In this document: positions 1 through 64,000 of the stretch, one piece after another
Layout: every line of letters begins with the position of its first letter
Position numbering within the stretch: position 1 is the stretch's first letter
Assembly (NCBI RefSeq): GCF_012910715.1
Contig: NZ_JABBHF010000007.1
Location: forward strand, 191,001-255,000
From: Flavivirga algicola
GTDB taxonomy: Bacteria > Bacteroidota > Bacteroidia > Flavobacteriales > Flavobacteriaceae
Reading direction: 5' to 3'
Length of the DNA: 64,000 nt
Notes under the pieces: model-generated
Seen by the model: only the letters and a program-made list of their open reading frames with translations
Told to the model about the DNA's origin: nothing
Databases searched by the model: none
Position numbers and translations under genes: made by a program

Positions 1-2
1 AA

Positions 3-242
3 CAGGCCGTTATTTCTGGTTTAGGATATTCTATCATGCCCTTAATTGGTATAAAAAATGCTATAAGTAATGAAGAGTTACAAATTATACCAGTAAAAGG
101 ACTTCCTATTACCACAAATTGGAATTTGGTTTGGTTGAGCTCTAAGAATATGACCAGTATTTCAAAAAAATTGATAGAACATATTAATGAAAATAAACAG
201 TTGTTAATAGATAAGCATTTTGGTTGGTTGGATAAATATTAA
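3..242 (+). CDS. LysR-family transcriptional regulator, C-terminal fragment
   Basis: Only the last ~79 codons are in the window; the frame is open to the left edge, and the internal Met at 36 is not the start. The reading QAVISGLGYSIMPLIGIKN resembles the end of the LysR effector-binding domain, where a G-x-G-x-S/x-x-P-L turn follows the last helix-strand unit. The DNA-binding half lies outside the window, so target and ligand cannot be named. The gene ends just before a strong bidirectional terminator shared with accD on the other strand. The family call is by pattern and moderately sure. Confidence 0.6.
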   Translation, partial: QAVISGLGYSIMPLIGIKNAISNEELQIIPVKGLPITTNWNLVWLSSKNMTSISKKLIEHINENKQLLIDKHFGWLDKY

Positions 243-261
243 ATTTCTTTAAATAGCATAA

Positions 262-297
262 AAAAGCCTTATCAAAATTAATTTTGATAAGGCTTTT
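262..297. terminator. Bidirectional terminator between the LysR gene and accD
   Basis: A perfect 17-bp inverted repeat (arms 262-278 and 281-297) with a 2-base loop; each arm has an A/T run at its outer end, so it can stop transcription arriving from either side. It sits between two convergent genes. Confidence 0.85.
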
Positions 298-323
298 GTT
301 ATTATAAAATAACGAAACACTTT

Positions 324-1181
324 TTACACTCTTAAAGGCTGATTGGTTATTAAATCAAGGTATTTATTTACCTTGTTTTTCAACTCATTTCTTACTGTAA
401 TAAAATCTAAGAAGCCATGTTCTAATAAAAATTCAGATGTTTGAAAGCCCTCTGGTAGTTCTTTTCCTGTAGTGTCTCTTACAATCCGTGGGCCTGCAAA
501 GCCAATTAAAGCTCCTGGCTCGCTAATATTAATATCGCCTAGCATAGCAAATGATGCCGTTGTACCACCAGTAGTTGGATCTGTACACAATGAAATATAA
601 GGGATTTTAGCGTCTGCCAATTGGGCTAATTTTACAGACGTTTTAGCTAATTGCATTAGGGATAATGCAGCTTCCATCATTCTTGCTCCTCCAGATTTTG
701 ATATCACCATTAAAGGAATTTTTTTCTTTAATGCATAATCTGCTGCACGTGCAATTTTCTCTCCTACAACGCTTCCCATAGAACCTCCAATAAACGCAAA
801 ATCCATACAAGCTACTACTAAGTCTTTTCCTTTGGATTTTCCTATAGCTGTACGAACAGCATCTTTTAAATTGGTTTTGTCTTGAGCATCTTTTAAACGT
901 TCTGGATACTTTTTTGTGTCAACAAATTTAAGAGGATCCTTAGATTCTAAACTAGCATCTAATTCTTTAAATTTATTGTCATCGAATAATATTTCGAAAT
1001 ATTCTTTACTTCCTATGCGAACATGATAACCGTCTTCTGGGCTTACATAGAAATTTTTCTCTAATTCTTCTGCATCAACAACTTTACCTGTAGGTGATTT
1101 ATACCAAAGCCCTTTAGGAGTATCTTTTTTCTCCTCGGTTGTTGTTGTGATTCCTTTTGTTTTTCTTTTAAACCAAGACAT
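324..1181 (-). CDS. accD: Acetyl-CoA carboxylase carboxyltransferase subunit beta
   Basis: Beta subunit of the carboxyltransferase half of acetyl-CoA carboxylase, which makes malonyl-CoA for fatty-acid synthesis together with AccA. The 285 residues match the family length, with the crotonase-like core visible as [28 protein letters not shown] and [15 protein letters not shown], which shape the acyl-CoA oxyanion holes. The N-terminal zinc ribbon normally carries two CxxC pairs; here the matching stretch (about residues 26-50) reads YKSPTGKV and [12 protein letters not shown] with no cysteine. From memory this loss is shared by other flavobacteria, so it is probably a lineage trait rather than damage. 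It is a single gene, convergent with the LysR gene. Confidence 0.95.
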
Positions 1182-1304
1182 AATGATTTACTGTTTAACA
1201 TCCCCATGTAAAAAGGGAATCTTTTTAAAATTTAGTTAGCACTTAGATATTCCTGCTTTTTCTGGAATAACATTCACTTTTAAGGCTAGATTAAAGCCTG
1301 ACTA

Positions 1305-1312
1305 CAAAATTA
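1305..1312 (-). promoter_or_regulatory. Candidate -7 box for accD
   Basis: On the minus strand this reads TAATTTTG, matching TAnnTTTG. It would give accD a leader of roughly 115 bases, which is long for this genome. No clear TTG was found at the -33 distance, so it is a weak call. Confidence 0.3.
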
Positions 1313-1399
1313 AGTCTTTTTTTAATTTTGTGGTAACACCCTAATGATTTTATTAATTCAATAATTGTAACTGGTTGTTTTGCAGGGGTGTAAATGTAA

Positions 1400-1426
1400 A
1401 AAGACTCTGTGTTATACAGAGTCTTT
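1400..1426 (-). terminator. Terminator of fbaA
   Basis: An 11-bp perfect stem (1400-1410 with 1416-1426) and 5-base loop lie about 30 bases past the fbaA stop codon. On the minus strand the stem runs into a short T-rich stretch. Confidence 0.75.
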
Positions 1427-1456
1427 GATATATTTTTGTAGTAAATTCACCTAAAA

Positions 1457-2524
1457 TTATAAGGTGTTTACATTGTTTAAATCTTCAAAAGCCTTTTTTA
1501 AACGTTCTACAAAAGTAAGCTCACCTTTACGTAACCATACACGTGGGTCATAGAATTTTTTATTTGGAACGTCATCTCCATCAGGGTTTCCTATCTGTGC
1601 TTTTAAATACTCAGATTTTTCGCCCATATAGTCGCGAATACCACTCATAAATGCGTATTGTAAATCGGTATCGATGTTCATTTTTATAACACCGTAGCTA
1701 ATACCTTCGCGAATTTCTTCTACTGTTGAACCAGAACCGCCGTGGAAAACAAAATCAATGTGGTTTGCTTCAACACCATATTTTTCAGAAATATATTCTT
1801 GAGAATTTTTTAAGATTTTTGGAGTTAATTTTACGTTTCCAGGTTTGTAAACTCCATGAACGTTACCAAATGCTGCTGCAATAGTAAATCTAGGACTTAC
1901 TTTGCTAAGTTCTTCGTAAGCGTATGCAACTTCTTCTGGTTGCGTATATAATTTAGAGTCATCGACATCTGTATTATCTACACCATCTTCTTCACCACCT
2001 GTAATTCCAAGTTCTATCTCGAGTGTCATGTCCATTTTACTCATGCGCTCTAAATAGGTTTTGCATATTTCAATATTTTCTTCAATTGGTTCTTCTGAAA
2101 GGTCAATCATGTGCGAACTGAAAAGTGATTTTCCTGTTTCTGCAAAATGTTTTTCACTGGCATCTAATAAACCATCAATCCAAGGTAATAGTTTTTTTGC
2201 ACAGTGGTCTGTATGTAAAATTACTGGTACACCATAGGCTTCAGATAATGTATGCACGTGTTTAGCACCTGCAACGGCACCAGCAATGGCTGCTTTTTGT
2301 CCGTCATTACTTAAACCTTTACCTGCATTAAATTGTGCGCCTCCATTTGAAAACTGGATAATTACAGGGGCATTTAAATCTCTGGCAGTTTCTAATACAC
2401 CATTGATGGTATCTGAACCTATAACGTTAACTGCTGGTAATGCATAATTGTTAGCTTTAGCATGATTGAAAATAGCTTGAACTTCATCACCTGTTGCTAC
2501 ACCTGGTTTTATATTGTGTCCCAT
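1457..2524 (-). CDS. fbaA: Class II fructose-bisphosphate aldolase
   Basis: Zinc-dependent aldolase that interconverts fructose-1,6-bisphosphate with dihydroxyacetone phosphate and glyceraldehyde-3-phosphate in glycolysis and gluconeogenesis. At 355 residues it fits the longer, E. coli FbaA-like class IIA form. HTDHCAKKLLPW holds the zinc-binding His, LEIELGITGGEEDG the metal and substrate loop, and HGGSGSTVEEI plus MNIDTDLQYA the phosphate-binding segments. It has its own minus-strand promoter and a terminator, so it looks monocistronic. Confidence 0.97.
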   Translation of the reverse strand: MGHNIKPGVATGDEVQAIFNHAKANNYALPAVNVIGSDTINGVLETARDLNAPVIIQFSNGGAQFNAGKGLSNDGQKAAIAGAVAGAKHVHTLSEAYGVPVILHTDHCAKKLLPWIDGLLDASEKHFAETGKSLFSSHMIDLSEEPIEENIEICKTYLERMSKMDMTLEIELGITGGEEDGVDNTDVDDSKLYTQPEEVAYAYEELSKVSPRFTIAAAFGNVHGVYKPGNVKLTPKILKNSQEYISEKYGVEANHIDFVFHGGSGSTVEEIREGISYGVIKMNIDTDLQYAFMSGIRDYMGEKSEYLKAQIGNPDGDDVPNKKFYDPRVWLRKGELTFVERLKKAFEDLNNVNTL

Positions 2525-2559
2525 TGTATTGTTTTAATTGATTTATAATTTTGACTGAC

Positions 2560-2592
2560 CAAAAGTAATGATTTTTATAGATTCTATGTCAA
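2560..2592 (-). promoter_or_regulatory. Promoter of fbaA
   Basis: On the minus strand a TACTTTTG box (2567-2560) matches TAnnTTTG and a TTG (2592-2590) lies 22 bases upstream. The box is 36 bases before the start codon. Confidence 0.5.
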
Positions 2593-2678
2593 TGATTTAA
2601 ATTGAAAATACAATTTGAAAGCTAAAACGTTGTAGTTTAGAAGCAAGCTGGCGTGTTACTGATTTAATGACAATTCAT

Positions 2679-5204
2679 TTAAAAGGGATAGTTTATACCT
2701 ATGTTATAAGTAGCATTTGAGAAGTTATAATCGTTAAACCATCGATTTTGATCTCTATAAAAAGGATCATAAGTTTTAAAACCTATGTCAAAACGAAATA
2801 CAAAAAAACTAAAATCATAACGAAGGCCAAAGCCAGAGCCTACGGCTATATCTTTTAACGAATTAAAGTTTGTAAATGTGGCACTAGCGTCTTCTACGTT
2901 ATCTAATACATTCCAAATATTTCCAGCATCAACAAAGATAGCCCCATTTAAATCTTCGAATATATTGAAGCGTTGCTCAGCATTCAAGGCTATTTTTAAG
3001 TTGGCTTCATTAAACTCATTGATGGTTTCAGAGCTACCTGGGCCTAAACCGTAAGCTGTCCATGCACGATTATCGTTGGGGCCACCTGCAAAGAAACTTT
3101 TTGAAAATGGTATACTGGTAGAGTTTCCGTAAGGAATGGCAATGCCTAAAAAACTTCTTATGGCCAATACATTCTTTTTTCCTAAATCCCAATGTTTTGT
3201 ATAATCGAATTCTGTTTTTACATACTGTGAATAGGCAACATCAAAAATTTCGTAACGATCATCACTATTTTTCTTTAAGCCCAATAGTTTTGAAGTATTT
3301 GCAAGTAAATTGCCTGCTAGTTCTAGTTTGAAACGAAAGATTGAAAAGTCGTCATCAAACAAGTTGGTACGTTCGTCGTTAACAAAGCTAAAGCTGGAAG
3401 AAAGTATAAGGTTGTCTTCTGTTAATCGCTCTTTACGTTCATCAATACTATTTATTGTTGCTAATTGACTATCGGATATCTCACTAGGAGTTTGTGGGTT
3501 CAAGGCGTAATTTAAAAAAGCATCTGTTTGGCTAGGAATGCTTAAATCTGTATTTGAATCTATATAATTAACATCTTTTGCAATTTGATTTAGAGACTCA
3601 TAAGAATTTTGATAGATTCCAAAATAATTATTTACATTAAGATTTCTAACGTATTGGGCATTAAATAAATCGAGTCTGTTGCTTACTTTTTTATTTGGAT
3701 ACCAGTTATAATTAAACGTACCACTAAAAGTTTGTTTGTCTAATCCTATGTTTGTCTGACTGGTTGCTGAAAGGCTCATTCGTGTAGAAGGAGACATGTA
3801 CTTAGGAATGATACTCTCAGTATTGAAAGGTGAAAATAGCCTGGGGATGGTTAGTTTGAAATCGATACCTATTTCGTTAATATCAAAAAATGGGTCTTCA
3901 AGATTGTTTTTATCTTTTGAAGCGCCTATAGATCCAATAGCCGAGACTTCAAGAGTTTCTGCTCCTCTAAAAATATTTCTGATTAATAGACTCGGATTTA
4001 ATGAAAACCCAACGGTTTGAATATTGCTCTGCGAAGCATCGGCACTAAAGCCTAAGCTGAACTTTTTTAAAGGTGTTAACCTAATGGTATCTGTTAGTGT
4101 ATTGTCGGGATTCTCTATATATTCAATATTTGGGTATTTAAAGGTGCGTAATTCATTTAAATGCCTGTAAGTGCGCGTTCTATCGAGATCTCTAAAAACA
4201 GCGCCTGGGTTTATAAATATAGCGTCTGTGAGTGCTTCTGGTCTGTAGCGTATTTTATCGTAGCTATAGAGTTTGTAACCATTGTAAGTAATGGAATCTT
4301 GAAATGGTTTTCCCCTATTTTCAAATATGTAATCTGTTATAATGTTTACATCTTTAATTTTGAATATTTCAAAAGGTTCCCTTCTAATGGAATCTTGTGT
4401 TCTAATGGCCCTATCTTGAATTTGAATCCCGACATTTACCTTCTTATTAGTGCCAACGGTATCTATTTCGAAAGTGATGTAATCTTGATCAAAGTGAAAT
4501 ATCCCCGAGTTGCGTAATTCATTAGAAATCCTATCGCGTTCTTGTTCAAAATTAGTAGTCTTATATTGTTCGTTTGGTTTTATTAAAGCGTTCCGTTTAA
4601 TATTTTGATATAAAGAATCTATGATGGGAGATTTTACTTTTTCTGAAATAGAATCTATTATAAAAGGAGTTCCTGTTTTTACTTCATACTTAACGCTTGC
4701 TCTTTTGTCCGCATTCTTTTTTATGTCATAAGCCGTTTTAACATCAAACCAACCATTGTTTATGTAGTAATCTTGAAGGCGTTTTACAGATTTTTTTGTT
4801 TTCTCTTCGTTTAAAATTACTGGAACTTCCCCGGTTTTACGCAGCCAATTATTAAATCCTACAGAAGAATTTTTTAATCGATATAATTGTTTTTTTGATA
4901 ATTTTTTGGTTAATCGAGCTCTACGTTTGGGATTTTCATCCAACCATTCTTCAAATAGTGAATCCCTATTGTTACGAGCTAAATTATAAATGTGTAAACG
5001 TAACGGGATACCCGCAATTTTCCTGTTGGGTTTTTGGTATAATAAATTGTTTATGGTTTCTGTATTGTCTTTTTTGTCATTTACTAATACCGTGGTATTG
5101 GTAAGTAAATGTTCATTTTCGGCAACTCTTTTTGTACTATCACAGGATAAAACGTATCCTGTCAATACTAAGAAGATTAATATTTTCGAGAGCTGTTTTT
5201 TCAA
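2679..5204 (-). CDS. tamL: TamL, outer-membrane translocation and assembly lipoprotein (BamA/TamA-like)
   Basis: Bacteroidota version of TamA, an Omp85-family beta-barrel that works with TamB in outer-membrane biogenesis. The N-terminus is a lipoprotein signal with the lipobox Cys at residue 21 (GYVLSC), the feature that separates TamL from TamA. POTRA-like repeats follow (roughly residues 30-390), including the FIIDSI and NSGIFHFDQDYITFEIDT segments. The C-terminal half is a 16-strand-type barrel with the Omp85 barrel signature region FFAGGPNDNRAWTAYGLGPG, and the chain ends in an aromatic residue (INYPF). Length of 841 is as expected. The divergent TrmH gene next door is, as I recall, a common flavobacterial neighbour. 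tamB is not in the window. Confidence 0.88.
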   Translation of the reverse strand: MKKQLSKILIFLVLTGYVLSCDSTKRVAENEHLLTNTTVLVNDKKDNTETINNLLYQKPNRKIAGIPLRLHIYNLARNNRDSLFEEWLDENPKRRARLTKKLSKKQLYRLKNSSVGFNNWLRKTGEVPVILNEEKTKKSVKRLQDYYINNGWFDVKTAYDIKKNADKRASVKYEVKTGTPFIIDSISEKVKSPIIDSLYQNIKRNALIKPNEQYKTTNFEQERDRISNELRNSGIFHFDQDYITFEIDTVGTNKKVNVGIQIQDRAIRTQDSIRREPFEIFKIKDVNIITDYIFENRGKPFQDSITYNGYKLYSYDKIRYRPEALTDAIFINPGAVFRDLDRTRTYRHLNELRTFKYPNIEYIENPDNTLTDTIRLTPLKKFSLGFSADASQSNIQTVGFSLNPSLLIRNIFRGAETLEVSAIGSIGASKDKNNLEDPFFDINEIGIDFKLTIPRLFSPFNTESIIPKYMSPSTRMSLSATSQTNIGLDKQTFSGTFNYNWYPNKKVSNRLDLFNAQYVRNLNVNNYFGIYQNSYESLNQIAKDVNYIDSNTDLSIPSQTDAFLNYALNPQTPSEISDSQLATINSIDERKERLTEDNLILSSSFSFVNDERTNLFDDDFSIFRFKLELAGNLLANTSKLLGLKKNSDDRYEIFDVAYSQYVKTEFDYTKHWDLGKKNVLAIRSFLGIAIPYGNSTSIPFSKSFFAGGPNDNRAWTAYGLGPGSSETINEFNEANLKIALNAEQRFNIFEDLNGAIFVDAGNIWNVLDNVEDASATFTNFNSLKDIAVGSGFGLRYDFSFFVFRFDIGFKTYDPFYRDQNRWFNDYNFSNATYNIGINYPF

Positions 5205-5279
5205 ATGAAATTAATTCAAATTATAATTTTTACGAATGGACTTCAATTAAAGAAATGTAATTCTGTCTATTTTGGACTC

Positions 5280-5287
5280 AAAAGTAC
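5280..5287 (-). promoter_or_regulatory. Candidate -7 box for tamL
   Basis: Minus-strand TACTTTTG matches TAnnTTTG about 75 bases before the tamL start. No TTG at the expected distance, so only tentative. Confidence 0.3.
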
Positions 5288-5454
5288 ATTTTTTCAGGTG
5301 TTTATTTTTATTTTTTTTCAAAGGGTGCATGTAAGACCAGAAAAATTTTAGTATTAGATATTTGCTTTGAAAAAAATATTTAAAAGATTTTAGTCTGAAA
5401 CAACCGTATTTTTCATTTCTTTATAAAATAAAATATCACGTTAACTTAGATTAC

Positions 5455-6180
5455 ATGCTCTCTAAAAGCCATATAAAATTAATAACGAGTTTAAAACAGA
5501 AAAAATATAGACTGCAACATGGCTTTTTTGTTGTTGAGGGTGTTAAAACAATAAAAGAGTTGTTACAATCTAAATTAATACTTCATGCTTTATATACAAC
5601 AGAATCTTTCAATATTGATGCCAAAAATGAAATTTTAATTACCGAAGTGGAATTAAAGCGCATAAGTTTTTTAACGACACCTAATAAGGCACTTGCTATT
5701 TTTAAAATTCCTGAAGCGAAATCGATTGGAGAAAATGGACTTATTTTAGCATTAGATGCCGTTAGAGACCCTGGAAACTTAGGAACGATTATTAGACTTT
5801 GTGATTGGTTTGGTGTTAAAGATTTGGTTTGTAGCAAGGAAACGGTAGATTGTTTTAACCCGAAAGTTATACAGGCTACAATGGGGTCTATTACCAGAGT
5901 AAATATTAGTTATGTGGATTTAGAGCGGTTTTTAAACGAAACAGGCTTACCAATTTATGGGGCTTTTATGGATGGAGAAACAGTTTACGATATACAATTG
6001 CCAGAAAAAGGGATTTTGGTAATGGGAAATGAAGCTAATGGTGTTTCTAAAGAAGTAGAAGCATTTATAAATACAAAAGTCTCCATTCCCAGATTTGGTG
6101 ATTTACAAGCTACAGAAAGTTTAAATGTAGCTACTGCAACGGCTATTTTATTGAATGAATTTAGAAGGGTGAACTTTTAG
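5455..6180 (+). CDS. TrmH/SpoU-family RNA 2'-O-methyltransferase
   Basis: SAM-dependent enzyme methylating a ribose 2'-hydroxyl in rRNA or tRNA. The N-terminal ~90 residues form a substrate-binding domain (HGFFVVEGVKTIKELL). The knotted SPOUT domain follows with its three motifs: DAVRDPGNLGTIIRLCDWFG (motif 1, with the catalytic Arg in NLGTIIR), LVMGNEANGVSKE (motif 2) and IPRFGDLQATESLNVATA (motif 3, forming the SAM-binding knot). Its 241 residues fit the family. The exact nucleotide target cannot be read from the sequence. It diverges from tamL. Confidence 0.9.
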   Translation: MLSKSHIKLITSLKQKKYRLQHGFFVVEGVKTIKELLQSKLILHALYTTESFNIDAKNEILITEVELKRISFLTTPNKALAIFKIPEAKSIGENGLILALDAVRDPGNLGTIIRLCDWFGVKDLVCSKETVDCFNPKVIQATMGSITRVNISYVDLERFLNETGLPIYGAFMDGETVYDIQLPEKGILVMGNEANGVSKEVEAFINTKVSIPRFGDLQATESLNVATATAILLNEFRRVNF

Positions 6181-6208
6181 TGTTCGATTGGCAGTGTTCC
6201 AATAGTCA

Positions 6209-6781
6209 TTAAGATTGGTTTTTTTCTAAATAATTATTGATTATGTGATCATCCCATACTTGTGCTTCAATATACCTATCATATTTCAAATTCTCTTGAG
6301 ATGACCATTTGTCTTTAGAGGGAATTCCGTATTGATTCAATAACTTTTGAATTTCATCTAACAAATATATTTGACCATTACAAGCTTTTCTATATTTAGC
6401 AAGTTTAGGCTCGTCGTAAAACTGAAATGATACCATGCTATCTGGGTAGGTGAAACTTATTTGTTCTGGTTTTATATTTGTCAAAGGAATCTTGACAACA
6501 CCTGGGTTCGCATAGCAAGATTGCATCCATTCACATTTGCCCAAAGTAAAATAAGATGGACTGCTACTTTTTGGTTTCCCTCCTTTAGCAATAAACCCTT
6601 CTCTTAGCCTTTTTTCTAAAGCAAATCTTAATTCGACATAATTAGAAGGTCTTTTACTGTTAAAACCAACAGATATGTTGTTTTGAATTTTTTTAGCCTC
6701 TTCAAGTTTGTTTTGAGTAATGTTGAGAAATGGGCCTTGTTCAATTTCGTAGTAGTGATACAAAAACTCAGGTATATCCAT
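6209..6781 (-). CDS. Uncharacterised cytoplasmic protein, possibly ADP-ribosyltransferase-like
   Basis: Unknown protein of 190 residues. An upstream in-frame Met at 6832 would overlap porT by 23 bases; the Met at 6781 (MDIPEFLYHYYE) avoids this and has no signal peptide. The order of elements recalls small ADP-ribosyltransferase folds of the DarT type: LYHYYEIEQ near the N-terminus, PSYFTLG in the middle, ISFTYPDSM, and YIEAQVWDDHI near the C-terminus where the catalytic Glu of such enzymes lies. That is a fold-level impression, not an established family assignment. It follows porT closely and is probably co-transcribed with ubiE and porT. Confidence 0.6.
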   Translation of the reverse strand: MDIPEFLYHYYEIEQGPFLNITQNKLEEAKKIQNNISVGFNSKRPSNYVELRFALEKRLREGFIAKGGKPKSSSPSYFTLGKCEWMQSCYANPGVVKIPLTNIKPEQISFTYPDSMVSFQFYDEPKLAKYRKACNGQIYLLDEIQKLLNQYGIPSKDKWSSQENLKYDRYIEAQVWDDHIINNYLEKNQS

Positions 6782-6809
6782 TAAGTATTTGATTGAAGTT
6801 TGGTTTAAA

Positions 6810-7538
6810 CTATTGAAAGGTAAAATTAACAAATACGCCTCTGGTTTTCATGCCAGCAATGTTACTGGTCCAGGGACTATTGGGGTCTTTATCTCTAACA
6901 AGTTCATCGCCTATTCCAAAAAGTCCACGAATAGAAGGTGTGAATTTAAAGTTATATAAGTATAAATCTATCCCAAATCCAAGTTCATAAAACAATGAAT
7001 TCTTTTTGGTTCTAAATTGTCCATTTTTATTGTCTTCAGGGTTGTTTTCATTACTAGATAAGTTCAAGGCCGTAGAAAATCCACCTACAATAAAAGGTTT
7101 AAAATTATTCACGCGTTTGGTTGAAATCTTTACCAATAAGGGTAAATGTATGTAGGTTGATTTAACTTCCCTGATTAAATCTGAATTATTAAACGTTGTA
7201 CCAGCAAAATACGTTTGACTATAATATAACTCCCGCGTTGTAATTAATAAGCCTGGTTCTAAGCGTAAATCAATAAAGCTATTGATGCGTAAATTTCCAA
7301 TTAGACCAACACTGAAACCCGGGCTTTTTTTTACGTAGATATCTCGCAAATCTTCTTCATAATCAAAATTAAAATCGTAGCTATTAATCCCTAAAAAGTA
7401 TCCCCAGCGTAATAATTTGTTATCTGTGGATCCTCTTCCTTGATTGGCATCATAAGTCACTTTTTCTTTGCTAAAAAGCTGCGCACTAGATGCTTGTACG
7501 ATAAATAAAAATGATAGTAATGCAAAAAATCGCTTCAT
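6810..7538 (-). CDS. porT: PorT-like outer-membrane protein of the type IX secretion system
   Basis: PorT (SprT) is an outer-membrane-associated beta-barrel needed for T9SS secretion and gliding in Bacteroidota. The 242 residues start with a signal peptide (MKRFFALLSFLFIVQASSAQ) and continue as alternating beta strands typical of the outer-membrane beta-barrel fold, ending in FVNFTFQ. The WGYFLGINSYDFNFDY stretch after the signal and the position just downstream of ubiE are both characteristic of flavobacterial porT as I remember it. The gap to ubiE is 5 bases, so they form an operon. Other barrel proteins share the fold, but the neighbourhood supports PorT. Confidence 0.82.
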   Translation of the reverse strand: MKRFFALLSFLFIVQASSAQLFSKEKVTYDANQGRGSTDNKLLRWGYFLGINSYDFNFDYEEDLRDIYVKKSPGFSVGLIGNLRINSFIDLRLEPGLLITTRELYYSQTYFAGTTFNNSDLIREVKSTYIHLPLLVKISTKRVNNFKPFIVGGFSTALNLSSNENNPEDNKNGQFRTKKNSLFYELGFGIDLYLYNFKFTPSIRGLFGIGDELVRDKDPNSPWTSNIAGMKTRGVFVNFTFQ

Positions 7539-7543
7539 ATTTA

Positions 7544-8269
7544 TTACTTAGATGATTTGTAAATTGTTGCCACACCAAAAGTTTGTGGAAAATCTTCAAC
7601 ATTAATAAACCCAATTTTACGCAAAATATTGTTTAAAGCTTCTCCATAAGGAAAAACCGAGGCAGATTCGCACAAATATTTGTAAGCACTTCTGTCTTTT
7701 GAAAATAGTTTTCCAATAAGCGGTAAAATGTGTTTAGTGTAAAACTTGTAGCCCTGTTTGTATGGTGTTTTTGAAGGGATAGATGTTTCCAATATTACAA
7801 AAGTTCCTTTTGGTTTTAATACCCTAAAGATTTCTTTTAAACCATTTTCTAGAGTTTCAAAATTCCTCACACCAAAGGCCACGGTAATGGCATCAAACGA
7901 GTTGTCCTCAAAAGGCATATTTTCGCTATCACCCAAAACCATTTCTATTTTAGATTCTAAAGCTTTTTTCTTAATTTTTTCTTTACCAATTTCCAACATG
8001 CCGCTACTAATATCTAAACCTATAATTTTAGAAGCATTAGTTTCGGCTAGATTAATGGCTAAATCTCCAGTTCCTGTAGCAATATCCAAAATAGTCTCGG
8101 GAGTACTTTCTTTAACAAGCTTCACCACTTTTTTTCGCCATTTAATATCTATTCCAAAAGAAATAACACGGTTTAAACCGTCGTAATCTTCAGAAATAGT
8201 ATCAAACATTTTAGTGACTTGCTCTTTTTTGCCTAAATCACTGTTTTTGTAGGGTTTAATTTTTGACAA
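7544..8269 (-). CDS. ubiE: Demethylmenaquinone methyltransferase (UbiE/MenG)
   Basis: SAM-dependent C-methyltransferase of the last step of menaquinone synthesis; this clade normally uses menaquinone only, so menG describes the likely role best. At 241 residues it shows the Rossmann SAM site [16 protein letters not shown], the acidic loop GLDISSGML, and the UbiE signatures [18 protein letters not shown] (N-terminal) and [17 protein letters not shown]. It is the first gene of an apparent operon with porT and the unknown gene downstream. Menaquinone is also the electron acceptor of the Nqr pump encoded at 28.8 kb. Confidence 0.94.
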
Positions 8270-8285
8270 TGCTGTAATTTTTTGG

Positions 8286-8293
8286 CAAACCTA
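8286..8293 (-). promoter_or_regulatory. Candidate -7 box for ubiE-porT operon
   Basis: Minus-strand TAGGTTTG matches TAnnTTTG 17 bases before the ubiE start codon; no -33 TTG at the right distance. Confidence 0.4.
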
Positions 8294-8495
8294 CATAATT
8301 TATTTTTACTTTAATTATTAATTTAAGGCAAAATAAACCGAAGTGGTTTAAACAACTTCTTTGTATAGGTAATCTAGGTCAAAATTATTAAAATAAATAC
8401 TATTTGAGAAAATATAAACTTTGAAAAAGTATACATTAAATAAGGTGACAAACATTATATTTATAATATCTCATGTAGCAATATGTATTTTATAG

Positions 8496-8503
8496 TATAT
8501 TTG
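8496..8503 (+). promoter_or_regulatory. Candidate -7 box for trkAH
   Basis: TATATTTG matches TAnnTTTG and ends 25 bases before the trkA ATG. The -33 element is not obvious. Confidence 0.45.
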
Positions 8504-8528
8504 TTGCACTTTTTATGATAATCGAATA

Positions 8529-9878
8529 ATGAAAATAATCATTGCTGGAGCTGGTGAAGTTGGATTTCATTTAGCAAAGTTATTGTCTTACGAGTCTCAA
8601 GAAATAACATTAATAGATATAGATAAAGAAAGTTTGGCTTACGCCGATGCCCATTTAGATATTAAAGTTATTAAAGGAGATACCACTTCAATTTCCATTT
8701 TAAAAGAAGCCCGAGTAAATAATTGTGACTTGTTCATTGCTGTTACGGCTATTGAAACAACAAATATCACGGTATGTGTATTGGCAAAACAATTAGGGGC
8801 TAAGCGTACTATTGCAAGGATTTCCAATACCGAATTTATAAACTATAAAGATGAGGTTGGTTTTACTAAATTTGGTATTGATGAATTAATTTCCCCAGAA
8901 GCCTTAGCTGCAGCCGAGATTAAATTATCATTAAAGCAATCCTCTTTTAATGATACGTACGAGTTTGAAGGTGGAGCACTTACCATGGTTGGTTTAACAT
9001 TGTCCAGATCGGCTTCATTTGTTGGTAAAACAGTTAAAGAGGCTGCAAAGATATTTCCTGAAATACACTTTGTCCCAATAGCCATTCAACGTTTTGGTAC
9101 GCAATATACAATCATTCCAAGAGGTAACACAGAATTTAAGAGAGGAGATAATGTCGTATTTGTAACTTCTGAAGGAGGTGCTGAAGAGCTCTGTAGACTC
9201 ACAGGAAAATCGAACAGTGACATAAAGAATGTCATGATTTTAGGGGGCAGTCAAATTGGTTATAAGTCTGCAAGAGATTTGAGTGATAAAGGGTTTAACG
9301 TAAAACTTTTTGAAGAGAATAAAGAACGTGCGTTTGAAATAGCAGATGATTTACCGAACGTCCTAGTGATTCACAGTGATGGACGTAATGTTGATTTGCT
9401 TGATGAAGAGAATATTAGTGATATGGATGCTTTTATAGCTGTGGCAGGTAATTCTGAAACAAATATCATGTCTTGTTTAGTAGCCAAATCCAAAGGGGTT
9501 AAGAAAACTGTGGCTTTGGTAGAAAACATGGATTATTTCGAATTATCGCATTCGGTTGGTATTGAGACATTGATAAACAAAAAGTTACTGGCAGCAAATA
9601 ATATCTTTAGATACATAAGAAAAGGAGAGGTCGTGGCCATGACTAAACTCAGTAATATGAATGCTGAATTGTTAGAGTTTGAAGTAAAACCGACTTCTGC
9701 CATTTGTAATAAGTATATTAAGGATGTTGATTTTCCAAGGTCTGCCATCATTGGAGGGGTTATTAGAAACGGCCTGGGTGTTATTGCTCTAGGAGATTTT
9801 AAAATTAGAGAAGGTGATCGCGTTGTGGTTTGTAGTTTGTTAAAATCAATAAAAGGTGTTGAAAAATTATTTCGTTAA
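8529..9878 (+). CDS. trkA: Trk potassium uptake system regulatory subunit TrkA
   Basis: Cytosolic NAD(H)-binding gating subunit of the Trk K+ transporter. It consists of two RCK (TrkA-N plus TrkA-C) units: the first opens with IIAGAGEVGFHLAKLL (residues 3-18), the second with VMILGGSQIGYKSARDL (about residue 236); each Rossmann domain is followed by a ligand-binding TrkA-C domain. The 449 residues match full-length TrkA. The gap to trkH is 14 bases, so the two form an operon. Confidence 0.95.
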   Translation: MKIIIAGAGEVGFHLAKLLSYESQEITLIDIDKESLAYADAHLDIKVIKGDTTSISILKEARVNNCDLFIAVTAIETTNITVCVLAKQLGAKRTIARISNTEFINYKDEVGFTKFGIDELISPEALAAAEIKLSLKQSSFNDTYEFEGGALTMVGLTLSRSASFVGKTVKEAAKIFPEIHFVPIAIQRFGTQYTIIPRGNTEFKRGDNVVFVTSEGGAEELCRLTGKSNSDIKNVMILGGSQIGYKSARDLSDKGFNVKLFEENKERAFEIADDLPNVLVIHSDGRNVDLLDEENISDMDAFIAVAGNSETNIMSCLVAKSKGVKKTVALVENMDYFELSHSVGIETLINKKLLAANNIFRYIRKGEVVAMTKLSNMNAELLEFEVKPTSAICNKYIKDVDFPRSAIIGGVIRNGLGVIALGDFKIREGDRVVVCSLLKSIKGVEKLFR

Positions 9879-9892
9879 GATGCATTTAAAGG

Positions 9893-11386
9893 ATGAAGTT
9901 AAATTATAAAATAATTTTTCATTTCTTAGGTTTGCTACTGTTATTTAATGGCGGTTTTATGCTTGTGTCTGCCCTTGTGAGTTTTCTTTACGAGGATGGC
10001 GTTACATTCCAATTATTCTTATCTGGGATATTTACATTAATTGCTGGCCTTTTAGCCATGGTGTTTACAAGACATCATAAAAAAGAGATGAATAAACGCG
10101 AAGGGTATATTGTTGTTTCTTTTGGTTGGGTTATTATGGCACTTTCTGGCACCTTGCCCTATGTGCTAACGCAAAGTATTCCAAGCTTTACAAATGCTTT
10201 TTTTGAAACCATGTCTGGCTTTACAACTACAGGAGCTTCTATTTTAAATGATATTGAAGCTGTGCCTAAAGGTGTTTTGTTTTGGCGCAGTTTAACGCAT
10301 TGGATAGGGGGTATGGGAATTATCGTTTTAGCGATTGCTATATTGCCTTTATTAGGAATTGGAGGTATGCAGCTTTTTGCTGCCGAAGCCCCAGGCCCTA
10401 GTGCCGATAAATTACACCCTAGAATTACTGATACCGCAAAACGTTTATGGCTTATTTATTTTGGATATACTGCGGCAGAAACCTTATTGCTTAGTGTAGC
10501 AGGTATGTCGTTTTTCGATGCTATAAACCATTCATTATGTACATTGTCTACAGGCGGTTTTTCGACTAAAAATGCCAGTGTGGCTTATTGGAATGGAGAA
10601 CCCATTATTCAATACATTATTATATTATTTATGTTTTTGGCGGGTACTAACTTTGTTTTAAGCTATTTTGCTTTTAAAGGGAAAGTTCAAAAAATAATTA
10701 ATGACGAAGAGTTTAAATTGTACTTCAAATTCATAGGAGTTTTTACATTAATTGCTGCGGTTATTATATATTTTAGGGCAGATATTTCTGCATCTTCTAT
10801 TGTACACCCAATGGTTTGGGGAGAAGCTGAAAGTGCATTCAGGCATTCGCTATTTCAAGTATTGGCCATTATAACTACTACAGGTTTTGTGACAGCCGAT
10901 TATACGATGTGGACACCTTTTTTAATGGTTTTCTTTTTTGGCCTTATGTTTTTGGGAGGATCTGCAGGAAGTACTTCGGGAGGGGTCAAAGTGGTACGTC
11001 ATTTAATATTGATAAAAAATGGGTTTCTGGAATTTAAACGAACGTTGCATCCCAATGCTATTTTACCTGTTCGCTATAACAAAAGGGCTATTTCTGGAGA
11101 TATTGTATTTAATATCCTGGGATTTTTTATTCTTTATATGCTGTCTTTCATTATCGGAGCCTTAGGATTTTCAATGTTTGAAATAGACTTTAAGTCGGCT
11201 ATAGGTTTGGCTGCTTCCAGTTTGGGGAATGTAGGACCGGCACTTGGTGAGTTTGGTCCTGCAAATAATTATTCGGCTTTACCTCCTTTGGCGCAATGGT
11301 GGGCCTCTTTTTTAATGCTTATAGGCCGTTTGGAGCTCTTTACGGTACTTATTTTATTTACGCCTTTCTTTTGGCGTAATAGATAA
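9893..11386 (+). CDS. trkH: Trk potassium uptake system channel subunit TrkH
   Basis: Inner-membrane K+-conducting subunit with four pore repeats. Filter-like segments are visible: FETMSGFTTTGASIL, LCTLSTGGFSTKNAS, ITTTGFVTADY and SSLGNVGPALGEFGP; the Gly in each repeat lies in the K+ selectivity filter. Multiple long hydrophobic helices run the full 497 residues, the usual length for TrkH. It pairs with TrkA just upstream. A weak alternative ATG at 9880 is in another frame, so the 9893 start stands. Confidence 0.95.
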   Translation: MKLNYKIIFHFLGLLLLFNGGFMLVSALVSFLYEDGVTFQLFLSGIFTLIAGLLAMVFTRHHKKEMNKREGYIVVSFGWVIMALSGTLPYVLTQSIPSFTNAFFETMSGFTTTGASILNDIEAVPKGVLFWRSLTHWIGGMGIIVLAIAILPLLGIGGMQLFAAEAPGPSADKLHPRITDTAKRLWLIYFGYTAAETLLLSVAGMSFFDAINHSLCTLSTGGFSTKNASVAYWNGEPIIQYIIILFMFLAGTNFVLSYFAFKGKVQKIINDEEFKLYFKFIGVFTLIAAVIIYFRADISASSIVHPMVWGEAESAFRHSLFQVLAIITTTGFVTADYTMWTPFLMVFFFGLMFLGGSAGSTSGGVKVVRHLILIKNGFLEFKRTLHPNAILPVRYNKRAISGDIVFNILGFFILYMLSFIIGALGFSMFEIDFKSAIGLAASSLGNVGPALGEFGPANNYSALPPLAQWWASFLMLIGRLELFTVLILFTPFFWRNR

Positions 11387-11402
11387 TGTAAAGATCTTTT
11401 TG

Positions 11403-12059
11403 TTAGATAAAACCTAGCTTTTTTGCTTCTTTTACTAGATTGAAGTTCTCTTTGTTTTTAGTGTCTAACAGGGTTTTTAATTTCGTTTTTCTTACTTCAA
11501 TCGCTCTGGTAGATAATGGTATATAATTTGAAAGATCCTTGGTTTTTTCTCCCATCGAGAGGTGATATAATATTTGCCTGTCAAAATCATCGATCGTTAT
11601 TCTATTGGCATATGTTTTACGAGTATAGCCTTCAATGGTTTTGCTGTAATATGTTTTTCCTTTTAAAGTGTCTATAATGGCATTTTTTAAATCAATGCCA
11701 TCAATATCAGATTTAATCATAAACCCTTCAGGATGAATTTCATTAATAATATTCTGAATTCTGGTTTGATCTGTAATAGATGTTAAAACCAGTATTTTTG
11801 TATCGGGCGACTCTTTTCTTATCAAAAGTCCCAGGTCTTCACCACAAATAAAACGTTCGTTTCTTGAAATAGGGAGTTGAAGATCCAACAGTACAATTTG
11901 TGTTTTAATTCGTTGAATCTTGTATATGGCCTCATCACAATTTTTAGCAAAGGTTATATTAAAGGAAACATTTACTATTTCATTTAGTATGTTTTTATAA
12001 GCATTTGCTATAATAGCAGAATCTTCAATAATAAGTAGGTTAATGCTTATTTTGTTCAT
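11403..12059 (-). CDS. Orphan response regulator, receiver plus LuxR-type HTH
   Basis: Two-component response regulator of 218 residues from the Met at 12059 (MNKISINLLIIEDSAII). The frame stays open upstream to 12260, but that extension looks non-coding and crosses the likely promoter, so I use 12059. The receiver domain has the acidic pair E12/D13, the phosphoacceptor D59 in IVLLDLQLP, and the conserved switch regions VLTSIT and FMIKSD. The C-terminus (FDRQILYHLSMGEKTKDLSNYI, recognition helix near TRAIEVRKTKLKTLL) is a LuxR/NarL-like DNA-binding domain. No histidine kinase is adjacent, so the signal is unknown. It converges on trkH with 16 bases between. Confidence 0.85.
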   Translation of the reverse strand: MNKISINLLIIEDSAIIANAYKNILNEIVNVSFNITFAKNCDEAIYKIQRIKTQIVLLDLQLPISRNERFICGEDLGLLIRKESPDTKILVLTSITDQTRIQNIINEIHPEGFMIKSDIDGIDLKNAIIDTLKGKTYYSKTIEGYTRKTYANRITIDDFDRQILYHLSMGEKTKDLSNYIPLSTRAIEVRKTKLKTLLDTKNKENFNLVKEAKKLGFI

Positions 12060-12089
12060 GCTGAGGGAATTATTTTTTAGTTCGACCTT

Positions 12090-12097
12090 CAAAAATA
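12090..12097 (-). promoter_or_regulatory. Candidate -7 box for the response regulator
   Basis: Minus-strand TATTTTTG matches TAnnTTTG 31 bases upstream of the ATG at 12059, which supports the shorter start for that gene. Confidence 0.4.
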
Positions 12098-12189
12098 TAG
12101 ATTGTTTTTTGTAGTCAGCTTTAAAATAATCAAAATATGTGGAAAAACCGCAATAAATTATTAAATAAAAAGTATTCATTTGTACTTTG

Positions 12190-12283
12190 CTTATTAATGG
12201 GCAATAGGGGCTATTGTATTGACTTCCATTCTTTAAGCAAAAGGTTGTTATGCGAGCCACTGATTACTCAGTGGCTTTTTTTA
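12190..12283 (+). ncRNA. Candidate small RNA ending in a Rho-independent terminator
   Basis: No coding frame explains a strong plus-strand terminator here. The ~95 bases before the U-tract contain a small hairpin, CAATAG-GGG-CTATTG (about 12202-12216), a single-stranded stretch, then the terminator. Just upstream are poor matches to the -7 consensus: TTCATTTG (12175-12182) and TACTTTG (12183-12189). The RNA would be transcribed away from the response regulator. Its identity is unknown; the Rfam 6S-Flavo model is one test. The termini are guesses. Confidence 0.35.
12255..12283 (+). terminator. Strong plus-strand terminator without an upstream gene
   Basis: Nine-bp perfect stem AGCCACTGA / TCAGTGGCT (12255-12263 and 12268-12276) with a TTAC loop, followed by a run of T to 12282. 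The minus-strand flank is not T-rich, so it works on the plus strand, where no protein gene precedes it. Confidence 0.85.
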
Positions 12284-12443
12284 TAGTATAGCTGTTAAGA
12301 AAAAATACAATTGTTGATATGTCCATAAATGTTCATGATTAACCCTCGGTAATTCATGAATATAATAGTTTGTAAATAAGGTGATGTAACAATTTTAAAG
12401 TTTAAGCGTCGTCTTTATATAAACCAATAAAAATATACGAATC

Positions 12444-12701
12444 ATGGAATTATTATTAACAGATCAAGACTTAGAGCCATTACCTGAATCCAATTCATTT
12501 TTAGAGCATACCAAACCACAAGGCATATTAAATTCTAACTATAAGAAATTAGTAAAAAGGAATTTAAATAATATCACTTCACAATCTCTTTTTGGAGTTA
12601 AACAACGTTTAAAAAATAGCCGATACAGATTTGCTTCAGGAGCAGAAACTATTTTGAAAGTATCTGCTTTTACTACTATTATTATTGCGATTTTTTCCTA
12701 G
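12444..12701 (+). CDS. Small unknown protein with C-terminal membrane helix
   Basis: Unrecognised 85-residue protein. The first ~60 residues are polar and rich in Leu, Asn and Lys; the last ~17 (LKVSAFTTIIIAIFS) form one hydrophobic helix, so a tail-anchored topology with a cytoplasmic N-terminus is likely. No signal peptide. It is followed by 236 bases without a gene and then a second small tail-anchored protein; the two share no clear sequence similarity. Coding status rests on the sensible composition and the isolated open frame. Confidence 0.55.
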   Translation: MELLLTDQDLEPLPESNSFLEHTKPQGILNSNYKKLVKRNLNNITSQSLFGVKQRLKNSRYRFASGAETILKVSAFTTIIIAIFS

Positions 12702-12937
12702 GCGACGATACTTTTTATAAAAGTTGTAACATTTTCGTAAAAAATACTAGATATATATAAAGCAGCTTTTTTACGATTGTTAACTGATGATCTTTTGAGC
12801 TAACCTCAAAATTATCTTTTATATTTTTTTGAATTGAATTTCGATGAACTTTTTTATCGGGCAGTCAATTTATTTTTACAACTTTAAATGTGTTGAATAT
12901 ATTTCAATACAATATCAACTTAAAAATTTAGAAAACT

Positions 12938-13201
12938 ATGGGCGGAGAGGGATCGATGATGGCTGCTATTAATTCTTTAAAAAGCAATAGGAGTCTTATG
13001 TCTAAAAGAAAGGAAAAAGGCACTTTAGGCGGGAGTTATGCTAATGTTAAATTAGCAGAATTTCCTGAAGCAACCCCAGAACAGCTAAAGGAAATTAAAG
13101 AAAAGCTTCGTAAAGAAAACCAAAAAGATAGAACAAAACAGATTCTACTGTTTGGAGCATTGTGTATTATTTTAATTTCGACAATCTATTATTTTATTTA
13201 A
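12938..13201 (+). CDS. Conserved small tail-anchored protein
   Basis: An 87-residue protein starting MGGEGSMMAAINSLKSNRS, then a basic region, a charged helix (PEQLKEIKEKLRKENQK) and a C-terminal membrane helix (ILLFGALCIILISTIYYFI). I recall similar small proteins in many flavobacteria, without a known function. The Lys/Arg before the helix suggests the N-terminus stays in the cytoplasm. It ends just before a large convergent terminator structure. Confidence 0.7.
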   Translation: MGGEGSMMAAINSLKSNRSLMSKRKEKGTLGGSYANVKLAEFPEATPEQLKEIKEKLRKENQKDRTKQILLFGALCIILISTIYYFI

Positions 13202-13211
13202 CGCATAAAAA

Positions 13212-13337
13212 AGAGGTCTAAAAAGTAATTTATTTTGTCATTCAGAGCGGAGCGAAGAATCTTATTAATGTGTAACCATAACATTAAAATTATGAGAGAT
13301 GCTTCATTTCATTCTAAATGACACTTTTTAGACCTCT
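13212..13337. terminator. Convergent terminator stem with a dispersed repeat in its loop
   Basis: A 15-bp perfect inverted repeat (13212-13226 with 13323-13337, AGAGGTCTAAAAAGT and its complement) lies between two convergent genes, as bidirectional terminators do. Its loop is unusually long (96 bases) and contains the repeat element described separately. Confidence 0.65.
13236..13323. repeat. Flavobacterial dispersed repeat (TGTCATTCnGAGCGnAG type)
   Basis: Eighty-eight bases bounded by TGTCATT (13236-13242) and its complement AATGACA (13317-13323). The interior TTCAGAGCGGAGCGAAGAAT resembles a short repeat I know from many flavobacterial intergenic spaces. A related core, CTTGAGCGTAGTCGAAAGG, occurs at about 58967 and 59082. 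Confidence 0.5.
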
Positions 13338-13362
13338 TCTAAATTATTGATTTGTTTTTTTT

Positions 13363-14547
13363 TTAGCTTACAGCTTCTTTTATTCGCTTAATGGCTTCAA
13401 TAATTTGTTCTTGAGATGCCGCATAAGAAATACGAATACAATTCGGATTACCAAAAGCATCACCTGTTACGGTTGCAACTAGAGCTTCTTCCAATAAATA
13501 CAAAGAAAAATCTGTGGCGTTGTTTATGGTTTTGCCTCGTAATGTTTTTCCGAAGTAAAAAGAGACATCTGGGAAAACATAAAAAGCACCTTCTGGAGTA
13601 TTAGAGTTAAACCCTTCGATATCGCTTAGTAGATCAAGTATTAAATCACGACGAACTTTAAATTCGTCAATCATATATTGTACTTTACTAGGAGCAGCAT
13701 TAAGCGCTGTGATAACTGCTTGCTGGGCAATACAATTGGCACCACTTGTAATTTGACCCTGTAATTTATTGCATGCACGAGCGATCTTTTCTGGAGCACC
13801 AATAAAACCAATACGCCATCCCGTCATAGCAAATGCTTTAGAAACACCGTTAACGGTAATAGTACGGTCGTACATATCATCAAATTCAGCCATGCTAGCA
13901 TGACCTTCTCCGTAGTTTATATGCTCATATATTTCATCAGAAACGACATATATGTTTGGGTATTTAACCAATACATCGGCAAGCGCTCTTAATTCATCTT
14001 TGCTGTATACAGATCCACTTGGGTTACAAGGTGAGCTAAACCACATCATTTTAGTGTTAGGCGTAATAGCTGCTTCAAGTTGCTCTGGTGTCATTTTGAA
14101 ATCGGTGTCAATAGATGTTTTAACTTCTACAGGAACCCCATCATTCAATTTAACAATATCAGAATAGCTTACCCAGTATGGGCAAGGTAAAATAACTTCA
14201 TCCCCTTTATTAAGCATGACTCCAGCTATATTTGCCAAACATTGCTTGGCACCTGTTGAAACAACAATTTGAGGAAGGGTATATGTTAAGTTGTTATCGC
14301 GTTTAAATTTAGTAATAACGGCTTGTTTTAATTCAACATATCCGTCAACTGGAGAGTATGAATTGTAATTGTCGTTTATAGCTTGAATGGCGGCGTCTTT
14401 AATAAAATCGGGTGTATTAAAGTCTGGTTCGCCAAGGCTTAAACCAATAATGTCTTTTCCTTCTCCTCTAAGTTCTCTTGCTTTTGCTGCCATTGCTAAA
14501 GTGGCAGACGTAGACATGTTTAAAATTCTATCTGATAATAAGTTCAT
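13363..14547 (-). CDS. PLP-dependent aminotransferase, class I (aspartate aminotransferase type)
   Basis: Fold-type I aminotransferase of 394 residues, most like the Ib-subgroup aspartate/prephenate aminotransferases. Visible elements: substrate loop LGEPDFNTPDFI (about residue 38), Asn-bearing SPCNPSGSVYS, Asp and Tyr of VVSDEIYEHINY, the PLP-binding Lys in TVNGVSKAFAMTGWRIGF, and the carboxylate-binding Arg in CIRISYAAS near the end. It would transfer amino groups between aspartate (or aromatic amino acids) and 2-oxoglutarate; the exact substrate cannot be set from sequence. It lies 36 bases downstream of the desaturase gene on the same strand and may share its transcript. Confidence 0.93.
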   Translation of the reverse strand: MNLLSDRILNMSTSATLAMAAKARELRGEGKDIIGLSLGEPDFNTPDFIKDAAIQAINDNYNSYSPVDGYVELKQAVITKFKRDNNLTYTLPQIVVSTGAKQCLANIAGVMLNKGDEVILPCPYWVSYSDIVKLNDGVPVEVKTSIDTDFKMTPEQLEAAITPNTKMMWFSSPCNPSGSVYSKDELRALADVLVKYPNIYVVSDEIYEHINYGEGHASMAEFDDMYDRTITVNGVSKAFAMTGWRIGFIGAPEKIARACNKLQGQITSGANCIAQQAVITALNAAPSKVQYMIDEFKVRRDLILDLLSDIEGFNSNTPEGAFYVFPDVSFYFGKTLRGKTINNATDFSLYLLEEALVATVTGDAFGNPNCIRISYAASQEQIIEAIKRIKEAVS

Positions 14548-14583
14548 TTTTTTATATGTTGTATTGAAGTAAAAATGTGAATT

Positions 14584-15678
14584 TTAGGCTAAACTAGGTT
14601 TTTTTCCTAATACTTTAAGTTGGTTATAGTGTTCGTATATGGCTTCCCAAATAGTCTCATATTCATTATATGGCAGGCTAAACTCTTTAGCAGTTTGTTT
14701 AACGATTTTAGCTATTCTGTTATAGTGGATATGGCTAATTTGAGCAAATAAATGATGCTCAACTTGTCGGTTTAACCCACCCGTATAAAATTCAACTAAC
14801 CAGCTTTTAGGTGAAAAATTAGATGTTGTAAACAATTGATGGATTGCCCAGGTATTTTTCATATTACCATTTTCATCAGGTAAAGGCATTTCTGTATTGG
14901 GCATAACATGAGCTAGTTGAAAAATAACGCTTAAAATAATCCCGGCAGTGTAGTGCATAATGAAGAACCCTATTAAAACTTGCCACCAAGTGAAGCCTAA
15001 GGCTAATGGTAAAACAACCCAGATGGCATAATATATAATTTTACCAATAATTAGCTTGGTCCACTGTGTTGCAGGGTTAGGAAACTTACCATAAGACAAC
15101 TTTCTTTTTAAGTACACAAATGTTTGTTTGAAATCCGTTGTAACTGCCCAGTTTACGGTTAACAAACCATATAAAAAGAATGCATAATACTTTTGGTATT
15201 TATGAATTTTAAGCCATTTGGTGTGTTTTGAAAAACGTATAATTCTACCAGCGTCAATGTCTTCATCATGCCCCTGGATATTCGTATACGTGTGATGCAA
15301 AACATTATGTTGCACTTTCCAGTTATAATCATTTCCAGCTAAAATGTAAATGCTGCTTCCCATTAATTTATTAACCCATTTTTTACTTGAAAAAGAACCG
15401 TGATTAGCATCATGCATGACGTTCATGCCAACACCAGCCATACCAACACCTACAATCATCATAAAAACAACTTGAGTCCAAGCGGGCAAATCAACTGTAA
15501 AGATTAATACAACTGGTACGATAAGTAATGAAAACATGACTACCGCTTTGGTGTATAATTTCCAATTTCCTGTACGTTTTATGTTGTTGTCTTTAAAATA
15601 ATCGTTAACACGCTTGTTCAGCGTTTTAAAAAATTTTGCAGAATCATTTCTTGAAAAAGTTAATGCTTTTTTACTCAT
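14584..15678 (-). CDS. Membrane fatty-acid (acyl-CoA/acyl-lipid) desaturase
   Basis: Integral-membrane di-iron desaturase introducing a cis double bond into fatty acyl chains. The three histidine boxes are present: HDANH (residues 89-93), HNVLHH (124-129) and QVEHH near the C-terminus, where Gln in place of the first His is typical of front-end (delta-5/delta-6-like) desaturases. Two pairs of membrane helices lie between the boxes. Length 364 is normal. No cytochrome b5 domain is fused, so a ferredoxin or separate donor must supply electrons. It probably adjusts membrane fluidity. Confidence 0.92.
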   Translation of the reverse strand: MSKKALTFSRNDSAKFFKTLNKRVNDYFKDNNIKRTGNWKLYTKAVVMFSLLIVPVVLIFTVDLPAWTQVVFMMIVGVGMAGVGMNVMHDANHGSFSSKKWVNKLMGSSIYILAGNDYNWKVQHNVLHHTYTNIQGHDEDIDAGRIIRFSKHTKWLKIHKYQKYYAFFLYGLLTVNWAVTTDFKQTFVYLKRKLSYGKFPNPATQWTKLIIGKIIYYAIWVVLPLALGFTWWQVLIGFFIMHYTAGIILSVIFQLAHVMPNTEMPLPDENGNMKNTWAIHQLFTTSNFSPKSWLVEFYTGGLNRQVEHHLFAQISHIHYNRIAKIVKQTAKEFSLPYNEYETIWEAIYEHYNQLKVLGKKPSLA

Positions 15679-15730
15679 GCTATTAATTTAAAATATAAGA
15701 AGGAATAAATTCCGATTGTTATATACCGAG

Positions 15731-15738
15731 CAAAGATA
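15731..15738 (-). promoter_or_regulatory. Candidate -7 box for the desaturase
   Basis: Minus-strand TATCTTTG matches TAnnTTTG about 53 bases before the start codon; no matching -33 TTG seen. Confidence 0.4.
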
Positions 15739-15769
15739 AGTATAAACGAACTTAAGTAATAACGTTTTT

Positions 15770-15803
15770 TTGTAAAAATATGCATGGAAAAAGTATATTT
15801 TTG
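15770..15803 (+). promoter_or_regulatory. Candidate promoter of rsmG
   Basis: TATTTTTG (15796-15803) matches TAnnTTTG and lies 17 bases before the ATG; a TTG at 15770-15772 gives a spacer of 23 bases, slightly long. Confidence 0.45.
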
Positions 15804-15820
15804 TTGAAAATTTAACACCT

Positions 15821-16450
15821 ATGGAGCTTGTTTTAAAATATTTCCCGGAGCTAACCGAAGATCAAATTTCAAAGTTTGAAAAGTTGGAAACACTTTACCA
15901 AGATTGGAATTTAAAGATTAATGTCGTGTCCCGTAAAGATATTGATGAGCTTTATTTACGTCATGTGCTACACTCTTTGGCTATCGCCAAGGTTTTAAAG
16001 TTTAAAACGGGAAGTAAAATCCTTGATGTTGGCACTGGCGGAGGTTTTCCAGGTGTTCCTTTGGCTATTTTGTTCCCTGAATGTTCCTTTCATTTGGTAG
16101 ATAGTATTGCCAAAAAATTAAAGGTTGTCAATGAGGTGGTAGAAGGTTTAGGGTTAACCAATATAAAAACAACACATAGTCGTGTAGAGGATATTAAAGA
16201 TACTTACGATTTTATTGTAAGTCGTGCTGTGGCTGCTATGCCGACTTTTGTGCATTGGGTAAAAGGGCGTGTTGCTAAGCAACAAAGACATGGCCTTAAA
16301 AATGGTATTTTGTACTTAAAAGGCGGGGATTTAAGTGAAGAACTTAAAGACTATAAAACAGCTGAAATATATAACTTAAGCGATTTTTATACTGAAGATT
16401 TTTTTGAAACTAAAAAAGTGGTCCACCTACCGCAAAAATTTAAGGGGTAG
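15821..16450 (+). CDS. rsmG: 16S rRNA (guanine-N7)-methyltransferase RsmG
   Basis: SAM-dependent methyltransferase that modifies G527 (E. coli numbering) in the 530 loop of 16S rRNA. At 209 residues it shows the RsmG N-terminal helix set with YQDWNLKINVVSRKD, then LYLRHVLHSLAI, the SAM motif ILDVGTGGGFPGVPLAILFP, and VSRAVAAMPTFVHW. Length and order match the family. It sits alone between divergent and convergent neighbours. Confidence 0.95.
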   Translation: MELVLKYFPELTEDQISKFEKLETLYQDWNLKINVVSRKDIDELYLRHVLHSLAIAKVLKFKTGSKILDVGTGGGFPGVPLAILFPECSFHLVDSIAKKLKVVNEVVEGLGLTNIKTTHSRVEDIKDTYDFIVSRAVAAMPTFVHWVKGRVAKQQRHGLKNGILYLKGGDLSEELKDYKTAEIYNLSDFYTEDFFETKKVVHLPQKFKG

Positions 16451-16457
16451 CCATGTA

Positions 16458-17414
16458 TTACAATTTTAATAGAAGCTGTATATTATTATTAAAATAGTAG
16501 TATTGATTTTGAAACCAGTAGGTGTTGGCAAACGAATCTACCGTTACTATTTTTTTTTCTGGAGATAATATAGACTTTGCTTTCTGTAAATTCAGTTTGG
16601 CATTAGTGGTGTCACCTATTTTGTAATAGGTTAATGCGAGGCCGATAAGAGCATCAAAGTCTGTAGAATCAAACTTTAAAGCAGTAGAGAAGTCAGAAAT
16701 AGCATTATTGTACTTTCCTAATAACAAATAGGAGGCTCCTCTATAAAAGTAAGCAAACGTGTTGTTTCTATTAATTCTTAATGCCGTTGATAAATCAATA
16801 TTAGCTTTTTGGTAGTGATTAATGTCCATATAAAACACTCCTCTGTTGTAAAAATTATGTGCATTTGGTTCTGCTATTATGGCAAAAGAATAATCTTTTA
16901 ATGCTCTTTTTGGCATGTTAAGAGCTTTGTATGCAGCAGCTCTTATTGTATATGTTTTTGATTGGTTTGGGGCTTTCTTTATAACTTTACTAAAATCTTT
17001 CACAGCATCTTCATATTCGCCCAAATCGTACTTTACACACCCAAGGCTGAACAAGGCGTCAATAAAAGTAGAGTCTATTTCGAAGGCTTTACCGTAGTCG
17101 TTTTTTGCTCCCACAAAATCTTTTAAACTATATCTGGAGTTTCCTCTATTATAATAAGTATCCGCATCAGGGTTCAAAACGATTATTTTTGAATAATCAA
17201 CGATGGCGCCATGATAATCTCCTATATCGTTTTTTGCAATCCCGCGATAAAAATAAGCATCAAGATTTTTAGAATCTAGCTCTAAAGCTTTGGTGAAAAG
17301 ATTAATCTTTTCATTTAAGTTGGTTTCTCTTATTGCTTTCCTGAAAAACTTATTGGATTGTGCAAAAGTTAATATAGGCAATGCTATTAACGCAGTTATA
17401 ATAATTCTTTTCAT
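16458..17414 (-). CDS. Secreted tetratricopeptide-repeat protein
   Basis: 318-residue protein with a signal peptide (MKRIIITALIALPILTFAQ) and about seven TPR units, recognisable by repeated 34-residue spacing of A-x-x-x-Y/F-x-R-G/A segments: LDAYFYRGIAKNDIGDYHGA, ADTYYNRGNSRYSLKDFVGA, IDALFSLGCVKYDLGEYEDA, SKTYTIRAAAYKALNMPKRA, AHNFYNRGVFYMDINHYQKA, TFAYFYRGASYLLLGKYNNA. Such proteins act as protein-binding scaffolds, here in the periplasm or outer envelope. No enzymatic domain is seen and no partner can be named. It converges on rsmG with 7 bases between. Confidence 0.85.
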   Translation of the reverse strand: MKRIIITALIALPILTFAQSNKFFRKAIRETNLNEKINLFTKALELDSKNLDAYFYRGIAKNDIGDYHGAIVDYSKIIVLNPDADTYYNRGNSRYSLKDFVGAKNDYGKAFEIDSTFIDALFSLGCVKYDLGEYEDAVKDFSKVIKKAPNQSKTYTIRAAAYKALNMPKRALKDYSFAIIAEPNAHNFYNRGVFYMDINHYQKANIDLSTALRINRNNTFAYFYRGASYLLLGKYNNAISDFSTALKFDSTDFDALIGLALTYYKIGDTTNAKLNLQKAKSILSPEKKIVTVDSFANTYWFQNQYYYFNNNIQLLLKL

Positions 17415-17570
17415 GCTATAAGCAAGTCTTTTAGGGTATGATTCTAAACAATAAAGTTAGTAATATTTTATATATAACGTTAGGTTTTGTTTTTTAAGTA
17501 TTAATAATTGAGTAAGTGACAAGGTTATAACAGGGTAGATTGTATTGTGCTGCCTCAATAAATAGAAATC

Positions 17571-18818
17571 TTAATTTTTAGCGAATAATAAATCTTGTTT
17601 CTTTTTTTGCAGATAGTTTTTTTCAAATTTATTGTTAACTATATTTATAGCATAATCTATATGTTTTATGGCTTCTGGAAGGTTGTTTGTAGCGTAATAA
17701 TAATCAGACAAAGTTCCATAATACAAATAGGCTCTTTGTACAAAAGTCTCTGGTTCAATTTGGTCAAGGTACTTTTTAGACGTTTTGTAATCTTTGTTTT
17801 GTAAGCAAACAACAGCCATGGTTAGCAAGTGAATTGGCATAGGTTGAATGTTGTAAAGACACTCATACCAATGGAGTATTTTGTTCCAGTTTGTATCTTC
17901 AAAACGGGTTGCGCGTAAATGTTCGGCAGCAATAGCAGCTTCATAATGGTAACAAGAAAATGTAGCTGTGCTAACAGCCTTGTTCATCATGGCGTTCCCT
18001 AATTTTATTAGCGGAAAGTGCCATTGGCTTCTATCCTGATTTTTTAGGTCTAAAAGCTCGTTTTCGGCATTGGTTTTTGTTTCGATACGCGCCGAATGAA
18101 AACACATTAAAGCAAACAAGGCATAAACCTCTGGTGTTCGGGTGTGCTTATTTTTTAAGAGCATTTTACATAAGCGCATGGCTTCTCCACATAATTCTTT
18201 TCGAATTAGGGTCTCTTCTTTATTAGAGTGAAACCCTTCATTGAAAATAAGGTATAGCACTTCCATAACACTTTCTAATCGCTGAGGCAGTAATGTGCCT
18301 TGTGGGATTTGGAATTTTAATTGAGATTTTCGTATGGCTTTACGAGCGCGGGTCAGTCTCTTTTTTATACTATCTTCTTTAGTTAATAAGGCAGAGGATA
18401 TTTCTTTAATACTAAATCCTGAAACTGTTTTCAATGCAAATGAAATACGGTCTCTGGGATCAAGTTTTGGATGGCAAGCTGTGAAGATCATTCGAAGTTG
18501 TGAATCTTCAATTTCAGTGTCTAAGAAGAGTTCGTTTATGGCAATGGTATTGGTGCCATGAACAATACGGGGAAGGTGTTTTTTTTCAGTATTTAATTTC
18601 CTGAAAATATCTAAAACTCTATTTTTAGCAGCTTGGGTTAGCCAGGCTTCAGGATTGTCTGGTTGTTTGGTACGCCAAGAAATACTTGCTTTTATAAAAG
18701 TATCCTGAACGGCATCTTCAATGATTTCGAGATGAGAAAGCCCAAAGATTCGAGTTAAAACAGAGACCATTTTTCCACTATGATAACGGAATAAATGGTC
18801 TATGAGTTTTTTTTCCAT
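17571..18818 (-). CDS. ECF sigma factor with DUF6596/TPR C-terminal extension (ECF42-like)
   Basis: Alternative sigma factor of 415 residues, about twice the size of a plain ECF sigma. Sigma region 2 occupies roughly residues 10-75 (EDAVQDTFIKASISWRTK, then PEAWLTQAAKNRVLDIFRK), region 4 roughly 110-165 (LRMIFTACHP, ISFALKTVSGFSIKEISSAL, RLTRARKAIRKS). The C-terminal ~230 residues include LIFNEGFHSN and TPR-like helices, the extension that defines this group. No anti-sigma gene is nearby; in this group the extension is thought to take over control. The start overlaps the stop of the YciI-like gene (TAATG), a coupled pair typical of ECF42. Confidence 0.88.
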   Translation of the reverse strand: MEKKLIDHLFRYHSGKMVSVLTRIFGLSHLEIIEDAVQDTFIKASISWRTKQPDNPEAWLTQAAKNRVLDIFRKLNTEKKHLPRIVHGTNTIAINELFLDTEIEDSQLRMIFTACHPKLDPRDRISFALKTVSGFSIKEISSALLTKEDSIKKRLTRARKAIRKSQLKFQIPQGTLLPQRLESVMEVLYLIFNEGFHSNKEETLIRKELCGEAMRLCKMLLKNKHTRTPEVYALFALMCFHSARIETKTNAENELLDLKNQDRSQWHFPLIKLGNAMMNKAVSTATFSCYHYEAAIAAEHLRATRFEDTNWNKILHWYECLYNIQPMPIHLLTMAVVCLQNKDYKTSKKYLDQIEPETFVQRAYLYYGTLSDYYYATNNLPEAIKHIDYAINIVNNKFEKNYLQKKKQDLLFAKN

Positions 18819-19165
18819 TAGCGGTCAAATACCATAATTTCACGAATCTCTACAGTGCCACCTAGATCGTAATCGGGATAATCTTCAGCAATTTTTTGAA
18901 CCGCATCAAAATCGGTAGATTCTACCAGGTAGTAGCCACCAACAATTTCTTTAACTTCTGCGGATGTTAGATCTGTGACCGTTCTATTTTTACCAACCAC
19001 ACGGCGAATAGCAGGTGTTAAGGCATTGCCTCCACGAACAACCCCTGCTTTTTCCATTTTGTCATTCCATGCAAACCATTTTCCCATCCTGTTTTGAAGT
19101 TCTTCTGGAGATAAACCAAGATCTGTGTAATCTGCTCCGATGAAAATCATCATAAATTCTTTCAT
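18818..19165 (-). CDS. YciI/DGPF-domain protein coupled to the ECF sigma factor
   Basis: A 115-residue ferredoxin-like-fold protein of the YCII-related (DGPF) family, with MKEFMMIFIGADY at the start, the PEELQNRMGKWFAWNDKMEKAG helix, and ending DLGGTVEIREIMVFD. The family is structurally tied to small enzyme or ligand-binding roles, but the function of the DGPF type is unknown. Genes of this kind are regularly found beside ECF42-type sigma factors and are likely their targets. Here the two genes overlap by one base, so translation is probably coupled. Confidence 0.85.
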   Translation of the reverse strand: MKEFMMIFIGADYTDLGLSPEELQNRMGKWFAWNDKMEKAGVVRGGNALTPAIRRVVGKNRTVTDLTSAEVKEIVGGYYLVESTDFDAVQKIAEDYPDYDLGGTVEIREIMVFDR

Positions 19166-19232
19166 AATTATAATGTTTTTATTGTTTATATAGTTAAGAC
19201 GTTTATTAAATTAAAAAAGGGGACACTATTTT

Positions 19233-19240
19233 CAAATTTA
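19233..19240 (-). promoter_or_regulatory. Candidate -7 box for the YciI-sigma operon
   Basis: Minus-strand TAAATTTG matches TAnnTTTG 68 bases before the YciI start, in the short gap behind uxuA. Confidence 0.35.
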
Positions 19241-19255
19241 ACAGGTTTTTTTCAT

Positions 19256-20422
19256 CTATATACCATTACTTTTAGAAATGCCAAGTGCCAATCCTCTTAA
19301 TTCGGCTAAACCTTTTAACCTGCCAATAGCAGAATAACCTGGGTAGCTAATATTGGTGTTTACATCATCAAGCATTTGGTGTCCATGATCTGGTCGCATG
19401 GGTAGCGTTTTATTTAGCTCCTTTTCAATTTTTAAAACAGTCTTTACAATCTCATACATATCTGAGGAGCCATCTAAGTGATTATCTTCAAAAAAACTAC
19501 CATCGTTTTCGCGTTTTACATTGCGTAAATGAAGAAAATGAATACGATCTTTAAATTTTTCGATCATCTTTGGGAGGTCATTATCGGGGTTTGCACCTAA
19601 AGAGCCTGTACAAAAAGTGATCCCGTTAGAAGGGCTGTCTATAAAGTTTACCAGATCTTCCAGATCTTTTTCAGATTTTATAATCCTTGGAAGCCCCATA
19701 ATATCCATGGGCGGGTCGTCTGGATGAATGGCCATTTTTATACCGAGTTCTTCAGCAATGGGAATAATTTCATTTAGAAAATAAGAAAGATTCGATTTCA
19801 AATCTTCATGAGATACGTCTTTATATTGAGCAATCATTTCCTTAAAAACAGGAATGGTTAAGTCGTCTACCGTACCAGGTAATCCTTTTAAAATATTGTC
19901 TTCTAATTTCTGCTTGTCTTCATCAGACATTTTTGAATATCGAATATCGGCCTTTTCCAATATATCTGGTGTATAGGCGTTTTTAATAGTGTCTCGCTGT
20001 ATGATATATTTTTCAAAAATAGCCATGTCTACCTTATCGAATCGTAAAGCGGTTTTACCATTGTCTAGTTTCCAAAAAAGGTGCGTGCGCGTCCAATCTA
20101 ATACAGGCATAAAATTATAACACACATTTTTAATACCGCATTGCGCCACATTTTTTAAGCTTTGTTTATAGTTTTCAATACGATATTGATAATCACCACG
20201 ACGTAATTTAATATTTTCATGAATGGGAATACTTTCGATAAAAGACCATGTTAAGCCAGCTGCTTCAATGCTGTTCTTGACTTTTTGTATCTCACTGGTG
20301 TTCCAAACCTCGCCATTTGCGATATGGTGTAAAGCCGTTACTATGCCTGTAGCCCCCGTTTGTTTAATGTCCGATAGTGTTACAGGATCGTTTGCCCCAA
20401 ACCATCTAAATGTTTCTTGCAT
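19256..20422 (-). CDS. uxuA: Mannonate dehydratase
   Basis: Dehydrates D-mannonate to 2-keto-3-deoxygluconate in hexuronate catabolism. It has a TIM-barrel, xylose-isomerase-like fold and needs a divalent metal. The start METFRWFGANDPVTL-type segment (here MQETFRWFGAND), MAIHPDDPP, the metal-site GITFCTGSLGANPDNDLP, IHFLHLRNVKRE, and MRPDHGHQMLDD are family signatures. At 388 residues it is full length. No uxaC, uxaB or KDG kinase is adjacent, so it is a stand-alone copy that may feed from alginate, pectin or glucuronate use encoded elsewhere. Confidence 0.95.
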   Translation of the reverse strand: MQETFRWFGANDPVTLSDIKQTGATGIVTALHHIANGEVWNTSEIQKVKNSIEAAGLTWSFIESIPIHENIKLRRGDYQYRIENYKQSLKNVAQCGIKNVCYNFMPVLDWTRTHLFWKLDNGKTALRFDKVDMAIFEKYIIQRDTIKNAYTPDILEKADIRYSKMSDEDKQKLEDNILKGLPGTVDDLTIPVFKEMIAQYKDVSHEDLKSNLSYFLNEIIPIAEELGIKMAIHPDDPPMDIMGLPRIIKSEKDLEDLVNFIDSPSNGITFCTGSLGANPDNDLPKMIEKFKDRIHFLHLRNVKRENDGSFFEDNHLDGSSDMYEIVKTVLKIEKELNKTLPMRPDHGHQMLDDVNTNISYPGYSAIGRLKGLAELRGLALGISKSNGI

Positions 20423-20451
20423 TTTATATTATTAAGAGAAAGATAGGTTTT

Positions 20452-20459
20452 CAAATTTA
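20452..20459 (-). promoter_or_regulatory. Candidate -7 box for uxuA
   Basis: Minus-strand TAAATTTG matches TAnnTTTG 30 bases before the uxuA start codon. Confidence 0.4.
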
Positions 20460-20702
20460 GTAAATTCCTAATAAGACGGGAACTTTATGTTTAAATTTAG
20501 TGTGATTGATGTGGGTAAGTATTTAAATTGTTTAGATATGGTGAAAAAAATGATTAATGGATTAGAGTAAAAATAACTTTATAAGGTATTTATTATGTTG
20601 TATTCTGATTAATATTTGGTTAGATATTACATTCTAAAATTATTGCTATAACAATTCATTCATTGTATCTTTTTATATAGTTTTGAATTAATAAAATAGA
20701 TA

Positions 20703-21815
20703 ATGAATATTAAATTTATTGACTTCTTTATTCTTATTGGGGTTGTGCAGGGGTTGTTTTTTGCAATGGCTATTTTATTTTCTAAGTTCTTTAAAAGTAA
20801 AACCAATTTATATTTAGGAATTGGAATCTTAAATGGTGTTTTTATAAATATTCAGTACTGTTTGCTAAAATATGGATGGTATGACAACAATCCCAATTAT
20901 AGAATATTTGAAGATATAGAGTTTGTTCTGCTTTTTCCGATATGTTTGTACGTTTATTATCTGAAATTCTTGAATCCGCAACTAAAGCTAACCGAAAAAT
21001 ATTTATTCTTAGCGCTTCCTTTCGTTATTTCATTATTATTAAACTTATACATTGGCGGTCACTATTACTTTGATTTGTACGTTATATCTAACAAACAATG
21101 GATTCCCTATTTCTATAAAATTGAATATTATTTTTCTATCATTTTAAATTTGATTTTTTTAATAGTGGAATATAAAATGCTTTTTAGAAAGAATAGTGAT
21201 GATGATTATAATGTTGATTATGATCTAAAATGGATTAGAATGTTTTATGTACTTCATCTATCGATTGTGGTTGTCTGGATAATTTTAGAGGTTATTGATT
21301 ATTTTTATGGTGATATGGCATTTGTTTTATGGTTATTTTTAAATTTTATTTTTTATTGGGTTGGTTATACTGGGGTTTACAAATTTAGATTGGCTAGGAA
21401 CAGATATGAAATAAGAAAGATTGTAAATAAAGAAAAGAAAGTGACTAATGAAAAATTGAGCAAGTCAAATGAAAATCCATATTTTCAAAAAATGATATCT
21501 CTTTTTGAAGATGATAAACTATTTAGAGATTCTAAGTTGAGTAGAAATGATATTGCTGAAAGGCTTGGAATAAGTGTTGGTTATTTTTCTCAAATGATTA
21601 ATACTGTTTCTGAAAAAAATCTTTCTGATTATTTAAATTTTTATAGAGTGGAAGAAGTTAAAAATATGCTGTTAAACGACGATTTTCAAAATTATAATCT
21701 TTTAGCTATTGGTCTTGAAGCAGGTTTTAATTCGAAATCGGCATTTTACATTGGGTTTAAAAAAGAAACAGGTTATACGCCTTCTGAATATAAAAAACAA
21801 CATCAAAATAGGTAG
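20703..21815 (+). CDS. Membrane-anchored AraC-family transcriptional regulator
   Basis: 370 residues in two parts. Residues 1-240 contain about seven hydrophobic helices (for example IDFFILIGVVQGLFFAMAIL near the start). The C-terminal ~110 residues are an AraC-type double helix-turn-helix: LSRNDIAERLGISVGYFSQMIN, then the second HTH LLAIGLEAGFNSKSAFYIGFKKETGYTPSEYKK. The layout is common in Bacteroidota, where a membrane sensor is fused directly to a DNA-binding domain. Ligand and targets are unknown; the lipocalin-like gene downstream is a candidate but has a 117-base gap. Confidence 0.88.
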   Translation: MNIKFIDFFILIGVVQGLFFAMAILFSKFFKSKTNLYLGIGILNGVFINIQYCLLKYGWYDNNPNYRIFEDIEFVLLFPICLYVYYLKFLNPQLKLTEKYLFLALPFVISLLLNLYIGGHYYFDLYVISNKQWIPYFYKIEYYFSIILNLIFLIVEYKMLFRKNSDDDYNVDYDLKWIRMFYVLHLSIVVVWIILEVIDYFYGDMAFVLWLFLNFIFYWVGYTGVYKFRLARNRYEIRKIVNKEKKVTNEKLSKSNENPYFQKMISLFEDDKLFRDSKLSRNDIAERLGISVGYFSQMINTVSEKNLSDYLNFYRVEEVKNMLLNDDFQNYNLLAIGLEAGFNSKSAFYIGFKKETGYTPSEYKKQHQNR

Positions 21816-21932
21816 TCTAAATTTGTCCATAATTGTTTACTTCTAACAATTATAAACCATCATTTTGTTTTACTAAATTAAGTTTGCCAAAAATTTAATA
21901 TTAATGACTTTTTTGGGTCTAAAAAAAACAAA

Positions 21933-22337
21933 ATGAATAAGAATTTATTATTAATACTAATTACTTTTAGTCTTGCATCTTCATGTAGTAAGGGTGGTAA
22001 TATTATTAAAAAAATTAATGAAACATTTATTGTCGGAAAATGGAGATTAACTAGTGTAACTGAAAATGGATCGAATGTTAATTTAAATGATTGTGAACGA
22101 TTAAAAACATTTGAGTTTAACACTGATAAAGAGGTTGTCATAAAAATATATGATTTTAATTTGAATGCTGAATGTGAGATAAGCTCCGACGATACATATG
22201 ATTATTCAATTGATGATAATTCAATTACTATACAGGGCATAGGTGATGCTGAAATTTCTACTCTAAAAGATGAAACTTTAATTCTTCAATCGGTTGAAGC
22301 TTCAAACATTATTATTAAAACATTTGAAAAACAATGA
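21933..22337 (+). CDS. Lipocalin-like lipoprotein
   Basis: 134-residue lipoprotein: signal peptide with lipobox Cys at residue 18 (LASSC), then a beta-rich domain opening with FIVGKWRLTSVTENG, the G-x-W start shared by Bacteroidota lipocalin-like proteins. Strands continue through FEFNTDKEVVIKIYD and LKDETLILQSV. These small domains bind hydrophobic ligands or have unknown roles. It follows the AraC regulator and ends before a good terminator. Confidence 0.7.
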   Translation: MNKNLLLILITFSLASSCSKGGNIIKKINETFIVGKWRLTSVTENGSNVNLNDCERLKTFEFNTDKEVVIKIYDFNLNAECEISSDDTYDYSIDDNSITIQGIGDAEISTLKDETLILQSVEASNIIIKTFEKQ

Positions 22338-22378
22338 TTTTGAAATAATTTTGACTAAAGGAAGATAATAATTCTAGG

Positions 22379-22408
22379 GAGCGATAATGGTTAAGTTATC
22401 GCTCTTTT
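22379..22408 (+). terminator. Terminator of the lipocalin-like gene
   Basis: Nine-bp stem GAGCGATAA / TTATCGCTC (22379-22387 and 22396-22404), 8-base loop, then TTTT. Confidence 0.8.
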
Positions 22409-22539
22409 GTTTCGATAGAAACTTGTGTACAAAAGTGTAATATAAAATCATTTCAATATTTTATATCTAAATGTTAAACGAAGTACAATAATTTTTCCGA
22501 TAAACTCAAAGATTTCATTTACAAAAGTTTATAAAATAG

Positions 22540-22575
22540 AAAAGAGACCTTCTAAATTTTTAGAAAGTCTCTTTT
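22540..22575. terminator. Terminator of pruA (probably bidirectional)
   Basis: Stem AAAAGAGAC / GTCTCTTTT (22540-22548 and 22567-22575) extended inside by TCTAAA / TTTAGA with a small mismatch. It lies 65 bases beyond the pruA stop on the minus strand. The 302-base gap 22338-22639 holds this and the preceding terminator and nothing else I could see. Confidence 0.75.
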
Positions 22576-22639
22576 GTATAAGTTTCTATATGATGGGATT
22601 CCTGCTTTACTGAAGCAAGTTCAGCACATGCTGCAGGAA

Positions 22640-24268
22640 TTATTCTCCTAAAAACGGATAACGGTAATCTGTAGGTGTTACAAAGGTTTCTTTTATCATT
22701 CTAGGCGATACCCATCGTAATAAGTTTTGTGCACTTCCAGCTTTGTCGTTAGTTCCAGAAGCTCTGGCACCGCCAAAAGGTTGTTGTCCAACGACGGCCC
22801 CTGTTGGTTTGTCATTAATATAGAAATTCCCAGCAGCATTTTGTAAAGCTTCGGTAGCCTGCGTTACGGCATATCTATCTTTGGAAATTATAGCACCGGT
22901 TAAAGCATATTCACTGGTTTCATCAACTAATTTTAAAGTTTCAGCGTAAGCATCGTCTTCGTAAACATAAATCGTGATAACAGGGCCAAATAACTCGGTA
23001 CACATGGTTGTGTATTTTGGGTCTGTCGTGACAAGCACCGTTGGTTCAATAAAATACCCTTTGCTTTTGTCGTAGTTTCCACCTGCAATAATTTCGACGT
23101 TACTATCCGTTTTAGCCTGATCTATATATTTGGCTAGCTTGTCAAAGGAGCCTTCATGAATGACTGCTGTAATAAAATTACTCATGTCTTCTGGAGACCC
23201 CATTTTAAAGGATTTTATATCTTCTAAAACTAAACTTTTTACTTCGCTCCATAAACTTTTGGGAATGTAAGCTCTTGAAGCGGCGCTACATTTTTGTCCC
23301 TGAAATTCAAAAGCACCACGAGTAATAGCTGTAGCTACTTGTTTCGGATTTGCCGATTTATGCGCAACAATAAAGTCTTTGCCACCAGTTTCTCCAACAA
23401 TTCTTGGGTACGTTTTATAATTGTGTATGTTATTGCCTATTTGTTTCCAAAGTTCTTTAAAAATAAAGGTAGAGCCCGTAAAGTGTAGGCCCGAGAAGTC
23501 CGGACTAGCCAAAACGGTATTCGTAATCATGACTGGGTCTCCAAAAACAACATTGATAACGCCCGGAGGGACACCAGCTTCTTCGAAAACATCCATAATT
23601 ACTTTTGCAGAGTACACCTGGCTGTCACTAGGTTTCCAAACAACAACATTACCCATTAATGCCATACACGCAGGTAGATTTCCAGCAATGGCAGTAAAAT
23701 TAAAAGGTGTTACGGCATAGGTAAATCCTTCAAGAGGTCTGTATTCAATCCTATTCCAGGCATCACTGGTGCTTTCTGGTTGCTCCATGTATATGTCTGT
23801 CATAAACTGTACATTAAAGCGTAAGAAATCTATAAATTCACAAGCAGCATCAATTTCAGCTTGATGAATGGTTTTAGATTGAGCTATCATGGTTGCAGCA
23901 TTTATTTTTGCTCTGTAAGGGCCAGCAATGAGCTCGGCAGCCTTTAAGAAAATACCAGCACGTTGTTCCCAAGGTATTTGAGACCAATTCTTTCTTGCCT
24001 CTAAGGCGGTCGAAATAGCTTCGTCTATATGTGATTTCTCGGCTAAGTGGTAGGTTCCAACAATATGTTTATGATCGTGTGGAGGCGACATCGTTCGTGT
24101 ATTGCCAGTTTCTATGTCTTTTCCGTTTATATATAATGGAACGTCAATTTTACTATGAAACATTTCTTTATATGCTTTTAGTACTGCTTCTCGTTCTGGA
24201 GACCCAGGGGCATAACTTTTAACAGGTTCGTTAACGGCTATAGGTACATTAAAAAAGCCTTTTCCCAT
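22640..24268 (-). CDS. pruA: L-glutamate gamma-semialdehyde (1-pyrroline-5-carboxylate) dehydrogenase
   Basis: NAD+-dependent aldehyde dehydrogenase for the second step of proline breakdown, making glutamate. The 542 residues match the stand-alone, eukaryote-like P5C dehydrogenase. Signatures: NFTAIAGNLPACMALMGNVV near the NAD site, GDPVMITNTVLASPDFSGLHFTGS type Rossmann elements, catalytic Glu in VGETGGKDF and catalytic Cys in FEFQGQKCSAASRAYIP, plus the C-terminal QPFGGARASGTNDKAG. No proline dehydrogenase gene is adjacent. Confidence 0.95.
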   Translation of the reverse strand: MGKGFFNVPIAVNEPVKSYAPGSPEREAVLKAYKEMFHSKIDVPLYINGKDIETGNTRTMSPPHDHKHIVGTYHLAEKSHIDEAISTALEARKNWSQIPWEQRAGIFLKAAELIAGPYRAKINAATMIAQSKTIHQAEIDAACEFIDFLRFNVQFMTDIYMEQPESTSDAWNRIEYRPLEGFTYAVTPFNFTAIAGNLPACMALMGNVVVWKPSDSQVYSAKVIMDVFEEAGVPPGVINVVFGDPVMITNTVLASPDFSGLHFTGSTFIFKELWKQIGNNIHNYKTYPRIVGETGGKDFIVAHKSANPKQVATAITRGAFEFQGQKCSAASRAYIPKSLWSEVKSLVLEDIKSFKMGSPEDMSNFITAVIHEGSFDKLAKYIDQAKTDSNVEIIAGGNYDKSKGYFIEPTVLVTTDPKYTTMCTELFGPVITIYVYEDDAYAETLKLVDETSEYALTGAIISKDRYAVTQATEALQNAAGNFYINDKPTGAVVGQQPFGGARASGTNDKAGSAQNLLRWVSPRMIKETFVTPTDYRYPFLGE

Positions 24269-24311
24269 GATTTTTGCGGTTTTCGTTATTGAATTTTCAT
24301 TAAATAAGGTG

Positions 24312-24340
24312 CAAATTTACGAATTATTTAATGACTTCAA
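24312..24340 (-). promoter_or_regulatory. Promoter of pruA
   Basis: Minus-strand TAAATTTG (24319-24312) matches TAnnTTTG with a TTG (24340-24338) 18 bases upstream; 44 bases before the start codon. Confidence 0.55.
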
Positions 24341-24419
24341 TAACTAACAATGTTTAAAAACAAGTTAAAATTTATTTATTTTTTGTAAGTTGCCTCACCG
24401 TATTTAGACTACAAGTTTT

Positions 24420-25145
24420 ATGTGTACAGTAACAATTATTCCAAAGGCTAATAATGGGTTTGTTTTAACTTCCAATAGGGATGAAGCACCAGAAAGAATA
24501 TCCATTTCGCCAGATTTTTATATAATTAATGGTGTGAAAACGTTATTTCCTAAAGATCAGGTGTCTGGAGGTACATGGGTCGGTTTGAGTGAAAAAAACA
24601 GAGTGATTTGCGTTCTAAACGGTGGATTTAAATTACACGAACGCAAATTAAGTTATAGGAAGAGTAGAGGGGTAGTTGCTAAAGATTTTATGATTGCTGA
24701 TGATATAGAAATTACCATTGAAGCTTATAATTTTTTAGATATAGAGCCATTTACTATTATTGTTATAGATTGGAATACTGATTTGAAATTTTATGAATTG
24801 GTTTGGGATGGAGAAAACAAATATTTTAGACAATTGCCAAACGAACCAAAAATCTGGTCTTCTTCAACTTTGTATTCTGAAGCCATGAAAAAAGAAAGGT
24901 TGAGTTGGTTTGAGTCTTTTAAAAATGAAAATGAATTAAATGAAGCGTCCCTATTAGAATTTCATAAAACAGCGGGGAGAGGAAATGAAGATTTTGGTGT
25001 TATAATAGACCGTGGTTTTGTTAAAACGACCAGTATTACGCAAGTAACAAAAAAAATGGATTCTGCTGAAATGCACTACGAAAACCTTCAAGATAAAATA
25101 ACTACAACTAAAACCTTCAATCTTCCTCAAGTTGTAAATGAATAA
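24420..25145 (+). CDS. NRDE/TANGO2-family protein
   Basis: 241-residue member of the TANGO2 family, named for the N-terminal NRDE motif, here in MCTVTIIPKANNGFVLTSNRDE (Asn18-Arg-Asp-Glu21). Initiator Met followed by Cys2 is also conserved and recalls an N-terminal nucleophile hydrolase fold. Human TANGO2 has been linked to haem or lipid handling; the bacterial role is not settled. The stop overlaps the start of the next gene by 8 bases, indicating translational coupling and perhaps joint function. Confidence 0.85.
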   Translation: MCTVTIIPKANNGFVLTSNRDEAPERISISPDFYIINGVKTLFPKDQVSGGTWVGLSEKNRVICVLNGGFKLHERKLSYRKSRGVVAKDFMIADDIEITIEAYNFLDIEPFTIIVIDWNTDLKFYELVWDGENKYFRQLPNEPKIWSSSTLYSEAMKKERLSWFESFKNENELNEASLLEFHKTAGRGNEDFGVIIDRGFVKTTSITQVTKKMDSAEMHYENLQDKITTTKTFNLPQVVNE

Positions 25146-26142
25146 TACGGGTATTATTTTAACATTGGCGTATCCAGATACTATCGTTATGGTGTCTGAA
25201 GAATGGTTTTCTCCTTATTTAAGATTTCTGGGTGTTGGTAAAAAGAACTATTTACGGGCTGGCCATGCTGCCTTGGTGCTCATTGATAAAAGTACAGGGG
25301 TTTTAGAATATCATGATTTTGGACGTTACATTACATCTGAGCCCAATGGAAGGGTACGTGGAAGCGATACTGATAATGAATTGGATTTTCCAATAACAGC
25401 AGTGATTGAAAACGATTCCATTAAAAACTTAAATGCTATTTTAGAGTTTTTAGGAACCCACCCTAAATTAACCCATGGTGATGGAAAACTGGTAGCTTCT
25501 GTTTGTAATGCGGTCGATTACAAAAAGGCACGAACACATATTACCGCCATGCAAAAGCGTGAGTTTATCTATTATGCAGCGTTTAAAAAAGAAGCCTGCA
25601 ATTGCGCGCGTTTTGTGACGGATACTTTAATAGCATCAGTCACTGATTTAAACATTAAAAAGAAGCTGAAAAACTCTAAGTGGTTTACGCCCAGTACTGT
25701 TGGCAATGTGCTTTTGGCAGATACGGAAAATCATGCTTTTGAAGTTTCTGGGACAGGTGTTATTTCAGAATTCAAAGGTTCTCAAAAAAGTGAAAATATT
25801 CGTTGCTTTTTAGATAAATTAAAAGGTCATAAACCATCTTTTGTAGGCACTTTAGAACCCCGAATTGTTGATGGTTTACATGAAAAAGCGCAATGGCTCT
25901 CTGGTATTGCTGCTGGTGCTTGGTTTGAGTTGCACAATACCGAAAATAAATTAGAATATCGTTTTAGGCGCATTTCTCCATACGGAAACGTGGATTGTGA
26001 TGCTGTATTTGCAGTTAATGATGCTACATTTGATTATAACTTGACTTTTGAATTTGTACATTATTCTAACTGTAATTTTTTTCATGTGAAGCAGCATGGG
26101 CAGGTCTTTAAATTTGAGAGGCTTAAAAGTGGGGTTGGTTAA
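25138..26142 (+). CDS. DUF6695-like protein with possible permuted NlpC/P60 thiol-hydrolase core
   Basis: 334 residues without a signal peptide, so cytoplasmic. I believe it belongs to the family labelled DUF6695. The N-terminal half has a His in RAGHAALVLIDKS (about residue 44) and, roughly 110 residues later, a Cys in EACNCARFVTD; His-before-Cys with an N-C-x-x-F-V pattern is how the circularly permuted NlpC/P60 (LRAT/YiiX-like) enzymes are built. This is an inference from motif order. The C-terminal ~100 residues are beta-rich (WFELHNTENKLEYRFRRIS). It is translationally coupled to the TANGO2-like gene. Confidence 0.65.
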   Translation: MNNTGIILTLAYPDTIVMVSEEWFSPYLRFLGVGKKNYLRAGHAALVLIDKSTGVLEYHDFGRYITSEPNGRVRGSDTDNELDFPITAVIENDSIKNLNAILEFLGTHPKLTHGDGKLVASVCNAVDYKKARTHITAMQKREFIYYAAFKKEACNCARFVTDTLIASVTDLNIKKKLKNSKWFTPSTVGNVLLADTENHAFEVSGTGVISEFKGSQKSENIRCFLDKLKGHKPSFVGTLEPRIVDGLHEKAQWLSGIAAGAWFELHNTENKLEYRFRRISPYGNVDCDAVFAVNDATFDYNLTFEFVHYSNCNFFHVKQHGQVFKFERLKSGVG

Positions 26143-26147
26143 AATTG

Positions 26148-26822
26148 TTATTTAGATATGTCTTGTACTAATCTTTGAGTTATACCATTTTTCTCTGTTA
26201 AAACCCATATTAATTCATAAGCCCCTGACCCATCACCATGTTGCTGCTTTATAAAATATGAATCTTTATTTTTATAAACTTTTATGTTTTCGTTGCATTC
26301 ATATAAATCGTTATATAAAACTTTGTGAATATTAATTCTTGTGTTATTTACAATTAAATTGGCTTTTTTGATTTCTCTTTTTGGGTAATTTCCATCTGTT
26401 CCCCAAATTTTCCTGCCATCAATTTTATTAACCAAATACCCATTGCCATCATCAATATGGTTTGTTCTATTAAAACCTTTAAACTCATAGTGTAGCTGTA
26501 CCTCTTTTTGGTGACTGTTTTTTAAATACTCTATTGGTAGCAATCTGGATTTATGGATATAGCCTTTAAGATACATGTCCTCTGAATAATCTACACAAAA
26601 CTTATCTTTTGGGATAAAAACTTGAATCCAATTTTTTTTCTCTTCGTAGTCATCGTAATTATACCAAAAAGCTTCATTCTCTTTCAGTTTATAAATTATT
26701 TTGGTGTCTTTTAGGCTGGATTTTCGAACGTTAGTATATCCATCTTTGTCTTTTATTATGGCAATTTGAGAATAAGAACATGTGAAAATTAAACCAATTA
26801 AAAAAGTTGAAATTTTTTTCAT
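26148..26822 (-). CDS. Secreted protein with N-terminal SH3-like domain
   Basis: 224 residues with a signal peptide (MKKISTFLIGLIFTCSYSQ). The next ~75 residues look like a bacterial SH3 domain: DGYTNVRKSSLKDTKIIYKL (the NVR start of the fold) and NWIQVFIPKD. The remaining 140 residues are an unassigned beta-rich domain (KGFNRTNHIDDGNGYLVNKI, KIWGTDGNYPKREI). A cell-envelope or peptidoglycan-associated role is possible but not shown. It converges on the gene at 25138. Confidence 0.65.
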   Translation of the reverse strand: MKKISTFLIGLIFTCSYSQIAIIKDKDGYTNVRKSSLKDTKIIYKLKENEAFWYNYDDYEEKKNWIQVFIPKDKFCVDYSEDMYLKGYIHKSRLLPIEYLKNSHQKEVQLHYEFKGFNRTNHIDDGNGYLVNKIDGRKIWGTDGNYPKREIKKANLIVNNTRINIHKVLYNDLYECNENIKVYKNKDSYFIKQQHGDGSGAYELIWVLTEKNGITQRLVQDISK

Positions 26823-26946
26823 GGGAATTAGATCTAGGTTAAGCTAATGAATAATAAATATGAAATTAACAAGGAAGAAATTTTAGCGTAAAGTTAGTGT
26901 ATGTCTTGTAGATATATTTCCCTGTATTCAGTGAAAATTTTAGCGA

Positions 26947-27333
26947 TTAATTTATCGCAAAAGGTGCGCTCAGCTTAAAAGTAGGTATGGTGACTTTAAA
27001 CTTCTTCGTAGTCGTAAAGTTTATCATACTATAATGTCCTTGCATAGCACCAAAAGGAGAGGTTAATAGACACCCAGAAGTATATGTATGGGATTCCCCG
27101 GGTTTTAACACGGGCTTTTTGCCAATAACACCTTCACCTGATACTATTTCAACATTGTTCAAAGCATCTAAAATCTCCCAATGGCGGGCATTGAGCTGTA
27201 CAGAATCTTTACTTTGATTTTCAATAGTAATGGTATATCCAAAGGCATATTGCATTTTATAATTTTTATAAAATGAGCCTTCATAGGTGGTTACCACCGA
27301 TATTTTTATGCCTCTTGTTATTTGTTGAACCAT
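26947..27333 (-). CDS. apaG: ApaG-domain protein
   Basis: 128-residue single-domain ApaG protein with an immunoglobulin-like beta fold. Family features: Q-x-x-x-GIKISVVTTYEG start, FGYTITIENQS, NARHWEILDALNNVE, GVIGKKPVLKPGESHTYTSG and SPFGAMQGHYSM. In enterobacteria apaG is linked to cobalt/magnesium efflux phenotypes; the biochemical role is unclear. Upstream on the same strand, 109 bases away, lies the T9SS plug gene, so a common transcript is possible. Confidence 0.9.
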   Translation of the reverse strand: MVQQITRGIKISVVTTYEGSFYKNYKMQYAFGYTITIENQSKDSVQLNARHWEILDALNNVEIVSGEGVIGKKPVLKPGESHTYTSGCLLTSPFGAMQGHYSMINFTTTKKFKVTIPTFKLSAPFAIN

Positions 27334-27442
27334 GTTGACTACTAGTACAAAGTATTTGTTGGGTGCTAAAATAGTAAATATTAAGTGGTTAGTGGTAATT
27401 TTTAACGTCTTAGGTAAAAAAACTAGTTAAAAAGCACAATTA

Positions 27443-28693
27443 TTAGTTTGAGATGTTAATTGAGCTTCCTTCTCCAATACCAATAATTTTATCATATCTA
27501 GCACCTAAGTCCCTATAATACACAATAACTTTATAATTATTTTCAGTTTGATAGAAGTTACCACTAATAGCACCTTCATCAATACTTTTGTCATTATCGA
27601 CAACAATATATTTATAATTATAAAAACCTTGTTTTAATAACATGGAGTTTGTGTATACGTTGAGTGATTCGTTAAAAACCATTTTAGTGCTTTCGTCGAT
27701 AACATAATTGTTAAAATTACCATAAACATGAATATTCTTGTTTTTCAAAGATGCTACAGGGAGTAACGAAAAATGCATCCAGACGTAATCAGACTCTATA
27801 CTTGGGTTTTCTGCATCAATGTTAAGAATAACATAATTACCATTAATATCTGGGTTGTAGGTATATGGTCTGCTGGCTCTCTCGAAATTAGTATATAGAT
27901 AATTATGGTATAAATCTTTTAAATCGATGCTTTGTACACCCGTATTTGCAGCTCTAACATCTTTGTTTTCAAAAAATAAATACTCATTACCACCCCAAAA
28001 ACTGGTTTCTGTATCATATTTATAAATCAACTGGTTGCCAATGGTGAATTGCGGTTTTATATTCGAAATAGCTGTGTTAAGATTGTTATTTTGAACAATG
28101 ACAGCTTTTACTGCTTGTTTTGGGTTGTTAAATTGCATGGTTTTAGAATCGATAACAATTTCTACACGCTGCTTTTCTTCAATAAATTGAATATCACGAG
28201 AACGTTTAACACGAACACCAACATTAGTTGTATTTTCATAGATCATGAATTTTCTTGAAAAAACAAGGGTGTCATCACTATTAAAAACAGAAAGCATATA
28301 ATTTCCCGAGACTTTTAAACGTCTAGTTTGTGCGTTGGGAATAGTGAGCATATAATGTGAGTAAATTTGATATGTGTTAAATGAGTTTTCGTAATTCCTG
28401 ATGCGCTGGTTATCAAAACCATCCATGTATTCAGATTTCATCAATACTGATGGCGTCCAGTCGGAGTTAAAGTGTTCAATCTTATAATAATAATCATCTT
28501 CATCACCATTTAAAGCATCGAATTCCAGAACGACATATTCACCAAGTTTTAAAATTGGCAATTGTGTTTCGGGAGTATTGCCTTTAAAATTGATTGTTTT
28601 AATATAATCTGGAGGGGGCATTTCTTCTACTTGACAAAAAGTCAAGTGAGCGATTAAAAGTATGGGTAAAAAAGAGAAAAGTTTAAAAGGCAT
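27443..28693 (-). CDS. Type IX secretion system plug protein (DUF5103)
   Basis: Large periplasmic/outer-membrane protein of the family formerly called DUF5103, which includes the plug subunit found bound to the SprA translocon of the T9SS. Start chosen at the Met at 28693, giving signal peptide MPFKLFSFLPILLIAHLTFC; an in-frame Met at 28720 would lie inside the promoter box. Mature residues EMPPPDYIKTINFKGN, EYVVLEFDALNGDEDDYYYKIEH and ENSFNTYQIYSHYMLT match what I remember of this family, and beta-sandwich segments fill the rest. Total about 416 residues. It fits with porT and two T9SS cargos in this window. Confidence 0.85.
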   Translation of the reverse strand: MPFKLFSFLPILLIAHLTFCQVEEMPPPDYIKTINFKGNTPETQLPILKLGEYVVLEFDALNGDEDDYYYKIEHFNSDWTPSVLMKSEYMDGFDNQRIRNYENSFNTYQIYSHYMLTIPNAQTRRLKVSGNYMLSVFNSDDTLVFSRKFMIYENTTNVGVRVKRSRDIQFIEEKQRVEIVIDSKTMQFNNPKQAVKAVIVQNNNLNTAISNIKPQFTIGNQLIYKYDTETSFWGGNEYLFFENKDVRAANTGVQSIDLKDLYHNYLYTNFERASRPYTYNPDINGNYVILNIDAENPSIESDYVWMHFSLLPVASLKNKNIHVYGNFNNYVIDESTKMVFNESLNVYTNSMLLKQGFYNYKYIVVDNDKSIDEGAISGNFYQTENNYKVIVYYRDLGARYDKIIGIGEGSSINISN

Positions 28694-28719
28694 TGTAGGA
28701 CAATTTTTGTAAATATACA

Positions 28720-28727
28720 CAAATTTA
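28720..28727 (-). promoter_or_regulatory. Candidate -7 box for the T9SS plug gene
   Basis: Minus-strand TAAATTTG matches TAnnTTTG 27 bases upstream of the Met at 28693; it decides against the longer reading frame. Confidence 0.45.
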
Positions 28728-28802
28728 ATGCCTAAAACTGAACTTATTAAAAAGGTGATAAAATTCTATTCGATTTATTATGAAAACTGTATTTTAAATT
28801 CG

Positions 28803-28810
28803 TATTTTTG
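28803..28810 (+). promoter_or_regulatory. Candidate -7 box for nqrABCDEF
   Basis: TATTTTTG matches TAnnTTTG 36 bases before the nqrA ATG; -33 element not clear. Confidence 0.45.
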
Positions 28811-28846
28811 CACCGATTTTTAGACAACTAATTACAATAAAAAAAT

Positions 28847-30202
28847 ATGTCAAACGACATTCGCATTAAAAAAGGTCTAGACATTAAACTTAAGGGTGAA
28901 GCTGAAAAAACCTCTGAAAAGGCTATAGTAAGCAACTTTTATACTTTAAGACCTGAAGACTTCCACGGCGTTATCCCTAAATTAATTTCTAAAGTTGGAA
29001 CAAAAATAAAAGCAGGAGAGACTGTTTTTTTCGACAAATCTAATGAAGCTGTCAAGTTCGTTTCGCCAGTTTCTGGTGAAGTTTTAGAAATTTCTCGTGG
29101 TGAAAAACGCAAAATTTTAGCAATTAAAATTCAAGCAGACAAAGAACAAGCTTATCTGGATCATGGTAAGTTTGATGTGGATACTGCTAATTCTGAAGCT
29201 ATTAAATCACATTTGCTGGCAACAGGTTGTTGGCCGTTTGTAAAACAGCGTCCATATGATGTGATTGCCAATCCAGATAAAGCGCCAAAAGCTATTTTTA
29301 TATCGGGATATGCTAGTGCTCCTTTAGCAGCGGATTTGGATTTTACATTGCAAGGAAAAGAAGCCGAATTACAAGCTGCAGTTACAGCTTTAGGAAAGCT
29401 TACAGAGGGTAAAGTACATGTCTCTGTTGGGAAAAATGGAAATTCACCGTTAGCAGGTTTAACAGGTGTTAGCTTGCATAAGGTTTCAGGCCCACATCCA
29501 TCAGGAAATGTAGGAACTCAAATAAATAAAATAGATCCAATAAATAAAGGAGAGATTGTTTGGACTGTTAATCCGCAAGACTTAGTTATTATAGGTGAAT
29601 TGTTGTTAACAGGAAAATTTAATGCAGAACGCATTGTAGCACTCGTTGGTTCTTCGGTTGAAAAGCCACGGTATTTTGTTACCAAGATAGGAAGCGAAGT
29701 AGCTACTATGATTTATGATAAAGGTATTGTCAAAGATTCTAACGATCGTATCATTTCAGGTAATGTTTTAAGTGGAAAACAAGTAAAACCAGATGGGCAT
29801 TTAGATTATTTTAGTAATGTAATTTCTATAATTCCAGAAGGTGATGATTATGAGTTTTTTGGATGGAACAAGCCTGTTTTTAATAAAATATCGACATCAA
29901 GAGCGCTGACATTTTCTTGGTTAAACCCTAAAAAAGCATATAGTTTAAATACAAACACCAATGGTGAACACCGCGCTTTTGTAACAACGGGAACTTATGA
30001 AGAAGTGTTTCCTTTAGATATATATCCAATGCAGATATTAAAAGCATGTATGTATAAGGATTTAGATGAAATGGAAGCTTTAGGAATGTATGAAGTGGCT
30101 CCTGAAGATTTTGCATTAACAGAATTTGTTTGTGTGTCTAAGCAACCACATCAAAAAATTATAAGAGAAGGTTTAGACTTAATGCTTAAAGAGATCGGAT
30201 AA
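28847..30202 (+). CDS. nqrA: Na+-translocating NADH:quinone reductase subunit A
   Basis: Peripheral cytoplasmic subunit of Na+-NQR, the pump that oxidises NADH, reduces quinone and exports Na+; NqrA contributes to the quinone-binding region. It starts IRIKKGLDIKLKGEAE, typical of NqrA, followed by VSPVSGEVLEISRGEKRKIL (a lipoyl/barrel-sandwich-like domain), the FVKQRPYDVIANPD stretch, GPHPSGNVGTQINKIDPI, and the C-terminal Cys-bearing LTEFVCVSKQPHQKI. 451 residues is full length. The stop overlaps nqrB by one base. First gene of the operon. Confidence 0.97.
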   Translation: MSNDIRIKKGLDIKLKGEAEKTSEKAIVSNFYTLRPEDFHGVIPKLISKVGTKIKAGETVFFDKSNEAVKFVSPVSGEVLEISRGEKRKILAIKIQADKEQAYLDHGKFDVDTANSEAIKSHLLATGCWPFVKQRPYDVIANPDKAPKAIFISGYASAPLAADLDFTLQGKEAELQAAVTALGKLTEGKVHVSVGKNGNSPLAGLTGVSLHKVSGPHPSGNVGTQINKIDPINKGEIVWTVNPQDLVIIGELLLTGKFNAERIVALVGSSVEKPRYFVTKIGSEVATMIYDKGIVKDSNDRIISGNVLSGKQVKPDGHLDYFSNVISIIPEGDDYEFFGWNKPVFNKISTSRALTFSWLNPKKAYSLNTNTNGEHRAFVTTGTYEEVFPLDIYPMQILKACMYKDLDEMEALGMYEVAPEDFALTEFVCVSKQPHQKIIREGLDLMLKEIG

Positions 30203-31428
30203 TGGGTTTAAAAGAAAAATTACATAATTTTAAAGTAAAAAACAAAGACAAGAAGTGGTTGCCTGCATTTTCTGCAATCCATACGTTTTTATACTTACCA
30301 AATGAGACCACACACAATGGGACTCATATAAAAGCAGCTGATGATTTAAAGCGTACTATGAATACGGTTATCATGGCTATGATACCGTGCTTAATTTTCG
30401 GAATGTTTAATGCGGGGTATCAACATAATTTGCAAGTTGGAGAAGCACAAGCAGTAGCAGGGAGCTTCTTTAGTTCTGAGTTTTGGACCATGGCTAACTT
30501 TATGATTGGTTTCTGGAAAATATTACCGCTAGTTATTGTGTCTTACGGTGTTGGTTTGGGGATTGAATTCATATTTGCCATTATTAAAGGGCACGAAGTA
30601 GAAGAAGGCTACTTGGTAACAGGTATGTTGGTCCCACTTATCGTACCAGTCGATATACCACTTTGGATGCTGGCTGTAGCGGTTGTGTTCGGTGTCGTTA
30701 TTGGTAAAGAAGTTTTTGGAGGTACAGGGATGAATATTCTTAATCCTGCCTTAACCATTCGTGCTTTTCTGTTCTTTGCATATCCAACATGGATGTCTGG
30801 AGACAAGGTTTGGGTTGAAGGAGCCGTTGAGAGAACAAATGAAATTTTAGCAGGTGCAAATTTAGATGCTATTTCTGGAGAAACTATATTAGGTAGTTTG
30901 GCACAAGGAAAAGAAGCAGGCTATGGAGTTATGGATATGTTCTTAGGGTTTATTCCTGGTTCTGTTGGAGAAACATCAACTTTATTAATATTATTAGGAG
31001 GTTTATTCTTGATCTTTGCTAAAATTGGAAGCTGGAGAATCATGTTATCTTCTGCTCTTGGAGCTATTGTTATGGGATTAATCTTTAATCAAGTAGTTGA
31101 TTCTGGTTGGATTACAGAAAGTAGTAAATTTTACGGATTAATGAGTACAACTTGGTGGCATCACTTACTTATAGGAGGTTTTGCTTTTGGTACTGTATTT
31201 ATGGCGACAGATCCTGTTACAGCATCACAAACCAACAAAGGAAAATGGATTTATGGATTCTTAATAGGATTTATTTCTATTTTAATTCGTGTATTCAATC
31301 CAGCATATCCAGAAGGTGTTATGTTAGCCATTCTATTAATGAATGTGTTTGCACCTACAATTGACCATTACGTGGTTCAAGGCAATGTAAAACAAAGAAT
31401 GAAACGTTTAAAAGCAAAAACAGCTTAG
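30202..31428 (+). CDS. nqrB: Na+-translocating NADH:quinone reductase subunit B
   Basis: Integral-membrane subunit carrying covalent FMN and riboflavin and part of the Na+ path. About ten hydrophobic helices in 408 residues. The FMN-attachment site is visible in PGSVGETSTLLILLGG, where the Thr after S is the phosphodiester-linked residue, put on by ApbE (gene at 40347). FGGTGMNILNPALTIRAFLFFAYP and ATDPVTASQTNKGKW are conserved segments. Coupled to nqrA by a TAATG overlap. Confidence 0.97.
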   Translation: MGLKEKLHNFKVKNKDKKWLPAFSAIHTFLYLPNETTHNGTHIKAADDLKRTMNTVIMAMIPCLIFGMFNAGYQHNLQVGEAQAVAGSFFSSEFWTMANFMIGFWKILPLVIVSYGVGLGIEFIFAIIKGHEVEEGYLVTGMLVPLIVPVDIPLWMLAVAVVFGVVIGKEVFGGTGMNILNPALTIRAFLFFAYPTWMSGDKVWVEGAVERTNEILAGANLDAISGETILGSLAQGKEAGYGVMDMFLGFIPGSVGETSTLLILLGGLFLIFAKIGSWRIMLSSALGAIVMGLIFNQVVDSGWITESSKFYGLMSTTWWHHLLIGGFAFGTVFMATDPVTASQTNKGKWIYGFLIGFISILIRVFNPAYPEGVMLAILLMNVFAPTIDHYVVQGNVKQRMKRLKAKTA

Positions 31429-31430
31429 TT

Positions 31431-32171
31431 ATGAGTAAAAAAACGGATTCAAATATATATACAATACTTTTTGCCATAGCCATGGTAATAATCGTTGGAG
31501 GCTTATTAGCGTTTACAGCTTCTGCCTTAAGACCTAGAATTGATAATAACGAACGATTGGAAAAGCAGCAAAACATTTTGTATGCTATGGGCGTTAATGC
31601 AAACGACGAAAGCAGTGCCATATTCGTTTCTACTGATGAAGCACCAGAATTGTTTTCAAAATACATTACCAAGCAATTAGTGATACAAGGTGATGATGTA
31701 ACTGAAGATCCTGAAGCATATTTAATTGATGTAAAAAAGGAACAATCTAGTGCAAAAGCAGGAAACAAAAGAAGATTGCCTTTGTTTGTTGGTAATAAAG
31801 ATGGTAAGACATTTTATATAGCGCCTATTAGAGGTAAAGGACTTTGGGATGCTATTTGGGCATATGTTGCTATGGATGCTAATATGGTTGTACAAGGAGC
31901 TTATTTTGACCACAAAGGAGAAACAGCTGGATTAGGTGCCAATATTAAGCAACGTTATTTTATGGACGATTTTATAGGTGAAAACCTAATGAGCAATGGA
32001 AGTTTTAAAGGAATTACGGTTGCCAAAGGAAATAATGATCCAAAGAATTTAGAGAAAAATGATAACGAGGTAGATGCAATTGCTGGAGCCACTATTACAG
32101 GTGATGGAGTTTCGGCAATGATTAAGTCTGAATTAAGACAATATGTATCTTATTTTAAAACATTAAAATAA
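31431..32171 (+). CDS. nqrC: Na+-translocating NADH:quinone reductase subunit C
   Basis: Subunit with one N-terminal membrane helix ([20 protein letters not shown]) and a periplasmic FMN-binding domain. The flavinylation motif near the C-terminus reads [18 protein letters not shown]; Thr in AGAT receives FMN from ApbE (the more common form is SGAT). Other conserved parts are [13 protein letters not shown] and [12 protein letters not shown]. 246 residues. Two bases separate it from nqrB and from nqrD. Confidence 0.96.
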
Positions 32172-32173
32172 TT

Positions 32174-32818
32174 ATGGGACTTTTATCAAAAAAAGACGCA
32201 GCATTAATTAAAGATCCATTAGCAGATAATAACCCTATTACCATTCAAGTATTAGGAATATGTTCGGCTTTAGCTATTACTGCCGAATTAGAAGCAGCAA
32301 TTGTAATGTCGATTTCTGTATTGTTTGTATTAGGAATAGGAAACGTGGTTATTTCTTTAATGAGAAATATTATTCCGTCAAAAATTAGAATTATTGTTCA
32401 GCTAATTGTAGTTGCCGCTTTAGTAATTATTGTTGATCAAGTATTAAAAGCATTTGCATACGAATTGAGTAAAACACTTTCTGTTTTCGTTGGATTGATT
32501 ATTACAAACTGTATAATCATGGGGCGTTTTGAAGCATTCGCATTAGGAAATGGGCCTTGGCGTTCATTCCTAGATGGTATAGGGAATTCTTTAGGATATG
32601 GTGTTATTTTAATTATAGTAGCCTTTTTTAGAGAATTGCTTGGAGCAGGAACTTTATTAGGATTTAAAGTTTTAGGAGACCCTATCGAGAAAACAGGTGT
32701 TTACGCATTTGGTTATGAAAATAACGGATTTATGTTATTAGCACCCATGGCATTAATTGTAGTTGGTATCATCATTTGGGTACAACGCAGTAGAAATGAA
32801 GCATTAATAGAAGATTAA
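32174..32818 (+). CDS. nqrD: Na+-translocating NADH:quinone reductase subunit D
   Basis: Six-helix membrane subunit forming a pseudo-symmetric pair with NqrE around an intramembrane iron centre. Its two conserved Cys are present: C30 in [10 protein letters not shown] and C113 in [14 protein letters not shown]. 214 residues, normal. After it the tight operon spacing is broken by an 87-base gap with a hairpin. Confidence 0.96.
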
Positions 32819-32835
32819 AATAGTTTACAGTAAAT

Positions 32836-32874
32836 CAGTCTACAATTGGCAATGAATGCTAATATTGAAGACTG
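32836..32874. repeat. Imperfect inverted repeat in the nqrD-nqrE spacer
   Basis: CAGTCTACAAT (32836-32846) faces ATTGAAGACTG (32864-32874) with one mismatch, and ACTG repeats follow (ACTGCTAACTGAATACTGAA). Everywhere else in the operon gaps are 0-2 bases, so this 87-base spacer looks like an inserted repeat or an mRNA hairpin. Confidence 0.5.
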
Positions 32875-32905
32875 CTAACTGAATACTGAACACTAAATAA
32901 AATAT

Positions 32906-33700
32906 ATGGAACATATAGAATTATTTTTCAAATCAATATTTATAGACAATATGGTATTTGCCACGTTCTTAGGGATGTGTTCTTACCTTGCGGTTTCTAA
33001 AAAGGTTAGTACAGCCGTTGGTCTTGGAGCAGCAGTAATATTTGTATTAGCAATTACGGTACCTTTAAACTGGTTATTGGATCAGTATCTTTTACAACCT
33101 GGAGCATTAGCTTGGTTAGGAGCTGAATATGCAGATTACGATTTAAGCTTTTTATCATTTATCATGTTTATTGCAACCATTGCAACCATGGTACAATTGG
33201 TAGAAATTGTAGTAGAGAAGTTTTCGCCATCATTATATAACTCACTTGGTATCTTTTTACCACTAATTGCTGTAAACTGTGCTATTTTAGGAGGATCTTT
33301 ATTTATGCAATCTCGTGAGATTCCAACTTTAGGACTGGCAACGACCTATGGTATTGGTTCTGGAATTGGTTGGTTTTTAGCAATTTTAGCGATTGCAGCC
33401 ATTCGCGAAAAAATCAGATACTCGAATGTACCACCAGCATTAAGAGGCTTAGGGATTACATTTATTATAACAGGTTTAATGGCTATTGGTTTTATGAGTT
33501 TTGGAGGTATGTTAACAGGAGGCGATGAAGGTGGTGCTAAAGAAGAAAAAACAGCTTCTGTTGAAAAGAATAAAGAATCAGAATCAAAAGAAAATATTGC
33601 GTTAAGCGAAGTAAAAGCATCTAGAGAAGATTCAGGAAAAGATAAAGCGGTTACTCAGCGTAGCCAAAGTATAGCTAACAACATAAAAGTAAATAAGTAA
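32906..33700 (+). CDS. nqrE: Na+-translocating NADH:quinone reductase subunit E, with charged C-terminal tail
   Basis: Partner of NqrD: six membrane helices with conserved C25 (GMCSYLAVS) and C125 ([12 protein letters not shown]), proposed ligands of the intramembrane iron site. Residues 1-203 are a complete NqrE. Residues 204-264 form an extra hydrophilic tail rich in Lys, Glu and Ser, absent from the ~200-residue enterobacterial/Vibrio proteins. Composition of the tail suggests disorder; no motif was recognised. One base separates the stop from nqrF, so the frame is genuine. Confidence 0.95.
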
Positions 33701-33701
33701 T

Positions 33702-35009
33702 ATGATATTAGCAGCAGGGACATTAGGAACCATAATAGCTACAGTAACAGCATTTTTAATTATTACGTTGTTGTTGGTCGCTTTACTATTATTTGTAAAA
33801 CAAAAATTATCACCGTCTGGACCAGTAAAAATTACGATTAATGGTGAGCGTGAGGTTGAAGTAGCTTCTGGAGATAGTTTGTTAACAACATTAGGATCTC
33901 AAAAAATATTTTTACCATCAGCTTGTGGTGGAGGTGGAACATGTATTCAATGTGAGTGTCATGTATTAGAAGGCGGAGGAGAAGCCCTTCCAACTGAAAC
34001 CCCACATTTTACACGTAAAGAATTACAACACGGAGCGCGTTTAGCTTGTCAGGTTAAAGTGAAGCAGGACATGAATATTACCATTCCAGAAGAAGTGTTT
34101 GGTATTAAAAAGTGGGAAGCAACGGTAGTGCGTAACTATAATGTAGCCTCTTTCATTAAAGAGTTTGTTGTAGAAATTCCAGAAGATATGGGGTATAAAG
34201 CAGGCGGGTATATTCAAATTGAAATACCTGAATGTGAAATTAAATATTCAGATATTGATATTACAGCCCATCCTGAAGAGCATGAAACACCAGATAAGTT
34301 TAAGGCAGAGTGGGACAAGTTTGGTCTTTGGCCATTAGTGATGAAGAATTCTGAAACTGTAGAAAGAGCTTACTCTATGGCTTCTTTCCCAGCTGAAGGA
34401 CGTGAGATTATGTTGAATGTACGTATTGCTACCCCGCCATGGGATCGTGCTAAGAACGGATGGATGGATGTTAATCCAGGAGTAGCATCATCTTATATAT
34501 TTGCTCAGAAGCCAGGTGATAAAGTAACTATTTCAGGACCTTACGGTGAGTTCTTTATTAATGAGTCTGAAAGTGAAATGCTTTACGTAGGTGGTGGAGC
34601 AGGGATGGCGCCAATGCGTTCACATTTATATCACTTATTTAAAACATTAAAAACAGGAAGAAAAGTAACCTATTGGTATGGTGGACGATCTAAACGTGAG
34701 TTGTTCTATTTAGAACATTTCTATGAGTTAGAAAAAGAGTTCCCTAACTTTAGATTTTTCTTAGCTTTATCTGAACCTTTACCAGAAGATAATTGGAAAG
34801 TAAAAGAAAATATTGACGCACCTGGTGATGGCTTTGTTGGGTTTATTCACAACTGTGTAATCGATAACTATTTAAGCCTACATGAAGCACCAGAAGATAT
34901 CGAATTGTATTTTTGTGGACCACCGTTAATGAATAAAGCGGTTCAAAAAATGGGCGAAGATTTTGGTATTCCAGATGAGCACATTAGATTTGATGACTTT
35001 GGAGGTTAG
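33702..35009 (+). CDS. nqrF: Na+-translocating NADH:quinone reductase subunit F
   Basis: NADH-oxidising subunit. Order: one N-terminal membrane helix (IIATVTAFLIITLLLVALLL), a 2Fe-2S ferredoxin domain with Cys in CGGGGTCIQC and the fourth in RLACQVKV, then a ferredoxin-NADP reductase-like module with FAD site RAYSMASFP, glycine-rich YVGGGAGMAPMRSH for NADH, and the end YFCGPPLMNKAV...RFDDFGG. At 435 residues slightly longer than Vibrio NqrF because of an insert around residues 180-215. Last gene of the contiguous nqr block. Confidence 0.97.
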   Translation: MILAAGTLGTIIATVTAFLIITLLLVALLLFVKQKLSPSGPVKITINGEREVEVASGDSLLTTLGSQKIFLPSACGGGGTCIQCECHVLEGGGEALPTETPHFTRKELQHGARLACQVKVKQDMNITIPEEVFGIKKWEATVVRNYNVASFIKEFVVEIPEDMGYKAGGYIQIEIPECEIKYSDIDITAHPEEHETPDKFKAEWDKFGLWPLVMKNSETVERAYSMASFPAEGREIMLNVRIATPPWDRAKNGWMDVNPGVASSYIFAQKPGDKVTISGPYGEFFINESESEMLYVGGGAGMAPMRSHLYHLFKTLKTGRKVTYWYGGRSKRELFYLEHFYELEKEFPNFRFFLALSEPLPEDNWKVKENIDAPGDGFVGFIHNCVIDNYLSLHEAPEDIELYFCGPPLMNKAVQKMGEDFGIPDEHIRFDDFGG

Positions 35010-35080
35010 ACAAATAATCGTTAGTCGTTTTTCAGCACAGATTTAAGTTGAAATGCGTATAATACGAAACCTGATAATAA

Positions 35081-35114
35081 AACAAAACCCAACAGAGTAA
35101 TGTTGGGTTTTGTT
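35081..35114 (+). terminator. Terminator of the nqr operon
   Basis: Fourteen-bp perfect stem (35081-35094 with 35101-35114) around a 6-base loop, then ATTTT; about 70 bases after nqrF. Also usable for the minus-strand gene ending at 35144. Confidence 0.85.
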
Positions 35115-35143
35115 ATTTTAAATGTTAGTGTAAGAGAGATTCA

Positions 35144-35602
35144 CTAATTATAAAATTCTAGCTCATATTTAGGCTTTTCATTTTCAAATTCAAATAGTTT
35201 AGTATAATCCATAACATTAGGAACATTATCTAAATAACATAAAAACTTTACAACCTCATTCAAACCATTAAATAAAACATCTTTATCAGTAGGGTTTTCG
35301 GGCTTATCATTTTTATGATGAAGCGGTAAGCTATAACCACAGGTTTTTAAAAAAATATTTTCGATTTTTAGCAATTCCAGTGGTCTGTAACCATTAAATC
35401 TTCTACCTAGAGTTTCATGCACTTTACCTATGTAATTCAGTTCTAATGTACCATGTCTGTCTGAAAGGTGTTTCCAACTGTCCGTATTATCTAAAATATT
35501 TCCAACGGCACATTGTTTACAGCATTCAGGATTTAATTCATTATTATGAAATGCAGTATATAACTTTGTCAAGGCTTGTTCTAAACGCTTAGTAGTTTTC
35601 AT
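35144..35602 (-). CDS. Conserved small cysteine-rich protein next to nqrF
   Basis: 152 residues from the Met at 35602 (MKTTKRLEQALTKLYTAFHN); the frame extends 10 codons further but those residues are hydrophobic and not family-like as I recall it. The notable feature is NPECCKQCAVGNILD (about residues 24-38), with three Cys in CCxxC arrangement, and further Cys in KTCGYSLP and VKFLCYLDN; a metal or redox role is possible. Similar proteins exist in flavobacteria and are, I think, sometimes mislabelled as an NQR subunit F because of the neighbour. It shares no domain with NqrF. Confidence 0.7.
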   Translation of the reverse strand: MKTTKRLEQALTKLYTAFHNNELNPECCKQCAVGNILDNTDSWKHLSDRHGTLELNYIGKVHETLGRRFNGYRPLELLKIENIFLKTCGYSLPLHHKNDKPENPTDKDVLFNGLNEVVKFLCYLDNVPNVMDYTKLFEFENEKPKYELEFYN

Positions 35603-35729
35603 GATAAATAAAGTAAAATTAACATAAACCAATTGATAAGAAGAAATGGTTTTGCTGCTTTTTAATCAAATTAATCAGTAGAACTATTTCTATAATCTAT
35701 TACTAGACTTAAAGTTACATAATTTTTAT

Positions 35730-38384
35730 TTATTGTTTTACTATTTTTAATATTTCATTAGTCTCACCAGTTTTTATTTTAACGAAATATATACCAGATG
35801 ATAATTTGGATATATTTACCTTAATTTGGTTATTAATAATAAATGCATCCTTGTTATATACTAATGTGCCAAATATATTATATATAGACATTTCTGTGGC
35901 AGTATTATCCATTGAAGCAATGTTTATATGTAACGTAGTATTAACAGGATTAGGGAAGACTGTTAGACTGTTCCCAACTAATATTAGTTTTTCAAATTTT
36001 CCTTGACACTCTTTTTCTGTTTTTACTTCTATAGTATTAGTGCCGTTAGAAAGGGGTAATTGTATTTTATTATCGCTTGTTTTTATAGTTTCTTTATTTA
36101 ATGTAATGATATATTCTGAAGCTCCAGACATAGTTAAGTCCACTTGTTTTGAAGTTTTGTCAACTTTAGATGTTACATCGATGTTTTCGGGCTCAGAGAT
36201 GGTCAAATCAAATTCATATTTAAAATCAGTAATTCCTTCTAACGTGATTACTACCTTATAGGTTCCAGCTTTTAGATCTTCAACTTGAAAGGATTTAGAG
36301 AATGTATTTTGTTCATTATAGTCTGTCGAAGTAATAGCAATCTCATAATTTTGTTGGCGCAGAGCTTCTATAATAATTTTTCCGTTTTCAGATCCTGGAC
36401 AAGTTGCGCCTAGTGTCTGAATTTTGAAATTGTTTGTTGGGATATTCTCTGGATCTACGATACGTATATTCTCTGAAAAATTGAATACTTGCATGGCAAC
36501 CGACGAAACATGTCCACCTGCATCACTAAAGTTAATAGTTATGCTATTATTCTCTTGAATTAAATCGTATGATACGGGAATTTCTAAAACTCCAAAAAAA
36601 CGATCTCTATTATTTTGATCGTAACCCCTCCAGTCTTCAGGAATTTCAACAGCAGTACCGTTGACTTCCACCAAGGGTTTTAAAGATTTGCCATGGTCGC
36701 GCCCTACACCTAAGCGCAAGATTGCTTCTCCATGGGTGCCAGTTTTTGATACATTATTTATTAAGAATGTTTGCGTTTCATTTGCATTGATAGGTTTATA
36801 ATATGAAGAGGCATAGTATTTTTGTTCAATATTTTCTTCTGTTTGCGCTATTGTATTATCGAAAGTGTATTCTAATATAACAGTAGCTTGCTTTGGTAAT
36901 AAAACTTCAGATTGAATATCTGTAAATGTTTCTTCTTCTAATTTGGTAGCATTATTTTCTAAATATACTTTACGAACAACTACTTGTTGGACATCATTGC
37001 CATTTATACCATTCATTAATAAACTAATGGTTCTATCTTCAAATTCCAGGCTATTAATTATAACATAAGCTTTATTGCCATCTACGTAGGCATCTGCCTG
37101 AATATCTTGGTCTGACGCTTTGGTATCTGCACGGGTGCCGTTTACATTTTTCCATAAATCGTACCAAATAACAGTATCTGCATATTCCCATTCGTCGCCA
37201 GTTTGCCCTTCAACTTCCCATTTTTGACGTAGTAGACGCGGACCATATACTTGGTCGGGGGCATTTTCTGGAGGACTCCACCAGCTAGCTTTGTGTAACA
37301 GGAAGGGCATCGCGACTAATATTTCTTGTTGACGTTCTAATAGCTGCATTTGCATGGATGAAAAAGAACGTACGTTTGCCCAATCCAACTCACGCGAGTA
37401 AGGACCTGCTGTGCCTGGATAAAAAGCCCCATATTCTGAGATGTTTAATGGCTTTACTTCCCCAAATTTTATGAAACTGTAAGCAGAAATCATATCTAAA
37501 ATAGCTTCAACATTACTACCGCTACGATATTGTGGATTTCCATTATCGTTATTTCCTAAAAAGTCATATAAATGTACTGAGAAAAAATCCATGTTTTCAC
37601 CCGCGATATCCATGAATAATTTCCAATTGTTTTTCCATAAATTAAAATCCCCAGCTTCAAATGATGGGTGAGCTGCGGTATAGCCACCAACTAATGTTTC
37701 TGGGCTTAATTCATGAATACGTTTAGCCACGACATTATGTAATTCTGAGATTTTTGCACGAGTTGTTGGTATATCATCGGCGTGAACAAAAGGTTCATTC
37801 ATTACTTCGACCATCGAGGGTTTGGGTTGACCTGTTGTTCCTCCTGTTCCATATCTTAACAATAAAGATTGCGCATAATATTCTGCTAAAGGTTCAAAAT
37901 CATCAAGCGCTGGTGTATACGTTTGGGAGTTATTCGTAGTAGGATCAATAACCCTATTTCCAGTAGGATATAAAATAGGTTGCCCACCAATCATCACATT
38001 CTGAGCGCGAAATTCTAGTTCATGCATCGATGTACCGTTGGCATAATTTTGTTTTTGCTTGTCGCCTTCAATTTGCATTTGAGTAATACTGGGCCAACCT
38101 GGCTTTGCAGGATCTTCACCTGTTTGGCTGTAAAACCATGGTAGTGATCCATTATCACGTCCTAAGTATACATCAAAGTCATTTAAAAATTGTTTTCGTT
38201 GGGCATCAGAATCCCAATCTCTGTCACCTAGAGTAGAGTGTACTGTTATAAATTTACTTCTTTCAAATTCAGAAACGTTACCCGATTGGTGCTTTACATT
38301 CAAGTTTATATCTACTGTAACAGTTTGTGCTTTTAATGAGCCTATAAAGGCAACAATAAAAATTAAATTAAGGATATGTCTCAT
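35730..38384 (-). CDS. Secreted GH86-type beta-agarase/porphyranase with T9SS sorting domain
   Basis: 884-residue secreted glycoside hydrolase. Signal peptide 1-19 (MRHILNLIFIVAFIGSLKA); catalytic TIM barrel about 25-420 with proposed acid/base E197 in MVEVMNEPFV and nucleophile E317 in KPLNISEYGAFYPG, the pattern of clan GH-A family 86. Next come beta-sandwich domains (about 420-660), a SprB-like repeat (ATCPGSENGKIIIEALRQ, about 665-750), and a C-terminal T9SS type A sorting domain (LTVFPNPVNTTLHINI to SGIYFVKIKTGETNEILKIVKQ). Expected to cut agarose or porphyran of red algae at the cell surface. No sulfatase, other GH or SusCD pair is adjacent. Family 86 is from memory of sequence patterns; another GH-A family is possible. 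Confidence 0.82.
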   Translation of the reverse strand: MRHILNLIFIVAFIGSLKAQTVTVDINLNVKHQSGNVSEFERSKFITVHSTLGDRDWDSDAQRKQFLNDFDVYLGRDNGSLPWFYSQTGEDPAKPGWPSITQMQIEGDKQKQNYANGTSMHELEFRAQNVMIGGQPILYPTGNRVIDPTTNNSQTYTPALDDFEPLAEYYAQSLLLRYGTGGTTGQPKPSMVEVMNEPFVHADDIPTTRAKISELHNVVAKRIHELSPETLVGGYTAAHPSFEAGDFNLWKNNWKLFMDIAGENMDFFSVHLYDFLGNNDNGNPQYRSGSNVEAILDMISAYSFIKFGEVKPLNISEYGAFYPGTAGPYSRELDWANVRSFSSMQMQLLERQQEILVAMPFLLHKASWWSPPENAPDQVYGPRLLRQKWEVEGQTGDEWEYADTVIWYDLWKNVNGTRADTKASDQDIQADAYVDGNKAYVIINSLEFEDRTISLLMNGINGNDVQQVVVRKVYLENNATKLEEETFTDIQSEVLLPKQATVILEYTFDNTIAQTEENIEQKYYASSYYKPINANETQTFLINNVSKTGTHGEAILRLGVGRDHGKSLKPLVEVNGTAVEIPEDWRGYDQNNRDRFFGVLEIPVSYDLIQENNSITINFSDAGGHVSSVAMQVFNFSENIRIVDPENIPTNNFKIQTLGATCPGSENGKIIIEALRQQNYEIAITSTDYNEQNTFSKSFQVEDLKAGTYKVVITLEGITDFKYEFDLTISEPENIDVTSKVDKTSKQVDLTMSGASEYIITLNKETIKTSDNKIQLPLSNGTNTIEVKTEKECQGKFEKLILVGNSLTVFPNPVNTTLHINIASMDNTATEMSIYNIFGTLVYNKDAFIINNQIKVNISKLSSGIYFVKIKTGETNEILKIVKQ

Positions 38385-38819
38385 GTTTTATATTTAGACT
38401 GTAAATCTAATTATAGTCTGTCTGCGATTGGAATACAAATTCATTTAAAACTATAACATATGTTTAATGATTAAATAAATTGTAATTGAAAATTCTATTC
38501 GAAAGTTTAGAGATAAAATAAGAAGCAGTATCTCCTATGATATATGATGAAGCTATAAATGCTAAAGGAAAGAAATTATATTTATTGTTTTAAGGGAAAT
38601 ACGCCAACAAAAAATAAACAATTTATGAATTATAAACTTGTCCAGTTTAACTAACGATGCTCATCCTAAAAATAGGAAGAGAAGTAAGAGTTTTATAAAA
38701 GAAATATAAAACCCAAAAAACTTTACTAGAGAATGAGTAAAGCTTTTTGGGTTTGGCTATTAAATTTTTATTTAGAACCTAATAAAAAGTAAAAATTAGG
38801 TTCAACACAAATAATATTA
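38385..38819. other. Intergenic region with one hairpin and no gene
   Basis: About 435 A+T-rich bases between the GH86 gene and the lipoprotein gene, both on the minus strand. The only structure I see is the terminator at 38709-38754; no plausible open frame on either strand. Confidence 0.6.
38709..38754 (-). terminator. Terminator behind the lipoprotein gene
   Basis: Nineteen-bp stem with a single A-C mismatch (38709-38727 with 38736-38754), 8-base loop. It lies about 65 bases past the stop of the minus-strand gene 38820-39566. Confidence 0.75.
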
Positions 38820-39566
38820 TTAATCTTCTAAATCAGATTTGTTATAAACCCAACCAGGTAATGCAGAACTGTCAAAATTAGGTTTTCTTACAGTGTTTAC
38901 ATTTTCAAAACAAGAAGCATATACTAATTCTTTTACACTTAGTATGTTGTATACTTTGTCATGTTGTTCCTTTGTGAAAGTTCCAAATACAAGTTCTGGA
39001 TCAACTGATTTATATGCACCATCTTCTAACATAAATGCAAACATAGTTTTTACATCACTTTCGTAAAAATCTGTGTTTTTATCGTAGTCAGCTTCATTTT
39101 CAATATAGCTTTTTCCTGCTACTAAAAGATATTCATTTCCTGAGTTTACGTTTTTAACGCTAACAGTACCTCTAAATAAAAGATGGTAGTCTTCGTTATA
39201 TAAACCTGGTTTACCTTTTAAATTGTATTTGTTTGCACTATAAACTTTTTCAAAGTATGGTGTACTTAAACGTTTTATTTGGCTAGAATGAATATGCTTC
39301 ATAAATTCTTCTTTCGATTTGAAATAAGAAGGTAAGTTTTCAGCACAGTATCCAGGATACCATTTAGGAGTGTATTCATCATGTAATAATTGATGACTTC
39401 CTTTTTTAAAGATTACTGGACGTTCGTAAACTCTTGGATTATAAAATTTATAATTTCCAATTTTAAACAATTCACATCCATCAGTGTTGGCATTTTCTTT
39501 TACACTTGTTTTACACGAAACAATAAAACAAAAAAGAGCAAGAGTTTTTAGTATTGTTTTATTCAT
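38820..39566 (-). CDS. Unknown lipoprotein
   Basis: 248 residues with a lipoprotein signal (lipobox Cys 18, IVSC). The mature part starts with a short Lys/Asn-rich linker and continues as an unassigned globular domain with many aromatic residues (NYKFYNPRVYERPVIF, YTPKWYPGYCAENLPSYF). It contains two or three Cys outside the lipobox (DGCELF, GYCAEN, YASCFEN), possibly a disulfide in the periplasm. I do not recognise the family. It lies in the block that separates nqrF from apbE. Confidence 0.6.
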   Translation of the reverse strand: MNKTILKTLALFCFIVSCKTSVKENANTDGCELFKIGNYKFYNPRVYERPVIFKKGSHQLLHDEYTPKWYPGYCAENLPSYFKSKEEFMKHIHSSQIKRLSTPYFEKVYSANKYNLKGKPGLYNEDYHLLFRGTVSVKNVNSGNEYLLVAGKSYIENEADYDKNTDFYESDVKTMFAFMLEDGAYKSVDPELVFGTFTKEQHDKVYNILSVKELVYASCFENVNTVRKPNFDSSALPGWVYNKSDLED

Positions 39567-39968
39567 AATTAAAAGTATTGTTGTAAAACTAAAAATTGTT
39601 TATTTCGAGCTTTACATGGTTAAAATCATTAAAAGAATGAACTTACATTCATTCTGAATTTGGGTTTGTTAGTGTGTTATTATTTTTTTGGTTAATTTAA
39701 TAACGCGGTAAATATAATTTTTTTTCTAAACAAAGCGGATTAAAGGCATATATAATCGATGAAATGCATATTTTGTGTTGTAAAATCTTATTTTTTACTA
39801 AAATACATATGTTTAATCTTACGTAAAAGATGTTGATTCATCTTAGTTTTCTAGAAGTTAAAGATTAGTGAATCTAAAATATTGTACATAAACAACTAAT
39901 TTATTGTTTCTAAATTTAAAAATTTTTAAATCTGATGTTAGTTGATTATTTAATATTAATTTTGCCTT
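39567..39968. other. Divergent intergenic region
   Basis: About 400 A+T-rich bases between divergent genes, presumably holding both promoters. TAATTTTG at 39957-39964 fits TAnnTTTG but sits only 5 bases before the next ATG, so it would give an almost leaderless transcript; I leave it open. No other structure seen. Confidence 0.4.
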
Positions 39969-40346
39969 ATGAGTAAACCGCTTACTGAACAAGAATTACA
40001 TAATTTAGCGATGAACTATGTTGGTAAAGATTTGGAACAACGTGGTTTTGAATTTATAGCTGTAAATAGTAAACTTAAAAAACATCCTCAGTTTGTTTGT
40101 ATCGATAAAAACAAACAATATTATTTTGTGATCGTAAGAGCTGTTATATTACCAGATAACCCTAATAATTATGATGTTGTTTGGATGGAATCATTTAAAA
40201 AGCATGCCCGCGATAAAAATGCTAAGGTATTATATGCTGGTGTTGGATTAGGTAACATAAATGATGAAAAAGGCCCTATTTTTTTAAATGAGGAATATCT
40301 TCTAGAGTATAACGGGATACAGGTTTTAGAAACGAATTTTAACTAA
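39969..40346 (+). CDS. Conserved small protein upstream of apbE
   Basis: 125-residue cytoplasmic protein without signal or membrane helix. The sequence alternates helix and strand: LTEQELHNLAMNYVGKDLEQ, FEFIAVNSKLKKHPQFVCID, YYFVIVRAVILPDNPNNYD, AKVLYAGVGLGN. The strand-helix pattern with KHPQFVCIDKNKQYYFVIVRA loosely resembles a restriction-endonuclease-like core but catalytic residues are not evident. Its stop codon directly touches the apbE start (TAA-ATG), so the two are co-translated, and an Nqr-maturation link is plausible. I recall the same pair in other flavobacteria. Confidence 0.7.
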   Translation: MSKPLTEQELHNLAMNYVGKDLEQRGFEFIAVNSKLKKHPQFVCIDKNKQYYFVIVRAVILPDNPNNYDVVWMESFKKHARDKNAKVLYAGVGLGNINDEKGPIFLNEEYLLEYNGIQVLETNFN

Positions 40347-41324
40347 ATGAAGCAGGTTACAACTATATTACTAGTCGTTTTATTATTAATTTCTTGTAAG
40401 AAGGAATTAAAAAATACTAAACTATCAGGAAGTGTTTTTGGAACATTTTATGAAGTAACTTATAACTCGAATATAGATTACGAGAGGCAATTCGATAGTT
40501 TGTTTTACGTGATTAACAAATCCATGTCTACTTATCAAGCAAATTCGGATATTTCCAAATTGAACAGAAATGAAAAGGTTAAAATAGACGACCATTTTGT
40601 AAAAGTATACGAAGCTTCAAAAATAATTTATGAAGAAACAGAAGGCGCTTTCGACCCCACTATTGGCGCTGTTGTAAATGCCTGGGATTTTGGCCCTGAA
40701 GGTAAAATTGAAAACTTAGATAGTTTGAAAATTGATAGTTTAATGTTTACGGTCGGTTTTAGTAAGGTTATTAGAACCGATAATACGATTACCAAACCTG
40801 AAAGTGCTTTTTTAGATTTTAATGCGATAGCGAAAGGTTATGCAGTAGATGTCATTGCAACATTCTTAGATGATAAAAATATTAAAAACTATCTCGTTAA
40901 TATAGGAGGCGAACTTCATGCCAAAGGGATTAATGTTGAGAAAAACACTGGTTGGACAGTAGGTGTTGAAAACCCTAATTTTGATGGTACCCAGTCCCTT
41001 TCCAGAACGCTTATTTTAACTAATGAAGCCATGGCCACTTCTGGAACGTACAGGAAATTTAAAATAGATGAAAGTGGCAATAGGTACGCTCATATTATTG
41101 ATACAAAAACGGGGTATCCTAGTAAAACAAATTTGCTAAGCATTTCTGTAATAGCAAAAGATTGTATGACTGCTGATGCTTATGCAACTGCATTCAAATC
41201 TATGGGAATTGAAAAAGTGAAAACTTTTTTAAAATCACATCCAGAACTTAAAGTATTTCTGATTTTTGAGAATGATAAAAAGGAGTTGGAAACTTTGGCT
41301 TTGAATGGGTTTCCAGAGAATTAG
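40347..41324 (+). CDS. apbE: FAD:protein FMN transferase (lipoprotein)
   Basis: Mg2+-dependent enzyme that uses FAD to attach FMN covalently to Thr in NqrB and NqrC on the outer face of the inner membrane. It is a lipoprotein (lipobox Cys 17, LLISC). Conserved ApbE parts: GSVFGTFYEVTY, MSTYQANSDISKLN, EGAFDPTIGAVVNAWDFGP, LDFNAIAKGYAVDVIA, NIGGELHAKGIN, MATSGTYRKF, GYPSKTNLLSISVIAKDCMTADAYATAFKSMG. 325 residues, full length. Its substrates are encoded at 30.2 and 31.4 kb. Stops overlap with the convergent kinase gene. Confidence 0.95.
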   Translation: MKQVTTILLVVLLLISCKKELKNTKLSGSVFGTFYEVTYNSNIDYERQFDSLFYVINKSMSTYQANSDISKLNRNEKVKIDDHFVKVYEASKIIYEETEGAFDPTIGAVVNAWDFGPEGKIENLDSLKIDSLMFTVGFSKVIRTDNTITKPESAFLDFNAIAKGYAVDVIATFLDDKNIKNYLVNIGGELHAKGINVEKNTGWTVGVENPNFDGTQSLSRTLILTNEAMATSGTYRKFKIDESGNRYAHIIDTKTGYPSKTNLLSISVIAKDCMTADAYATAFKSMGIEKVKTFLKSHPELKVFLIFENDKKELETLALNGFPEN

Positions 41325-43522
41325 AAATAGGATTTATTAGTAACACCAAATCGTTCTTCAAACTTCTTATAAAAATAGGTGGAGTTAGACATCCCTACAG
41401 CATGAGTCAGTTGGTTTTTTAATATAAATGGATCTTCTTCTAGTAACTGTTTCGCTTTTTGTAATCGTGCTTCCATTATAATTTGATTAGGTGATTGTCC
41501 AAACACAAGTTTTGTTTTACGGTTTAAAGAACTTTTAGAGGTATTTAATAAATCTGCTAAATAATCTACTCCAAAAGTTTTATCATGTAAATTTTCATTA
41601 ATAATACTAGTTAGTTGTTTTATGAATGCATTCGATTTTTTCTGAAAGATTTCTTCTTCAGAAGTTTGTGTCAATTCTGTCTCTTTAATAATTTTATAAG
41701 AATCCAAATATTTCTTTACAGAAAACAGTAGTTCTTCTTCTAAAAAAGGCTTGGTTAAATAGCCATCAATACCTAAGCGTAACATACTTAGTTTCCCTTG
41801 ATCGTCCGATCTTGCTGTGATAACAATAACAGGCGTTTTAGAGGCTCTTTTTTTTAATTGATTAACCAACTCTAAGCCATCCATTATAGGCATCATATAA
41901 TCGGTTAATATGAGATCTACTTGGTGTTTATTAATAATTTTTATAGCTTCTTTACCATGTTCAGCTTCTAAAAGATCATAATCAGTCAAAAGACTCTTAA
42001 TATATTTCCTCATTTGCGAATGGTCATCTACAATAAGTATTACGGGTTTTTGTTTGTTTATTATTGAAGGTTCAATTGACTTGTAATTTTCATTAAAAAC
42101 ATTATTTGAAATCTCAGATGTGGCTTCGTTAGGAATTGTAATACTAAAAACGGTTGCTATGTTTGGAGTGCTAGTTACATCAATATTAAAACCATGTTCT
42201 TCAATAATACTTTTTGTGAAAGCCAAACCAACGCCAGTGCCTTGACTTTTAGTGATATGGTTTTTATGTTGGTAAAAACGATCGAATACTTTATTTAAAT
42301 GTGTTTTGGGAATACCAATGCCATTATCTTGGACTCTTATAGTAACAACACCATTTACATCACTATTAGTAAATAATTGTACGCTGCCATTTATTGAAGT
42401 GAATTTTAAGGCGTTGTTAAGTAAATTATTAAGGCCTCTAGACATTAATTTATAATCAATGTCAATAAATAAATCAGGACATTTTAGTTCTAATGTAAAA
42501 TGAATATCTTTTTTTTCGAAAGCACCTTTAAAGTTTGAATAATGCTTTTTTAAAAATGTATATAGCGAAACAGGTTTAGTGTTAAGTATTAACTTATTGG
42601 CATCTAACTTGCTTAAATCCATAATGTTATCAACAATGGCTTGTATTTGTAGTAACTGATCGTTGACAATGTTGAGTTTTTCCGTATTTTCTTTTTTAGG
42701 CAAATTAAAGTTAATTTTTGAAGCATAGGCCTTAATTAAAGTTAATGGTGTTCTAATTTCATGAGATAAATTGACAAAAAAATGAGATTTAAATTCGTTG
42801 AGTTCTTTAAGTTCTTCTTGTTGTTTTTCAAGTATAATTTTATCATTTAGCACTTTGTCTTTTTCAATTTCAAGAAGCATTTCGTTTTTCTCATTCAAAC
42901 GTTTAAAGTAATGGAATAAATAAAATGAAGCAAAAAACAAAGACGTTACTACAGGGTCTTTTAGCATTAATAATAGTCTGTAAACACTCATTTTTTCTAT
43001 TTTCCCATTAAACATAATATTTATACTTTTTAGCATTTGAATATCTACAGCAGAAGTGGCATTTTGAATACCGTTAATCAAATCATTCAAATTAAAAGTA
43101 ACCATACATATAGCTAACATGATGTATGAAGGGATATTACTTTTATATAAACTCATTACTATTAATGGTAAAAGCAAAAAATAGCAAACTGTATATTGGC
43201 TAAATGTAACAACAAAAGATAGGGTATAAAATGTGCTATAGGCTAAAAGAATAAAAATAATCTTTCCTATAGAAGAATAACCTTTTTTGTTTAGAAATAA
43301 AATAGAGGAAAGTATCGCAATACAAATACAGTGAATTAAAATATCTATATTTTTTCCTTCAGGCTCTATCCAAAAGTCTAGTGCTATAAAAAGTGAGCTA
43401 ATATGAAACCATATTATTACAAAAATGTTAAGTAAGCGTATTTTTTTTTGTTCATTTTTATTAGCACAATTGTCTAGGCCAATGTCTGTAAAAGAAGCAT
43501 ACCAGCTTTTTAGTTTTTTCAT
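41321..43522 (-). CDS. Hybrid histidine kinase/response regulator with AraC output
   Basis: 733 residues combining a whole phosphorelay. Residues 30-205 hold about six membrane helices (no large periplasmic sensor, unlike most Bacteroidota hybrid systems), then a coiled coil (about 208-245), HisKA with phospho-His H254 in FFVNLSHEIRTPLTLI, HATPase with NNALKFTS, DNGIGIPKTHL and GTGVGLAFTKSI, a receiver domain with the phospho-Asp in LILTDYMMPIMDG, and a C-terminal AraC HTH (FGVDYLADLLNTSKSSLNRK, ending FEERFGVTNKSYF). It should regulate neighbouring genes; the TonB receptor 58 bases upstream on the same strand is the obvious target. Confidence 0.92.
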   Translation of the reverse strand: MKKLKSWYASFTDIGLDNCANKNEQKKIRLLNIFVIIWFHISSLFIALDFWIEPEGKNIDILIHCICIAILSSILFLNKKGYSSIGKIIFILLAYSTFYTLSFVVTFSQYTVCYFLLLPLIVMSLYKSNIPSYIMLAICMVTFNLNDLINGIQNATSAVDIQMLKSINIMFNGKIEKMSVYRLLLMLKDPVVTSLFFASFYLFHYFKRLNEKNEMLLEIEKDKVLNDKIILEKQQEELKELNEFKSHFFVNLSHEIRTPLTLIKAYASKINFNLPKKENTEKLNIVNDQLLQIQAIVDNIMDLSKLDANKLILNTKPVSLYTFLKKHYSNFKGAFEKKDIHFTLELKCPDLFIDIDYKLMSRGLNNLLNNALKFTSINGSVQLFTNSDVNGVVTIRVQDNGIGIPKTHLNKVFDRFYQHKNHITKSQGTGVGLAFTKSIIEEHGFNIDVTSTPNIATVFSITIPNEATSEISNNVFNENYKSIEPSIINKQKPVILIVDDHSQMRKYIKSLLTDYDLLEAEHGKEAIKIINKHQVDLILTDYMMPIMDGLELVNQLKKRASKTPVIVITARSDDQGKLSMLRLGIDGYLTKPFLEEELLFSVKKYLDSYKIIKETELTQTSEEEIFQKKSNAFIKQLTSIINENLHDKTFGVDYLADLLNTSKSSLNRKTKLVFGQSPNQIIMEARLQKAKQLLEEDPFILKNQLTHAVGMSNSTYFYKKFEERFGVTNKSYF

Positions 43523-43580
43523 TGTATTAGCTTCACTATTTAGGGTAATTTAATTCAAATTAATAATAGTTTTATAAAGA

Positions 43581-46079
43581 TTAAAATTTCACCAATACTT
43601 GAGTTCCTATAAAACGCGGTAATCCTGCAACAAAAGTAGGTATTTGAAAAGCTGAAGCCGTATTGCCGCCATCTATAATATATTTTTTGTTAAATAAGTT
43701 TGTTGCAAAAAAGTTTAGTTCGTATTTCTTAGAAAAAATAAAACCAGCCTTAATGTTTAATAGTCCGTAACCGCTTTGCGAAATTTCAGATTTATTATCA
43801 GGCTCAAAAAAAACTTTTGATTGATAACTGTAATTTGGTCGTATATAATAATCTAGATTATCAATAAGTGCTTGTTGGAAGTTAATTCCTAGAGAATAAG
43901 TGTGTTTGGGGGTTAGTATAAACTTATTCCCAGCATATTGCTGTGGGTAGCCATTTTTGTCATTGTCATCAATAAAAGCATCTATGTAGGCATAATTCGC
44001 AAAAAAATGCGTTTTCTTGCCCCAGAAATATGACACTGAGGTTTCAATACCTATAGATGTCGCACGTCCACTATCTTCGGGAGTAGTTTTTAAATTACCA
44101 TCTTCGCTTAATTGTGTTACAGGCGTCCTAAAATTGTTGTATTTGTAATGATACAAACTAGCATCTATTTGGAGCTTATTGGTAAACCAAAGTGTTTTTA
44201 CGCCGGCTTCATAAGACCATACGGTTTCATCTGATAATTCATTTACTCCTTTATCAGTAATCAATAAAGCGTGAGGCCTACGGCCACGCGACATGATTCC
44301 AAAAATAGTGATGTTATTATTGAGTTCATAAGTTGCACCCAATTCTCCTACTGCCGAAATATAATTTTTATGAGTGCTCATAAAACCATTAGTCGGAACA
44401 AATAAGTTATTAGGACTGGCGTTATCGGGTAGTAAACTTCCTAAGATAGCAGGTTTTTTAGCTTCAAAAATTTCTACTCCCGAATTAAAATTTTCCCAAG
44501 TGGCCCGTAATCCAAAGTTCAATGTGAGCTTTGGAGCTAGTCTATAAAATAAATCACCAAAAAGATCTCCAGAATTATTACGTGCGCGATTAAAACTCGT
44601 TTCAGAATTAAAATCATTCAATGAATTAAAAGATCCCGGGCCTAATAAAAAAAATAAAGGATTATCTGGAGTTATGAATGTTGGAATCCCATTAACAGTT
44701 AGTTGACTTGGGTTTGTAAAAAGGATAGCAGCACTTTTCTCATTAGTTTCCAAAGTGAGTTGCTGTTGTCCATTTTCATGAAAATAATTTGCCCCTATAG
44801 AAGCCTTTACTTTTTGATTAACATAATTGAACCTAATCCCCGTATTTATTTGTTCTTGTTCTACTTCGGTTCTAAAAAATAATGTTGGAGCAGCCGTTCC
44901 ATCAATATCGGAAGCTTCGTTAACATCAAATTTTCGATAAGATAGGTTCATTTCCACATCCCAATTGGGGTTTATATTATAATTTGCTAATCCCGTTATA
45001 CCCAAAATGGTTCTTTTTACACCTAAGTTAGTGCCCCGATCTAAATCAGCAAATGTATGTGCTTGAGTATCTCCATCCATAGGAGCTAAAACGCCACTTT
45101 TATACCCAATTCCAGAAGGTGTATCATTTTGCCAATTAATACTAAAATCTATATGCGAGTTGTCTTTTCTTAAAGGGAAACGAAGTGAACTTCGTAAAGC
45201 TAATGTCTCTGTGCCATTAAGCTGCCCGCCAGATAAATTTTCTACGTATCCGTCTCTTTTAGTGTATATTCCTGATACACGCGCAAATATTTTATCTTTT
45301 AATAATATTGTATTGGCATAACCATCTAAAGTGACTAAATTGTAGTTTCCTGTGCCTAGTTTTAACGTACCTGAATGCTCGTTTTTTGCTTTATTCGAAG
45401 TAATATTCACCGCGCCTATTTGGACTGCTCGATTAAAAAGTGATACCTGAGGGCCTTTAAAAACACCTATGCTTTCAACATCAAACAATGCTACTGAAGC
45501 ACCACTGAAACTACTTATAGGAACTTGATCTTGAAAAATTGAAACGCGTGAAGGGATTCTAGAATCGGCACTTTCGTTTCCAATACCACGAATAACAATA
45601 TTGGAATTGTTAGGGCTAATGGTTTGCGATTGTAATCCAGGCACAAAAACAGAAATTTGGTCGTATTGTATAAGGTCGAATGCTTTTAAAAATTCACCAG
45701 ATTGCAAACTCATAGCGCTAGACTTATAATTAGTTAAACTAGTACTGGCAATAAGCAAAACCTCATTTAATTTGTTAGCTTTTTTTTTCAATTTAATTTG
45801 TAAGTTTTCTTTTGTCTTTTTTAAAAGAAGCTCTATGTTTTGAGTTATATAATCTGGTGCATTGATATTAATGGTATAATGCCCTTCTTCTAAATTATTA
45901 AAAATAAAAGTGCCTCTATGGTTTGTTTTTACTGTTTTATTAGTAGGTAAAAGTGTCACATTTACATTCCTAATAGGTGTATTGGTTTCGTTAAAAAGGA
46001 TTCCAATAATACTTTTTGATTGTGCCTGACTTGTTACTGAAATAATAAATAAAATGAGGACTAAGTAATTTCTCTTCAT
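43581..46079 (-). CDS. TonB-dependent outer-membrane receptor with carboxypeptidase-like N-terminal domain
   Basis: Energy-coupled outer-membrane transporter of 832 residues from the Met at 46079 (signal peptide MKRNYLVLILFIISVTSQAQ). Domain order: CarboxypepD_reg-like beta-sandwich (about 22-105), plug (LQSGEFLKAFDLIQYDQISV to GAVNITSNKAK), then a 22-strand barrel ending LPRFIGTQVLVKF with a terminal Phe. There is no SusD-like lipoprotein, so it is not a typical glycan SusC; the layout resembles siderophore or other small-molecule receptors, and the substrate is unknown. It lies just upstream of the hybrid kinase on the same strand, which may control it. Confidence 0.9.
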   Translation of the reverse strand: MKRNYLVLILFIISVTSQAQSKSIIGILFNETNTPIRNVNVTLLPTNKTVKTNHRGTFIFNNLEEGHYTININAPDYITQNIELLLKKTKENLQIKLKKKANKLNEVLLIASTSLTNYKSSAMSLQSGEFLKAFDLIQYDQISVFVPGLQSQTISPNNSNIVIRGIGNESADSRIPSRVSIFQDQVPISSFSGASVALFDVESIGVFKGPQVSLFNRAVQIGAVNITSNKAKNEHSGTLKLGTGNYNLVTLDGYANTILLKDKIFARVSGIYTKRDGYVENLSGGQLNGTETLALRSSLRFPLRKDNSHIDFSINWQNDTPSGIGYKSGVLAPMDGDTQAHTFADLDRGTNLGVKRTILGITGLANYNINPNWDVEMNLSYRKFDVNEASDIDGTAAPTLFFRTEVEQEQINTGIRFNYVNQKVKASIGANYFHENGQQQLTLETNEKSAAILFTNPSQLTVNGIPTFITPDNPLFFLLGPGSFNSLNDFNSETSFNRARNNSGDLFGDLFYRLAPKLTLNFGLRATWENFNSGVEIFEAKKPAILGSLLPDNASPNNLFVPTNGFMSTHKNYISAVGELGATYELNNNITIFGIMSRGRRPHALLITDKGVNELSDETVWSYEAGVKTLWFTNKLQIDASLYHYKYNNFRTPVTQLSEDGNLKTTPEDSGRATSIGIETSVSYFWGKKTHFFANYAYIDAFIDDNDKNGYPQQYAGNKFILTPKHTYSLGINFQQALIDNLDYYIRPNYSYQSKVFFEPDNKSEISQSGYGLLNIKAGFIFSKKYELNFFATNLFNKKYIIDGGNTASAFQIPTFVAGLPRFIGTQVLVKF

Positions 46080-46145
46080 GTAAATTAAAAACAATTGCTA
46101 TGATTTTGTGAATAAAGTAAGATTGGAATATCCATGAAATTTTGC

Positions 46146-46153
46146 CAAAAGTA
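46146..46153 (-). promoter_or_regulatory. Candidate -7 box for the TonB receptor
   Basis: Minus-strand TACTTTTG matches TAnnTTTG about 67 bases before the start codon. Confidence 0.35.
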
Positions 46154-46270
46154 AATATTAAAAAATATAAAGAATCAAAAATGACTCAAATCGTCAATTT
46201 TTGATTCAAATGGTTGTTGGCTTGACTTAAATGGTATTATTTATGGCGCAAATAGAGGTTTTATTACATA

Positions 46271-46278
46271 TAGATTTG
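46271..46278 (+). promoter_or_regulatory. Candidate -7 box for the SBBP/LRR protein gene
   Basis: TAGATTTG matches TAnnTTTG 28 bases before the ATG at 46307. Confidence 0.45.
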
Positions 46279-46306
46279 TACCACAATCTTAAAATTTAAC
46301 CTAATT

Positions 46307-49093
46307 ATGAAAAGAACATTACTTTGTTTATTAATAATTGTATTAGTAACATTTGGAACTACAAACGCTCAAAACCATGTATGGGCAACAACATTAGACG
46401 AAGACTCAGGAAAGTCTATAAAAATTGATGCATTAAATAATGTATACACTATTGGAATAACTCAAGCGGGACCAGGAACAGATAGAGGTGTTTTTATAAG
46501 AAAGCAAGATGCTAATGGTCTACAGCTTTGGATAAAATACATAAATGGTACTGGTGATGATCAACCATTAGCTTTAGCACTAGATAATAATGCCAATGTA
46601 TTAGTTACTGGCTACTTCAATTTTCAAGTAGATTTTGACCCAGGCTCAGGTGTATTTAATATGTCGGCATCCGCAAGAAATCAAAATGCCTTTATTTTAA
46701 AATTGGATACCCATGGAGATTTTATTTGGGCAAGACAGATCAATGGTCCATCAGGAGATTTTGGAAGAGGAATAACAGCCGATGGGGCAGGAAATGTTTA
46801 CACCACAGGCTTCTTTAAAGGTACAGTAGATTTCGATCCAGGTGCTGGTACAACAAACTTAACGGCTAATGGAACAAATCCCAATACATCAGATATTTTT
46901 ATTCAGAAATTAAATGCAGCAGGAGATTTTGTTTGGGCTGTGAACATGGGAGCAGGAAATAATGATGAAGGTATGGCTATAAAAACAGATACATCGGGTA
47001 ATGTATATACTACTGGGTATTTTGATGGAACAGTCGATTTTAATCCAGATCCAGATCCAACTACAGGGGTATATAATTTAAGTGCTGGAAGTAGTAGAAA
47101 TGCATTTATTCAAAAATTAGACAGCTCTGGTAATTTTATCTGGGCAAAGGCTTTTTTAAGCTCATCTGGACAGGTTTATACTTTAGCCATGGATGTAGAT
47201 GGATCAGAGAATGTATATACCACAGGTTACTTTAAATCCACGGTAGATTTTAATCCAGGAACAGGAACATTCAATATGTCTTCATTTGGAGGAGGAAATG
47301 ATATTTTTGTTACAAAATTGGACGCTGCTGGAGATTTTGTATGGGCAAAACATATGGGTAGAGCTGGTAGTGATGTAGGTAGAGGTATTGCTGTAGATAA
47401 TTCGGGTAATGTTTATACAACAGGTAGTTTTGGAGACACATGCGATTTCGATCCAGGTGCAGGTACGGAAAATTTAACTCCAGCTGGAAGTTTGGATATT
47501 TTTATTCAAAAATTAGATGCAATAGGAGATTACGAATGGGCAATAAGAGTTGGAGAGGTTTTAAATGATGTACCATTAGCTATCGAAGTAAAGGGGAATA
47601 ATATTTATACCACAGGTTATTATGAAGGTACTGTAGATTTCGACCCAAGCACAGGAGTTGCAAACTTATCTTCTATGACTTCTCGCGACGCTTTTACTCA
47701 TAAATTGGAGATTGTAAATTGTACAGTCAATATTCCAGATGCAAATTTTAAAAGCTACTTAGTAGGTGATACAGCCATAAACACCAATGGAGATACAGAA
47801 ATACAGTGTAGTGAAGCGAATGCTTATACAGGATGGATTTCGGTTGCGAATAGAAATATTTCAGATTTAACTGGTATAGAGTCTTTTGTTAATATTACCA
47901 AGTTGTTTTGTAATGGTAACTCATTAACAAGTCTAAATTTAACATTAAATCCCTTATTAGATCAAATGAATGCCAATGATAATAATTTAGTTGAATTAAA
48001 TATTTCCAGCGGCGGTAATACTAATATGGGATCGGGCTGGTTTAGTGCGGGTAACAATCCTAATCTTACATGTATTCAAGTAGATAATGTAGCATATAGT
48101 AATACGAATTGGATGTCTGGCATTGATGCTCAAACCAGTTTTAATACCAACTGTCCGCTTCCTTGTACAGTCAATATTCCAGATGCAAACTTTAAAAGCT
48201 ATTTAGTAGGCAACACTTCAATAAATACCAATGGTGATTCGGAAATACAGTGCAGTGAAGCCAGTGCTTTTACGGGAAGAATAAATTGTTCTAGTCGATC
48301 TATTTCCGATTTAACAGGAATAGAGGCTTTTACCGCTTTAACAGAATTAATATGTAATGACAATCAATTAACGGCTTTAGATATTTCTGCTAATACAGCT
48401 CTTACAGAGGTATGGTGTTATAACAATCAAATTGCATCTTTAGATATTTCTTCAAATACAGCACTAGGCACATTATTTACACAAAACAATGCGCTTACAA
48501 CTATAAATACGAATGGAGCTTCGAGTTTGTTTAACTTAGATTGTAGTAAGAATCAATTAACAAGTTTGGATGTGTCAAACAATGCGGCATTACAATTTTT
48601 ACGCTGTTTTGAAAATCAATTAACAAGTTTAGATGTGTCATTGAATCCCACATTGGTTACGTTAAATTGTGCTGATAATCAATTAACATCATTAAATGTA
48701 GCAAACGGCAATAATAATAATATGACGGGACCGAATCGATTTAATGCTCATATTAATCCAAACTTGACTTGTGTTACTATAGACAATGGTTTTACAGTTC
48801 CTTCCACTTGGGCTGCAGGTAGTCAAACCAATTTTAGTACAAGTTGTACTTTGGGCTTGGATGACTATGTACTAGAAAACATTACCATGTATCCTAACCC
48901 AGTAACAAGTATTTTAATAGTGCAGTTAGAAGAAGGTTTAGAAAGAATAGAAGTGTATACTGTGCGAGGGCAAAAGGTAATGGAGAACCATAAAAAGCAA
49001 GTGGACGTATCAAACCTTTCAACAGGACTATATCTGCTAAAAATATATACGAACTCGGGTAAAGTAGGTGTAAAACGCTTTATAAAAAATTAA
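46307..49093 (+). CDS. Large T9SS-secreted protein with SBBP beta-propeller repeats and leucine-rich repeats
   Basis: 928 residues. Signal peptide to about 21 (ending TTNAQ). Residues ~25-470 hold about eight repeats of the type GNVYTTGYF-x-G-T-VDFDPG-x-G with DAAGDFVWAK between, the SBBP (seven-bladed propeller-like) pattern; the DFDPG loops may bind calcium. Residues ~473-840 contain two LRR blocks, each opened by a near-identical cap (VNIPDANFKSYLVG, INTNGD-x-EIQCSEA, an EF-hand-like loop) and continuing with NQLTSLDVS-type 21-residue repeats. The end is a T9SS type A sorting domain (ITMYPNPVTSILIV to GLYLLKIYTNSGKVGVKRFIKN). Probably a surface adhesin or binding protein; no enzyme domain. 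Confidence 0.85.
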   Translation: MKRTLLCLLIIVLVTFGTTNAQNHVWATTLDEDSGKSIKIDALNNVYTIGITQAGPGTDRGVFIRKQDANGLQLWIKYINGTGDDQPLALALDNNANVLVTGYFNFQVDFDPGSGVFNMSASARNQNAFILKLDTHGDFIWARQINGPSGDFGRGITADGAGNVYTTGFFKGTVDFDPGAGTTNLTANGTNPNTSDIFIQKLNAAGDFVWAVNMGAGNNDEGMAIKTDTSGNVYTTGYFDGTVDFNPDPDPTTGVYNLSAGSSRNAFIQKLDSSGNFIWAKAFLSSSGQVYTLAMDVDGSENVYTTGYFKSTVDFNPGTGTFNMSSFGGGNDIFVTKLDAAGDFVWAKHMGRAGSDVGRGIAVDNSGNVYTTGSFGDTCDFDPGAGTENLTPAGSLDIFIQKLDAIGDYEWAIRVGEVLNDVPLAIEVKGNNIYTTGYYEGTVDFDPSTGVANLSSMTSRDAFTHKLEIVNCTVNIPDANFKSYLVGDTAINTNGDTEIQCSEANAYTGWISVANRNISDLTGIESFVNITKLFCNGNSLTSLNLTLNPLLDQMNANDNNLVELNISSGGNTNMGSGWFSAGNNPNLTCIQVDNVAYSNTNWMSGIDAQTSFNTNCPLPCTVNIPDANFKSYLVGNTSINTNGDSEIQCSEASAFTGRINCSSRSISDLTGIEAFTALTELICNDNQLTALDISANTALTEVWCYNNQIASLDISSNTALGTLFTQNNALTTINTNGASSLFNLDCSKNQLTSLDVSNNAALQFLRCFENQLTSLDVSLNPTLVTLNCADNQLTSLNVANGNNNNMTGPNRFNAHINPNLTCVTIDNGFTVPSTWAAGSQTNFSTSCTLGLDDYVLENITMYPNPVTSILIVQLEEGLERIEVYTVRGQKVMENHKKQVDVSNLSTGLYLLKIYTNSGKVGVKRFIKN
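47720..47890 (+). repeat. Internal direct repeat, copy 1 (LRR cap)
   Basis: First of two closely similar DNA segments within the SBBP/LRR gene, beginning TGTACAGTCAATATTCCAGA. It encodes the cap VNIPDANFKSYLVG to DLTGIE. The second copy is 444 bases downstream and in frame, pointing to a fairly recent duplication. Confidence 0.7.
48164..48334 (+). repeat. Internal direct repeat, copy 2 (LRR cap)
   Basis: Second copy, same opening 20 bases. Most differences from copy 1 are few and scattered; the encoded INTNGDSEIQCSEASAF parallels INTNGDTEIQCSEANAY. Confidence 0.7.
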
Positions 49094-49114
49094 ATCCCAA
49101 TGATTAAATAGCAG

Positions 49115-49147
49115 GTCGGGTGAGCCTTATGGCGAGCTCGGCTTTTA
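49115..49147 (+). terminator. Probable terminator behind the SBBP/LRR gene
   Basis: Stem GTCGGGT / GCTCGGC plus GCC / GGC around a TTAT loop with an internal GA/GA mismatch, followed by TTTTAATTT. Confidence 0.55.
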
Positions 49148-49180
49148 ATTTACTAATCTAAAAATTTAACCCATTATATT

Positions 49181-50188
49181 ATGAAAACAAAATTATTACT
49201 ATTATTTGTATTACTAGGGCTGGGAGGAATTGCTCAAAATGAAATTAAGCATCAAACCGAACAACTAGACCTGATTAATAAGGGAGAATATATCGCTTAT
49301 TTTACGAAACAAAATGGATCGAGTGAATATGAAGGCGGGCTGGATAAGCTCATATATAAATTAACGAAATTACAAGATTATAGAATTCAACCTGGAGCAC
49401 ATAAAGAAGTTTATATGGTCTTTGCAGGCAGTGCAGATCACCCTGAGAGACATAAAGAAACTATGTTTTTACCAGATAATGAAGCGTTTCCCATAACCTA
49501 TGTTCAAAAGGTATTTGAAGGCAATAAGGACATGCAGGATGAAATAGGATTTGCCCCTCGAATTAATCGTCTAACGGATGGAAACCGTCTTGTTTTTCTC
49601 GAAGGTAAGATTTACGCCATAAAAGATTGGAAAGACAAAGATAATTATAAACTGGTTTCCGTTTTAGAGCATCAAACAAAAAAGATGGGCGGTTTAAAAA
49701 AGATGAAAGAAGTCATGCGTTCTCCTAAAAAAATGAAAGCGATGCAGCCGCATGAAACTCTTCAGAAATATTTAGATAACGCATTTGAAAAACAACAGAC
49801 GGTATATGACCAATGGATGAAAAAACCACAAAACGCGGCTATTGTTGAAAATACCGAAAGCATACGAAAATTAACAATTGATGCTATTAATAAGCAAAGA
49901 GCAGATTGGAGAAACTCAGATGAATACAGACGTATTAAAGAGCGCAACCAGAGTTTTGCTCAAAGCGATCTTGAAAATCGAGTTACCATAAGAAACAATT
50001 CAGGAAAAGATATCTACATCTATGCCGAAGGGTCAAGCAACGGATCTCGTGTTTCAATTAGTGGAAATGGCACATTTAGTTGTAAAAAAAATCAATACTA
50101 TAGTTTTAACGGTAATTCGTCTGCGGCTAATGCGACAAAAATTGCCAGTGCTAATCAAAGTTGTGGTCAGACCATAACAGTGAATTAG
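49181..50188 (+). CDS. Secreted protein of unknown function
   Basis: 335 residues with a signal peptide (MKTKLLLLFVLLGLGGIAQ). The middle is helical and Lys-rich (TKKMGGLKKMKEVMRSPKKMK), the last ~70 residues are a beta-rich domain (NRVTIRNNSGKDIYIYAEG, SISGNGTFSCKKNQYYSFNG). Two Cys in that domain (FSCKKN, NQSCGQT) may form a disulfide. No T9SS sorting signal. I do not recognise the family. It follows the SBBP/LRR gene after a probable terminator. Confidence 0.65.
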   Translation: MKTKLLLLFVLLGLGGIAQNEIKHQTEQLDLINKGEYIAYFTKQNGSSEYEGGLDKLIYKLTKLQDYRIQPGAHKEVYMVFAGSADHPERHKETMFLPDNEAFPITYVQKVFEGNKDMQDEIGFAPRINRLTDGNRLVFLEGKIYAIKDWKDKDNYKLVSVLEHQTKKMGGLKKMKEVMRSPKKMKAMQPHETLQKYLDNAFEKQQTVYDQWMKKPQNAAIVENTESIRKLTIDAINKQRADWRNSDEYRRIKERNQSFAQSDLENRVTIRNNSGKDIYIYAEGSSNGSRVSISGNGTFSCKKNQYYSFNGNSSAANATKIASANQSCGQTITVN

Positions 50189-50335
50189 AACATTTCACAA
50201 GGTTAAACATGTTAAAGCAAGAACTGAGGAGTTTATTGTATTTAATTATTGAGATAGCTCCTGGAAGAAAAACTTCTGGGAGTACTCAAAACCTAGATTA
50301 GTTTGAATAACTCAATTAAAATTATGTTTATAAAA

Positions 50336-50788
50336 ATGAAGCAAATTATTTTAGTATGGTTGGTTTGTAGTAGTAGTGTTGGCTTCTCACAAGAAAAGTT
50401 GCCAGATCAAAGTATAAATGGAACTTATCACTTATTATTTGCTGAGCAGGGTAGCGAAACTAAAACAAAGTTATTCCAATTTGGTGAGAATAATGGAGTA
50501 AAATTATTGGCTATAGCGGCCTGTGAAAAATGTATTCCAGCAATTTATACCTATCAACCAGAGGCCAGTAAAAAACTTGGTGTACGTGTATTTCTTAATA
50601 ATTTGGGATTGTACGTTATTGGTTATGATGAAGAAAGCTTTATAATTGTATTGGTCAAAAATAAGCTTGGTAACGGTGTATGGAACGATTTTTCATTTAG
50701 TAACTTCTACAGTAAAAATAAGGGGCTAGTCAAAAGTATGACTAAGGAAAAAATAAAAGCTTATGCTATTAGTCTTTCAAAAAAGTGA
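50336..50788 (+). CDS. Small secreted protein of unknown function
   Basis: About 150 residues from the Met at 50336, which gives a clean signal peptide (MKQIILVWLVCSSSVGFSQ); in-frame Mets at 50303 and 50327 would add a polar stretch before it. The mature domain is beta-rich (NGTYHLLFAEQGSETKTKLF, KLGVRVFLNNLGLYVIGYDE) with a CEKC pair (AACEKCIPA) that could be redox-active or metal-binding. No family recognised. Confidence 0.6.
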   Translation: MKQIILVWLVCSSSVGFSQEKLPDQSINGTYHLLFAEQGSETKTKLFQFGENNGVKLLAIAACEKCIPAIYTYQPEASKKLGVRVFLNNLGLYVIGYDEESFIIVLVKNKLGNGVWNDFSFSNFYSKNKGLVKSMTKEKIKAYAISLSKK

Positions 50789-50832
50789 AAAAGCTTATTT
50801 TATTCTAAAGTTTATCTTTATCTGGGCTTAAA

Positions 50833-51204
50833 TTACTGCCAAAAATTAACAAGTAATAAAAACCAGCCCATCACCAAAAGTAAACCACCTAGAGGAGTTA
50901 TAGGTCCTAGAAACCGAAGTTTCTTTCCTTTGGCACTGGATAAAATCAATCCGTAAATACTAAAAGAAAATAAAAGAATCCCTATCGTGAAACACCAATA
51001 AATAGAAGATGTTATAGTGTTGGAATTAAATCCTAGGATAAGCAAAACAATAGCATGATACATTTGATATTTCACCCCTGTTTCAAAACTCTTTAGTTGT
51101 TCATCTGATAGAACTTTCTTAAGCAAATGGGCACCGAAAGCACCAAAAATAACAGATAGCATACCAAATACAGAAGCCGTAGTAATAACAATTTGTTGCG
51201 TCAT
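50833..51204 (-). CDS. DUF423 small membrane protein
   Basis: 123 residues with four membrane helices. Family signatures: SVIFGAFGAHLLKK near the start, FETGVKYQMYHAIVLLILG in the middle and RFLGPITPLGGLLLVMGW at the end. The family (YgdD-like) is widespread and of unknown function. It lies 5 bases downstream of the methyltransferase gene, so they share a transcript. Confidence 0.9.
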   Translation of the reverse strand: MTQQIVITTASVFGMLSVIFGAFGAHLLKKVLSDEQLKSFETGVKYQMYHAIVLLILGFNSNTITSSIYWCFTIGILLFSFSIYGLILSSAKGKKLRFLGPITPLGGLLLVMGWFLLLVNFWQ

Positions 51205-51209
51205 AAGTA

Positions 51210-51977
51210 CTAATTTTTAAAAACCACTGGAATGATTTCACCAGGTGCTAAGCAATATTTTTTTACGTCAGCTTCAGAAAGTGTTGAGGTATAATCAACT
51301 TCTTCAACCTTAAAACCAATACTGCGGAGTTTATCAAAATAGTCGCGACCGTATACACGTACGTGATCATACTGCCCAAATATTTTTGCACGCTCTTTTT
51401 TATCTGTAATAGTGTTATCCTCAAATGTTTTTTCTCTTGCTAAGTCTTGCGGAATTTGAAAAATACCCATGCCGCCAACTTTTAAAACTCGATACAGTTC
51501 TTGCATGGCTTTTGTATCGTCTGGAATATGTTCTAAAACATGATTACAAAAAATAATATCGAATTCATCATTTTTAAATGGCAAGCTACAAATATCGGCT
51601 TTTACATCTGCCAAAGGAGAATTTAAATCGGTTGTTACATAATCAAGATTTTTCATCTTTCTAAAGCGTTTACAAAATGCCTGTTCTGGAGCGAAGTGTA
51701 GCACTTTTTTTGTGGCTGTAAAGAAATCAGTTTCGTTTTGTAAGTATAGCCATAGTAACCGATGACGTTCTAAAGATAATGTAGAAGGGGATAGTACATT
51801 ATTGCGTTGTTTACCATAACCATAAGGTAAAAAGCTTTTGAACCCCTTGTTGTCTATAGGGTCGGTATATGTATTACCTTTTAAAAAGAATGCTAAAACA
51901 GGACGGATAATATAGCTTAACCTGATGAGTAAAGGTCTTGGGATAGTGTTTAATATAATTTTGAAGGCTTTTTTCAA
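51210..51977 (-). CDS. Class I SAM-dependent methyltransferase with a TTG start
   Basis: 255 residues. Methyltransferase_11-type fold: DYVTTDLNSPLADVKADIC, then the core FDIIFCNHVLEHIPDDTKAMQELYRVLKVGGMGIFQIP. The VLEHIPDD and LKVGG motifs are typical. Substrate unknown. The predicted product begins LKKAFKIILNTIPRPLLIRL with TTG as first codon; an in-frame TGA lies three codons before it, so no upstream ATG is possible. From memory homologues begin with ATG here. The codon lies 15 bases from the left repeat of the GxxExxY cassette, so the insertion may have disturbed the start region. Confidence 0.85.
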   Translation of the reverse strand: MKKAFKIILNTIPRPLLIRLSYIIRPVLAFFLKGNTYTDPIDNKGFKSFLPYGYGKQRNNVLSPSTLSLERHRLLWLYLQNETDFFTATKKVLHFAPEQAFCKRFRKMKNLDYVTTDLNSPLADVKADICSLPFKNDEFDIIFCNHVLEHIPDDTKAMQELYRVLKVGGMGIFQIPQDLAREKTFEDNTITDKKERAKIFGQYDHVRVYGRDYFDKLRSIGFKVEEVDYTSTLSEADVKKYCLAPGEIIPVVFKN

Positions 51978-51992
51978 GATATTTCACTGAAT

Positions 51993-52026
51993 TTTTTTGA
52001 CACGAATTTCACGAATTTTCACGAAT
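51993..52026. repeat. Left inverted repeat of the GxxExxY cassette
   Basis: 34 bases starting TTTTTTGACACGAATTTCAC, containing CACGAAT three times. It matches the reverse complement of 52435-52468 at 33 of 34 positions and ends 2 bases from the GxxExxY stop codon. Confidence 0.9.
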
Positions 52027-52028
52027 GA

Positions 52029-52403
52029 TTATAGTACAATTCTTTTATATTTTAAGCTGTCTTCTCCAAAATTAATAAGAATACCGAGTTTCAGTTTTGA
52101 AACAGCCAGATAATTTAATGTTTGTTTTACGTTAGCGGGGGAGAGGCACCCAATAGCTTTTATTTCTAAGACAATTTTATCGAAAATAATGAAATCTGCT
52201 TTGTATTTGTGCGGTAAGATGTTGCCTTTATAATTTATATCGAATTTTTTTTCTCTTGAATAATCTATTCCATTGTCTATAAATTCAATTTCTAATGCAT
52301 CAGCATAAACAACCTCATTAAAACCTTTTCCTAATTGATTATGCACTTCCATACAAATGCCAATTATTTTATAGGCTTCATCTTTATGGATAATTTGAGT
52401 CAT
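52029..52403 (-). CDS. GxxExxY protein (PD-(D/E)XK nuclease-like)
   Basis: 124 residues of the GxxExxY family, named for the motif seen here as GFNEVVY (about residues 28-34). The core resembles a PD-(D/E)XK nuclease: Glu of the motif, Asp in YKADFIIF and E-x-K in IVLEIKAIG. Helix IIGICMEVHNQLGKG before it and LSPANVKQTLNYLAVSKLKLGILINFG after it are family features. Function is unknown in the literature I recall. The gene fills nearly all the space between two 34-bp inverted repeats, so it appears to be the single gene of a cassette inserted between map and the methyltransferase gene. Confidence 0.88.
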   Translation of the reverse strand: MTQIIHKDEAYKIIGICMEVHNQLGKGFNEVVYADALEIEFIDNGIDYSREKKFDINYKGNILPHKYKADFIIFDKIVLEIKAIGCLSPANVKQTLNYLAVSKLKLGILINFGEDSLKYKRIVL

Positions 52404-52434
52404 TAAAATATTGGATTATTAAGTATAGGATAAG

Positions 52435-52468
52435 ATTCGTGAAAATTCGTGAAATTAGTGTCAAAAAA
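52435..52468. repeat. Right inverted repeat of the GxxExxY cassette
   Basis: 34 bases ending TTAGTGTCAAAAAA, the inverted partner of 51993-52026 (one mismatch). Its outer end touches the map stop codon at 52469. Outside the two repeats are CTGAAT (51987-51992) and CTAAAT (52469-52474), which may be a diverged 6-base target duplication. Confidence 0.9.
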
Positions 52469-53287
52469 CTAAATTACTAAAGCCTTCTGACGGAACTCAT
52501 CCTCTTCCTTACTCTCAATACCTAAGGCTTCATGTACATAAGCAAACGTAGATAGTATTTCGGGTTTTCCGTCTACAAGTGCCACGTCATGTTCAAAATG
52601 CACACTAGGTTTCCCATCTTGCGTAACAATAGTCCAACCGTCTTTTAATTGTCTTACTTTATGAGTGCCTCCATTTATCATAGGCTCTATGGCTACTACC
52701 ATACCCTCAACAAATTTTTTACCACGACCTCTACGACCATAATTTGGCATTTCTGGATCTTCATGCATCTTTCTGCCTAATCCATGACCAACCAATTCTC
52801 TAACGACACCATAACCGTGGCTTTCGCAATGTTTTTGTATAGCATAACCAACATCGCCCACGCGATTATTTGCTTTGAATTCTCTAATACCAATATAAAG
52901 CGATTCTTTGGTTACCTGTATAAGCTTTTTTGTTTCAGGATCTACATCACCAATTTCAAAAGTATACGCATGATCTCCGTAAAACTCGTTCATTAACGCG
53001 CCACAGTCAATAGAGACAATATCACCATTTTTTAAAGGGGTATTTGTAGGTAAACCATGCACCACAGCTTCGTTTACGCTACAAAGCAAAGTTGATGGGC
53101 AGTCGTATAACCCTAAAAAACCTGGTAAAGCACCTTGATCTCTTATAAATTCTTCAGCAAGTTTATCAAGCTGCATAGTGGTAACGCCTTCCTTAACTTC
53201 TTTGGCAAGCATGCCAAGCGTTTTGGAAACTATCAATGCACTTTTGCGCATCAATTCAATTTCTTCTTTTGTTTTTACTACAATCAT
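52469..53287 (-). CDS. map: Type I methionine aminopeptidase
   Basis: Removes the initiator Met from nascent proteins; cytosolic, di-metal. 272 residues. Metal ligands are visible: Asp in VSIDCGALMNEFYGDHAYTF, His in VVRELVGHGLGRKMHEDP, Glu in VVAIEPMINGG and Glu in SVHFEHDVALVDGKP. The PNY segment after MHEDPEM is also conserved. The 3' end is intact although a cassette repeat begins immediately after the stop codon. Upstream is a -7 box. Confidence 0.96.
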   Translation of the reverse strand: MIVVKTKEEIELMRKSALIVSKTLGMLAKEVKEGVTTMQLDKLAEEFIRDQGALPGFLGLYDCPSTLLCSVNEAVVHGLPTNTPLKNGDIVSIDCGALMNEFYGDHAYTFEIGDVDPETKKLIQVTKESLYIGIREFKANNRVGDVGYAIQKHCESHGYGVVRELVGHGLGRKMHEDPEMPNYGRRGRGKKFVEGMVVAIEPMINGGTHKVRQLKDGWTIVTQDGKPSVHFEHDVALVDGKPEILSTFAYVHEALGIESKEEDEFRQKALVI

Positions 53288-53304
53288 GTCTAAAAAAATA
53301 ATGG

Positions 53305-53312
53305 CAAAGATA
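53305..53312 (-). promoter_or_regulatory. Candidate -7 box for map
   Basis: Minus-strand TATCTTTG matches TAnnTTTG 18 bases before the map start. Confidence 0.4.
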
Positions 53313-53408
53313 CTTAAAATTAAGTATTAATATTTTTTTGCTAATATGACTTTTGACATTTTTTAAAAGGCTGTAAATGAATAAATTTATATACTAAAAT
53401 GAAATAAA

Positions 53409-54674
53409 ATGTATAAAGTTGTTAGTGCTGAAGAGGCTGTTAAGGTGATTAAAAGCAACCATCGGGTTTATATTCAGGCAGCCGCGGCAGCTCCACAGTT
53501 ATTAATGAATGCCATGACAGAGCGGCACGAGGAATTAAGAAATGTTGAGGTTTGCCATTTACATGTTGAAGGAAAGGCAGGTTATGCCAATCCTGAGCTT
53601 AGCGACAGCTTTCATGTTAACTCATTTTTTATAGGAGATAATGTACGTCATACATTAACCTCTGGTAACGGCTCTTACACACCCGTTTTTCTAAGTGAGC
53701 TGCCATTATTGTTTAAGCGGAATATTTTACCATTAGACGTTGCATTAATTCATGTGTCTGTTCCAGATAAGCATGGCTATTGTTCATTAGGGGTTTCGGT
53801 AGAAGCTACCTTGGCAGCCATAGATAACGCCAAAATTGTTATTGCCCAGATAAACGAACAAATGCCAAGAACACATGGAGATGGTATTATCCATAGCACA
53901 GAAATAGATTTATTTGTTGAATGTAATGTTCCCATACCTGCTCATGCTTATGGAAACCCATCGGTTATTGAAAATAAAATAGGTGACTATGTTGCAAGTT
54001 TAATTGAAGACAAGAGCACTTTACAAATGGGAATAGGCACTATTCCCAATGCGGTATTATCTCGTTTAACTAACCATAAGGATTTAGGTTTACATACTGA
54101 AATGTTTTCTGATGGGGTTATTGATCTTATTATGAATGACGTGATTAATGGAAATTTTAAAGGGGTAAATCCAGGGCGAGCGCTAGCTACATTTTTAATA
54201 GGGTCTAAACGGTTGTATGATTATGTTGATGATAATCCGTTTGTAGAAATGCGTGCTTCAGATTATGTAAATGATGTGTCTATTATTAAACAAAACCCTA
54301 GAATGGTAGCTATTAACTCTGCTATTGAGGTAGATTTAACAGGACAAGTATGTGCTGACTCTATTGGAGCTAAAATGTATTCTGGTGTAGGTGGGCAAAT
54401 GGATTATATTAGAGGCGCATCATTAAGCCATGAAGGGAAAGCTATTATAGCCTTGCCCTCGATTACAAAGAAAGGTATTAGTAGAATAGTTCCGTCTTTA
54501 AAACCAGGGGCTGGCGTGGTTACAACAAGAGCACATGTGCATCATGTTGTTACCGAATATGGCATAGCTAATTTATATGGTAAAACAATAAAAGAACGCG
54601 TTAAAGCTTTGGTGGATATTGCTCACCCAGACCATAGAGCGTCAATCGATAAAACGTATTATCAATTAATTTAA
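53409..54674 (+). CDS. Acetyl-CoA hydrolase/CoA-transferase family protein
   Basis: 421 residues of the acetyl-CoA hydrolase/transferase family, most like 4-hydroxybutyrate or acetate CoA-transferases. Two alpha/beta CoA-transferase domains: N-terminal VIKSNHRVYIQAAAAAPQLL, LHVEGKAGY; C-terminal LQMGIGTIPNAVLSRL, HTEMFSDGVIDL, the likely catalytic Glu region INSAIEVDLTGQV, GGQMDYIRGASLS, and VTEYGIANLYGKTIKERVKAL. It moves CoA between short acyl-CoAs and acids; the physiological substrate cannot be set here. Single gene, divergent from map. Confidence 0.9.
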   Translation: MYKVVSAEEAVKVIKSNHRVYIQAAAAAPQLLMNAMTERHEELRNVEVCHLHVEGKAGYANPELSDSFHVNSFFIGDNVRHTLTSGNGSYTPVFLSELPLLFKRNILPLDVALIHVSVPDKHGYCSLGVSVEATLAAIDNAKIVIAQINEQMPRTHGDGIIHSTEIDLFVECNVPIPAHAYGNPSVIENKIGDYVASLIEDKSTLQMGIGTIPNAVLSRLTNHKDLGLHTEMFSDGVIDLIMNDVINGNFKGVNPGRALATFLIGSKRLYDYVDDNPFVEMRASDYVNDVSIIKQNPRMVAINSAIEVDLTGQVCADSIGAKMYSGVGGQMDYIRGASLSHEGKAIIALPSITKKGISRIVPSLKPGAGVVTTRAHVHHVVTEYGIANLYGKTIKERVKALVDIAHPDHRASIDKTYYQLI

Positions 54675-54681
54675 TAACACA

Positions 54682-55086
54682 CTATTTAAGAAAACTAAGA
54701 AAGCCCTTTTTTTTGGGAATTTCAGGAGGTTTTGTGTTTGTGAGTATTTGGTATATTTCTCCCCAGCCTAAAAAACCGCCTATATTTCTATCGTCAATAA
54801 ATAAATCGGCATTAATCTTTCTGCTTACATCATTGGTATACTCTTCTTCTGGGAAACTATTATTTACAGCATAGAAATGGATACCATGATCTTCACAAAA
54901 TTTAACGGCTTGATTTAATCGTTCACCAGATCTGTAAGTCCACAAAATAAGTCGGTGCCCATCGTCTTGTAGCTTTTTTAAAGTTTCAAAAGCAAATAGG
55001 ATGGGCTTCCCTATTTTAGGATATGCGTCTTCAACAATAGTTCCATCAAAATCTATTGCAATAACGAGTTGGTTGTTAAAATTCAT
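54682..55086 (-). CDS. HAD-superfamily hydrolase, small BT0820-like
   Basis: 134 residues, cap-less HAD fold. Motif I is IAIDFDGTIVEDAYP, motif II LILWTYRSGE, motif IV ADLFIDDRNIGG. The family has one structurally known member from Bacteroides; the phosphate substrate is unknown. It converges on the CoA-transferase gene with 7 bases between. Confidence 0.85.
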   Translation of the reverse strand: MNFNNQLVIAIDFDGTIVEDAYPKIGKPILFAFETLKKLQDDGHRLILWTYRSGERLNQAVKFCEDHGIHFYAVNNSFPEEEYTNDVSRKINADLFIDDRNIGGFLGWGEIYQILTNTKPPEIPKKKGFLSFLK

Positions 55087-55112
55087 TTTAAGCTATAAAC
55101 TTGGGTTTACAA

Positions 55113-55120
55113 CAAAAGTA
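55113..55120 (-). promoter_or_regulatory. Candidate -7 box for the HAD hydrolase
   Basis: Minus-strand TACTTTTG matches TAnnTTTG 27 bases before the start codon. Confidence 0.4.
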
Positions 55121-55142
55121 CAACAATTTATTTTTTGTTTAT

Positions 55143-56660
55143 TTATACCAGAGCATGTTGCGTCATAGATTCTGGCTGTTCAACCCCCATTAGCTTTAAA
55201 ATAGTAGGTGCCATATCGCCTAAAATACCATCTTCAATAGTCTTTAATTCCTTATCGATTAAAATAACAGGAACAGGGTTTGTAGTATGTGCTGTATTTG
55301 GTGAACCGTCAGGGTTTATCATGGTTTCACAATTTCCATGATCGGCTATAAGCAATGTAGAATAACCATTTTCTAAAGCTGTTGTGATAACATCTTCGAC
55401 ACATTTATCTACTGCTTCACAAGCTTTTATGGCAGCTTCCATAACTCCTGTATGTCCTACCATATCACCATTAGCAAAGTTTAAACAAACAAAATCAACC
55501 TCACCTTTTTCAAGCTCAGGAATCAAAGCATCACGTAGTTCATAAGCACTCATTTCAGGTTTCAAGTCGTATGTAGCTACTTTTGGAGAGTTTCTTAAAA
55601 TACGTGTTTCTCCATTAAAAGGTTCTTCGCGTCCCCCCGAGAAAAAGAATGTTACATGCGGATATTTTTCTGTTTCAGCGATACGAATTTGCTTTTTGTT
55701 ATTTTTTTCTAAAACTTCACCTAGTGTTTCAGATAAATTCTCTTTATTGAATATAACATTTACATTTTTATATGTTTCATCATAATTTGTAAGTGTTACA
55801 TAATGCAAATTCAATTTGTGCATGTTTTGTTCATGAAAATCGGTTTGCGATAAAGCTTCAGTTAGTTCCCTTCCACGATCTGTTCTAAAGTTAAAAAAGA
55901 TAACGACGTCACCCTCCTTGATTTTAGTTTGAGGGTTACCAGCTTCATCAACCATAATTATTGGTTTGATAAACTCATCGGTAATATCATTATTATAGCT
56001 TTTTTGAACAGTCTCTGTAACATTAGTAGATTTTTCCCCATGACCATTAACCATAGCATCATAAGCTAATTTTACACGCTCCCAACGCTTGTCTCTATCC
56101 ATAGCATAGTAACGGCCAGTAACAGTTGCTAATTTGCTATTTGTTTTCTCTAAATGACTTTCCAGTTCGGTAAGAAAACCATAACCCGATTTTGGATCTA
56201 CATCACGGCCATCTGTAAATGCATGGACAAAGGTTTGGGTTAAGCCAAAATCGTTAGCAGCTTCCAATAGTTCAAATAAATGATTAATATGAGAATGCAC
56301 TCCACCATCACTTAATAACCCTAAAAAATGAACATCTTTATTATTGGTTTTGGCGTAATTAAATGCGTCTACCAATACTTTTTCGTTATTTAATGTTTTG
56401 TTTTTAACAGCCAAGTTAACTTTTACCAAATCCTGGTAAACAATACGTCCTGCACCAAGATTCATATGTCCCACTTCACTATTTCCCATTTGGCCTTCTG
56501 GTAAACCAACGTGTAAACCATCAGTTCTTAAGGTAGCAAACGGGTATTTTTTGTAAAGTGAATCTATATAAGATGTATTTGCATGATCGATAGCAGAAAC
56601 TTTAGGGTCTGGGGAATTCCCCCAGCCATCAAGTATCATTAAGATAACTTTCTTGTTCAT
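55143..56660 (-). CDS. gpmI: 2,3-bisphosphoglycerate-independent phosphoglycerate mutase
   Basis: Interconverts 3- and 2-phosphoglycerate using two Mn ions. Start taken at the Met at 56660 (MNKKVILMILDGWGN), giving 505 residues; an in-frame Met at 56687 overlaps the promoter box. Signatures: phospho-Ser loop GQMGNSEVGHMNLGAGR, FTDGRDVDPKSGYGFL, RYYAMDRDKRWERV, FFNFRTDRGREL, VTFFFSGGREEPFNGE, NFANGDMVGHTG and LIADHGNCETMI carrying metal ligands. Single gene. Confidence 0.97.
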   Translation of the reverse strand: MNKKVILMILDGWGNSPDPKVSAIDHANTSYIDSLYKKYPFATLRTDGLHVGLPEGQMGNSEVGHMNLGAGRIVYQDLVKVNLAVKNKTLNNEKVLVDAFNYAKTNNKDVHFLGLLSDGGVHSHINHLFELLEAANDFGLTQTFVHAFTDGRDVDPKSGYGFLTELESHLEKTNSKLATVTGRYYAMDRDKRWERVKLAYDAMVNGHGEKSTNVTETVQKSYNNDITDEFIKPIIMVDEAGNPQTKIKEGDVVIFFNFRTDRGRELTEALSQTDFHEQNMHKLNLHYVTLTNYDETYKNVNVIFNKENLSETLGEVLEKNNKKQIRIAETEKYPHVTFFFSGGREEPFNGETRILRNSPKVATYDLKPEMSAYELRDALIPELEKGEVDFVCLNFANGDMVGHTGVMEAAIKACEAVDKCVEDVITTALENGYSTLLIADHGNCETMINPDGSPNTAHTTNPVPVILIDKELKTIEDGILGDMAPTILKLMGVEQPESMTQHALV

Positions 56661-56684
56661 TTTTGTTAAAATTTTAATAAGAAG

Positions 56685-56692
56685 CAAAGATA
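56685..56692 (-). promoter_or_regulatory. Candidate -7 box for gpmI
   Basis: Minus-strand TATCTTTG matches TAnnTTTG 25 bases before the Met at 56660; this rules against the upstream Met at 56687. Confidence 0.45.
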
Positions 56693-56910
56693 AAGAAGTT
56701 AAATAAAAGAATACACAAATAACCTTTCAAATACTAGAGTTTTCAGGGCTTTTTCGAGGTTTATAAAAAAAGAATCATTCAGTTAATTATTTGTGAAAAA
56801 AAAGTTAAAAATGTGTTATTTATTGTTTTTTGTGTAACAGTTTAAAATTAATATCGTCTCTTTAATATATCAAAAAACGAAAAATCATAAATCAAATTAA
56901 ATCTTTCATC

Positions 56911-57318
56911 ATGAAAAAATCAGTCATTATTACCGCCATTGCATTGTGTTTCTCTCTGGTAACTGTCAATGCTAAAACTGCTACAGAAAACATTAATATG
57001 ACGCCTGTTGAGTTTGAATTTAAAGTGAACTCATTTTGTGTTTCAATTGCTAAAGGAGATTTAGAAACTGTTAAGAAACTTATTGACAGAGGAGCAGATG
57101 TAAATGAAATGTCTAATGGAATGACCCCAATCATGTATGCTGCCAAATTTAACAGAACAGATATTTTAAAACTTTTAATAGCTAAAGGAGCTAACTTAAA
57201 AGCAAAATCTGCTAAAAAAATGACAGCACTGAAATATGCTGAATTGCACGGAGCCACAGACGCTGCTGCAATTATAAAAGATGCGTTAGCGAAAGTAAAA
57301 GCAAAAAGGAAAAAATAA
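56911..57318 (+). CDS. Secreted ankyrin-repeat protein
   Basis: 135 residues with a signal peptide (MKKSVIITAIALCFSLVTVNA). About three ankyrin units follow: NSFCVSIAKGDLETVKKLIDRGADVNE, NGMTPIMYAAKFNRTDILKLLIAKGANLKA, MTALKYAELHGATDAAAII, with the TPLH-like TPIMYAA core. It ends in a Lys-rich tail (KAKRKK). A periplasmic protein-binding role is likely; no partner visible. Confidence 0.85.
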   Translation: MKKSVIITAIALCFSLVTVNAKTATENINMTPVEFEFKVNSFCVSIAKGDLETVKKLIDRGADVNEMSNGMTPIMYAAKFNRTDILKLLIAKGANLKAKSAKKMTALKYAELHGATDAAAIIKDALAKVKAKRKK

Positions 57319-57355
57319 TTATAGAATAAATAGTTATTTTGAGTTAGTCACTCTT

Positions 57356-57382
57356 AAAAAGCCTTGATTTTCAAGGCTTTTT
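57356..57382. terminator. Bidirectional terminator between the ankyrin and M48 genes
   Basis: Twelve-bp perfect stem AAAAAGCCTTGA / TCAAGGCTTTTT with a TTT loop between convergent genes. Confidence 0.85.
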
Positions 57383-57386
57383 TGTT

Positions 57387-58154
57387 TTATTGATTTCTGT
57401 ATTTTTCTATAGCCTCTTGAATTTTTTCAATTCTGTTATCGGGGTCTGGATGTGTACTTTGGAATTCTGGAACACGATTAGGACCAGCAGCGGCTTTTAA
57501 AATTTCCATAACACCAATCATTTCTTCAGGATTATAACCAGCCTTAATCATAAAAAGCACACCAAGCTCATCACTTTCCAATTCATCATCCCTTCCATTG
57601 GTGAGCAACGTGTTTCGACCAATACCACTTACTAAGCCACCCATATCAGCTCCAACCGAGCCTGCTGTTGCCAAACCTTGCCAATATTCACTTTCTGCTA
57701 TTCTTTCTGCGCTATGACGGCCTAGAACATGACCAATTTCATGACCTAAAACTCCAGCTAATTGGTCTTCGTTTTTTAGTTTAGAAAATAAAGCATGGGT
57801 TATAAATACTTGTCCTCCAGGTAATGCAAAAGCATTAATAGTGTTTGGGTCTGCTAATAAATGAAATTCGTATTGATAAGGCGTTTCTTTGGCGATGCTG
57901 TTATTAACCAATTTATTGCCAACGTTATCAACCATAGCCTGATATTGATTATTGGGATGTAGACCACCATGTTGTTGCTTCATTTGAGGCGCGCTTTGTA
58001 AGCCAATAGCAATTTCCTTATCTGGCGTCATAGATATAGTTTGTGTCCTCCCTGTATATGGATTCACTTCTCGTTGACTACACCTTTTAATAACAAAGAA
58101 CAAGGCAATGGCTGCACCTATTAGTAAACGGACTTTAAGATTTTTTCCTCTCAT
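57387..58154 (-). CDS. M48-family metalloprotease, membrane-associated
   Basis: Zinc protease of 255 residues. An N-terminal hydrophobic segment (VRLLIGAAIALFFVIKRC) anchors or exports it; the Cys at 25 is a poor lipobox. Active site: HEIGH in GVLGHEIGHVLGRHSAERI, third zinc ligand Glu in DELESDELGVLFMIKAGY. NAFALPGGQVFITHALFSKL and the C-terminal FQSTHPDPDNRIEKI are typical of the LoiP/BepA-like M48C group that cares for outer-membrane proteins. Single gene. Confidence 0.92.
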   Translation of the reverse strand: MRGKNLKVRLLIGAAIALFFVIKRCSQREVNPYTGRTQTISMTPDKEIAIGLQSAPQMKQQHGGLHPNNQYQAMVDNVGNKLVNNSIAKETPYQYEFHLLADPNTINAFALPGGQVFITHALFSKLKNEDQLAGVLGHEIGHVLGRHSAERIAESEYWQGLATAGSVGADMGGLVSGIGRNTLLTNGRDDELESDELGVLFMIKAGYNPEEMIGVMEILKAAAGPNRVPEFQSTHPDPDNRIEKIQEAIEKYRNQ

Positions 58155-58346
58155 CTTTTTAAGTTTATTGCAATTAAAAATATAAAATTTTTAAGCACTA
58201 AGTCAACTCATTTAAAAATTATTATAAGTCTAAGTATAAAATCAACTAGTTATTAGACACTAAACTTTATTAAAAGTCACTGGAGTAATTATAGAAATAA
58301 AATTAATTTTGAGCATTCATTTATAAAAAACTATTAGATGGCTTTC

Positions 58347-58763
58347 ATGTTTAAAATTATAGAAAAAGAAAATATAAATACTGTGATTCCTTTAGTACAA
58401 AAACTAAATAACAATAAAATTTCTTATGAAGTTTTAGAACAGCGTTTTTCCGAAATGGTTACTCAAAATTATGAATGTGCAGTAATATATAATGGTGATA
58501 AGTTAATAGGTGTTACGGGTTTATGGTTTTGTACCAGACACTATTCAGGAAGAAGTGTAGAGCCAGATCATGTTTATATTGATGATGGCTATAGAGGTAT
58601 GGGGTTAGGAAAACAGTTTTTTGAATGGATTTATAATTATATTAAAGCAAAGGGATATGAGGCTGTAGAATTGAATACCTATGTAACTAATGCTCCGTCA
58701 CATAAGTTTTATTTTAATGAAGGTTTTAAAATTTTAGGATATCATTTTTTAAAAAAGATATAA
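58347..58763 (+). CDS. GNAT-family N-acetyltransferase
   Basis: 138 residues from the Met at 58347 (MFKIIEKENINTVI); an in-frame Met at 58338 adds three residues and cannot be excluded. GNAT fold with acetyl-CoA pyrophosphate loop RGMGLGKQFFEWIYNYI, the preceding strand HVYIDDGY, and the C-terminal AVELNTYVTNAPSHKFYFNEGFKILGYHF, the usual N-x-x-A-x-x-F-Y-x-x-x-G-F signature. Acceptor unknown. It stands just upstream of tRNA-Gly. Confidence 0.9.
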   Translation: MFKIIEKENINTVIPLVQKLNNNKISYEVLEQRFSEMVTQNYECAVIYNGDKLIGVTGLWFCTRHYSGRSVEPDHVYIDDGYRGMGLGKQFFEWIYNYIKAKGYEAVELNTYVTNAPSHKFYFNEGFKILGYHFLKKI

Positions 58764-58770
58764 CTTTTTC

Positions 58771-58802
58771 TTGCAAATAAGTTAACAGTTTGTATATATT
58801 TG
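58771..58802 (+). promoter_or_regulatory. Promoter of tRNA-Gly
   Basis: TTG at 58771-58773, 21-base spacer, TATATTTG at 58795-58802, ending 11 bases before the tRNA; one of the best matches to the Bacteroidota consensus in the window. Confidence 0.7.
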
Positions 58803-58813
58803 CACCATAAAAC

Positions 58814-58886
58814 GCGGGAGTAGCTCAGTTGGTAGAGCGTCAGCCTTCCAAGCTGAATGTCGCCAGTTCGAACCTGGTCTCCCGCT
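58814..58886 (+). tRNA. tRNA-Gly(TCC)
   Basis: Full cloverleaf over 73 bases: acceptor GCGGGAG pairs with CTCCCGC (58879-58885), D-arm TAGCTCAGTTGGTAGAGC, anticodon stem TCAGC/GCTGA with loop CTTCCAA so the anticodon is TCC, T-arm CCAGTTCGAACCTGG. Discriminator T at 58886; CCA is not encoded. Confidence 0.97.
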
Positions 58887-58889
58887 CTA

Positions 58890-58919
58890 AAAGCTTCATA
58901 TAAATATGAGGCTTTTTTT
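58890..58919 (+). terminator. Terminator of tRNA-Gly
   Basis: Twelve-bp stem AAAGCTTCATAT / ATATGAGGCTTT (one T-G pair) with a T run after it. Confidence 0.8.
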
Positions 58920-59004
58920 ATGCCTAATATTTTATCGATGTTATTACCCTAAGGTGAGAAGTTTATCTTGAGCGTAGTCGAAAGGAACCTGGTCTCCCGC
59001 TCTA

Positions 59005-59034
59005 AAAGCTTCATATAAATACGAGGCTTTTTTT
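59005..59034. terminator. Duplicated terminator in repeat copy 2
   Basis: Second copy of the tRNA terminator, one substitution in the stem. It may also serve the minus-strand peptidase gene ending at 59120. Confidence 0.65.
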
Positions 59035-59119
59035 ATACCTAATATTTCATCGATGTTATTACCCTAAGGTGAGAAGTTTATCTTGAGCGTAGTCGAAAGG
59101 AACTTGGTCTACTGTCCTT

Positions 59120-59827
59120 TTATTTCAAATGGCTTAGATCTGTTCCAGAATCTACTTCATAGGGAAGTTTGTTGTATTCAAAAACACGTGCAGTTAAAGC
59201 TCCCTTCAATATAATAGAATTATTGTTTACTTCTAGCCAGCTCCCTTCCCGTAAGCCGATAACGGGTTGAGTATTAAAATTATGAAATTCTTTTATTCTG
59301 GTTTCTCGGGTTTCACCCATATGCTTACTGTTTTTATCTGGGTCTAAATAATGTGGGTTAATATTAAAAGGAACAAAACCTAAGGCTTTAAAACTGGGAG
59401 GGTACACGATAGGCATATCGTTAGTTGTTTTTATAGTTAGCCCACAAATATTACTGCCAGCACTAGTTCCTAAATATGGTGTTCCTTTTTTTATGGCTGA
59501 TTGCAAGGGGACTATTAAATCGTTTTTGTAAAGCTGGTTGGTTAAAACAAATGTATTGCCACCTCCAATAAAAATAGCCTTGGCTTTTTTAACAGCTTCT
59601 ACAGGGTTTTTATAGGTGTGGATACCAGTCACATTTTTATTGATTTTATAAAAGGCAACACGTACTGTTCTAGTATAGTCATCGTGGGATATACCACTTG
59701 GTCTGGCATAAGGAATAAACAATATCTCTTCAATCCCTTTAAAAAAAGTAGATAGATTATCTAAAATATAATCTAAATAACCACTTCCGTGAATTGTTGA
59801 AGTACTCGCAATTATTATATTTTTCAT
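59120..59827 (-). CDS. pepE: Peptidase E (S51 family dipeptidase)
   Basis: About 235 residues from the Met at 59827 (MKNIIIASTSTIHGSGYL); in-frame Mets upstream (59857, 59836) precede a hydrophobic non-family stretch. Serine peptidase cleaving Asp-X dipeptides. The nucleophile Ser lies in YLGTSAGSNICG after the GGGNTF oxyanion segment (FIGGGNTFVLTNQL), and the His in FNINPHYLDPD completes the active site. Cytoplasmic, single gene. Confidence 0.9.
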   Translation of the reverse strand: MKNIIIASTSTIHGSGYLDYILDNLSTFFKGIEEILFIPYARPSGISHDDYTRTVRVAFYKINKNVTGIHTYKNPVEAVKKAKAIFIGGGNTFVLTNQLYKNDLIVPLQSAIKKGTPYLGTSAGSNICGLTIKTTNDMPIVYPPSFKALGFVPFNINPHYLDPDKNSKHMGETRETRIKEFHNFNTQPVIGLREGSWLEVNNNSIILKGALTARVFEYNKLPYEVDSGTDLSHLK

Positions 59828-59951
59828 AATAAACATTTTCAAAGTAAAACTAACCATTATACAATTAATATTAATATTATGTATAAGAAATTTTTATGGG
59901 TTTAGGTATTGAAAAGTCTAATAAAAATGTTATTTTAATAAAAAAAATAAT

Positions 59952-60761
59952 ATGAAAAAAACCATTTTCTTTTTTGCGCTACTATCCACAATACACGTTT
60001 TGTCTCAAAACATTAAACGTGTAAAGGTTAACGGAAAAATAATAGTTGAAAGCAGTGATATTTCTGGTATAACCATTTTTAATGTGTCATCAAACAAAGG
60101 AACTGTTACTAATGAAAATGGAGAATTTAAATTGAAGGTCGGTTTAGATGATTTAATTGAGGTGAGCGCATTGCAATATCAAAATCTTAATTTTAAAATT
60201 AATGAAGCTATTATGCAGTCTAAAACAATGAAGCTTTTTTTAATTGAAGAAGTTTATAAGTTGGAAGAGATTGTTGTGTCGACAAAAGGATTGTCGGGAA
60301 ATTTAAAAACAGATATAGAAAATACCGATATTTTTAGACCTAAATTAGATGCACTGTATTTCGGAATTAAACATAGTGATGATTTCAATTTTAAGGATGA
60401 TTACAAGTCTAAGGCCAAGAACATCACATTGAATTCCGAGAATCAAACCATGATTAACGGACTTAATATAGTAAATGTAGTTGATCAATTATTACTGCCG
60501 TTGTTTAGATCTGAAGTTACTGATAAAAAGAAATCTGGTATTCCAGATGTCCCTGTTGAATCAATAAAGTATTATTTTGGATCGGAGTTCTTAACTGATA
60601 ATTTTAATATCCCAAGCCATCGCGTGGAAGAGTTTATAAGGTTTGTTGAAAGTAAAGACTTTGATTTTTCACTACTCAACTATGGAAAAGAAATGGAATT
60701 TCTTGAATTATTGAATAAAAAAAGCGTTGACTTTTTAAGCTTGAATGAGAAAAAACAGTAA
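59952..60761 (+). CDS. Secreted carboxypeptidase-regulatory-like domain protein, tandem paralogue 1
   Basis: 269 residues. Signal peptide (MKKTIFFFALLSTIHVLSQ), then a CarboxypepD_reg-like beta-sandwich (about 20-110: VKVNGKIIVESSDISGITIF, SNKGTVTNENGEFKLKVGLDD) ending in the linker LEEIVVSTKGLSGNLKTDIEN. The C-terminal ~150 residues are helical and unassigned, with IPDVPVESIKYYFG and IPSHRVEEFIRFVES. Unlike the usual setting of this domain, no TonB receptor barrel follows. First of three tandem paralogues that share domain order and the linker. Confidence 0.75.
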   Translation: MKKTIFFFALLSTIHVLSQNIKRVKVNGKIIVESSDISGITIFNVSSNKGTVTNENGEFKLKVGLDDLIEVSALQYQNLNFKINEAIMQSKTMKLFLIEEVYKLEEIVVSTKGLSGNLKTDIENTDIFRPKLDALYFGIKHSDDFNFKDDYKSKAKNITLNSENQTMINGLNIVNVVDQLLLPLFRSEVTDKKKSGIPDVPVESIKYYFGSEFLTDNFNIPSHRVEEFIRFVESKDFDFSLLNYGKEMEFLELLNKKSVDFLSLNEKKQ

Positions 60762-60869
60762 GTTCAATAACACTTTTTAAGTTTTAAGTATGTTTTAACA
60801 AAAGTTTAAAATGGTTTTTCAATTTATTTAAGATTTGAAAGGCGTTCTTTATACTTAAATTTGACCAAC

Positions 60870-61682
60870 TTGAAACGTGTATTAACTGCTTTTGTATTCC
60901 TTTTTTTATCACTTTGCGTAGACGGACAGTCAATTAGCAGGGTAAAAGTAAAAGGGATTATTCTTTCCTCTAGTAATGATGTTGAAGCAGTAACAATTTT
61001 CAATACGTCATCTAATAAAGGTGCGATCACTAATGAAAAGGGCGAATTCGTTATTAAAGTGACGTTGCGCGATGTCATTGAAATTTCAGCTTTACAATTT
61101 CAAACCGTTTCAGTTACTATAGATGAAGACGTTGTTAAAACAAAGCAGTTAAAAATACAATTGGTAGAGCAAGTTAACCAATTAGATGCAGTAACGCTTT
61201 CGTCTGGTCTTACAGGTAATATATTAACAGATGTCGCAAATGTAAAAACTGTTGACCCTATACGTATCGATATGGGGAATATGGATGCCGTTTTTGAATA
61301 TAACGATGTCAAAGCATTTGATAACGATGTTGTTGAAAATCATTTAAAATCTGTAATTAATCCTGAAGCACGTAATTATCTTCCTGATGCTGTAAAAATT
61401 ATTGAATTATTATTTAAAAGAGACCTATCTATTAAAATAGATCGACCTAAAGGACAAGTAAAAGATAGGGCAGAAGTAAAAAAGTTATTAGACGTTTATA
61501 GTCGCAAGTATATAAGCAAAACTTTTAGTATCCCATTAGCACATGTTGTTACCTTTGTTGCTTTTGCGGAAGAAAGGGGGATAGCTCCAGAGCTATTTAA
61601 GCGTGAAAATGAAATGCGGCTTATTGAGTTTTTAATAAAACAGAGTGAATCGTTTTTAAAACTTCAAGATGTTAAAAATTAA
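60870..61682 (+). CDS. Secreted carboxypeptidase-regulatory-like domain protein, tandem paralogue 2
   Basis: 270 residues from the TTG at 60870 (LKRVLTAFVFLFLSLC as signal peptide); no in-frame ATG is suitably placed, and another TTG at 60861 is less likely. Closest to paralogue 1: ISRVKVKGIILSSSNDVEAVTIFN, SNKGAITNEKGEFVIKVTLRD, LTGNILTDVANV, and C-terminal IPLAHVVTFVAFAEERG. The non-ATG start predicts lower expression than its neighbours. Its 3' end overlaps paralogue 3 by 14 bases. Confidence 0.75.
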   Translation: MKRVLTAFVFLFLSLCVDGQSISRVKVKGIILSSSNDVEAVTIFNTSSNKGAITNEKGEFVIKVTLRDVIEISALQFQTVSVTIDEDVVKTKQLKIQLVEQVNQLDAVTLSSGLTGNILTDVANVKTVDPIRIDMGNMDAVFEYNDVKAFDNDVVENHLKSVINPEARNYLPDAVKIIELLFKRDLSIKIDRPKGQVKDRAEVKKLLDVYSRKYISKTFSIPLAHVVTFVAFAEERGIAPELFKRENEMRLIEFLIKQSESFLKLQDVKN

Positions 61683-62469
61683 GGGTTTTATAGTAATATT
61701 TGTTTTGTTTCCTTTTCAAACAATTTTATCTCAATCTGTTGAAATATTTGGAAAGGTTCAAAGTAATTCTGGAATAGAGAATATTCATGTCATTAACAAA
61801 ACAGCTCAGGTTTTTACCATAACAAATAAAACAGGCGAGTTTAGAATTAATGTTGCTTTAAATGATTCTTTGGTATTTTCATCTGTCCAACATCAATTTA
61901 AGGAAGTTGTTATTTCGAGTAATATTATTTCAACTAAAATACTTCTGGTAAAATTAGATGAACAAATTAACGAACTAGATGAAGTTGTTGTGGGGAAGGT
62001 CCTAACAGGAGATTTACTTAAAGATATAGCTAATGTAGAAGGTGATCCTCCTATTAATTTTTATGACGTAGGCATACCAGGTTATACAGGTAGAATAGCT
62101 ACACAAAGTGAACGGCGTTTAAGCGAAGCGGGTGTGTTTAAACCGCAAATGTTATTAGGGCTGTTGGGAGGAGGTGTGCCTTTAAACCCTATATTAAATG
62201 GTATTTCGGGGCGAACAAAAATGTTAAAAAACCGCGTCATGATTGAAAGAAAAGAATCGTTGATAAACACCATAAAAACGAGATTGTCAAAAGATTTTTT
62301 TGCTTCAAACCCATTGGATGAAGACTTAAGAATGGATTTTTTCTATTTCTGTGCTGATGATGAAAATTTTATCAAGTATTGCAAAAACGAAACCGATTTT
62401 AAAATACTAATTTTTTTAAGGCATAAGTACAAACAGTATACTGAAAATTTAGAGATTGCAAACGACTAA
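61669..62469 (+). CDS. Secreted carboxypeptidase-regulatory-like domain protein, tandem paralogue 3
   Basis: 266 residues; signal peptide (MLKIKGFIVIFVLFPFQTILSQ). The N-terminal domain is the most diverged of the three (VEIFGKVQSNSGIENIHVIN, TNKTGEFRINVALND), but the linker ELDEVVVGKVLTGDLLKDIANVEGDPP is clearly shared. The C-terminal part differs: GLLGGGVPLNPILNGISGRTK, a Gly-rich stretch not present in the other two, then a helical end. It overlaps paralogue 2 by 14 bases, so 2 and 3 are translationally coupled. Confidence 0.75.
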   Translation: MLKIKGFIVIFVLFPFQTILSQSVEIFGKVQSNSGIENIHVINKTAQVFTITNKTGEFRINVALNDSLVFSSVQHQFKEVVISSNIISTKILLVKLDEQINELDEVVVGKVLTGDLLKDIANVEGDPPINFYDVGIPGYTGRIATQSERRLSEAGVFKPQMLLGLLGGGVPLNPILNGISGRTKMLKNRVMIERKESLINTIKTRLSKDFFASNPLDEDLRMDFFYFCADDENFIKYCKNETDFKILIFLRHKYKQYTENLEIAND

Positions 62470-62562
62470 TCTCCTTTTGGAATACTTTTTGAAACATGAT
62501 TTAATAACAATTAGGGACAAACTCATGGTGCTAAAATAATTACCTTAGCAAAAAATATTTAG

Positions 62563-63066
62563 ATGAAATTTATTAAAACATTTTTATTTTTTTTAGTAAT
62601 TCCGCTATTTGCATTTACAAGCCTGCATAAGTATTATGTCAGTGTTACTCAAATTAATTTTATAGAAGAGAAGCAATCGGTACAAATAACGACAAGGATT
62701 TTTATTGACGATTTTGAAAATTTATTACGTCATCGCTATGATGAATCTATTACATTGGCCATAGAAGATGAACCAAAAACTATAGATAACTACATTGATA
62801 GTTATTTAAAGGAAAGCATAAAAGTCAAGATTAACAATGAAGAAGCCCATCTTAATTTTATAGGAAAAAAATACGATCAGGATATTATGCGCTGCTATTT
62901 AGAAATAGAAGGTATTCACAGCATTGAATCTTTTGAAATTACCAATAAAGTATTATTCGATTTATTCAAAGAGCAACAAAATATAGTAAAGACAAAAATT
63001 TACTCCAAACAAAAAAGTTTCATACATATTCCAGAAAAGGACAATACATTGTTAAAGTTTAATTAA
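62563..63066 (+). CDS. DUF6702-family secreted protein
   Basis: 167 residues; signal peptide (MKFIKTFLFFLVIPLFAFTS) then HKYYVSVTQINFIEEKQSVQ, typical of the small Bacteroidota family I know as DUF6702. It continues beta-rich (VQITTRIFIDDFENLLRHRY) with a helical centre and ends NTLLKFN. Function unknown. It lies directly upstream of an M1 metallopeptidase gene, an arrangement I believe is conserved in flavobacteria. Confidence 0.8.
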   Translation: MKFIKTFLFFLVIPLFAFTSLHKYYVSVTQINFIEEKQSVQITTRIFIDDFENLLRHRYDESITLAIEDEPKTIDNYIDSYLKESIKVKINNEEAHLNFIGKKYDQDIMRCYLEIEGIHSIESFEITNKVLFDLFKEQQNIVKTKIYSKQKSFIHIPEKDNTLLKFN

Positions 63067-63188
63067 AAGTAAGTTAAAACTGAGTTAAAACGTTTTAGAA
63101 TTCATTATTTTCGAATGTTTTTTGTGATAAAAAATCAATAATTATTGCTTAATCACTAAATTCATTAAACAAAATATAAAAATTGACA

Positions 63189-64000
63189 ATGAAAAAACTC
63201 AAGTACTATTTCCTTTCTTTGGCTTTTGTTTCGACCAGTATTTTTGCACAAGAACAAGAAAAGGCAAAACCCCAAGGTCACACAGACCAGAACAAATTTA
63301 GGCAAATGAAAGATGTGTTGCCTACACCAAACGACACCAGAACAGCTTCTGGTGCACCTGGTCACCAATACACACAACAAAAAGTCGATTATATAATGGA
63401 TATTCGTTTAGATGAATCTAAAAATCAGATTTATGGAAACGAAAAAATAACATATCATAACAATTCCAAAGATTATTTGGAGTATTTATGGGTGCAGCTT
63501 GACCAAAATATGAGAGCTAAAGATTCCAAAACCCCAGATATCGCAACGGAATCTTTTGATAGTCCTCTAAATGGCCCAAAAAGCTTTACGAAAGCAAATT
63601 TAAAGAAGCCTTTTGATGGTGGTTTTAATATCGATTATGTAAAAAATGCTGATGGTACAGATTTGCCTTTTATGATAAATCAAACCATGATGCGAATTAA
63701 TTTGTCTAAACCATTAGCTCCGGGAGGCGTGTTTAAGTTTCAAATTAAGTGGTGGTATAATGTCAATAATCATATTCTTGATGGTGGGCGGTCTGGTTAC
63801 GAGGCATTTCCAGATGGAAACAGTACCTATGTCATTGCGCAGTTCTATCCCAGACTCTGTGTTTACGATAATGTTGAAGGCTGGCAAAATATGCAATTTT
63901 GGGGACGTAGTGAATTTGCTCTGGAATTTGGGGATTTTGATGTTAAACTAACAGTACCAGCAGATCATAAATTAGAAGCAACTGGAGTATTACAAAATGA
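63189..64000 (+). CDS. M1-family metallopeptidase, N-terminal part (runs off the window)
   Basis: Open frame from the ATG at 63189 to the right edge, 270 codons, no stop. Signal peptide MKKLKYYFLSLAFVSTSIFA. The start of an aminopeptidase-N-like beta domain is clear: YTQQKVDYIMDIRLDESKNQ, YGNEKITYHNNSKDYLEYLW, VQLDQNMRA, and later GGVFKFQIKWWYNVN and YVIAQFYPRLCVYDNVEGWQ. The HExxH zinc site lies beyond the window. It is a periplasmic or secreted peptidase of the long Bacteroidota M1 group. Confidence 0.85.
   Translation, partial: MKKLKYYFLSLAFVSTSIFAQEQEKAKPQGHTDQNKFRQMKDVLPTPNDTRTASGAPGHQYTQQKVDYIMDIRLDESKNQIYGNEKITYHNNSKDYLEYLWVQLDQNMRAKDSKTPDIATESFDSPLNGPKSFTKANLKKPFDGGFNIDYVKNADGTDLPFMINQTMMRINLSKPLAPGGVFKFQIKWWYNVNNHILDGGRSGYEAFPDGNSTYVIAQFYPRLCVYDNVEGWQNMQFWGRSEFALEFGDFDVKLTVPADHKLEATGVLQN

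Follow-up and report, generated by a model that had tools for sequence, protein, structure and literature searches.

The cassette that lies between map and the adjacent methyltransferase gene (MT) in the window, the whole 64-kb stretch of DNA analyzed here, appears to belong to a widespread class of elements with a single gene, in which an arm of short repeated units, a GxxExxY gene, and an inverted arm follow one another. The reading that we favor, with moderate confidence, is that of a selfish cassette that resembles REP/RAYT elements but is built on an unrelated enzyme, a cassette that is rarely mobile and mostly inherited in place and whose nuclease would act on the arms. Comparison of sequences establishes several parts of this picture, namely, the pairing of gene and arms, the specificity of arm type for protein clade, the regular steps between units, the existence of arms without a gene, the occupation of one site by two different elements, and one case of discordance between a cassette and its neighbors.

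The cassette and its protein

The two arms, each of 34 nt, are 97% complementary (33/34), are separated by 408 nt, and fill the map-MT junction of the window (Table 1). The first-pass annotation had described a pair of inverted repeats with 33 identical positions, a single enclosed gene with its stop codon 2 nt from one repeat and its start codon 31 nt from the other, and a repeat edge touching the map stop codon. All of this is borne out, the stop codon of map (CTA at 52469-52471) adjoining the map-side arm. Its count of three CACGAAT units in each repeat holds for the MT-side arm, whereas the map-side arm carries two such units and one CACTAAT. The inverted repeat scores 31.5 against a best score of 15 in 640 dinucleotide-preserving shuffles of GxxExxY flanks, and the only adjacent CRCDRAK units spaced 8 to 11 nt apart in the 64-kb window are four pairs, all within the two arms; the repeat is therefore beyond chance. 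The flanking strings CTGAAT and CTAAAT, previously proposed as a diverged target duplication (CTRAAT), are rejected as such, as CTAAAT includes the map stop codon and CTGAAT falls within 51978-51992, a stretch that is like the end of a G-type arm and is probably the remnant of an older one. No target-site duplication was seen by eye at the junctions of 12 congeners or at the empty junctions of other genera.

Table 1. Positions of the cassette, its parts, and the neighboring genes in the window
Feature	Position	Strand	Remarks
Methyltransferase gene MT (name from earlier reading)	51210..51977	-	Downstream neighbor
Probable remnant of older G-type (CACAGAG) right arm	51978..51992	-	Between present arm and methyltransferase start; clearer in G303, G305
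MT-side arm, T-type	51993..52026	+	Three CACGAAT units, gene-facing; outer T6 tract
MT-side arm units	52001-52007, 52010-52016, 52020-52026	+	CACGAAT x3; steps 9 and 10
GxxExxY gene, 124 aa, PD-(D/E)XK (PDDEXK_3)	52029..52403	-	Retains all of the motifs G27-E30-Y33, D70, E80-x-K82, and Q94xxxY98; Cas4/lambda-exonuclease-like fold predicted
Map-side arm, inverted copy (33/34)	52435..52468	-	Gene-facing units; adjoins map stop codon
Map-side arm units	CACTAAT 52460-52454, CACGAAT 52451-52445, CACGAAT 52441-52435	-	
map (methionine aminopeptidase; name from earlier reading)	52469..53287	-	Upstream neighbor, same direction

The repeat has no second copy elsewhere in its own genome: a search of the 5.02 Mb (37 contigs) with a 19-mer, allowing up to 2 mismatches, returned only the two window arms, so that the further copies for which the first-pass annotation had suggested a search are absent at this level, and the G-type arm pattern has 0 matches in the same genome. 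A second GxxExxY gene, split into two frames, is present on C7 beside CGCAAAG-like repeats. At the map site, the GxxExxY gene is codirectional with its neighbors, and retention for expression is possible; promoter-like sites are at chance level.

The window protein matches TIGR04256 with 138.7 bits (cut-off 35) over profile positions 2-116 of 116 and PF13366 (PDDEXK_3) with 124.3 bits (cut-off 22), and these GxxExxY and PDDEXK_3 matches were the only ones in a search for domains, which detected neither a transposase domain nor an HUH/Y1 domain. Residues G25, G27, E30, Y33, L37, E40, D70, E80, K82, Q94, Y98, L109, N111, and F112 are invariant in 21 aligned sequences, and D70, E80, K82, Q94, and Y98 are also invariant across 38; a D...ExK motif together with QxxxY is a hallmark of the RecB/Cas4/lambda-exonuclease nucleases. 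No solved relative was detected by sequence (best E value, 0.55). When an AlphaFold2 model made with the 38 sequences (pLDDT 94.7, pTM 0.87) was compared with the PDB by Foldseek, the only matches at E<=0.001 were Cas4 SSO0001 (4ic1), LHK exonuclease, and lambda exonuclease (6 chains), with Cas4 SSO0001 the best of them (E 7e-5). TM-scores to the query of about 0.5 to 0.6 indicate a common fold family with Cas4 and lambda exonuclease and not a near relative. The modeled fold leads us to predict that the window protein is a minimal Cas4/lambda-exonuclease-like nuclease in which the motifs are all kept. In PADLOC, the window protein has no match at E<=0.1, and a G-type relative gives a weak Cas4 match (E 0.0013) and a weak PbeC match.

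Inverted arms beside GxxExxY genes in relatives

The pairing of gene and arms was scored as the best inverted repeat between the 250 nt on each side of a gene, with a threshold of at least 14, and nearly all GxxExxY genes were gathered through protein similarity. In a first set, 93 of 128 GxxExxY genes reach the threshold, compared with 6 of the 214 other ORFs from these loci that served as controls (three of these six reach 18) and 2 of 640 shuffles, a contrast with a Fisher p of 4e-46; without L006, which is the window cassette, and L007, 91 of 126 pass. Removal of duplicates and of rows with fewer than 81 aligned residues left 200 unique genes, 8 of them without 250 clean nt on one side. 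The larger set of 192 consists of 184 genes found by GxxExxY similarity, three found by map search (L177, L187, and L194), and five found by arm pattern (L006, L007, L207, L209, and L224). The threshold is reached by 140 of these 192, the other 52 having no arm above it, and likewise by 134 of the 184 found through protein similarity alone and by 113 of the 159 away from the map site. A repeat found nowhere else near such genes, which the first-pass annotation had held to speak against its reading, thus describes the window's own genome only; in relatives, inverted arms do stand beside the GxxExxY genes in the numbers just given.

Among plasmid-collection records with relatives, three of eight score 18 to 22.5 (Bernardetia, Bacteroides finegoldii, and Sphingomonas, the last with the order fabD, arm, gene, arm, fabG) and the other five score 7 to 11. 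Four IMG/VR loci encode GxxExxY relatives, and three of four viral-contig relatives score at least 21 (L057, L138, and L139), with L140 scoring 13. Scores for concerted evolution between the paired arms of a locus were mixed.

The arms are rows of short units, for example, CACGAAT, CRCAGAT, CACAGAG, CGCAAAG, and CACATAG, with 969 units facing the gene and 269 facing the opposite way. Over all types, the spacings between CRCDRAK units peak at 10 (202), 21 (116), and 31 (55). Two types of arm, AAT-type (T-type, the window's kind) and AAG-type (G-type), were defined after the first loci had been inspected; the steps peak at 10, 21, and 31 in AAG-type arms, or about 10.4 bp a step, and at 9 to 10 and 19 in AAT-type arms, or about 9.5 bp a step, which is short of a helical turn. 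A motif-free autocorrelation of flanks away from map gave peaks at lag 9 to 10 and again at 21, with none at 31.

Arm type follows protein clade. Among window-like (T-like) proteins with full flanks (n = 32), 28 have AAT-type arms, none has AAG-type arms, and 4 have too few units to be assigned; the corresponding L030-like (G-like) proteins (n = 126) have 102 AAG-type, 3 AAT-type, and 21 with too few units, and the remaining proteins (n = 34) have 4 AAG-type, 7 AAT-type, and 23 with too few units. The protein tree shows the same grouping of arm types. Across 140 genes, and uncorrected for shared ancestry, protein identity correlates with arm word content (Mantel rho 0.33, a value reached in 0 of 999 permutations), and within single genomes arm distance rises only weakly with protein distance (64 pairs; rho 0.21, p 0.10). 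On these comparisons, the arms are cognate to the clade of their own GxxExxY protein, and the view that gene and repeats form one unit is supported. The first-pass annotation had offered several roles for the protein, and of these, action on the repeats now appears the most likely, as arm type tracks protein clade in relatives. Solo T-type arms are present in one genome (G220) although its three GxxExxY matches include no close relative of the T type.

Arms are also found without a gene. The pattern CACRRAGNNNCACRRAG has 208 matches in 33 of 196 genomes, compared with 20 matches in 17 of 196 when it is read backwards (hand-summed). Of the 63 genomes that match GxxExxY at E<=1e-12, 24 contain it, compared with 9 of the 133 that do not match, a difference (p 2e-7) that was cross-tabulated by hand, is uncorrected for kinship, and includes many genomes with one match only. 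The nine arm-bearing, match-less genomes, among which G465 and G474 are rich in arms, contain no TIGR04256 match. Two genomes counted as being without a match, G487 and G361, do have TIGR04256. Both strands carry phased units within 200 nt at 13 of 20 pattern places away from listed GxxExxY genes; among background kilobases the same holds for 1 of 208, and among map-locus pieces for 0 of 28. The 20 places were hand-picked, often at pattern clusters, so that 13/20 is no rate, and none of them holds a GxxExxY gene. A clean case is L229, in which two rows of four units, each with steps 10, 11, and 10, lie in inverted orientation to one another with a gap of 19 nt between them. Eighteen further places within the genus hold no GxxExxY gene, and 4 of the 18 have both-strand phased units. 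One gap, judged orthologous by eye, contains five tandem arm copies in G304, two in G306, one each in G305 and G303, fragments in G299 and G300, and zero in G019, G302, G301, G248, G307, and G000, the window genome; such copy numbers could reflect either gain or loss.

Residence, replacement, and movement

The map-MT site has been held by more than one element. In all 12 genomes of the genus examined, map is followed downstream by MT at a distance of up to about 930 nt, and the junction contains a T-type element in six (decayed in G302), a G-type element in five, and another small ORF in G307, which by eye is cupin-like. The G-type proteins at these congener junctions are 34 to 37% identical to the window protein. 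Beside the T-type arms, a remnant of 17 letters, chosen and aligned by eye and including two that fall in the arm's outer A tract, agrees with three G-type ends at 14 to 15 positions in G303, at 14 to 15 in G305, and at 10 to 13 in G000. As a G-type arm end thus lies beside a T-type arm in G303 and G305, and less clearly in G000, the T-type element probably replaced a G-type one. In another genus, the decayed junction element of G036 has a left end of the T type followed by a G-type remnant.

Outside the genus, 86 other genomes have a map match, and the junctions of the 28 with the best match scores, one per genus, were inspected. Six contain a GxxExxY element (two of them decayed) and six, with the G060 junction left out of the count, are empty, measuring about 2 to 10 nt, stop codon included, from the last map sense codon to the MT start. 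In a tree of 200 proteins, the 33 map-site rows fall in two places, the T-type rows (9) sharing one clade with support 84 and the G-type rows (24) lying inside a clade of 26 rows with support 95, which implies that two lineages held the site, each mostly inherited in place. The first-pass annotation had regarded the same gene and repeats at the identical position in all related genera as evidence against a mobile element; instead, the junction differs among relatives.

Comparison of the cassette with its neighbors adds one case of discordance. Between G000 and G125, which belongs to another genus, nucleotide identity is 82.8% for the T-type gene, compared with 74.7% for map and 75.1% for MT, while within the genus the values are 75 to 80% for the gene, 87 to 90% for map, and 83 to 85% for MT, two of four MT identity values being from partial alignments. 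G157, of another genus, shows the contrast in its protein identities of 87% (gene), 86% (map), and 77% (MT) but scarcely in its nucleotide identities of 77.8, 77.5, and 73.0%. Two copies from other genera show no discordance (G135, gene 66.4, map 68.5, and MT 67.3; G477, gene 69.5 and map 72.3). Judged by these identities, cross-genus discordance is clear for one of the four other-genus copies (G125). Monophyly of the genus's five elements is rejected with a modest p-AU of 0.032, based on 339 columns and on a group chosen after the first tree.

Away from map, residence in place is the rule. Synteny was compared for the 117 genes that have 1.2 kb or more of sequence to either side, using pairs not both at map. 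All 16 pairs above 90% identity share both flanks. Among 20 pairs at 80 to 90%, 12 share both flanks in the same orientation, 4 share both in swapped orientation, and 4 share none, and among 168 pairs at 70 to 80% the corresponding numbers are 4, 2, and 162; host distance may contribute to the lack of shared flanks in this last group. Movement must be rare, since close copies are nearly always at the same locus. The swapped pairs represent one locus in Flavobacterium and a Flavobacteriaceae relative, where the cassette in L079 and L090 is opposite to that in L107, L127, and L137; the neighbors at this locus are, by eye, trpS-like and acyltransferase-like ORFs. No insertion between near-identical strains was seen. 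The earlier description of the cassette as a tiny mobile element can therefore be kept in part: empty junctions, two non-orthologous elements at one site, one cross-genus discordance, and gene-less arms speak for some mobility, but not for recent IS-like hopping with target duplication, as close copies are syntenic, no target duplication was seen, and the window's own genome has one arm pair.

Proposed mechanism and relation to known systems

It can be hypothesized that an arm of two to four seven-base units, about one helical turn apart, would allow copies of the protein to align along the helix, and that the GxxExxY nuclease would recognize arms of its own type and cut at or near them, or at a hairpin or cruciform formed by the two inverted arms. 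Host repair could then copy or rejoin the arm-bounded segment, with the occasional outcome that a whole cassette is moved, replaced, or inverted, and gene-less arms may be multiplied as palindromes and tandem clusters. Binding and cutting of the arms by the protein, and the route by which copies form, are what we infer here from sequence patterns. More tentatively, with odds that we put at about even, bacteria may have, besides the palindromes that depend on RAYTs, a second class of interspersed palindromes to which GxxExxY nucleases are dedicated. Many unexplained "stutter" repeats (CACAGAG, CGCAAAG, CACGAAT, CGCAGAT, and similar units spaced by about a helical turn), in some genomes noted as regulator sites, would then descend from single-gene elements armed with such a nuclease, elements that occur in several phyla and in viral contigs.

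It is unlikely that the arms belong to a host regulatory or chromosome-organizing system, in which GxxExxY or another protein would bend or regulate DNA at the phased arms, the gene-side arms would be autoregulatory, and nothing would be mobile. Steps near a helical turn would suit protein binding, and the elements mostly remain in place. In the excerpts of its description, the class 2 set of Geobacter metallireducens, paired tandem repeats on opposite strands with the consensus TCTCCGTS[Y], is likewise interpreted as binding positions for a global regulator that was left unnamed and that may be IHF/HU (PMC2700814). However, inward arms on both sides, exchange of gene and arms at one site, and arm numbers that vary among species at one gap are unusual for operators, and every nuclease motif is kept in the protein. 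One unit found in arms here, CACGGAG, reads CTCCGTG on the opposite strand, and repeats similar to the arms may thus have been seen before, whereas the excerpted description interprets the Geobacter repeats as regulator or IHF/HU sites and contains no link to GxxExxY. As far as the same excerpts go, another G. metallireducens repeat set resembles multicopy sequences of many other genomes (PMC2700814), and excerpts on G. bemidjiensis and Pelobacter carbinolicus report more multicopy repeats (PMC2996986, PMC3543383).

A passenger role, in which an unrelated transposase would move the arms as MITE-like repeats and a GxxExxY gene between two of them would simply be carried along, is improbable. 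It could accommodate the gene-less arms, which occur also in two genomes without a TIGR04256 match, and the finding of different arm types together (L008 and L009; L236 and L239), but not easily the tracking of GxxExxY clade by arm type across genera, nor the control ORFs of the same loci, only 6/214 of which reach the threshold, and no IS-like target duplication was seen. Still less credible is an RNA-level role for the arms as a long-range stem, attenuator, terminator, or mRNA protection within the transcript. Inverted arms could pair in mRNA, and all map-site pairs have one cassette orientation; against this, the arms are 408 nt apart, the two terminator-like sites found are inside map with none at the arms, no Rfam family reaches the gathering score or comes near it, and regular steps between units make no obvious sense at the RNA level. 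Least credible of all is an anti-phage or toxin-like module with arms that restrain or aim the nuclease, since the Cas4-like predicted fold and a patchy presence in 63/196 genomes sampled from the order (E<=1e-12) are set against the PADLOC results above, the absence from the phage collection of any record encoding a relative at E<=1e-5, on which ground a phage origin was also rejected, and the absence by eye of a defense gene among the ORFs of 48000-57000.

The favored reading, a selfish cassette with its own nuclease, can be placed beside several known systems. Within the literature searched, which omits most subscription journals, we found neither TIGR04256, nor the arm strings, nor a link between GxxExxY and repeats, nor an assigned function for GxxExxY proteins; in the excerpts covered, PMC8934634 and PMC12085832 only name the domain or protein, and PMC9756366 mentions PF13366 or PDDEXK_3. 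The link between GxxExxY and repeats is thus, within that literature, new here, and neither the enzyme nor the repeats fit any known element class tested. As GxxExxY proteins are common in the group and dispersed phased repeats are unexplained, the link makes one testable system with a named protein and a named DNA site, and it predicts a preference for the arm and spacing of a protein's own type.

With Cas4, lambda exonuclease, and RecE, the GxxExxY protein shares the predicted fold and the D..ExK and QxxxY motifs, but it is a single domain of about 110 to 125 aa, and no partner genes were noticed. Cas4 has four cysteines that hold an Fe-S cluster, and cas neighbors; the two cysteines of the window protein are too few for such a cluster, and no cas-like ORF is seen by eye among the ORFs of 48000-57000. 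Homing endonucleases spread by cutting element-free sites, into which they are copied by repair, and are precisely placed. The predicted GxxExxY nuclease could spread in that way, and the cassette is placed precisely between two genes, but it has no intron or intein, and inverted arms made up of repeated units are not known from homing endonucleases. IS and MITE elements are similar in having one gene between inverted repeats and gene-less derivatives, and differ in that no transposase domain was detected and no target duplication seen in the cassette, which has long resided in place.

The closest resemblance in logic is to REP/RAYT, where, in the excerpts cited, a small gene lies amid its own repeats, gene-less inverted pairs are dispersed in intergenic space, repeat type tracks protein type, and the RAYT protein phylogeny is largely congruent with that of the species (PMC3116915, PMC3733652). 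The window gene is likewise flanked by its own repeat type, and gene-less inverted pairs are dispersed in relatives (13/20 picked places; 4/18 in the genus), though not, for its own type, in the window genome. RAYT, however, is an HUH/Y1 tyrosine transposase, in place of which a PD-(D/E)XK nuclease is predicted here, and REPs are GTAG-tagged, whereas the arms are rows of seven-base units, with neither GTAG nor CTAC in either window arm. As both enzyme and repeats differ, the cassette does not belong to REP/RAYT, while the likeness of logic stands. If the favored reading is true, bacteria would carry a second class of REP-like intragenomic parasites, with a Cas4-like nuclease at its core.

Cassette orientation and element ends

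Between genes that we named by eye as trpS-like and acyltransferase-like, a GxxExxY cassette lies in one orientation in two copies of the locus (L079 and L090) and in the opposite orientation in three others (L107, L127, and L137), these copies coming from different species of Flavobacterium and a Flavobacteriaceae relative, as if the cassette had flipped between its own inverted arms. At the junction of map and the methyltransferase gene in the congener G304 (L053/L038), the left end of the G-type (AAG-type) element is partially duplicated in tandem and extends into the gene start.

Arms without the gene

Gene-less arms in the congeners G306 and G304 (L374, L379, and L381) are surrounded by a second stutter repeat (CAGTGTTCAGTATTCAGTGATCAG...), which bears no sequence relation to the arms and is also found around them in other intergenic regions of the genus. 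Composite units that interleave T-type (AAT-type), G-type, and CGCAAAG-type arms are tandemly repeated in genome G220 (L009 and L239), again without a gene. Two genomes of one genus, G465 and G474, have no match to TIGR04256, the GxxExxY family, despite 17 and 21 arm-pattern matches, respectively.

Further GxxExxY genes

CGCAAAG-like repeats lie on the flanks of the second GxxExxY gene of the window's genome.

Position of the second GxxExxY gene
Locus	Contig	Coordinates	State
L004	G000:C7	48919-49210	broken into two frames

Outside Bacteroidota, the fabD/fabG gap of a Sphingomonas parapaucimobilis replicon (L319) holds an arm-bounded GxxExxY gene. Long inverted arms of about 71 nt (inverted-repeat score of 44; threshold, 14), made of a different, A-rich unit, enclose another in an IMG/VR viral contig (L139).
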